Below are positions 1 through 37,213 of a DNA stretch of 37,213 bases, piece after piece. The notes beneath the pieces were generated by a model. The model was not told where the DNA came from, ran no database searches, and saw only the letters and a program-made list of their open reading frames with translations. Positions within the stretch are counted from its first letter, which is position 1. Each line of letters begins with the position of its first letter. This stretch comes from Candidatus Limosilactobacillus merdipullorum. GTDB taxonomy: Bacteria; Bacillota; Bacilli; Lactobacillales; Lactobacillaceae. A program made the position numbers and the translations under genes. The stretch is taken from contig DXGK01000025.1 in the NCBI GenBank assembly GCA_019113965.1, positions 1-37,213 of the forward strand, given 5' to 3'.

Positions 1-108
1 GGCACCACCCATGATCTTGTGCCATTCCAGGGCATCGGCCAGGGAAACGTCTGGTTCTTTTGAACAGAAGGTAACTAATGGTTCACCAATTGTAATAACT
101 TCACTCAT
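1..108 (-). CDS. PfkB-family carbohydrate kinase (2-keto-3-deoxygluconate kinase-like), N-terminal fragment truncated by window edge
   Basis: Not in ORF track. Reverse-strand ATG at 106-108 after an AGG-type RBS; translates MSEVITIGEPLVTFCSKEPDVSLADALEWHKIMGGA, a PfkB/ribokinase-like N-terminus (xxxIGEPLVxF...xxGGA). Confidence 0.75.
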   Translation of the reverse strand, partial: MSEVITIGEPLVTFCSKEPDVSLADALEWHKIMGGA

Positions 109-125
109 AATTAAATCCTACCTTT

Positions 126-1415
126 CTAACCAAAGAAGTGGTAAACAAGCAGTTCGTTAATGATACATACAATCCACATTACCGGTACACCGAGCTTGAG
201 GAAGTCCTTTGATTCAACCTTCATGTAGTCAAGGCCCCAAACGTTCCATGATTGGGTAATGTCAGTCGAAATAGCAAACAGTGTTGCGGTGTACATCAGT
301 GGCAGCATGAAGACGTCACTGAAGAGACCGGTCCCGGCCAACACAGCGGCAGTAGCGGCACCGGCACCCCAAACCTGCAGTGGTCCACGGAAGAGGGCCA
401 GTGGTGAGAGAATCCCGAATGCCAAGCACAGTACCAGGGTGCTGTGAGGAAGAATTGCCGAGATGATTGGCCGGAACTTAGCAGCGTCGATTGATGCGGC
501 ACCACTGAAGAAGGTCAGGGACATCAGGAACATGACTAGACCGGCGATATCACTAATCGCTTGGGCAATCGTATCATTCATGAACTTAACCATGTGCTTG
601 TAGTTCTTGAACTGACCAGTCAGCAGCATAGCAACCAGGACACCGAAGATCAGTGCCGGAACAGCATCCCACTTGAAGAGCATGTTCATTGCAACTGGGA
701 CAATCGGAACAATGTAGGTAATTGGTGAAACTTGCTTGATTTCATCAGCATTGTCGTTGGCACCGATAATTGCCAGGTTCTTTTCCGCGTTGGCGGGATC
801 AATCCGCTTGCGGTGAATGAAGAGGAAGATCAGGACAACAACCATCTGCACAATCATAGCGCAGATACCAAATTGCAGGTACTTGCCACCGTAAACGGAC
901 TTCGGGAAGAAGGCCTTCATTTGGTTGTAGAGCACCACGTTGATGTACATTGGTGCACCGATCGACAGGGCAAACAGTGACAATGCCAAGTCACGAGGCA
1001 TCCCAATTGACAACAGAATTGGCAGGAGGATAACCCCGATGGCAATAACGGAACCAACACCGTAAGCGGAAACGAAGATCAGGCAGGTAACCAGGGCAAC
1101 CAGGACGGCAGCCAATAGCGGCCGCTTCTTACCGACCTTGTTAGTGGCAGCGGAAATGCCGGGGGCAATCCCACTGTCAACCAGGACCCGGCCAAACCAG
1201 GAACCGAAGGCGATGTAAATGATCGTTGGCCCGTAGTTAAGGGCTGGTTCAGCGAAAACTTTCTTTATTGCGACGTTAAATGGTACTAAACCAATGACGG
1301 ACCAGAGGATCGCCATGATGAAGAAACCGATCATCAGGTTACCGCCCTTAATAATGTAAAAGATAAATGCAATAAAGGTAATTAATAGAAGTATTGCAAT
1401 AACTGTTGAGGACAA
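126..1415 (-). CDS. Multi-TM permease, GntP/ion-transporter superfamily-like (probable sugar-acid permease)
   Basis: 429 aa, many hydrophobic segments; operon context with kinase and isomerase. Exact subfamily not resolved by eye. Confidence 0.7.
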   Translation of the reverse strand: MSSTVIAILLLITFIAFIFYIIKGGNLMIGFFIMAILWSVIGLVPFNVAIKKVFAEPALNYGPTIIYIAFGSWFGRVLVDSGIAPGISAATNKVGKKRPLLAAVLVALVTCLIFVSAYGVGSVIAIGVILLPILLSIGMPRDLALSLFALSIGAPMYINVVLYNQMKAFFPKSVYGGKYLQFGICAMIVQMVVVLIFLFIHRKRIDPANAEKNLAIIGANDNADEIKQVSPITYIVPIVPVAMNMLFKWDAVPALIFGVLVAMLLTGQFKNYKHMVKFMNDTIAQAISDIAGLVMFLMSLTFFSGAASIDAAKFRPIISAILPHSTLVLCLAFGILSPLALFRGPLQVWGAGAATAAVLAGTGLFSDVFMLPLMYTATLFAISTDITQSWNVWGLDYMKVESKDFLKLGVPVMWIVCIINELLVYHFFG

Positions 1416-1444
1416 TTTAACTCACCTTACTTTTTTCTTGGCTA

Positions 1445-2191
1445 CTACTGAGCACTTTCAAACAACTTGATTTGGGAAGCAATTTGGTCGTCGTTGTCCA
1501 TTGGGAATTCGAGTGCGAACTGAACATCCTTTGGAAGGTAGCTAACGATGATCTGCCAGTTGAACATTCCCTTGCTCAGGTCGGCCGTCGTGGTCATGTT
1601 GCCTTCGGCGTCCAGCATTGAGTTCTTCAAGTGGATGTAGTCACAGAATGGTGCCAGCTTCTTAGCGGCTTCAACGGCATCAAAACCAGTAAAGGCCCAG
1701 TTACCTAAGTCGTAAACGTAACCGATGCTGTTCAAACCAGCTTGGCGAGCAGCCGTCAGGAAGGTAGCAATGGCGTCAGGAGTTCCGGAAACAGGGGTTT
1801 GATCGTTTTCAACGTTCATCTTGATTTCTGCCAACGGGAACTTAGCAAAGTCGTGAGCCAGGTTGCCACGGTAGTTGTCAAAGTGGCCGGTGTTGAACTT
1901 AATCTTGCTAATGCCCATCTTCTTGCCTTCTTCGAAGTATTGGCCCAGCTTAGGGTTAATTGAGCCGTCCTCTTCAAAGACAACGTCCGGAACACTGTAG
2001 TTAACGATCAGGTGATCCTTGGCAGCAGCCTTAGAAACACCATCGAGTTCAGAATCAAAGTCCTTGAAGTATTCCCGGCGAACTTCAATCCCGTCTGCAC
2101 CTAACTTCTTAACCCGGTCAACCAGGTCAACCTGGCTAGTGCCGTTTTGAACGTCTTTTTCAAAAATCCAAGTGTTTAAAATTAATGTCAT
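1445..2191 (-). CDS. Sugar phosphate isomerase/epimerase (xylose isomerase-like TIM barrel)
   Basis: ORF 1445..2248; likely start at internal Met (MTLILNTWIFEKDV...). Motifs such as GADGIEVRREYF, YDLGNWAFTG and DYIHLKN fit the AP-endonuclease-2-like sugar isomerase fold. Confidence 0.75.
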   Translation of the reverse strand: MTLILNTWIFEKDVQNGTSQVDLVDRVKKLGADGIEVRREYFKDFDSELDGVSKAAAKDHLIVNYSVPDVVFEEDGSINPKLGQYFEEGKKMGISKIKFNTGHFDNYRGNLAHDFAKFPLAEIKMNVENDQTPVSGTPDAIATFLTAARQAGLNSIGYVYDLGNWAFTGFDAVEAAKKLAPFCDYIHLKNSMLDAEGNMTTTADLSKGMFNWQIIVSYLPKDVQFALEFPMDNDDQIASQIKLFESAQ

Positions 2192-2204
2192 GGTTATCTT
2201 CTCC

Positions 2205-2462
2205 TTAGTACTTGTTAAGTTCTTTGACACGGTCAAGCAGTTCTTCAAAGGTCATGTCTTCAAACTTCTTGGCATCGGCCTTGCCGAAGTTCTGCCGTTC
2301 GATAGCGTTAAAGTCGTCAACCAGGTAGTAGGCGGTTAAGTAGCCCATCAAGAACTTCTTGGCTTCCTTAACTAGTTCATCATTCTTGACGTTCTTAGCG
2401 ACCGCCGTCTGGGCAAAGTGCAAAGCAAACTTCTGTGGATCAATTAATGTCCGATTGTTCAT
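2205..2462 (-). CDS. Small conserved-context protein of unknown function (85 aa)
   Basis: ATG at 2462 preceded by GGAGGGG-type RBS (reverse of cccctcc); first gene of the catabolic operon. Confidence 0.7.
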   Translation of the reverse strand: MNNRTLIDPQKFALHFAQTAVAKNVKNDELVKEAKKFLMGYLTAYYLVDDFNAIERQNFGKADAKKFEDMTFEELLDRVKELNKY

Positions 2463-2483
2463 CTTATTATCCCCTCCATCTTT

Positions 2484-2497
2484 TGTTATCGCTTACA
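2484..2497. promoter_or_regulatory. Putative cre (CcpA) site TGTTATCGCTTACA
   Basis: One mismatch to TGWAANCGNTNWCA; lies just upstream of the operon's first gene. Confidence 0.55.
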
Positions 2498-2501
2498 GAA
2501 A

Positions 2502-2523
2502 TTAGTGTAACCTGTTAACCAAA
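2502..2523. promoter_or_regulatory. Putative LacI-family operator O2 (imperfect)
   Basis: TTAGTGTAAC-CT-GTTAACCAAA: right arm identical to O1, left arm 7/10. Confidence 0.6.
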
Positions 2524-2603
2524 ATAAATCAATAGGCTAAAAAAGAGTATAATGGTGATTAAGCAAGCCATGCTGGCAGGTTAACCGTTGTACTAAAAAT
2601 TTC

Positions 2604-2625
2604 TTTGGTTAACCTGTTAACCAAA
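2604..2625. promoter_or_regulatory. Putative LacI-family operator O1 (perfect inverted repeat)
   Basis: TTTGGTTAAC-CT-GTTAACCAAA, perfect 10-bp arms with 2-bp spacer in the divergent intergenic region. Confidence 0.75.
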
Positions 2626-2696
2626 ACTGGTGAAATTGTACGTGCGCTGATCGACAAAGTTCGGTAAAATAGTCTGGCGGACTGGAGTGAGTAATT

Positions 2697-3701
2697 TTGA
2701 AGACTAAGAGTAAGAAAAAACGGCCGACGATTCGTGATGTGGCGGCCCTGTCAGGCGTCTCAGTTGCAACTGTTTCCCGTTACTTAAACGGTAAAACCAA
2801 TAAAATGACGAGTGCGACTGCTGAAAAAATTAAAGAGGCTATTACTAAGCTGCAATATATTCCTAACTCGGCGGCGCGCGAAATGTCTCACAATAAGAGC
2901 ATGATTATCGTCATCGTGGTGGCGAACGTGGCCGACTACTTTTCTACGGAAATCTTCAAAGGGGCATCACGAAAACTCGAGGAAGCCGGTTATGTGCCGG
3001 TACTTTTGGACTCCAGTGCTGACCAGTCTCACGAACAAAGGATCCTCAATTCGGTAAATATCCATGGCTTTGATGGGATGCTTTTTCAACCACTAACCAG
3101 TGATACTGAATTAATTAAGAGTGAACTTACGCGAAACTTTCCAGTAGTTATTTTGGACCGGGAGCTGAAGCGATCGCCGTGGCCGCAAGTGGTGACTGAT
3201 AACTACCAAGCCGCCAAGAAAGCGACTGAACACTTTGTTAGCGAGGGTTTTTCACACGTGGTGGTTTTGTCGTCAACCATTAGGCTTGCCTCGACGCGTC
3301 AAGAACGTTTTCATGGCATTATTGACTATGCCGACGATGTCGATGTGATTGAAATTGATGAAAACCACTTTGACCACCAGCAAGTGTACCAACGGTTAGC
3401 CACCTTAATGAAGACTGATCAGAAGACGGTCCTCTTTAGCCTAAAGGAACGGTGGCTGTTAGAGTTTTTGCCGCGGTTGATGCAGAACGGGTTGATTAAT
3501 AAGAAGATCACGCGGGTCACCGGCTTTGCCGATACCAGCCTGATTAAGTCCATCTGTCCTGATTCCCACATGATTTCCCAAAACCCGTCTTATATGGGGA
3601 AACGGGCTGCCGAGATCTTGCTTCAAATGCTTGGCGGGGAGACCCGCGAAATTGACGACATTGTGATTAAGGCCAACTTTGATGCCATCAATCATCAATA
3701 A
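2697..3701 (+). CDS. LacI/GalR-family transcriptional regulator
   Basis: TTG start after GGAGTGAG; N-terminal HTH PTIRDVAALSGVSVATVSRYLNG plus periplasmic-binding-like domain. Confidence 0.92.
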   Translation: MKTKSKKKRPTIRDVAALSGVSVATVSRYLNGKTNKMTSATAEKIKEAITKLQYIPNSAAREMSHNKSMIIVIVVANVADYFSTEIFKGASRKLEEAGYVPVLLDSSADQSHEQRILNSVNIHGFDGMLFQPLTSDTELIKSELTRNFPVVILDRELKRSPWPQVVTDNYQAAKKATEHFVSEGFSHVVVLSSTIRLASTRQERFHGIIDYADDVDVIEIDENHFDHQQVYQRLATLMKTDQKTVLFSLKERWLLEFLPRLMQNGLINKKITRVTGFADTSLIKSICPDSHMISQNPSYMGKRAAEILLQMLGGETREIDDIVIKANFDAINHQ

Positions 3702-3761
3702 AAAAACCCGTTAGTTGCTTGTTAGCCAGCAGCTGGCGGGTGTTCATTGTTAATGACGATA

Positions 3762-4400
3762 CTATTTGTTTTCTGAAGCACCAGTTGAAGCGTCGCTATC
3801 GTTATCGGATGCAGCATCGGTCGGTTGGTCTGCAAAGTCATCGTAGATCAATGCACCGTCCTCGTTATAATGCTTGCCGCGGTTTAGCGATTGGCTGATG
3901 TGGAGTGCCTGCTGCCAGGACTTCGTAGGGCTGCTGACCCGGCCGGTAATGTTAGTGACCTTGATTTGCCAAACGTTAATGCCCTTAACCTCTTCGGGGA
4001 TGATTGCCACCGGACTTTTGGCGACGTAGTGGTGGATAATCATCTTCAGGGCGTTGGCTTTGGCCTGTGGGTCCTTGATGCGTTCGGAAACCCCGTTGCC
4101 GATGACCGACATGAACGACGGGTTAAATTCAGTTGGCGAAGGCGGCGTGTAGACCAGGTTTTCGTGACCGTGGTCGGTTTCAAAGCCAATCGACTTTTCC
4201 TTATCAAGAGCGGCTGCCTTTTCACCATCGCCGGTCCCGTGGATGTAAATGACGAAACTGCCATCGTCTTGCTGCGCAAAACCATAGTGAACGGGCACAA
4301 TGTAGGAACCGTGCTGGTTGCTAAGACCGAGGTGCAGAATGTCGCAATGGTTGAGAATCCAGCTAATCTTGGCTGGATCATGGATGATATTGTGACGCAT
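3762..4400 (-). CDS. Pyridoxamine 5'-phosphate oxidase-family (NimA-like) flavin-binding split-barrel protein with acidic C-terminal tail
   Basis: Start set at internal Met MRHNIIHDP after GGAGTG; NHCDILHLGLSNQHGSYIVPVHYGF...IYIHGTGDGEKA is NimA/PNPOx-like; C-terminus ASDNDSDASTGASENK. Confidence 0.75.
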   Translation of the reverse strand: MRHNIIHDPAKISWILNHCDILHLGLSNQHGSYIVPVHYGFAQQDDGSFVIYIHGTGDGEKAAALDKEKSIGFETDHGHENLVYTPPSPTEFNPSFMSVIGNGVSERIKDPQAKANALKMIIHHYVAKSPVAIIPEEVKGINVWQIKVTNITGRVSSPTKSWQQALHISQSLNRGKHYNEDGALIYDDFADQPTDAASDNDSDASTGASENK

Positions 4401-4553
4401 AATAACACTCCTTTTTGCTTTCTTAAACTCAGTATATCGCATTTGAAGACCTGATTATACTGATTTTGAAAGCGGTTGCGAATCGCTTTTGCTATTCTTC
4501 TTACAAAAAATAAGATAAAATAAAAAAGAGATATTTTATTAGGAGAGGTTTAA

Positions 4554-5193
4554 ATGTCACAAGTATTTGTTGCTGGCGGATCAGGTCGGGTGGCCACCGA
4601 ATTAATTAAGGACTTAACCAGTGCTGGCCACCAAGTGGTTGCGGGTGCCCGTCATCCAGAAAAATTATTGAACTGGCTGGCGTTACGCCAGTGAAGCTGG
4701 ACTTTCATGCAGATGTTGACCAGCTGGCTGAGTCGATGAAGGGATCGGCGGCAGTTTACTTTGTCGCCGGTTCACGGGCAAAGACCTGCTGCAAACTGAC
4801 GCGATGGGTGCTGTGAAGACGATGCGAGCAGCCGAACAGGACGGGATCAAACGTTATGTCATGCTCAGTTCCATGTATTCGCTCCAGCCGGAAAAGTGGG
4901 CCCAGTATCCGGCTCTAGCGGAGATTACCGATTACAATATCGCGAAGTTCTTCGCTGACCGTTACCTGATTGATAACACCTCGTTGGACTACACGATTGT
5001 TCAGCCGGCCACTTTAACGGAAAAGGCGGATACCGGCAAGGTTAGCTTCGGTGAAGGTGATGACATCACTAATCCGATTTGCGATGTGGCCCAGGTCCTG
5101 GCTGATAGCCTGGATGCGTCAAACACCATTGGTAAAGTGATTATGATGCGCAGTGGGCAAACGCCGATTAAAGAGGCACTAGCTCAGCTATAA
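4554..5193 (+). pseudogene. NmrA-like / SDR-family NAD(P)-binding oxidoreductase, disrupted by two -1 frameshifts
   Basis: ATG 4554 gives MSQVFVAGGSGRVATELIKDLTSAGHQVVAGARHPEK then frameshift at an A run (4660-4664), stop TGA 4692-4694; continues in frame 2 as LAGVTPVKLDFHADVDQLAESMKGSAAVYFVAGSR, second shift at GGG 4776-4778, then KDLLQTDAMGAVKT... to 5193. Confidence 0.8.
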
Positions 5194-5203
5194 GTGGGAA
5201 AGC

Positions 5204-5236
5204 AAAGCACCGACCAATATTGGCCGGTGCTTTTTT
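5204..5236 (+). terminator. Rho-independent terminator
   Basis: AAAGCACCGaCCAATATTGGcCGGTGCTTTTTT. Confidence 0.8.
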
Positions 5237-5291
5237 GTGAAGTAGTACATGCTTAATGCTGAAAAATGAGTATTGAATGAGTGTGGTTAAC

Positions 5292-5326
5292 AAATTGCTC
5301 AGTTTGTAGCGGTCTGAAACGTGATG
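5292..5326. repeat. Left 35-bp arm of long-range inverted repeat
   Basis: AAATTGCTCAGTTTGTAGCGGTCTGAAACGTGATG; reverse complement of 5712-5746 with 3 mismatches. Confidence 0.85.
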
Positions 5327-5605
5327 ATATGCCGGGATTGTAGCATAAATTCCTTGTCAAATTTTAAAAGTTAACAAACGTTATCAATGGGCTCTATCTA
5401 ACAAAACTGAACACCGGATGCCGGTTATTACTAGCAGTTGGCGATAAATCTAGCTCTTTTTTTGGTGAATAGGTAGTCGAAGCATTCTTTGAGAGCATTT
5501 TATCCCCTGCTAAATCATCATCTGTACGGACTCGACGACTGCAAACGCAAATGATGCTGAAACTAATGTTTAAATGTTCATGTGACGCACAGCTAGTCAA
5601 AAAAG

Positions 5606-5747
5606 AAAATTGCATCAGTTGGCGGTCTAAGTGGTGAGATTCGACTTAGCATTTTAATGCTTAGTCGAAGACCGAATTTGGAGACAAACTTGTTTGGCTC
5701 CAAATCGTGTCCACCACGTTCCAGACCGCTACAAACTTAGCAATTTT
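5606..5747. repeat. Cloverleaf-like palindromic element, MITE/REP-like or structured RNA
   Basis: Outer stems AAAATTGC(5606-5613)/GCAATTTT(5740-5747) and GCGGTCT(5622-5628)/AGACCGC(5723-5729); internal hairpins 5641-5668 and 5676-5705. Confidence 0.75.
5712..5746. repeat. Right 35-bp arm of long-range inverted repeat
   Basis: CACCACGTTCCAGACCGCTACAAACTTAGCAATTT; pairs with 5292-5326. Confidence 0.85.
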
Positions 5748-5837
5748 TTAGTGACACGGATACCCCATGCTGTTCTTAAAAATACCCAATAATCAACCAG
5801 CAGCATTAGAGTGTCAATTTAGGTCGTGCATTAAAAG

Positions 5838-7241
5838 TTAGTTTAACAAGCCGGTTTGCGGGTCGAGGGCGTTCAAGAAAGCAGCGTAGTCTTCCTTAAC
5901 CTGTTTGGCATAGTGCACTGCCCAGTCTGCCAATGCACTGTCGATCTTCTTTTGACCTTTGAGGTATCCACGAATCATCGGGGCGGTTGGACTTTGGAAG
6001 TGCGCTTTGGCTAAGAGGAAACTGCAAATTTCGGAGTAAAGCGCAAACCCGTCCCAGTCTAGCTTGCCGACATCGATGGATTCCTTCATGTCCCGGAACT
6101 GACGAACGTAGTAGGAACGGTGACCAAAACTGGTACTCCCGAGGAACGGGTCTGAGGCCGATTGAAGGACTTTTTGGGCGGTGACGATCCGGTTGCCGGC
6201 GTTAACGGTTCGACGGATAACGTCATCTACAGTCAATCGTAGCAGATTGTAACGCAGCGGCAGCGATTCTTTCATTTGCAAAACGATGTGGGTACCATCG
6301 TTACCACGAAGTAGCAGTAAGTAACAACGAGTCCCAAAGCTGCCGACACCAACACTGTAACGAATAATGTCGATGATTGAATAGTTGGCCAGTAGAACCT
6401 TAACGTCGGCTGGTAGCTCGTTGCGGTACTGGTAAAAGCCGTTGACAATTTCGGTGTAGGCCTTTTCGTCAACGTGCTTGGCCCGCGGCGCATTTTCGAT
6501 AAAGTGTCGACGACCATACTTATCCTGAATGGTCTTCTTTTCCACAATGGTTTCGGAATTGGACTTGGAACTCTTGACGACAATTTTTTGCAGGATGTGG
6601 GCCAGGTGGGAAGACTGGGTGAGGTTGTCAGCTTCATGCAATTGGTCCATCATGTCGTGAATTTCGTAACTGGAATAAAAGCGGTTAGGCAATGACTGGT
6701 GGTAAGAGTACTTAATTGCCCGGCGGTAGACTTTTGCTACCCGGCGACAGAGGTCCCGCAGTTTGGCATCGTCAAAGTTGTTTTCGCCCCCGGCAAGGAG
6801 GACGCTAACCATGAGCCGCTTGAGGTCTGATTCCCAGTTGCCAATGCGGGCTTCATCGAAGTCATTGAGGTCGAACAGTAATTTGCGTTCTGGAGAGGCA
6901 TAAAACCCGTAGTTATTAATGTGGGCATCACCGCAAATAATTGTCGAAATCATGCTTTGATTCTGTGACTTGAGGTCGTCTTCCATCAGGTCGGCGGTCC
7001 CACGGTAAAAAGCGAAGAGGCTGGCTGACATTCGCTGGTGGCGCAGTGGCAATAATTCGGGGATCATGTTGGCTTCGGTCATTTTAATCAGTTCAACTGG
7101 GTCACGGTGAACGGGAACGTACTCACCTAGCAGGAGGGGGCTGACTACGTGACGCTGGTGCTCACCTTGCTGCTTCAATTCTTTTTTTGACCGTCTGACG
7201 GTAATCTGACTGAGGTTAAAAATATCCAAATGACGATTCAT
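5838..7241 (-). CDS. DUF2252 family protein
   Basis: 467 aa with MSASLFAFYRGTADLM, CGDAHINNYGFYASPERKLLFDLNDFDEA and GVGSFGTRCYLLLL, characteristic of DUF2252. Confidence 0.9.
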   Translation of the reverse strand: MNRHLDIFNLSQITVRRSKKELKQQGEHQRHVVSPLLLGEYVPVHRDPVELIKMTEANMIPELLPLRHQRMSASLFAFYRGTADLMEDDLKSQNQSMISTIICGDAHINNYGFYASPERKLLFDLNDFDEARIGNWESDLKRLMVSVLLAGGENNFDDAKLRDLCRRVAKVYRRAIKYSYHQSLPNRFYSSYEIHDMMDQLHEADNLTQSSHLAHILQKIVVKSSKSNSETIVEKKTIQDKYGRRHFIENAPRAKHVDEKAYTEIVNGFYQYRNELPADVKVLLANYSIIDIIRYSVGVGSFGTRCYLLLLRGNDGTHIVLQMKESLPLRYNLLRLTVDDVIRRTVNAGNRIVTAQKVLQSASDPFLGSTSFGHRSYYVRQFRDMKESIDVGKLDWDGFALYSEICSFLLAKAHFQSPTAPMIRGYLKGQKKIDSALADWAVHYAKQVKEDYAAFLNALDPQTGLLN

Positions 7242-7391
7242 GAAATGATATTCCTTTCCTTTGGGGTAATTACCCGTATTTTAGCGCGATTCCGAAATGG
7301 TGTTGATCGAAATTTCACATAGAAACTTATTTTGATCATTTAAACAGACGCGCTAGACTACGACCGGCAATTTTAACTTCGTGCAGGTTTC

Positions 7392-7412
7392 CACAATGGT
7401 TGAACCATTGTG
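7392..7412. promoter_or_regulatory. Operator-like palindrome upstream of pdhA
   Basis: CACAATGGTT-G-AACCATTGTG, perfect 10-bp arms. Confidence 0.75.
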
Positions 7413-7427
7413 AAAAGATATTACAAT
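7400..7427 (+). promoter_or_regulatory. Putative pdh promoter (-35 TTGAAC, 16-bp spacer, -10 TACAAT)
   Basis: The -35 box lies inside the palindrome at 7392-7412. Confidence 0.6.
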
Positions 7428-7433
7428 AAAAGA

Positions 7434-7447
7434 TGTAAGCGCTATTA
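7434..7447 (+). promoter_or_regulatory. Possible cre-like site TGTAAGCGCTATTA
   Basis: Matches the cre left half and core; terminal CA missing. Just downstream of the -10. Confidence 0.4.
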
Positions 7448-7482
7448 TTTGTTGTCGTCTCTTGTAAGGGGGATGTATTTGG

Positions 7483-8574
7483 ATGAAACAATTGGATTTT
7501 GAACAACTCAAACGAACGCCAACCGACCAACCACTCCAAGTGCTCAATCAGGACGGCCAAGTTGTTGACCAAGATTTGCTGCCGGACTTGTCTGATGACC
7601 AGCTGGTGGACTTATTTAAGCAGATGGTGTGGTCGCGGATTGTCAATGACCGGACGACCAAGTTGAAACGGCAAGGGCGGCTGGGGTTCTTCGCGCCCAC
7701 CAGCGGCGAGGAGGCCAGCCAGATGGGGTCTAATTACGCCATGAACAAGGATGATTTCCTGCTAGCTGGGTACCGTGATGTCCCGGAATTAGTTAAGCAC
7801 GGCCTCCCGTTGTGGCAAGCCTTCCTTTGGTCCAAAGGCCACGTTGCTGGTAACATCTACCCACAAGAACTGCAGGCGGTACCACCGCAGATTATCATCG
7901 GCGCGCAATATGTCCAAACGGCTGGTGTCGCGCTGGGAATTAAGAAGAATGGTCAGCCAAATGTTGCCTATACCTACACCGGTGACGGGGGGACATCACA
8001 GGGAGATTTTTATGAAGGAATGAACTTTGCGGGGGCCTACCATGCTCCGGCACTGTTTATCGTGCAAAACAACCTCTACGCTATTTCGGTTCCCCGCAAA
8101 AAACAAACTGCTGCCAAAACGCTGGCCCAAAAAGCGATGGCAGCGGGAATTCCGGGCATTCAGGTTGATGGGATGGACGCCCTAGCAGTTTATGAAGTGA
8201 CCCGGCAGGCTCGCGAATGGATTGTTGCTGGAAACGGTCCAGTGATGATTGAAACGTTGACCTATCGCTATGGCCCGCACACCCTTTCTGGTGATGACCC
8301 GCACCGCTACCGGACGAAAGAAGAAGAGAACCAGTGGCACGCGAATGATCCACTGGTTCGGATGCGCAAGTTCCTGGAAGGCAAGGGCTTATGGAACCAG
8401 CAACTGGAAGATGAATACACCGCCCAAGTTAACCAGGAAGTCGATGAGGCGATGAAACAAGTCGAAAGTCAACCAGCACAGCGGGTCTCCGAATTTTTGC
8501 AGAACGAGTACGTGCAAACACCGCCAGCAATCCAAAAACAAATTGATGACTACCAGCAAAGAGAGGCAAAGTAA
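7483..8574 (+). CDS. pdhA: Pyruvate dehydrogenase E1 component subunit alpha
   Basis: TPP-binding [20 protein letters not shown]...[10 protein letters not shown]; followed by E1beta, E2, E3. Confidence 0.92.
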
Positions 8575-8575
8575 A

Positions 8576-9553
8576 ATGGCCAAGATGACAATGGTAAAGG
8601 CGATTACTGCTGCCTTAGATGAAGAATTAAGTCGCGACCCGAAGGTACTGGTTTTTGGTGAAGACGTTGGCAAGAACGGCGGTGTTTTCCGGGCAACGGA
8701 CAAGCTCCAAGAAAAGCACGGCAAGGACCAGGTTTTTGATACGCCATTAGCTGAATCAGGAATTATTGGACTGTCCAACGGGTTAGCACTGCAAGGCTTC
8801 CGGCCGGTTCCGGAGCTGCAGTTCTTCGGCTTCGTCTTTGAGGCCTTTGACGAAATTGCCGGTCAGCTTGCCCGGGAACGGTTCCGGATGGGTGGCAGCC
8901 GGAAGATGCCGGTGACGATCCGTTCTGCGTTTGGTGGTGGGGTCAACACTCCTGAACTTCACTCCGATAGCTTTGAGGGATTAGTTGCCCAGGTGCCAGG
9001 CCTGCGGGTGGTTTGCCCAAGCGGTCCTTACGATGCTAAGGGCCTGCTGATTTCATCAATCCGCTCAGATGACCCGATTGTCTTCTTGGAACACATGAAG
9101 GCTTACCGGTCATTTAAGGAAGAGGTCCCTGACGATGCCTACACCGTGCCGCTTGATAAGGCTGGTATTAAACGTGAAGGCAAGGATGTCACTATCATTA
9201 CTTATGGCTACATGGTTCGGCTGGCCTTACAGGCGGCTGATGAATTGGCTAAGGAAGGTATTGACGCCGAAGTCTTGGATCTGCGGACACTGGCACCGCT
9301 GGACGAGGATACTATCTTAGCTTCGGTCAAGAAGACCGGCCGGGTAGTCCTTGTTCAGGAAGCCCAGAAACAGGCCGGGGTCTCGGCCAACGTCGCGGCG
9401 CTGATTGCCGAAAAGGGCATTTTATCGCTGGGCGCACCAGTGGCCCGGGTAGCATCACCGGATACGCCATATCCGTTTGCCCAGGCCGAAAAAGCCTGGC
9501 TGCCAAACAAACAGGATATTATCAACCAAGTCAAGGAAACTGTTCAGTTTTAA
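8576..9553 (+). CDS. pdhB: Pyruvate dehydrogenase E1 component subunit beta
   Basis: [48 protein letters not shown] at 8576. Confidence 0.95.
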
Positions 9554-9568
9554 TCGCGGGGTGAACTT

Positions 9569-10858
9569 ATGAGCGAAAAATATCAATTAAAACTTCCCGA
9601 CATCGGCGAGGGAATTGCCGAAGGGACCGTTGGCGAATGGCATGTTAAGGCCGGTGATCAGGTCAAAAAGGATGGAGACTTGGTTCAGATCGAAAACGAC
9701 AAGTCGGTCGAAGAGATTCCGTCACCAGTTGACGGGACGGTTACCAAGATCCTCGTTCAAGAGGGTGAAACCGCCGAGGTTGGTCAGGCCTTGGTGGAGT
9801 TAACGGTGGCTGATGGGTTGGGCAATGTCGACTCCTCGACCGCTGCCGATCAAACATCGGCAACTCCTGATGAAGGAGCCGAGCTAGCTGCCAGCGAGCA
9901 GTCGACGCCGGCAACTTCAAGTACTGCAGCACCAGCAGAGCAAGACCACCATTTACCGGTCCTGGCAATGCCGGCGGTGCGGAAGTATGCCCGTGATCAC
10001 AGTGTTGACCTGACCCAGATTAAGGGGACTGGTCGTCACGGCCAGATCCTGCGTTCCGATGTCGATGCCTTCCTAGAGAACGACGGGGTAGTTGATACTT
10101 CCGCACCAGAGAAGACAGTGGCAACAGCAACCGCTGCACCGGCAGCTAGTGACGGTTGGCCGGAACATGCCGAGAAGATGTCACCGGTTCGCAAGGCAAC
10201 GGCCAAAGCGATGATCAAGTCCGTTGCGGAAATTCCAATGATTAACATCTTTGACCAAGTCACTGTTGAGAAGCTCTGGAACCACCGCAATAAGTACAAG
10301 GAATTAGCCAAGAAACACGGTGTTCACCTTACCTTCATGGCTTACCTTGTGAAGGCATTGGCGGTAATTATGAAGGAATTTCCGGTATTCAATGCCAAAG
10401 TGGACATGGCTAACCATGAAATTCATTACCGTGACTACGTGAACGTGGGAATTGCTACCGACACTGACCACGGCTTGTACGTACCAAATATTAAGCACGC
10501 GGACACCAAGAGCTTATTTGAGATCGCTGGCGAGATTATGGACAATACCGAAGCGGCTCAGGCAAAGCAACTGACGGCAGACCAGATGGCTCACACTGGC
10601 ATGACCATTAGCAACATTGGTTCAATTGGTGGCGGCTACTTTACACCGCTGATTAACTGGCCGGAAGTGGCCATTTTGGGCATGGGTCGGATTGCTGAAG
10701 AGCCAATCATTAACAATGGCCGCGTCACGGTTGGCAAAGTTTTGAAGCTATCCCTGACGGTTGACCACCGGATTATTGATGGTGGGACCGCGCAGCGGGC
10801 GATGAACCGGCTGAAGGAACTGCTGGCTGACCCTGAACTCTTGCTGATGGAAGCCTAG
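9569..10858 (+). CDS. pdhC: Dihydrolipoamide acetyltransferase (PDH E2)
   Basis: Lipoyl domain IENDKSVEEIPSPVDG, peripheral-subunit-binding domain, catalytic LSLTVDHRIIDGG. Confidence 0.95.
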   Translation: MSEKYQLKLPDIGEGIAEGTVGEWHVKAGDQVKKDGDLVQIENDKSVEEIPSPVDGTVTKILVQEGETAEVGQALVELTVADGLGNVDSSTAADQTSATPDEGAELAASEQSTPATSSTAAPAEQDHHLPVLAMPAVRKYARDHSVDLTQIKGTGRHGQILRSDVDAFLENDGVVDTSAPEKTVATATAAPAASDGWPEHAEKMSPVRKATAKAMIKSVAEIPMINIFDQVTVEKLWNHRNKYKELAKKHGVHLTFMAYLVKALAVIMKEFPVFNAKVDMANHEIHYRDYVNVGIATDTDHGLYVPNIKHADTKSLFEIAGEIMDNTEAAQAKQLTADQMAHTGMTISNIGSIGGGYFTPLINWPEVAILGMGRIAEEPIINNGRVTVGKVLKLSLTVDHRIIDGGTAQRAMNRLKELLADPELLLMEA

Positions 10859-10874
10859 TGAGGAGTGATAACTG

Positions 10875-12281
10875 ATGGTTGTTGGTGATTTTGCAATTGA
10901 TTTGGATACCGTCGTCATTGGTGCCGGACCCGGTGGTTACGTCGCAGCGATCCATGCGGCCGCACTGGGACAGAAGGTCACGGTTATTGAAAAAGAATTC
11001 CTCGGTGGGGTCTGCCTCAACGTCGGCTGTATTCCGTCGAAGGCCTTGATTCAGGTCGGGCATAATTACCAAACGGCACTTCATTCCGATGAGATGGGGA
11101 TTGAAGGCCGTGAGGTGGCTTTCCATATGGACAAGGCCCACGAGTTTAAGAACAAGGTTGTTAACCGGATGACCAGTGGTGTCGGCTACCTCTTCAAAAA
11201 ACACCATATCGACGTGATCTGGGGGAGCGCCTTTCTGAAGGATGACCATAGTCTGCGGGTGATCAAGGATGATCAGGCCCAAACGTACACCTTTAAGCAC
11301 CTGATTATCGCGACGGGCAGTCACCCGGTAGAAATCCCGCACTTCAAGTTTGGTGGCCGAATTTTGGACTCCACCGGTGCCCTGGACCTGACAGAGGTGC
11401 CGAAGGAATTAGTAATTATTGGTGGCGGCTACATTGGCTGCGAGTTGGCAGGAGCATACGCCAACTTTGGTGCCCACGTCACCATTTTGGAAGGCTTGCC
11501 ACAGATTATGTCTAACTATGAAACAGACCTGGTTAAGGTGGCGGTCAAGGACTTTAAGGCGCACCATGTCGACATTGTTACCGGTGCGATGGCCAAGAGT
11601 TCTAAGGATGATGGCGACCACGTTGAGGTGGTTTATACGAAAAGTGGCCAGGATCACCGGCTGAATGCCGATTACGTGGTTGTCGCCGTTGGCCGTAAGC
11701 CTAATACCAGTGAGATGGGCTTTGAACAGGCCGGCATTGAGCTGGACGACCATGGGCTGGTCAAGGTTGACGCCCAGGGGCGGACCAACTTGCCAAACGT
11801 TTTTGCCATCGGTGACATTGTTCCCGGTGCCGCTCTGGCCCACAAGGCTTCCTATGAAGGGAAGGTGGCTGCTGAAGCCATTGCGGGGAGGAAGACCACC
11901 GTTGACTACCATGCGATGCCAGCGGTTTGCTATGTTAATACCCCGATTGCCACTACCGGGTTAACTGCCAAGGAAGCAACTAAGCAGGGGCTGAAAGTCA
12001 AGACCGCCCAGTTCCCGTTCATGGCTAATGGCCGGGCGGTTTCACTGAACCAGCCTGCTGGTTTTGTCCGGATGGTTTACCAAGACGATGACCAAAAACA
12101 ACTAGTGGGAGCCCAGATTGTGGGGGCCGATGCAGCTGATTTGATCAGTGAATTGACGCTGGCCATTGAGTGCGGCTGCACGGTAGAAGATGTTGCGTTA
12201 ACTATCCACCCACACCCGAGTTTGTCCGAAACAATTATGGATTGCGCTGATGTTGGTCTGGGGATGCCAACGAACATTTAG
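10875..12281 (+). CDS. pdhD: Dihydrolipoamide dehydrogenase (PDH E3)
   Basis: VVIGAGPGGYVAAIHAA, redox motif GGVCLNVGCIPSKAL, C-terminal HPHPSLSE. Confidence 0.95.
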   Translation: MVVGDFAIDLDTVVIGAGPGGYVAAIHAAALGQKVTVIEKEFLGGVCLNVGCIPSKALIQVGHNYQTALHSDEMGIEGREVAFHMDKAHEFKNKVVNRMTSGVGYLFKKHHIDVIWGSAFLKDDHSLRVIKDDQAQTYTFKHLIIATGSHPVEIPHFKFGGRILDSTGALDLTEVPKELVIIGGGYIGCELAGAYANFGAHVTILEGLPQIMSNYETDLVKVAVKDFKAHHVDIVTGAMAKSSKDDGDHVEVVYTKSGQDHRLNADYVVVAVGRKPNTSEMGFEQAGIELDDHGLVKVDAQGRTNLPNVFAIGDIVPGAALAHKASYEGKVAAEAIAGRKTTVDYHAMPAVCYVNTPIATTGLTAKEATKQGLKVKTAQFPFMANGRAVSLNQPAGFVRMVYQDDDQKQLVGAQIVGADAADLISELTLAIECGCTVEDVALTIHPHPSLSETIMDCADVGLGMPTNI

Positions 12282-12303
12282 TGTTTTTTGAGAGGGAGAA
12301 AAG

Positions 12304-13323
12304 ATGAAATACCTTGCGATGAAGTCAAATGATATTCGGCAAAACCTGGCAACAGAAGAGTACCTGATGAATAGTGATGAGATTCCGCTGCCATTTATGC
12401 TGTTCTACATTGAAAAACCGTGCATTATTGTGGGACGCAACCAGAACACCTTGGAAGAAATCAACCAGCAATACTGCGAAGAGCACCACATCACAGTCAC
12501 GCGGCGTCTTTCCGGCGGCGGTGCCATGTACCAGGATCTCGGCAACCTGTGTTTCAGCTTTGTTGTCCCAGCTAAGGACCAGCGTTTTGGTGATTTTAAG
12601 CAGCTGGTATCCCCGGTGGTCGATGCTCTGCATCAAATGGGGGCGACCGGCGCAGAAGTCACCGGTCGTAACGACATCGTGATTGACGGTCGCAAATTTT
12701 CTGGCAATGCCATGTACTCTCGCAACCAGAAAACCTTCTCCCATGGAACGTTGATGTACGACGTGGACACCGATGCGGTTGCAGGGGCGCTCCATGTTGC
12801 TCACGATAAGATTGCTTCTAAGGGGATCAAGTCGGTTCGCTCTCGAGTCACTAACGTTCGCCAATACCTTGCGCCAGAGTTTCAACATTTGACAACGGCC
12901 AAATTTCGTGATGAGCTGATTAAGCGCATCTGGCATGTTGCATCGATTGACGAAGCCCGCCAGAACGAGTACCAGTTGACAGGACAAGACGAGCAAGCAA
13001 TTCAACGGCTAGTCAAGGAACGTTATGCTAATTGGGACTGGGTTTACGGGAAGTCACCGCAGTTTACAGTCAAGAAGCGCCACCATTTTGATAGTGGCAC
13101 GATTGATGCTCGCTACCAGGTAGAAAACGGTAAAATTGTCGCCGTCCACCTTTATGGTGACTTTTTTGGCACCGGCGACGTCAATGAAGTTGCACAGGCG
13201 CTGGTGAGGATCCCGTACGCGCCAGCCGCAATTCGCAAGGTATTAGGTCGATTTGACTTGCAAAAGTACTTCCTCGGTATCCCTGATGAGCAGGTGATTA
13301 ACTTGCTGGCTGAACAGCACTAA
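12304..13323 (+). CDS. lplA: Lipoate--protein ligase
   Basis: NLATEEYLM, TVTRRLSGGGAMYQDLGNLCFSF, GRNDIVIDGRKFSGNAM; downstream of pdhD. Confidence 0.92.
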   Translation: MKYLAMKSNDIRQNLATEEYLMNSDEIPLPFMLFYIEKPCIIVGRNQNTLEEINQQYCEEHHITVTRRLSGGGAMYQDLGNLCFSFVVPAKDQRFGDFKQLVSPVVDALHQMGATGAEVTGRNDIVIDGRKFSGNAMYSRNQKTFSHGTLMYDVDTDAVAGALHVAHDKIASKGIKSVRSRVTNVRQYLAPEFQHLTTAKFRDELIKRIWHVASIDEARQNEYQLTGQDEQAIQRLVKERYANWDWVYGKSPQFTVKKRHHFDSGTIDARYQVENGKIVAVHLYGDFFGTGDVNEVAQALVRIPYAPAAIRKVLGRFDLQKYFLGIPDEQVINLLAEQH

Positions 13324-13328
13324 TAGTC

Positions 13329-13357
13329 AAGGTCGCGTGAAGAACGCGGCCTTTTTT
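13329..13357 (+). terminator. Rho-independent terminator after lplA
   Basis: AAGGTCGCGtgaagaaCGCGGCCTTTTTT. Confidence 0.7.
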
Positions 13358-13370
13358 AGGAGATGAAGAC

Positions 13371-14522
13371 ATGAAACAATGGCAAACAGCGGTCTGGTAT
13401 GGTTGCAGCAATTTTGCTTCCCTCCCGTTTCGCTTCAAGCACTTAACCCAGTTAGTTAAACTAACACCGGGCCTTAACGGGACCTCACTACGGCTAGTCT
13501 TGATGAACCGTTACGGGGATCAAAACCTGGTGTTTAATCAGGTAATGGTGGCTGACAATCCGGAGATGACGCAGGCCGTAAGGGTGACAATCAATGGACA
13601 GCGCGAACTAACGATCCCGCGGGGACAAGTGGTGCGGACGGATCCGGTACGGGTTGCCTCAGTTGCTGATCAGCCTCTCTACGTGATGATGGTCGCCAGC
13701 CGGTCACAACGGTATGCTGACTTCAACTCGACCTATGATCCCACCTTGGCAAACGCAATCTACAGCCAGGCACTTCATTTTCGTCCGCAGCTACCGACAG
13801 GTGACCACGCGCGCAAGGGGTGGTTTTGTCTGGCGGGCATGGAGGTGTTAAGCGGCGAACACCCGTTGGTAGTGGAATTAACCGGCGACTCGCTGGCTGA
13901 AATGGGGCTGGTGGCGACGTCATTAGTAGCACGACTGCGACGGCAGTTGAACCGCCATGTGGTGCTGTGCAACACCGCGATTTCTGGTAGTCGCTTACTT
14001 CATGGGGCGTCGAACGATGAACCCTTGTATGCCACTTTTGGTGACAGCCTGATATCACGAATAGCAGGAGAATCGTTCCCCGTTGACCTGGTGGTGGCGT
14101 TGATAGGGAGCAATGACCTGCTCCTCCCGTTTTGGAGCCGGGACGCCCAGTTGCCGACGGCCAAGCAACTGGTTGACGGCTTCGACCGGTTGAACCAGCT
14201 GGTACATCGTCGTGGCAGTGATTTAATCACCACCACCATTCCGCCCGTTGGTCTGCACTTGGCTAACGATCAACGGCGCACCAGCCGCCACGTTGCCGCA
14301 ATTCGTCACCAGGTTAACCGTCAGCTAGCGACGCGCCCATTCGTCTTTGAGGTGGAGCCACTAATTGCGACGAATGGCGCCTGGCAGCCAGGCGCTGATT
14401 TTGGGGACCAGCTTCACTATTCGGCATCCGGTGCAAATTTGGTAGCGAGTGCCATTTTGAGCCGGATTGATGATAAAATGTCGTTATTAAAGTCGGACGT
14501 CAAGAAGGACAACGGAGAATGA
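13371..14522 (+). CDS. SGNH/GDSL-family hydrolase
   Basis: GDSLAEMG (block I), IGSNDLL, DQLHYSASGA catalytic Asp-His block. Confidence 0.85.
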   Translation: MKQWQTAVWYGCSNFASLPFRFKHLTQLVKLTPGLNGTSLRLVLMNRYGDQNLVFNQVMVADNPEMTQAVRVTINGQRELTIPRGQVVRTDPVRVASVADQPLYVMMVASRSQRYADFNSTYDPTLANAIYSQALHFRPQLPTGDHARKGWFCLAGMEVLSGEHPLVVELTGDSLAEMGLVATSLVARLRRQLNRHVVLCNTAISGSRLLHGASNDEPLYATFGDSLISRIAGESFPVDLVVALIGSNDLLLPFWSRDAQLPTAKQLVDGFDRLNQLVHRRGSDLITTTIPPVGLHLANDQRRTSRHVAAIRHQVNRQLATRPFVFEVEPLIATNGAWQPGADFGDQLHYSASGANLVASAILSRIDDKMSLLKSDVKKDNGE

Positions 14523-15880
14523 GCATGATGAAAGAACAGTATGATGTTGTGGTAATTGGTGCCGGTGGTGCGGGGATGACTGCTGCATTGCAGGCAAGTG
14601 AACTGGGAGCCAGCGTCGCCGTCCTCGAAAAGGAGGCCAAGGCTGGTGGGAACACCAACCGTGCTTCGTCGGGGATGAATGCGGCGGAAACCGATGTTCA
14701 ATTGCAGCACCGGGTGACCGATTCGATGACCGCTTTCTACCACGAAACGTTTCAGGGGGGCGGCAGGCTCAATGACCCGGCAATGCTTGACTTTTTCGTT
14801 CACCATGCACCACTAGCGATTGACTGGCTGGCAGCCCGCCGGATGCCACTGACGAGTTTAACCATCACCGGCGGCATGACTAAGCCGCGAACCCACCGTC
14901 CCCAGTCAACCGCGCCGGTCGGTAATTACCTGGTTAAGGGGTTACTAGCACGGCTCAAGGAAAAGCGGGTGCCGGTTTTTACTAACAGCCGGGTAAGTAA
15001 TTTGTTGACCAACGACCACCGCATCACCGGCGTAGAAGTGGATCAAGATGGTCACTTGCAAACGATCCAGACTAAAGCCGTAATCGTCGCTACCGGCGGT
15101 TTTGGTGCCAATGCGAAGTTGATCAGTCGCCTCCGCCCGGACTTGAGCGGGTTGAAGACGACCAACCAGCCGGGGGCCACCGGTGACGGCTTGCAACTAG
15201 CTGAAGAAGTGGGAGCGGCGGTTCGCGACTTGCCATTCATCCAGGTTCATCCGACGGTCCAGCAAGACCAACCTCACGCTTTTTTGATCGGTGAAGCGGT
15301 GCGTGGCGAAGGAGCGATCCTGGTCGGCCAAAACGGCCGGCGTTTTATCAACGAACTGGCCACTCGACGGGTCGTCAGCAACGCCATTTTTGCCTTGCCG
15401 GAAAAGAGCGCCTACCTGATTTTTGACCAGTCTGTTCGTGAACGAGCCAAGGCAATTGATTTTTACTGTCATGTTGGTTTGGTTAAACAGGCTGACAGCT
15501 TAACAGAATTAGGCAAAACGATCGGTATTGATGGTGGTCAGTTGACCGCCACGGTTCAAAACTGGAACCAAATAGTTGAACAACACCAAGAGGATTCTCT
15601 GAAGCGGACGACCGGCCGGCACCCGCTAAAGAAAGGGCCGTTTTACGCTATTCACGTTGCCCCAGCAATTCACTACACGATGGGAGGTCTTCATACCGAC
15701 CCGCAAACCCGGGTGCTAGATGCCAACGGGCAGCCGATTGCTGGTCTTTATGCGGCAGGTGAAGTGGTTGGCGGCCTGCACGGAAACAACCGGATCGGTG
15801 GCAATTCAATCGCCGAGACTGTGGTCTTTGGCCGCCAGGCGGGAATCCAAGCAGCTAGCGACCTCCGAGATTGTGAGTAG
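14519..15880 (+). CDS. FAD-dependent fumarate reductase / flavocytochrome c-type flavoprotein
   Basis: DVVVIGAGGAGMTAALQASELGASVAVLEKEAKAGGNTNRASSGMNA; GGLHTDPQTRVLDANGQPIAGLYAAGEVVGGLHGNNRIGGNSIAETVVFGRQAG; overlaps preceding stop by ATGA. Confidence 0.88.
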   Translation: MSMMKEQYDVVVIGAGGAGMTAALQASELGASVAVLEKEAKAGGNTNRASSGMNAAETDVQLQHRVTDSMTAFYHETFQGGGRLNDPAMLDFFVHHAPLAIDWLAARRMPLTSLTITGGMTKPRTHRPQSTAPVGNYLVKGLLARLKEKRVPVFTNSRVSNLLTNDHRITGVEVDQDGHLQTIQTKAVIVATGGFGANAKLISRLRPDLSGLKTTNQPGATGDGLQLAEEVGAAVRDLPFIQVHPTVQQDQPHAFLIGEAVRGEGAILVGQNGRRFINELATRRVVSNAIFALPEKSAYLIFDQSVRERAKAIDFYCHVGLVKQADSLTELGKTIGIDGGQLTATVQNWNQIVEQHQEDSLKRTTGRHPLKKGPFYAIHVAPAIHYTMGGLHTDPQTRVLDANGQPIAGLYAAGEVVGGLHGNNRIGGNSIAETVVFGRQAGIQAASDLRDCE

Positions 15881-15955
15881 TCGTGGTTGGTTGCCCCAAG
15901 CACCACTAGCGGTTGTGTTAGAATGGGCTTATTAAACAGAAAAGGAGCACCGCAA

Positions 15956-17371
15956 ATGCTGAAAATTTATAACACGCTGACTCGGCAAAAAGAAGAATTT
16001 AAGCCGCTCGTTCCCGGAAAGGTCAGTATGTATGTCTGTGGGCCGACCGTCTACAATTACATCCACATTGGCAACGGACGCAGTGCGGTCGCCTTTGATA
16101 CCGTTCGACGCTACCTGGAATTCAAGGGTTACAAGGTCAAGTATGTTTCCAACTTTACGGATGTCGACGACAAGATGATCAAGGAGGCCAATGCGGAGGG
16201 GATTACCGTCCCTGAGCTGGCCAAGCGGTTTATTGCCGCCTTCATGGCAGACACGAAGGCCCTGAATATTGAGCCGGCAACCCTCCACCCGCGGGCTACG
16301 GAGAACATTGACGATATTATCGACTTTGTCAAGGTATTGGTTGACAAGGGCTACGCCTATGAAGCAGACGGGGATGTTTACTATCGCGCCCGCAAATTTG
16401 CCCACTATGGTGAACTGTCTGGTCAGTCGTTGGACGACTTGGAAGCCGGCGCGAGCGAACACGTGACCGCAGGCGAAATGGCGAAAAAGGAAGACCCGCT
16501 GGACTTTGCCCTCTGGAAAGCCGCTAAACCTGGTGAAATTAGCTGGGATTCGCCGTGGGGAAAGGGCCGGCCAGGCTGGCACATCGAATGCTCGGTAATG
16601 AGCACTAAGTACCTGGGCAAGACGATTGATATCCACGGTGGTGGGCAGGACCTTGAGTTCCCACACCACGAAAATGAAATTGCCCAAAGTGAAGCTGCCA
16701 CCGGTCAAAAGTTTGTCCGCTATTGGATGCACAACGGCTTTGTCACCATTGGCGAAGACAACGAAAAGATGAGTAAGTCCCTGCATAACTTTGTCACCGT
16801 CCATGAGATGGGTAAGAAGGTTGCCCCGCAGGTGCTGCGTTTCAGCATGTCAACAACCCAATACCGGCGGCCGATCCAGTTCTCGCAGACGGCTCTGCAG
16901 GATGCGGCTAACAACCTCAACCACATTAAGACCGCCGTTCGCAACCTGACCTACCGGCAAAAAGACGCAGTCGCCGGGACTGACGAAGAAATTTCGCGGA
17001 AAGTCAAAGACTTCGAAAAGCAGTTTGTGGAAGCCATGGACGACGACTTTAACGTGCAAAACGGGATCGCCGTGGTTTACGAACTGATTAAGTTTGCCAA
17101 CGTTTATTCGCATCGAAATACCGTCAAGCAACCGGTGTTGGTTGAACTGACCGACGAAATTCAGCGCTTGATGAACATTTTTGGAATCGAGTTGAGCCCG
17201 GCTGACGTAGACGAAATTGATGATAACCAGATCAAGTCCTTGATTGAGGAACGTAACCAGGCACGCAAAAACCGCGACTTTGAACGCAGTGACGCAATCC
17301 GGGACCAGTTAAAGGCCCAGGGGATCATCCTCGAAGATACCCCGCAGGGCACCCGGTTTAGGAAGGAATAA
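15956..17371 (+). CDS. cysS: Cysteinyl-tRNA synthetase
   Basis: [15 protein letters not shown]...[27 protein letters not shown] motif; start at 15956 after AAAGGAGC. Confidence 0.96.
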
Positions 17372-17372
17372 G

Positions 17373-17789
17373 ATGCCAGAAGCAAAAGATTACCAACAGA
17401 TTAACGGAATTGCATTGGCCTACCTTGGCGATGCGGTTTACGAAGTATACATTCGCCAACATTTGCTGAAAATGGGGATGACTAAACCGACCAAGCTGCA
17501 ACGACGTGCCACCCACTTTGTTTCAGCCAAGGCCCAGGCAGCCTTGGTCAAGTTGATGGAACAAGACCAGTTGCTGACTGATGAGGAATGGTCGTACTTT
17601 AAGCGTGGCCGTAATGCCAACAGTCATACTCATGCCAAGCACACCTCGGTGTTGACATACCGGATTTCAACTGGTTTTGAGGCCCTCTTTGGCTACCTCA
17701 AATTGGCGGACAAGACTGAGCGCATCGATGAACTGGCACAGTGGTGCATTGACCAAGTAGAAGCGGGGCGACTAGAACATGAAGAATAA
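17373..17789 (+). CDS. mrnC: Mini-ribonuclease III
   Basis: [22 protein letters not shown]...[12 protein letters not shown]; between cysS and rlmB. Confidence 0.92.
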
Positions 17790-18540
17790 TTCCCAGAACA
17801 ACGATGACTTTATTATTGGTCGCCACCCGGCCGTGGCGGCATTAAAAGCCGACGGCCAGGAGATTAACAAGGTCTTTATTCAGTCCGGCCTGCGTGCCGG
17901 GGCCATTGGGGAGATCATTAAGCTGGCCAAGAAACGCCACCTGGTCGTTACCAACGTCCCCAAGGCAAAGCTCGACCGGTTGGTTAACCACGAAAACCAC
18001 CAGGGGGTTGTGCTGGCGGTCGCCGCTTACCAGTACGCGACGATCGATGACCTCTTTGACCGGGCTCAGGAGCGGGATGAAGCACCGTTTTTCCTGATTC
18101 TCGACCAGCTGGCGGACCCACACAACCTAGGATCCATTTTGCGGACCGCTGATGCGGCCGGGGTCCACGGGGTGATTATCCCTAAGCGGCGTTCCGTTGG
18201 CTTGACGTCCGTCGTGGCCAAAACGGCTGCCGGAGCCCTGGAACACGTGCCGGTTGCCCGGGTTAATAACCTGGTGCAAACCGCAGAAGAGTTAAAGGAA
18301 CGTGGCGTCTGGCTCTTTGGTACCGATATGAAGGGTACCGACTACCGGCGCTGGGATGCGACTGGCCCGTCTGCCGTAGTGATCGGCAACGAGGGGAAGG
18401 GTATTTCCCCGCTGATGAAGAAAACCTGCGATGAAACGCTAACCATTCCGATGGTGGGTCACGTGCAAAGTTTGAACGCCAGTGTGGCGGCCAGCCTGTT
18501 AATTTATCAAGGGTTCAACAGCCGTCATCCAGTGAATTAA
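17779..18540 (+). CDS. rlmB: 23S rRNA (guanosine-2'-O-)-methyltransferase RlmB
   Basis: SpoU family: [65 protein letters not shown]. Confidence 0.93.
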
Positions 18541-18550
18541 TAAAAAATTT

Positions 18551-18582
18551 AAAAGCGGTGTTGCCTTAGCAGCACCGCTTTT
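18551..18582 (+). terminator. Rho-independent terminator after rlmB
   Basis: AAAAGCGGTGttGCcttaGCagCACCGCTTTT. Confidence 0.75.
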
Positions 18583-18742
18583 AAACTTTATGATATACAT
18601 CCAAAAGACCAGCTAGTTATAAAATTTATCTTGTAACTATACCAATTTTCTGTTAATTTAAATAATGTCATGAAGGCGGTCACATTGATGTAAAATCATT
18701 GCGGAGAACTATTAAATAAGTCTTTGATGGAGAGATGATGTG

Positions 18743-18871
18743 ATGAAACCCTTTCACGGATCACTTTGGATGACCAGTCATGCCATGATTACTTTTAATT
18801 TTGGGAGGATTGGTCTTTATGGATTTAAGATCATTCATCGAAGAAAATCAGGAAGAATTAACGTTAATTAG
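18743..18871 (+). CDS. Possible 42-aa small ORF overlapping the start of sigH in another frame
   Basis: RBS-like GGAGAG then ATG; MKPFHGSLWMTSHAMITFNFGRIGLYGFKIIHRRKSGRINVN*; overlaps sigH (start 18819) by 53 nt. Confidence 0.3.
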   Translation: MKPFHGSLWMTSHAMITFNFGRIGLYGFKIIHRRKSGRINVN

Positions 18872-19400
18872 CGGGGCCAAGTTTGGCGACCGTCAAAGTA
18901 TTGATGCTTTATTCGAACGTTATGAACCATTGGTGAGAAAACAATGGAACCGGAATAAAATTTGCGCATACGAGTATGATGACTGGCGTCAGGAATCGCT
19001 GATGACGATGATGCGGGTGGTTAGCCAGTACCATGCCGATGAGATGGTTCGCTTCTGCTGGTTTTATAAGCGAGCATTGGTTAATCGAGCACGAGATCTT
19101 TACCGGACACAAGCTGCTAGTAAACGGATTCCGGAAGAAATTACCAGCAGCATTGGCGAGGAGGGAGAACAATATCTCTTCGAACGAAACATTTATGGTG
19201 CACCAGGCGAAGTGGTAATGATTCGCCAACGGTTTCGTGACCTACTAAGTCATTGTTCCAAAATGGAAGCGGAAGTTTTTATCATGTGGATTCATGGTTA
19301 TGGGGTGGCTGAAATTGCTGATAAAATTCACTGTAAGCCAAGTCAAGCTACTTCTGCATTGGCGCGAGCCCGGAAAAAGGCTCGTGAATTGGGGGATTAG
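18819..19400 (+). CDS. sigH: Sigma-70-like RNA polymerase sigma factor, SigH/ComX type
   Basis: FGDRQSIDALFERYEPLVRKQW...YDDWRQESLMTMMRVVSQY; C-terminal HTH; position between rlmB and rpmG. Confidence 0.82.
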   Translation: MDLRSFIEENQEELTLISGAKFGDRQSIDALFERYEPLVRKQWNRNKICAYEYDDWRQESLMTMMRVVSQYHADEMVRFCWFYKRALVNRARDLYRTQAASKRIPEEITSSIGEEGEQYLFERNIYGAPGEVVMIRQRFRDLLSHCSKMEAEVFIMWIHGYGVAEIADKIHCKPSQATSALARARKKARELGD

Positions 19401-19463
19401 TGGCCAGCAGTTGAAAAATCCTAGGCAAACGTGATAAGCTATGTCTCGTGTGGAGGTGGGATG

Positions 19464-19613
19464 ATGAGTAAGACAAAGGTTGCACTGGAATGCACAAAGT
19501 GCGGTGCGCATAACTACGTCACAACCACCAGTTCGAACGAAACGCAGCGTTTAGAGCTGCGAAAGTTTTGCAAACATTGTGGAGAGTATACGATCCACCG
19601 TGAAGCGAGGTAG
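19464..19613 (+). CDS. rpmG: 50S ribosomal protein L33
   Basis: MSKTKVALECTKCGAHNYVTTTSSNETQRLELRKFCKHCGEYTIHREAR; CxxC motifs. Confidence 0.93.
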   Translation: MSKTKVALECTKCGAHNYVTTTSSNETQRLELRKFCKHCGEYTIHREAR

Positions 19614-19618
19614 GAAAC

Positions 19619-19789
19619 TTGAAGTTTATCAAGAGTGTCTTTCATGAAATGCACCTGGTTGTCTGGCCAACGGCAAAGGAAAACCGACGCGATACGTCAA
19701 TCGTTATTTCATTGACGATTTTCTTCATTTTGTTCTTTGCACTGGTTGACTGGTTGATCAAAAACGCAATGCTTTTATTTGTTAAGTAG
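19619..19789 (+). CDS. secE: Preprotein translocase subunit SecE
   Basis: Missing from the ORF track; TTG start: MKFIKSVFHEMHLVVWPTAKENRRDTSIVISLTIFFILFFALVDWLIKNAMLLFVK; canonical rpmG-secE-nusG order. Confidence 0.9.
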   Translation: MKFIKSVFHEMHLVVWPTAKENRRDTSIVISLTIFFILFFALVDWLIKNAMLLFVK

Positions 19790-19815
19790 CGGTGGCGGTT
19801 AATGCCGTTATCTGG

Positions 19816-19821
19816 TATAAT
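19816..19821 (+). promoter_or_regulatory. Putative extended -10 (TGGTATAAT) for nusG
   Basis: TGgTATAAT at 19813-19821; -35 weak. Confidence 0.5.
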
Positions 19822-19832
19822 CATCGCAGGTC

Positions 19833-19859
19833 AAAACTTCGTGTTACACGAAGTTTTTT
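19833..19859 (+). terminator. Intrinsic terminator/attenuator hairpin between secE and nusG
   Basis: AAAACTTCGTG-tta-CACGAAGTTTTTT. Confidence 0.75.
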
Positions 19860-19899
19860 ATTTTGGTAAAGATTAGGCAAAATTAATAAGGAGAAAACA

Positions 19900-20448
19900 G
19901 TGGAAACAAATGAAAAACGTTGGTACGTGCTACACACGTACTCTGGCTACGAAAACCGTGTAAAGAGCAACTTGCTGTCACGTGTTCAGTCCATGAACAT
20001 GCAGGATTACATTTTTGACGTGGTGGTTCCTGAAGAAACTGTCCGGACAGTCAAGGATGGGGAAGCTAAGGAAACGGTTGAAAAGACTTTCCCAGGTTAC
20101 GTGATGGTGCAAATGATCATGACCGACCAGGCATGGTACATTGCCCGTAACACTCCCGGTGTTACCGGCTTCCTCGGCTCGCACGGTGGTGGTTCCAAGC
20201 CAACGCCACTGCTGCCTGAAGAAGTTGACCGGATTATGAAGCGGATGGGTGAAGACGTTCCACAAACCGATATCGACGTTAACGTTGGCGATGAAGTCAA
20301 GATTATTGCCGGGCCATTCGCTGACTTGACTGGGAATGTCACGGAAGTAGACCATGAAAAGATGAAGCTCCGGGTTGATATTGACATGTTTGGGCGGTCC
20401 ACTTCCACTGAACTGGGCTTTAACCAGATTGATACTGTGACCGATTAA
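19900..20448 (+). CDS. nusG: Transcription termination/antitermination protein NusG
   Basis: RWYVLHTYSGYENRVKSNL; VGDEVKIIAGPFADLTGNVTEVD KOW motif. Confidence 0.96.
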   Translation: METNEKRWYVLHTYSGYENRVKSNLLSRVQSMNMQDYIFDVVVPEETVRTVKDGEAKETVEKTFPGYVMVQMIMTDQAWYIARNTPGVTGFLGSHGGGSKPTPLLPEEVDRIMKRMGEDVPQTDIDVNVGDEVKIIAGPFADLTGNVTEVDHEKMKLRVDIDMFGRSTSTELGFNQIDTVTD

Positions 20449-20572
20449 GGAAACAGATGACGAGTGCTTTGAATGAAGTGCCCGTTTTTTCTATATGTAA
20501 AGATTTATAAAGGTTATTGCTTTTTAAATGAGAAAAGGGTACGCTGAACTTGACTTTAATGGAGGTACTGCT

Positions 20573-21376
20573 ATGAAACCAAACATTAGTACTCAGCGCA
20601 ATATTCTAAACTGGCCGCTCGACCGTGACTTGACGGATGCGGAAATCATTCAACGACTGGGGGTTTACGCCACTGACGAAAATGGTAAGGATATTACCGA
20701 CAGTGTGTCGGTTAACCGGACCCAGGTTAACTTTCGGCAACGTGGGACTTACCAGGTCGTCTTAACGGTGGTTGACCAGCATGGGAATGCGGCGACCAAG
20801 ACTATTGAGGCCGACGTGGCGCCAATGCGTCAACAGACTAACCAGCAAAGCGGGGAACAACAAGCAATGCAAAACGAACAAAAGCAGAAAAAGAGCCACA
20901 AAGGTCTGATTGCGGTGATTATCATTATCATCGTGCTGCTGGCCATTTTCTTGGGTGTTCGCAGTCACGAACGCAATGTGGCTCAGCAGCAGGCGCGTGA
21001 ATCATCGCAGTCGAGCCAGATCCAACAAAATTCCAGCAGCATCAAGCACCTCAGCAGCGAAAATGCTAAATTGGCACGGCAACTGGCCCGCTTAACTGGT
21101 GCAGTCGCTCAGTACGAAAAGGACCACGACCAACAAGAGTTACGCGACCGCTTAAATACCCTGAAACAGCAAAACAATGACCTGAAGAACCAGCTGAGCC
21201 AGTCAGGCCAGGAAAAGGTCCAGGTGATTTCCGACACGGCCAACAATATTAGCCAGAACCCGAGTCAGGCTAAGCAAGATGTCCAGCAATTAAAGCAGGA
21301 TTCTCGCTTTGACGGACTTTGGGGACGGCTGAGCAGTCAGGTCAAGGACTGGTTGGATAGCCTTTCTAACAACTAA
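20573..21376 (+). CDS. Membrane protein: N-terminal Ig-like domain, single TM helix, C-terminal coiled coil; function unknown
   Basis: Start at MKPNISTQRN after GGAGG; Ig-like TYQVVLTVVDQHGNAATKTIEADV; TM GLIAVIIIIIVLLAIFLGV; Q/N/S-rich heptad-like C-terminus. Confidence 0.7.
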   Translation: MKPNISTQRNILNWPLDRDLTDAEIIQRLGVYATDENGKDITDSVSVNRTQVNFRQRGTYQVVLTVVDQHGNAATKTIEADVAPMRQQTNQQSGEQQAMQNEQKQKKSHKGLIAVIIIIIVLLAIFLGVRSHERNVAQQQARESSQSSQIQQNSSSIKHLSSENAKLARQLARLTGAVAQYEKDHDQQELRDRLNTLKQQNNDLKNQLSQSGQEKVQVISDTANNISQNPSQAKQDVQQLKQDSRFDGLWGRLSSQVKDWLDSLSNN

Positions 21377-21392
21377 GTTGCTGGTCCATTCC

Positions 21393-21422
21393 AAACCTGG
21401 TGACGGTGGTCGCCGGGTTTTT
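21393..21422 (+). terminator. Rho-independent terminator
   Basis: AAACCTGGtGACggtgGTCgCCGGGTTTTT. Confidence 0.65.
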
Positions 21423-21560
21423 GCTGTTATTAGGTTAGTAATCGTTGCTCTTAATGGCAAAATGTGATAACCTACTAAAGTATGTGTTTGACATACTGTG
21501 GGAGGGGTAAATTTCAAGACTCCATCATGACCACATCACGGACTAAGGAGGTTATGTCTC

Positions 21561-21986
21561 GTGGCAAAGAAAGTTGCAAACATTGTCAAGTTGCAAATCC
21601 CTGCTGGTGCAGCTACTCCTGCACCTCCAGTTGGCCCGGCTCTGGGTCAAGCTGGTATCAACATCATGGGCTTTACGAAGGAATTCAACGCCCGGACTGC
21701 TGATCAAAAGGGGATGCTGATCCCGGTTGTTATTACGGTTTACGAAGATCGTTCATTCGACTTCATTACTAAGACTCCGCCGGCATCAGTTCTGTTGAAG
21801 AAGGCCGCTGGTGTTCAACACGGTTCCGGTGAACCTAACACGAAGAAGGTTGCCAAGGTAACCAAGGACCAAGTTAAGGAAATCGCCGAAACTAAGATGC
21901 AAGATCTAAACGCAGCTGACGTTGAAGCAGCTATGCGCATGATTGAAGGTACTGCTCGCAGCATGGGCTTCGAAGTCGAAGGCTAG
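21561..21986 (+). CDS. rplK: 50S ribosomal protein L11
   Basis: GTG start; [37 protein letters not shown]. Confidence 0.97.
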
Positions 21987-22074
21987 GGTAATACCGGACG
22001 ATTGAGTGAAAGCTCAACTGTCTCAAGTGGGAGGTAACTCCGTTCGACCACAATTGCAAGGAGGAATACTACAG

Positions 22075-22767
22075 ATGGCTAAAAAACGTGGTAAGAAGTA
22101 CCAAGACGCACTGAAGAAGGTTGACAGCAGCAAGGCTTACGCTGTCAAGGACGCAGTGCAATTAGTTAAGGATATCGATTTTGCTAACTTCGACTCAACG
22201 ATCGAGGTTGCTTTTAAGCTGAACCTGGACACGAAGCAGGCTGACCAACAGCTCCGTGGCGCCGTTGTGCTGCCAAACGGGACTGGTAAGGACCAGACTG
22301 TGATTGTGTTCGCCAAGGGTGACAAGGCCAAGGATGCCGAAGAAGCTGGTGCCGACTTTGTTGGTGACACTGACTTGGCTGAAAAGATCCAGGATGGCTG
22401 GCTAGACTTTGACGTGGCAATTGCTACGCCAGACATGATGCCAACTGTTGGTCGTCTTGGCCGGATCCTGGGGCCTAAGGGCCTGATGCCAAACCCGAAG
22501 ACTGGCACGGTAACGATGGACGTTGCCCAGGCGGTTTCTGACGCCAAGGCTGGTCAGGTTACCTACCGGACTGACCGGGATGGTAACGTTGCTGTTCCAT
22601 TCGGGAAGGCTTCCTTTGACACCGACAAGCTAGTTGAAAACCTGAAGACGCTGGCTGACATCGTGGTTAAGGCTCGTCCTGCTTCTGTTAAGGGGACTTA
22701 CATTCAACACGTCTCCATCGCTTCAACGTTTGGTCCAAGTGTCGAAATCGACCTGGACACGTTCTAA
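22075..22767 (+). CDS. rplA: 50S ribosomal protein L1
   Basis: Start at [17 protein letters not shown] after [34 protein letters not shown]. Confidence 0.97.
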
Positions 22768-22786
22768 CGATGTGTCAATAATAACC

Positions 22787-22819
22787 AAAGCCGCTTCCTT
22801 TTTAGGAGGCGGCTTTTTT
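22787..22819 (+). terminator. Rho-independent terminator after rplA
   Basis: AAAGCCGCtTCCTttttAGGAgGCGGCTTTTTT. Confidence 0.8.
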
Positions 22820-22823
22820 GTAG

Positions 22824-23318
22824 CTAAAAGTTTTTCAAATAAGTTTCTACTGAACGATATTCGCCACGAATTTTGGCGACGTCAGTTAATTCCCCGACGT
22901 AATGGTAACCCTGACTGGCAAAGAGTCGCTGGCTTGGCTTGTTTCGTTCGTAGATGTAAGAAATAATGGTTTTGATCCCGAGATGACAGGCTTGCTGATC
23001 AATGAACTGCAGCGTCTTGGTGCCCAATCCCTGGTGGTGGAACTGGTCATCAAAGTAAATTGAAATCTGCACCGAATGAGCAAAGTTAGGATGGGGGAAG
23101 AAGAGTTCGAGCCCCACCCAGCCAACCACTTGGCTATCAACCATGACAACCCAGAGTGGGTATTGGTCGTCGAACGACTGGAACCAACCGCGTTGACTTT
23201 CCACCGTTTGGGGTTGGTCATCGTCAGTTGCTATCCCGTGGCTAACAGCCTGGTTGTAGATTGCGACGATACGCGGTAAATCCATTAACTGGGCTTTTCG
23301 CCATGAAATATCTGTCAT
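22824..23318 (-). CDS. GNAT-family N-acetyltransferase (phosphinothricin acetyltransferase-like)
   Basis: WRKAQLMDLPRIVAIYNQAVSHGIATDD...HHQGLGTKTLQFIDQQACHLGIKTIISYIYERNKPSQRLFASQGY. Confidence 0.85.
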   Translation of the reverse strand: MTDISWRKAQLMDLPRIVAIYNQAVSHGIATDDDQPQTVESQRGWFQSFDDQYPLWVVMVDSQVVGWVGLELFFPHPNFAHSVQISIYFDDQFHHQGLGTKTLQFIDQQACHLGIKTIISYIYERNKPSQRLFASQGYHYVGELTDVAKIRGEYRSVETYLKNF

Positions 23319-23403
23319 GTTTTCACCTTCTATCAGGCTACATTATGATCTTTTAGTGGCCGGCCGACAAGTCAAAAGGTGGGTCGATCTGTTGGAGACG
23401 ATC

Positions 23404-23432
23404 TTGACAATTGATGGCGGAGAGCGTACATT
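23404..23432 (+). promoter_or_regulatory. Putative pyr operon promoter
   Basis: TTGACA - 17 bp - TACATT. Confidence 0.7.
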
Positions 23433-23454
23433 ATGATCAACAAAACCTTTAACG

Positions 23455-23560
23455 TTAGTCCCGTGAGGCTAGCAAGGTGATGACGGATAAATTGGGGTCC
23501 AATAGTGGGACTCCAGCCAAACGCCGACACTTCCTTCACGGGTAGTGTGGGCTTTTTTTT
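23455..23560 (+). promoter_or_regulatory. PyrR-type attenuator leader (binding loop, antiterminator/terminator)
   Basis: PyrR-site-like TAGTCCCGTGAGGCTAGCAAGG; terminator GCCgACACTtccttcacgggtAGTGTgGGCTTTTTTTT; CCCGTGAgG is complementary to CCTTCACGGG in the terminator loop. Confidence 0.8.
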
Positions 23561-23585
23561 GTGGAGAATTCCAGAGGAGGATCTC

Positions 23586-24542
23586 ATGAACAAACAACAA
23601 TTGGTTGAGAAGAAAAACTTTGTGACTGTCAAAGACCTTGATGCAGAAACAGTGATGAAACTGATTAACCGGGCGGAATACTTTAAAGCTGGCGGAGCGG
23701 TGGAACAACTGGATAAGCCGGTTTACGTGGCCAACCTGTTTTTTGAAAATTCAACCCGGACGCATAACAGCTTCGGGATGGCGGAACGAAAGCTAGGACT
23801 GACGGAACTGCCAGTTGATACTGCCCACAGCTCCATGAGCAAGGGAGAAACGTTGTATGACACCTTGCTGATGTTGAACGCTCTGGGTGTTGATTTGGCG
23901 GTCATGCGGCACTCACAAAACGGTTTTTATGAGCCACTCATCCACCCGCAACCGTACCAACATCTGGATATGGGGATTGTCAACGCTGGCGACGGGAACA
24001 ACCAGCACCCGTCACAGTGCATGTTGGACATGATGACCATCCACGAACACTTTGGCCATTTTGATGGTCTGAAAGTGGCCATCGTCGGTGATATTCACTA
24101 TTCACGGGTTGCCCGTAGCAACATGGAAATGCTCAATAAGATGGGTGCCAAAGTTTACTTCTCTGGTCCGGAATACTGGTACGACCACAAATTTGACGCC
24201 TACGGGACCTTTATGCCAATTGATGAATTGGTTGGTCAGGTTGATGTTTTAAACCTGCTCCGTGTCCAGCACGAACGTCATGCGGGTGACCCGAATGAAA
24301 AGGATTTCAGCAAAGAAAGCTACTTTAAGAAGTACGGGATTAACCAGCAACGCTACGATGCCATGAAGGATAATGCCATTATTATGCACCCGGGTCCGAT
24401 TAACCACGGTGTTGAGCTGGCTGGTGACCTGGTGGAAGCACCAAAGTCCGCCTACGTCACCCAGGTTAAGAACGGGGTCTTTATGCGGATGGCAATGCTG
24501 GAAAGCGTCATGCGCGGTCGCAATCTGGGAGGACTGAAATAA
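23586..24542 (+). CDS. pyrB: Aspartate carbamoyltransferase catalytic subunit
   Basis: Start [52 protein letters not shown]. Confidence 0.96.
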
Positions 24543-25840
24543 TGACTAGCAAGCAAATCCTAATTAAAAATGGCCTGGTAGATGCGATGGAGAAACTAAT
24601 CCACGCTGACGTCCTGATCGATGACGGCAAGATTGCCGCGATCGGCCACGACCTCGCCGCATCCGATGATGCCAAGGTGATTGACGCTAACAACATGTTA
24701 GTTGCTCCCGGATTGGTGGATGTCCACGTTCACTACCGTGAGCCAGGGCAGACTTATAAGGAAACGATCCGCACTGGCTCGATGGCCGCAGCTCACGGTG
24801 GCTTTACGACAGTGGGGGCGATGGCCAACGTTGACCCGACTCCGGATACTCCGGCCAAGATGCAGGCGATGATTAAGCGGAATGCCGATGAAGGGGTGAT
24901 CCGGATCAAGCAGTACTCACCGGTGACCGTTAACCGGGCAGGTGAAAAGGTGGTCGATTTTGCTGCACAAAAGCAGGCAGGGGCCTTTGCCTTTTCCGAT
25001 GATGGGAGCGGCATTCAGACTGCCGGGGTCATGTACCGCGCCCTCCAGCAGGCGGCAACCACCGATAGCATTGTGGCCGCCCACGTCGAAGATAACTCAC
25101 TGACTTTTGGCGGGGTCATTAATGCGGGCAAGAAAGCCGATGAACTCGGACTGCCGGGCAAAATCAGTGCTAGTGAAACTTCCCAGTTGGCCCGCGACCT
25201 AATTTTGTGTCAGGCTACTGGTGGTCATTACCACATGTGCCATGTTTCCACCAAGGAAAGCTTGGAACTAGTGCGGATTGCCAAGGAGATGGGACTGAAC
25301 GTCACCTGTGAAGTGGCACCACACCATTTGCTGTTAAATGACGACGAAATCGTCGGCTGTGATTCTAATTACAAGATGAATCCGCCACTGCGTCACGAAG
25401 ATGACCGGCAGGCCCTGATTGGCGGCTTGCTCGACGGGACGATCGATATGATTGCGACTGATCATGCCCCGCATGCTGCCAAGGAAAAACCACATGATGA
25501 CCTGGTATACGCCGCCAACGGGATTACCGGTAGCGAGACCTGCTTTAACAAGCTCTATACCGAATTTGTCAAACCAGGAATCTTCAGACTGTCACAGTTA
25601 CTTCACTGGTTGACCGACGCTCCCGCCGATGTCTTTGGTATTAACGACGCTGGCCGACTGATGCCCGGATCACCAGCTGACGTGGCGATTTTCGACCTGC
25701 AGACGCCGCACGTTTTGACTAATGATGAGTACCTATCCAAGGGAAAGAACACGCCATTTACCGGCGATACGGTTTATGGGACCACGGTGATGACCATGGT
25801 TGGTGGCCAGGTGGTTTACCAAAAGGAGGACCGCAAATGA
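24542..25840 (+). CDS. pyrC: Dihydroorotase
   Basis: [36 protein letters not shown]; overlaps pyrB stop. Confidence 0.96.
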
Positions 25841-26937
25841 GCAAACGATACCTAGTTTTAGAAGACGGAACGGTATTTGAAGGTGAAGCCTTTGGCGCCG
25901 ATCGCGAAACAACCGGTGAAGTAGTCTTTACCACCGGGATGACCGGTTATCAGGAAGCCATTACCGACCAGTCCTATGCGAACCAGATCCTGGTCTTTAC
26001 CAACCCGCTGATTGGTAACTACGGCGTGACGTTGGACGACTACGAGTCATTGCAGCCCCATATCAAGGGGGTTATTTGCCGCGAAGTGGCCCATCACCCG
26101 TGCAACTGGCGGATACAGGACACCCTGCCACACTTCCTAGAACAAAATGATATTCCCGGTTTGAAGGGGATCGATACTCGTGAGCTAGTACGACAATTAC
26201 GGGTTCACGGGACCTTGCGTGGCCGGCTACTCGACAGTGTCGACAACGTTGACCAGGTAGTTGGTGAACTTCAACAAGAAAACCCGACGGCGGGAATTAT
26301 TCAGCAGGTATCAACGAAAACGCCATTCCCTAACCCGGGTACCAAACGCAATATCGTGGTGGTTGATTTTGGGTTGAAGAACAGCATCCTGCGTGAACTG
26401 GCCCAGCGAGATTGCAACGAGATTGTTCTCCCATACAACACCAGTGCCAAGCAGATCTTGAACCTCAAACCAGATGGGGTCTTGCTGAGTAACGGACCTG
26501 GAGATCCAAAGGAAATGAAGGCGGCCTTTCCAATGGTTCGCGAAGTTGAAAAATACCTACCGTTATTTGGTATCTGTATGGGCCACCAGGTTTTTGCGCT
26601 GGCTAACGGCGCCGACACCTACCAGATGAAGTTTGGTCACCGGGGATTTAATCACCCGGTTCGCGAACTGGCGACCGGTCGGATTGACTTCACCTCGCAA
26701 AACCACGGTTACGCCGTTGATCCGCAGTCGATTGCCAATACGCCGTTGATGGTGACGCGTGTGGAAATCAACGATAATACCGTGGAAGGCCTGCAGCACC
26801 GGCACTACCCGGCATTCTCGGTTCAATTCCACCCGGATGCTGCGCCGGGGCCGCACGATGCGGTATCGATTTTCGATGATTTCATCAGTATGGTTGACCA
26901 ACGGAGAAAGGAAGCTCACGATGCCGAAGAGAACTGA
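25837..26937 (+). CDS. carA: Carbamoyl-phosphate synthase small subunit
   Basis: [16 protein letters not shown]; glutaminase [31 protein letters not shown]. Confidence 0.96.
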
Positions 26938-29900
26938 TATTCATAAAATTATGGTGATTGGGTCCGGCCCGATCATCATTGGCCAGGCGGCCGAATTCGA
27001 CTATTCCGGAACCCAGGCCTGCTTGTCTCTACGCGAAGAAGGCTATGAAACGGTGCTGGTGAACTCTAACCCGGCGACGATCATGACCGACACCGAAATC
27101 GCCGACAAGGTCTACATCGAACCATTGACGGTTGATTCCGTCTCACGGATTATTCGACAGGAATACCCGGATGCCATCCTCCCAACTCTGGGTGGTCAGA
27201 TTGGCTTGAACCTGGCGGTGGAACTCTCCAAGTCGGGAATCCTGGATGAACTTGGCATTGAGTTGTTGGGAACGAAGCTGGATTCGATTGATGAAGCCGA
27301 AGACCGGGAAAAGTTCAAGGAGTTGATGCTCAAGTTAGGTGAACCGGTGCCTGCGTCACAAACCGTCAGCACGGTCGATGAAGCACTCGCCTTTGCCGAC
27401 AAGATCGGCTACCCGGTGATCGTTCGGCCTGCCTTTACCATGGGCGGGACCGGTGGTGGTATTTGTAAAAACAAGGCGGAACTGGCCCGGATTGCTGAAA
27501 ACGGGTTGGACCTTTCGCCGGCCACCCAGTGTTTGATTGAAAAGTCAATTGCCGGCTATAAGGAAATCGAATTTGAAGTGATGCGCGACGCTGCTGATAA
27601 CGCGATGGTCGTTTGCTGTATGGAAAACTTTGACCCGGTGGGGATTCACACGGGGGATTCGATTGTCTTTTCACCATCGCAAACCTTGTCCGACCGTGAA
27701 TACCAGATGTTGCGCGACTGTGCCCTCAAACTGATCCGCGCGCTGAAGATCGAGGGTGGCTGCAACGTTCAATTGGCACTGGATCCCAAGAGCTACCACT
27801 ACGACGTCATCGAAGTCAACCCGCGGGTTTCCCGGTCATCAGCACTGGCGTCGAAGGCCACTGGTTACCCGATTGCCAAGATGGCGGCCAAGATCGCCGT
27901 CGGTCTGACCCTCGATGAGATCAAAAACCCGGTTACCGGGACAACTTACGCCGAATTTGAACCGGCATTAGACTACGTAGTCTGCAAGATTCCGCGGTGG
28001 CCATTTGACAAGTTCACCCGTGCTGACCGCCGCTTAGGCAGCCAGATGAAGGCTACCGGGGAAGTAATGGCTATCGGGCGGAATGCCGAAGAAGCACTGC
28101 AGAAAGCGGTTCGTTCGCTCGAAATTGACGTGAAGGACCTCTACTCACCAAAGGCCCACGCCGCGACCGACACCGCACTGGAAGACAAATTAGTTCACGC
28201 CCAGGATGACCGCCTGTTTTACCTGGCCGAAGCCTTCCGTCGTGGTTACTCGCTGCAAACAGTCCACGAACTGACGAAGATTACCCCGTACTTCCTCGAC
28301 ATCGTTGACCACCTCGTCAAGATGGAACAGGAAATCACAAGCCATCCGAACGATTTGGCAGTCCTGAAGGAAGCTAAGCGTTATGGCTTCAGTGATCCGA
28401 CCATCGCCAGGTTGTGGCAAACGAGTGCTGATGACGTCCGCCAACTACGCAAGCGGCACCAACTAACTCCGGTTTATAAGATGGTGGATACCTGTGCGGC
28501 CGAGTTTGAGTCCAAGACGCCGTACATGTACAGTACCTACGACCGGGAAAACGAAAGTCAGCAGCTGTCGCCTAAGTCAGTCCTGGTTATCGGGTCGGGC
28601 CCGATCCGCATTGGTCAGGGGGTGGAGTTCGATTACGCCACCGTTCATAGTGTGCGGGCCATTCAGCGACTGGGCTACAAGGCGATTGTCATCAATTCCA
28701 ATCCCGAAACGGTCTCGACGGACTTCTCGATTTCTGACAAGCTGTACTTCGAGCCGTTGACGCTGGAAGATGTCCTCAACGTCATTGACATTGAAAAGCC
28801 ACTGGGAGTCATCGTTCAATTCGGTGGTCAGACGGCAATTAACCTGGCTGCTGGGTTGTGTGACCACGGGGTGAAAATCCTCGGGACCACAGTGGCAGAC
28901 CTTGACAAGGCCGAAGACCGGGAAGAATTTGACGAAACCATCAAACGACTCCAGCTGCACCAACCAGTTGGCCTCACCGCCACAACTCACCAGGGTGTCG
29001 TTGATGCTGCTCATCAGATCGGCTACCCAGTACTGGTAAGGCCATCGTATGTCCTGGGTGGTAAGGCGATGGAAATCGTCTACAACGATGATGAACTGGA
29101 GGAATACCTGACCGAAAATGCTAACATTGCAACCGATCACCCAATCCTGATTGATTCCTACCTGGACGGGACCGAATGTGAAGTGGACGCCATTTGTGAT
29201 GGACAACGGGTCCTGCTACCGGGAATTATGGAACACATTGAACACGCCGGAGTGCACTCTGGTGACTCCATGGCCGTTTACCCGTCACAAACGTTGAGTG
29301 ACGATGTTAAGCAGCAGATTGTAGATGCCACGACCAAGCTGGCGATCGCCCTCAAGTGTGTGGGGATCATGAACATCCAGTTCATCGTCAGCCGTGGCCA
29401 AGTTTACGTCCTGGAAGTTAACCCGCGGGCCAGTCGAACGGTGCCGTTCTTAAGCAAGATTACTGGAATCGAAATGGCGCAAGTGGCGACGCGGGTTATC
29501 CTTGGCCAATCACTGGCCGAACAGGGTTACCAGAACGGACTGGCCCCTGAACCAGATAACGTCTACGTTAAGGCACCTGTCTTTAGTTTTAACAAGCTGG
29601 CCGATGTTGACTCTTACTTGGGGCCCGAAATGAAGTCGACCGGTGAAGTAATGGGTGCTGACCGGACTTTCCAGAAGGCACTGATGAAGGCTTTCGCCGG
29701 TGCGAAGATGCAGATTCCGGATAACGGGACAGTTCTTTTAACTATCGAAGACAACGATAAGCAGAAGATCTTGCCACTGGCCAAACGATTTGCGACGATC
29801 GGCTACCGGATGATGGCGACTGCCGGGACGGCTAAGTTTCTCAAGGGCCACGGGATGCACGTCGAAACGGTTACCAAGGTTCACGAGGATGAAAACAGTC

Positions 29901-30127
29901 CCCACAATATCCTTAAGGCGATTGAAAATCGCCGGGTCGACCTGGTTATCAATACGATGGGCCACGATTTGGAAAAGACTTCCGACGGGTTCATTATCCG
30001 GCAAGTGGCCATTTCCTATAACGTACCACTTTTGACGGCGCTGGATACGGTTGACGCCCTATTAAAGGCACTGGAATCACGTTCATTCTACGTCCACCCG
30101 GTTGAGACCAACCGCAACGATGAGTAA
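26921..30127 (+). CDS. carB: Carbamoyl-phosphate synthase large subunit
   Basis: [32 protein letters not shown]...; duplicated ATP-grasp halves; start at 26921, overlapping carA by 17 nt. Confidence 0.97.
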
Positions 30128-30142
30128 CATTTAAGAAATAAG

Positions 30143-30179
30143 AAGACCTGGTTCGCCAAAAGCGAAACGGGTCTTTTTG
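30143..30179 (+). terminator. Rho-independent terminator after carB
   Basis: AAGACCtGgTTCGCcaaaaGCGAAaCgGGTCTTTTTG. Confidence 0.8.
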
Positions 30180-30231
30180 TCCTTGTCATTTCAGAAGGAA
30201 TATGTTAAAGTCTAATAGTTGATTTAAATAT

Positions 30232-30340
30232 GACTCTGCCTAAGACTCAGGTGGCGAAAGCCTTAATGATCTGCCTGCCGAGGAAGAATGAAATTCCTTC
30301 TCTATGTCTGCGGTCATAGGGATTTTTTAATCCAAATCTT
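30232..30340 (+). promoter_or_regulatory. L10 leader (ribosomal protein autoregulatory leader)
   Basis: Structured 5' UTR upstream of rplJ: CTAAGACTCAGGTGGCGAAAGCCTTAATGATCTGCCTGCCGAGGAAGAATGAAATTCCTTCTC...; position typical of the Firmicute L10 leader. Confidence 0.7.
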
Positions 30341-30367
30341 CAATTTGTGTACAGGAGGTGAAAATCA

Positions 30368-30868
30368 ATGAGTGAAGCTGCTATTGCTAAAAAGGCGGAA
30401 ATCGTTAAGCAAACAACTGACCTGCTGAACAACGCTGAGTCAGCAATCGTTGTTGACTACCGTGGTCTGTCAGTTGCCGAAATTACCGATTTGCGTAAGC
30501 AACTCCGTGATGCTGACGTTCACATGCACGTTATCAAGAACAAGGTTCTGGACCGCGCTGTTGAAGGTACTGATTACGAAGACCTGAAGGACACCTTTGT
30601 TGGTCCTACTGCCGTTGCCTTCTCTGATGAAGACCCAATCGCTCCAGCAAAGATTCTGAAGAAGTTTGCTGACGATCACGACCAACTGACTATCAAGGGT
30701 GGTTTCATCGAAAAGGAAGTTAAGACCCTCGATGAAATCAACACCTTCGCAACGATGCCAAGTCGGGACGAACTGCTGTCCATGCTTGCATCTGCACTAT
30801 CCGACCCAATGCGGAAGATCGCACGGGCCGTCAAGGCTGTTGCCGACAAGGAAAACGAAGCCGCATAA
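30368..30868 (+). CDS. rplJ: 50S ribosomal protein L10
   Basis: [46 protein letters not shown]. Confidence 0.96.
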
Positions 30869-30939
30869 GCTGGTCATTAGTTTTTACCTTGAATTTAACC
30901 AAAACAAAAATAAACCAATAATATTGGAGGAAATTTAAC

Positions 30940-31305
30940 ATGGCTTTTGATAAAGATGCTATCATTGCTTCCCTGAAGGAAGCTTCAATTGCTGACCTTA
31001 ACGACCTGGTTAAGGCTATCGAAGACGAATTTGACGTTTCTGCTGCTGCTCCAGTTGCAGTTGCAGGTGCTGCTGGCGGTGACGCTGCTGCTAAGGACAG
31101 CTTCACTGTTGAACTGACTGAACCTGGCCAAGCTAAGGTTAAGGTTATCAAGGCTGTTAAGGACATCACTGGCCTTGGTCTGAAGGATGCTAAGGCCCTC
31201 GTTGACGGTGCTCCTAAGGCTGTTAAGGAAGACGTCAAGGAAGACGAAGCAAACGACATCAAGGAAAAGCTGGAAGCTGCCGGTGCTACTGTTACCCTGA
31301 AGTAA
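30940..31305 (+). CDS. rplL: 50S ribosomal protein L7/L12
   Basis: C-terminal [55 protein letters not shown]. Confidence 0.97.
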
Positions 31306-31330
31306 TCAGGCTGGCATTAACTGCTTTTTC

Positions 31331-31363
31331 AACCGCGGAGGGGTTTCCCTTCGCGGTTTTTAT
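31331..31363 (+). terminator. Rho-independent terminator after rplL
   Basis: AACCGCGgAGGGgtttCCCTtCGCGGTTTTTAT. Confidence 0.8.
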
Positions 31364-31410
31364 TTTGCCTGCAAAAGTCAGGGATCTATGATACTGTAAA
31401 TTTATTAATA

Positions 31411-32244
31411 ATGAAGAGGGTGTTTGTCGTGAATGAGGCCTTAACGATTGCGGGACTGGATTCCAACGGGAGTGCGGGGATGAGTGCGGACTTGCATTCC
31501 TTTTTTGCCGATCACGTCTATGGTCATAGCGTCTTGACGGGAGCGGTTGCCGAAAATGCCACCCGGATTACTGCGGAGCAGGGCATGCCGGTGAGCTTTA
31601 TTCAACAACAGTTGCTGGCTCAGCGAGACTTTCCCATCCGGGCGGTCAAAACGGGAATGCTGGCCACTAGTGAGGTGATCAAAACAGTGGTGGATAATTG
31701 CGCGGACGGGCAATTTGGGCCCCTGGTGGTTGACCCAGTGATTGTGACCAAGCAGGGGGATCGGTTATTGGCAGATGACGCCTTTTCCTCCTTTTGCGAC
31801 CTGCTCATTCCCAGTGCCACCGTCATTACCCCTAATTTTGCCGAAGCCCAAGAGTTAACTGGCCAGACATTGACGACGCCACGGTCATTTCTGAATGCTG
31901 CGCGACAACTTCAACGCCAAGGTGCCCAGAACGTGGTCATCAAGGGTCAGCATCCGCAACACGGGCAGGACAGGCGGATTACCACCCTGGTCTTGCTCGC
32001 CGACGGGCAGTCATTCTGGTTGAAGAACCGCTTTATGCCGGGGAAGAAGGTTAACGGGGCCGGCGATACTTTTTCGGCTATTATTGCGGCGGAGTTAGCA
32101 AAGGGTAGTGAAGTTCGACACGCGATTGTAAAAGCTAATGACTTTGTGGCCGCAGCGATTGATCACCCGCTCAATATTGGCAAGGCATTTATGCCGCTTA
32201 ACCACTGGGCTGGTCAAAACTGGCTTTTTAGGAATGAACAGTAA
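31411..32244 (+). CDS. ThiD/PdxK-type kinase (hydroxymethylpyrimidine/pyridoxal kinase family)
   Basis: ALTIAGLDSNGSAGMSADLHSF; VVDPVIVTKQGDRLL; VNGAGDTFSAIIAAELAKG. Confidence 0.85.
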   Translation: MKRVFVVNEALTIAGLDSNGSAGMSADLHSFFADHVYGHSVLTGAVAENATRITAEQGMPVSFIQQQLLAQRDFPIRAVKTGMLATSEVIKTVVDNCADGQFGPLVVDPVIVTKQGDRLLADDAFSSFCDLLIPSATVITPNFAEAQELTGQTLTTPRSFLNAARQLQRQGAQNVVIKGQHPQHGQDRRITTLVLLADGQSFWLKNRFMPGKKVNGAGDTFSAIIAAELAKGSEVRHAIVKANDFVAAAIDHPLNIGKAFMPLNHWAGQNWLFRNEQ

Positions 32245-32299
32245 TCGCTTTTTTGGTACAATTAAATGGTAAACCAACCAATTAAAGGAGTTGTTATTC

Positions 32300-32929
32300 A
32301 TGAAAGCAGATACATACTTTGATCATGAACATATTAACCAGGTGTTGGACGACATGGAAGTATTGGTCATCGGGATGCACGATGGTGAAAGTATTTATCA
32401 AACGCCGGTTCACTTTGGCTACGAAGAAGTCGATGGTCAGTACACATTCTGGTTCCATGGCGATGATTCCCATACTACTGGCCGACTGCTGGCGGCGGAC
32501 CCGCATGTTGGGTTCGAGTTGGACGGCGGGCAGGAATTCCTGCTGGTGCCTAAGCCGTTCCACTACAGCGCCAAGTTCAAGAGTGTTATTGGTCAGGGGA
32601 TTGTCACCAAGGTGACCGACCACCAGGAGATGATCCACGGCTTGGAAGTAATGACTGACCACTACATCAAGAACCACCCACAGTATACCGACCGGATGCT
32701 TGGTAAGGTGGCCGTTTGGCGCCTGGATGCCAACAAGATTTCTGCACGGATTCATATTCCAGCGGCAATCAAGGACGGTAGTAATGACCAAAAGCTGACT
32801 GGTTCGGAAACTGTCTATGGCGATCCAAACACCAAGGTAGACCTGGATGCTTTGGCAAGCGCTTCGGTCAACGCTGACTACTCCGACGTTTACAAAGAAA
32901 ACGATGAGGATAAAAAGGACGACAAGTAA
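32300..32929 (+). CDS. Pyridoxamine 5'-phosphate oxidase-family protein (second copy in window), acidic C-terminus
   Basis: MKADTYFDHEHINQVLDDMEVLVIGMHDGESIYQTPVHFGYEEVDGQYTFWFHGD; tail YKENDEDKKDDK. Confidence 0.7.
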   Translation: MKADTYFDHEHINQVLDDMEVLVIGMHDGESIYQTPVHFGYEEVDGQYTFWFHGDDSHTTGRLLAADPHVGFELDGGQEFLLVPKPFHYSAKFKSVIGQGIVTKVTDHQEMIHGLEVMTDHYIKNHPQYTDRMLGKVAVWRLDANKISARIHIPAAIKDGSNDQKLTGSETVYGDPNTKVDLDALASASVNADYSDVYKENDEDKKDDK

Positions 32930-32959
32930 GAACGGTGAATGAACATCGTTCGCTAATTT

Positions 32960-32992
32960 AAGACCGTTGGAAATAGGACCAATGGTCTTTTT
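32960..32992 (+). terminator. Rho-independent terminator
   Basis: AAGACCgTTGGaaataggaCCAAtGGTCTTTTT. Confidence 0.75.
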
Positions 32993-33406
32993 ATTTTGGA
33001 CTGCTAGATATTTAATATTGGCACGGTTGTTTCTTTTTTGTACATTTACTGGGAATTGTCAGCCCATTTCAATTACCGGACTGACCAATTGTGCATATAA
33101 TGGAGGCGAAGCGAGCGGGAGAATAGCGAAAAAAGTAAAGCGAGATAATTTAATTACCTCTTTTTAATTCGCCCCGAACGAAAAGAAACTGATTCGTTAC
33201 TTGCAAGCTAGCACCAGTTCGTCAACCGCGACGAAATTTTCTTGGCTGGCGGACTGGTGATGCACGGGGACGACTGACAAAAACTATTGTGACAACGATA
33301 ACGTTGATCATTTCTGCGGTGCCGCTGGCCGTTAACATATTCCATGTAGCCAAAGCCTCAAGAGGCTGGCAAGCATTGGTCAGCGGGATTGAGGAGATGT
33401 TATGAG

Positions 33407-36207
33407 ATGAGTGCTGAACGTCAATCGACAACCGAACAAGATGAGATTAACCAAGCCGCATTATTAACTGATACCTCTGCCATTTACCAGCAGGAAAACA
33501 CTTCTGCTCACGGGCTCTCTGATTCTGAGATACAGTCGCGGCAAGCTAAGTATGGCAAGAACGTTTTACAAAAGCCCAAGGGTGTGCCAATGTAGCAACG
33601 CTTCTTAAGTAACTTTACCAGTACGATGGCGTGCCTCCTATGGGTTGCCGGGATTATCGCCTTCTGCGCTAAGCTGCTGCAACTCGGGATTGCCATCTGG
33701 ATGGTCAACGTCATTAACGGTTGCTTCAGTTTTTGGCAAGAATACCAGGCCGACAAGGCCACCGAGGCGCTGAATTCAATGATGCCTTCCTACAGCTGAG
33801 TGATTCGTAACGGCAAGGAAGAAAAGGTGTTATCGACGGAATTGGTTCCGGGAGACATTGTCCTCGTCGAAGAAGGTGACGATGTGCCAGCAGACATGAG
33901 GGTGATTGAAGCAACCAGCCTGCAAGTGAACTAGTCATCGCTGACCGGCGAAGTCAACCCGGTCAACAAGAACGCCCGGCCAGTGAAGATGATTAGTGGT
34001 AATCATTACGAATTGAGCAACATTATCTGTTCCTGGACCACTATCGTGAAAGGCAATGCAAAGGGGGTCGTCATCAAGACCGGGATGAACACCGATTTTT
34101 GTCAAATTGCGACCCTGACTCAGAACGTCAAGGAAGACAGCAGTCCTCTGCAAAAGGAACTGAGCGTGCTGACGAAGCAGCTCTCCATTCTGGCCGTTTC
34201 CATCAGTGTGGTTTTCTTCCTGCTTGCCACCTTTGTTGTTCATTACCCACTGGTTAAGTCATTTATCTTTGCCCTGGGGATGATTGTGGCATTTATTCCT
34301 GAAGGGCTGCTGCCAACCGTTACTTTGTCCTTGGCGGAGCGGTTCAACGGATGGCGAAGAAGAATGCCCTCGTGAAGAGATTGTCGAGTGTTGAAACTCT
34401 CGGGTCTGCCTCGGTGATTTGTTCCGATAAGACCGGGACACTGACGCAAAACCAAATGACGGTGACCCATCTGTGGACACTCAACCACAGTTATGAGGTG
34501 ACTGGTCAAGGCTACCAGGCCAAGGGTCACATCCATATTGGGCCGACGCAGATTGATGCTCACCATGACCAGACGCTGTTTGAATTACTTCGTGCCGACC
34601 TTTTGGTTGACAATGCCCGGATTGTGACGCCTGATGAGCACCATCAGCGTTACACCATCCTGGGTGACCCGACCGAGGCCTGCCTGGAAGTGGTAGCTGA
34701 AAAGGGTGGCTTAGATCCCAAAGCTGAACGTCAGGCAACACCGCGAATCAAGGAATTGCCGTTTGATTCAGACCGCAAGATGATGACGGTCATTTTGAAG
34801 TCTGATGCGCAGCACCAGTTTAACGTGGCGACCAAGGGTGCGCCCAACCGCGTCATTGAGCAATGCAGTACCTGTCTGTTGAACGGGCAGGTAGTGCCGT
34901 TGACCGCCGAACTGAAGCAGCAGGTGATGGACGCCAATAACGGCTATGCTCGGCGGGGTCTCCGGGTACTGGCGGTTGCTGGTCGGCGGCTGCCGGACGA
35001 AATGGATAATGACTTATCGCAGGCAACGATTAAAACCGTTGAAAAGGACCTCACCTTTATCGGTCTGTCAGTGATGGTTGACCCACCGCGCGAAGAAGTT
35101 CGCAAGTCCGCCGAATCTTGCCACCGCGCCCACATTAAGATCATTATGATTACTGGTGACTATGGGCTGACCGCTAAGAGCATTGCCCAAAACATTGGGA
35201 TTGTGGATCCGCACAAACCGTTAGCAGTCGTTACGGGGCCAGAACTCAAGAAAATGAGCGATGACGAGTTGAAGGAAAAGTTGAAGGGCGAAATCGTCTT
35301 TGCCCGGATGACACCTGAACAAAAGTACCGGGTTGTCCACACACTGCAATCAATGGGTGAAGTCATTGCCGTTACGGGTGACGGTGTCAATGATGCGCCA
35401 GCGCTGAAAAAGGCTGACATTGGTGTTGCCATGGGTCTGACGGGAACTGACGTCGCAAAGGAAGCTGCTGACATGATTCTAACGGATGACAACTTTGCTT
35501 CAATCGTGGCGGCCATTCGTGAGGGCCGTGGTGTCTATGCCAATATTCGAAAGTTCCTGTTGTACATTCTGAACTCAAACGAGCCGGAAGCATTACCGTC
35601 AGTGCTTTTCCTGCTGAGTGGCGGGACCATTCCGCTAGCGTTGAGTGTCATGCAGATCCTGTCCGTTGACCTCGGGACCGACCTGATTCCAGCAATCGGG
35701 TTGGGAAAGGAAAATGCCGAAAAAGGTGTTATGGACCAACCACCACGTTCGCCAAAGTCGCACTTGATCAATAAAAACCTGTTACTAAAGGCCTTTGCTT
35801 GGTATGGCTTACTAGCATCGATTATTTCCACGGCGGCGTACTTTGCAGACAACTACTGGAATGGCCACGTTTGGCCAAATTTGGCGTCGAGTGGGCTTGA
35901 TTATAGTCAAGCAACGACGATGACGCTGGCAGCGATTATCTTCTGCCAGATTGCCGCTGTTTTGAACATCCGTTACCAGCGGAACACCATGTTCAACAAG
36001 CATTTTTGGGACAATTCAATGATTTTTATTGGGATTCTCTTTGAAATTATTCTCTTGTTGTGCATTTGCAACGTGCCGTTCTTACGGAGTGTCTTCGGGA
36101 CTGCGCCGCTGCTGGGACACCACTGGATCATCTTGGCATGCATTCCATTTGTCCTCATTGCCGTTGATGAGCTGCGAAAGGTCATCCTGCGGCACTGGCA
36201 TAAGTAA
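33407..36207 (+). pseudogene. Cation-transporting P-type ATPase (P2-type), 3 nonsense codons plus one -1 frameshift
   Basis: Continuous homology across the stops TAG 33593-33595, TGA 33797-33799, TAG 33932-33934; frameshift near 34340 (GAGCGGTTCAACGG, expected GAGCGGGTTCAACGG); C-terminal 618-aa ORF keeps CSDKTGTLTQNQ, KGAPNRVIEQC, TGDGVNDAPALKKADIGVAMG. Confidence 0.92.
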
Positions 36208-36210
36208 AAT

Positions 36211-36246
36211 AACCGCTTAGGATTCAGCGCTGAATCCTAAGCGGTT
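36211..36246. terminator. Perfect 18-bp-arm palindromic terminator between convergent genes
   Basis: AACCGCTTAGGATTCAGC|GCTGAATCCTAAGCGGTT then TTTTG. Confidence 0.85.
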
Positions 36247-36262
36247 TTTGTCTGTCAGGTAA

Positions 36263-36826
36263 TTAATCAAATGGCTCCCACTTGTAATTTGCACGGGCAC
36301 CACCGATCAGCTTTGGCCGTGAGCTCATGAAACGGGTGTGAGCCTGACCAACGGTGTCGATTGACGTCCGTACCGGCAACTGAACAAAGCGAATATGCAT
36401 TCCAATGTCACAGTCACCAATGTCCATTCCTGCATCTGCCGTGATGTGTTCTACTTCGACCGGGTCGTCGAAACGTTGGAAAGCAGCAATTTGAGCGGCA
36501 CCACTGGCCCTCATCGATGGGTAAACCGTCACGATCTCAAGATGGTGCTTCTCAGCTACCCGGCGTTCAACGGTGAGGGCACGGTTAATCTCGACACAGC
36601 CTTCAACTGCTAACTCAATTCCCTGGGGTTGCAGAATGTCGTAGAGGGTGTCAACCACCGCCTTGCCGATTTTTGCAGAAGGCGCACTGGCCATCTTGGC
36701 ACCGGCAATTGCACTGGTAGAAATACCGAGGACGAAAATGGCCCCCTTAGAGAGTTTGGCCTGTTCCAGGAGTTCGTTAGACCCCTGGGCGACCTGCTCT
36801 TTGACTTTGGCTAAATCAACTGTCAT
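36263..36826 (-). CDS. DUF436 / TIGR01440 family protein
   Basis: LGISTSAIAGAKMASAPSAKIGKAVVDTLYDI...LAVEGCVEINRALTVER...DIGDCDIGMHIRFVQLPVR. Confidence 0.88.
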   Translation of the reverse strand: MTVDLAKVKEQVAQGSNELLEQAKLSKGAIFVLGISTSAIAGAKMASAPSAKIGKAVVDTLYDILQPQGIELAVEGCVEINRALTVERRVAEKHHLEIVTVYPSMRASGAAQIAAFQRFDDPVEVEHITADAGMDIGDCDIGMHIRFVQLPVRTSIDTVGQAHTRFMSSRPKLIGGARANYKWEPFD

Positions 36827-36895
36827 TTAGTTCGCCACCTTTCTGCATTTATTATAAAGGATCGACTAACGGTTGGTCTACAGTTGAGTGGGCAA

Positions 36896-36922
36896 GCAAA
36901 AAGGACGGCCGTTCAGCCGTCC
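36896..36922 (-). terminator. Terminator downstream of nrdF
   Basis: Minus strand GGACGGCtgaacgGCCGTCCTTTTTGC. Confidence 0.7.
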
Positions 36923-36929
36923 AGTAACT

Positions 36930-37213
36930 TTATTTGTGGTTAGGGTCTTTAACGTGGTAGTCGTCATCGTTCATGGCTTCCACAGCACCTAAACGGTAAC
37001 CGTTACCGACCTGGCTGAAGAAGTCATGGTTGGAGGTCGTCGTGGAAATGCCGTTCATGACGACGGGGTTGACATCCGAGCTCGTGTCAGGGAACAGTGG
37101 TTCCTGACCAAGGTTCATCAGGGCCTTGTTAGCGTTGTAACGGATAAAGGTCAAAACGTCATCGGTCCAACCAACGGTATCGTAAAGCATGTGGGTGTAC
37201 TTTTCTTCATTGT
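36930..37213 (-). CDS. nrdF: Class Ib ribonucleotide reductase subunit beta, C-terminal part (5' end beyond window)
   Basis: NEEKYTHMLYDTVGWTDDVLTFIRYNANKALMNLGQEPLFPDTSSDVNPVVMNGISTTTSNHDFFSQVGNGYRLG...; open through window end. Confidence 0.85.
   Translation of the reverse strand, partial: NEEKYTHMLYDTVGWTDDVLTFIRYNANKALMNLGQEPLFPDTSSDVNPVVMNGISTTTSNHDFFSQVGNGYRLGAVEAMNDDDYHVKDPNHK

Follow-up and report, generated by a model that had tools for sequence, protein, structure and literature searches.

A worn inverted pair in Limosilactobacillus as a probable copy of a MITE-type repeat family of Lactobacillaceae with a core that appears to be constrained as folded DNA

Introduction

In Candidatus Limosilactobacillus merdipullorum, a palindrome-bearing intergenic element separates a short-chain dehydrogenase-like gene from a DUF2252 gene, which raises the question of whether such a sequence is a mobile repeat, the debris of an insertion sequence (IS), or a structured RNA. 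All three had been proposed in an earlier note on the 37,213-nucleotide stretch of DNA analyzed here (hereafter, the window). We examined the element itself, its relatives, the conservation of its fold, and its ends.

The element as preserved in the window

The whole element, to which no strand is assigned, occupies positions 5281–5757. The 35-nt inverted repeat described earlier was confirmed: positions 5292–5326 are the reverse complement of positions 5712–5746 with exactly three mismatches, and the arms extend into the flanks to 46 nt (5281–5326 and 5712–5757; 85% complementary), forming the sole inverted repeat of at least 30 nt reported in the window. The right structured unit (5606–5747, minus strand) is complete and is predicted to fold into an outer stem with a three-way-junction core. 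The conserved core (5623–5728, minus strand) corresponds to 110 positions and 41 pairs of the covariance model described below, which the right unit matched with 114 bits (E about 4e-28). In the predicted fold, one strand of stem P3 (5712–5717) reads GTGGTG on the minus strand and has positions 5631–5636 as its partner, the arm 1 hairpin (5676–5705; ATTTGGAGcCAAAC..GTTTGtCTCCAAAT on the minus strand) bears a C·T mismatch that is fixed in the family, and the arm 2 hairpin (5640–5669; TTCGACTaAGCATT..AATGCTaAGTCGAA on the minus strand) bears a fixed A·A mismatch. Both inner hairpins were located where they had been placed earlier, and the claimed right-end palindrome was more stable than its shuffles on both strands (z about −8.5). 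Specifically, the region 5600–5752 folds at −62.6 kcal/mol (z −8.4), a value equaled by none of 200 shuffles, and its opposite strand folds equally well (z −8.6). The palindrome had been called cloverleaf-like, a shape that must be replaced by a three-way junction, which has an outer stem and two arms and is read most readily from the minus strand.

The left terminal arm (5281–5326, plus strand) is the 5′ remnant of a second copy in the opposite orientation to the right copy and consists of the outer arm and GCGGTCTGAAACGTGATG. It gave a self match with an E value of 4.5e-8 in the DNA search of the genome, whereas the left side matched the covariance model only at chance level (5310–5395), and nothing of this copy is left beyond about 46 bp of its 5′ part. 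The spacer between the ends (5327–5605, no strand) has no recognized gene; a 73-amino-acid frame at 5394–5615 had no match in a Pfam search. The element is a worn inverted pair, in which the right unit is intact and the left unit is mostly gone, and with most of the left unit lost, it is probably no longer mobile. We looked for a target duplication at this copy and, like the earlier note, found none. The proposed comparison with relatives revealed no clean empty site: in L. timonensis (L026:5537–6238), both neighboring genes are the same, and a Bax1-I gene (PF01027) stands where the window has the element (5194–5837).

The dehydrogenase-like gene of the window (4555–5193) is apparently broken, with a sole open frame of 129 amino acids (4804–5193); its counterpart in L. 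timonensis has 213 amino acids, and the window version contains upstream frameshifts or assembly errors. Elsewhere in the window, the PyrR binding-site RNA (23442–23559) and the ribosomal protein L10 leader (30221–30337) both exceeded their Rfam gathering scores.

A repeat family dispersed across Lactobacillaceae

A search for further copies had been suggested, and the element proved to be multi-copy in its own genome and in Lactobacillaceae. With the element as the query, a DNA search of its own genome (a 1.30-Mb draft in 137 contigs) identified about 20 further copies with 69–81% identity, which fold alike: an outer stem is followed by an internal loop with the minus-strand sequence GGAAC, then by a short stem, and finally by two hairpin arms that join in a three-way junction. 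A covariance model of the 110-position core detected about 50 copies in the same genome. Within the genus, six of 54 genomes matched the model, one with 70 copies and another with 27, and a genome equated with [Lactobacillus] timonensis (genus Limosilactobacillus; NZ_LT964761) contained one inverted pair only. Across Lactobacillaceae, matches occurred in about a quarter of the genomes (112 of 401), belonging to 14 of 40 genera and often carrying dozens of copies, whereas no genome beyond the family matched in the order and phylum samples at E ≤ 1e-4. Members are also carried by plasmids of L. plantarum, L. pentosus, and L. paracasei. A stretch of the Ligilactobacillus salivarius UCC118 plasmid pSF118-44 (L332:1501–1615) shares 84% identity with an L. 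plantarum plasmid stretch adjoining a junction core.

A full element comprises about 265–900 bp of non-coding DNA with one, two, or more three-way-junction units of about 110 nt, which are framed by a species-specific outer stem and terminal inverted repeats. An inverted pair of two different subtypes, roughly 40–400 bp apart, is a frequent arrangement; single and tandem units are also present, and some copies are nested. One genome (G198, L144–L151) contains modular elements that measure about 900 bp and are reminiscent of BOX repeats, in which tandem units are followed by a shared middle of several hundred base pairs and an inverted end unit. A 23-nt repeat, CGACGCGAAGCTAGCCTATTTGG, occurs in about 12 copies in the genome of the window, most of them at a few fixed positions inside junction-element copies; it is usually followed by T and has no visible target duplication (examples are L007, plus strand, about 1285–1310; L014, plus strand, about 1592–1615; and L011 and L016, minus strand).

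Rfam contained no relevant match for the junction element at either gathering or permissive thresholds, and a literature search, to which subscription papers were mostly inaccessible, returned no description of the repeat family, which is apparently undescribed and unnamed. A phage or viral origin was considered and rejected: of the 69 viral contigs in which an 18-base motif occurred, none matched the model, and one element was without a phage match.

Conservation of the fold

The pairing is strongly conserved among the copies. In 134 distinct copies, 97.5% of the paired cells were standard pairs, 37 of the 41 pairs had changed on both sides, and two-sided changes occupied 1297 cells compared with 350 in shuffles; because the copies were aligned by fitting them to the model, the structure is somewhat favored, but this bias is much smaller than the effect observed. 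When the partners were slid by 1–3 columns, pairing fell to 32–47%. The element therefore has homologues, many copies, and strong covariation, the opposite of the single-copy sequence lacking all of these that the earlier note had named as its refutation. The same note had proposed an alternative fold in which GGTCT pairs with an inner AGACC, and this lost support, being complete in only 14 of the 134 homologues compared with 100 for the canonical stem.

Within the covarying stems, the C·T mismatch of arm 1 is fixed in 129 of the 134 copies and the A·A mismatch of arm 2 in 128. Such mismatches exist only where a strand is folded and are absent from duplex DNA. At the base of the outer stem, a conserved G·T pair (111 of 134 copies) hints at some strand preference.

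Constraint as DNA or as RNA

The folded strand could be RNA. A mobile or dispersed structured RNA, with a three-way junction that acts in transcripts as a terminator, an attenuator, or a 3′-end stabilizer, would account for the highly stable fold on both strands, the massive compensatory change, and the intergenic location, which is sometimes between convergent genes. However, the type of substitution differs from that expected. In RNA, a G-U pair is nearly equivalent to a Watson–Crick pair, whereas A-C is not, so G-U accumulates. Accordingly, the ribosomal L10 leader, taken from 30 Lactobacillaceae genomes, had 72 G·U pairs versus one A·C; this control represents one RNA family with a fold of only 18 pairs, and its structure, like that of the junction family, came from an RNA program. 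In the junction family, with two pairs with a widely fixed G·T left out, there were 59 G·T versus 87 A·C. The decay of dead copies might blur this ratio, yet the consensus sequences of clusters with at least three members agree, with about 98–99% Watson–Crick pairs and G·T not above A·C. Because G·T does not exceed A·C, unlike in the RNA control, these comparisons of sequences suggest that the fold is constrained as DNA: it appears to be symmetric between the strands, rather than maintained as RNA. Arm-to-arm template switching could contribute to such a constraint.

The genomic setting also argues against RNA. Simple frame calling placed 41 of 72 copies between tandem genes, 20 between convergent genes, and 11 between divergent genes, and 10 copies overlapped a long, otherwise unvetted frame. 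Both orientations are used, and an association with convergent genes only was rejected, given that tandem settings predominate. Together with the lack of an Rfam match and the counts of G·T and A·C, these observations make an RNA element unlikely, and they equally disfavor the earlier suggestion that the DUF2252 transcript has a structured RNA at its 3′ end.

Ends, target duplications, and mobility

Evidence for movement came from one genus, designated g19. Its young copies have sharp ends with the inverted repeats YTAAAGGTTGAAA; the terminal repeat of g19-type elements is also given as CTAAAGGTTGAAA, and in the form TAAAGGTTGAAA, it has dozens of occurrences in each of three genomes out of four, with pairs spaced by up to about 610 bp. 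In sister species of g19, dozens of copies begin and end at identical element positions, with unmatched flanks. When the 7-nt outer flanks of 25 g19 elements were compared, 115 of 175 positions agreed (63.6 expected), a value that none of 2000 shuffles reached; 8-nt flanks also passed (113 of 200; 70.9 expected), whereas flanks of 6, 9, and 10 nt, which correspond to other registers, did not. Transposition with a 7–8-bp target duplication is therefore well supported in this genus. Terminal repeats differ in other genera, and clean ends together with duplications were seen in g19 only.

Some mini-elements of 131–184 bp (L173, L174, L175, L176, and L177) share the same terminal repeats but have no complete junction core. 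Perfect 8-bp duplications are found in some mini-elements, and L174 and L177 are among those with good duplications. Because these core-less elements have the same ends and good duplications, the junction core may be dispensable for movement.

A source of transposase was sought in several ways. In four draft genomes, in which assemblies break at repeats, no pair of terminal repeats was 1–2 kb apart, all being under about 610 bp, and no transposase-bearing partner or IS with a matching terminal repeat was found. The frames between more distant converging copies were, by eye, ordinary host-like genes; the genes that lie between the inspected copies or next to them included neither a recognizable transposase nor a RAYT gene. 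A comparison of plasmids likewise yielded no clean empty site.

Relationship to known repeats and elements

The family is short, non-coding, and dispersed, with terminal inverted repeats and target duplications, the last two in g19, and thus has the characteristics of miniature inverted-repeat transposable elements (MITEs), except for a parent IS. The earlier guess of a MITE- or REP-like element was accordingly of the right kind: the family is dispersed, non-coding, and structured, and relatives of the window copy have ends and 7–8-bp duplications of this type. With RUP, Nezha, and MITEAba12, it also shares high copy numbers and the lack of a transposase. Unlike these MITEs, it has a covarying internal DNA fold that members from different genera have in common despite their different terminal repeats, and no parent IS was found.

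The BOX repeats of Streptococcus pneumoniae and S. suis, with the structure boxA-(boxB)n-boxC (PMC3049150), are similarly non-coding, modular, variable in length, and present in many intergenic copies, with stable secondary structure, terminal repeats, target duplications, and nesting. The junction family differs in its three-way-junction module, fixed mismatches, distribution over 14 Lactobacillaceae genera, and frequent inverted pairs of two subtypes, a distinction based on the description of BOX rather than on its sequence. REPINs replicate as inverted pairs of palindromic units, which are extragenic and predicted to fold, and their singlets are remnant-like (PMC3116915); inverted, extragenic pairs and remnant-like singlets are also features of the junction family. 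Its organization can thus be likened to that of BOX or REPIN repeats, although we claim membership in neither.

The Y1 transposases recognize hairpins with mismatches, and the fixed mismatch in each hairpin of the junction family recalls such substrates by analogy. The elements could then be REPIN- or BIME-like, with single-stranded DNA as the mobile form and, as the enzyme, a Y1 transposase of the RAYT/IS200 type that reads the mismatched hairpins, a scenario with which the inverted pairing and intergenic dispersal of the units are also compatible (PMC3116915). However, the units are three-way junctions of about 110 nt with several helices, not hairpins of 20–40 bp, and by unit type the element is not a REPIN. 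Terminal inverted repeats and 7–8-bp duplications, as in g19, are uncharacteristic of IS200/REP elements, and no transposase or RAYT gene accompanied the inspected copies, so we consider movement of this type improbable. That the window element is an ordinary IS remnant, consisting of the ends of a known IS that has lost its transposase gene, is very unlikely: the terminal inverted repeats and 7–8-bp duplications would fit a DDE transposon, but neither the window element nor the inspected pairs contain a transposase gene between their ends, and neutral IS debris would not maintain a core with strong covariation over 14 genera.

The inverted terminal repeats of parvoviruses (AAV) are T-shaped palindromes of about 140 nt, each with an outer stem that encloses two inner hairpins. 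The junction element resembles them in its T-shaped palindrome and in the inverted copies at the element ends; this is an analogy of form, in which sequences were not compared and no kinship is claimed, and neither a replication protein nor a virus was found with the junction element.

A probable non-autonomous family with a folded-DNA core

The window stretch is most likely a decayed copy of a Lactobacillaceae-wide, non-autonomous family of MITE type with a folded-DNA core. In the mechanism that we envisage, a transposase supplied in trans would cut at the terminal repeats, and the palindromic core, when the DNA is supercoiled or single-stranded, would extrude into a fold with three arms. A protein may recognize this fold via its conserved loops and mismatches, which would aid transposition or limit harm at the insertion site, and palindrome-templated repair may help to hold the arms complementary. 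Because the core is missing from some elements that carry the same terminal repeats, it may serve a purpose unrelated to movement; it might, for example, limit read-through or recruit a host protein for repair or replication. We have clearly less confidence in any particular role for the core than in the interpretation of the family as a transposon.

A bolder and rather doubtful proposal is that the family represents a new class of bacterial transposable element, of which the folded-DNA three-way junction would be the defining part. In such a class, a dedicated or host protein would read the mismatches and loops, the T-shaped terminal palindromes would act in DNA much like terminal repeats of the parvovirus type, and the junction would have been carried through 14 genera of Lactobacillaceae while the outer terminal repeats were exchanged.

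If the constraint does act on DNA, the family would provide rare evidence from comparative sequence analysis that a complex DNA fold is under constraint, and counts of G·T versus A·C would offer a means of separating DNA from RNA structure in bacterial repeats. As a large repeat family in bacteria well known from industry and medicine, it is immediately testable in tractable strains.
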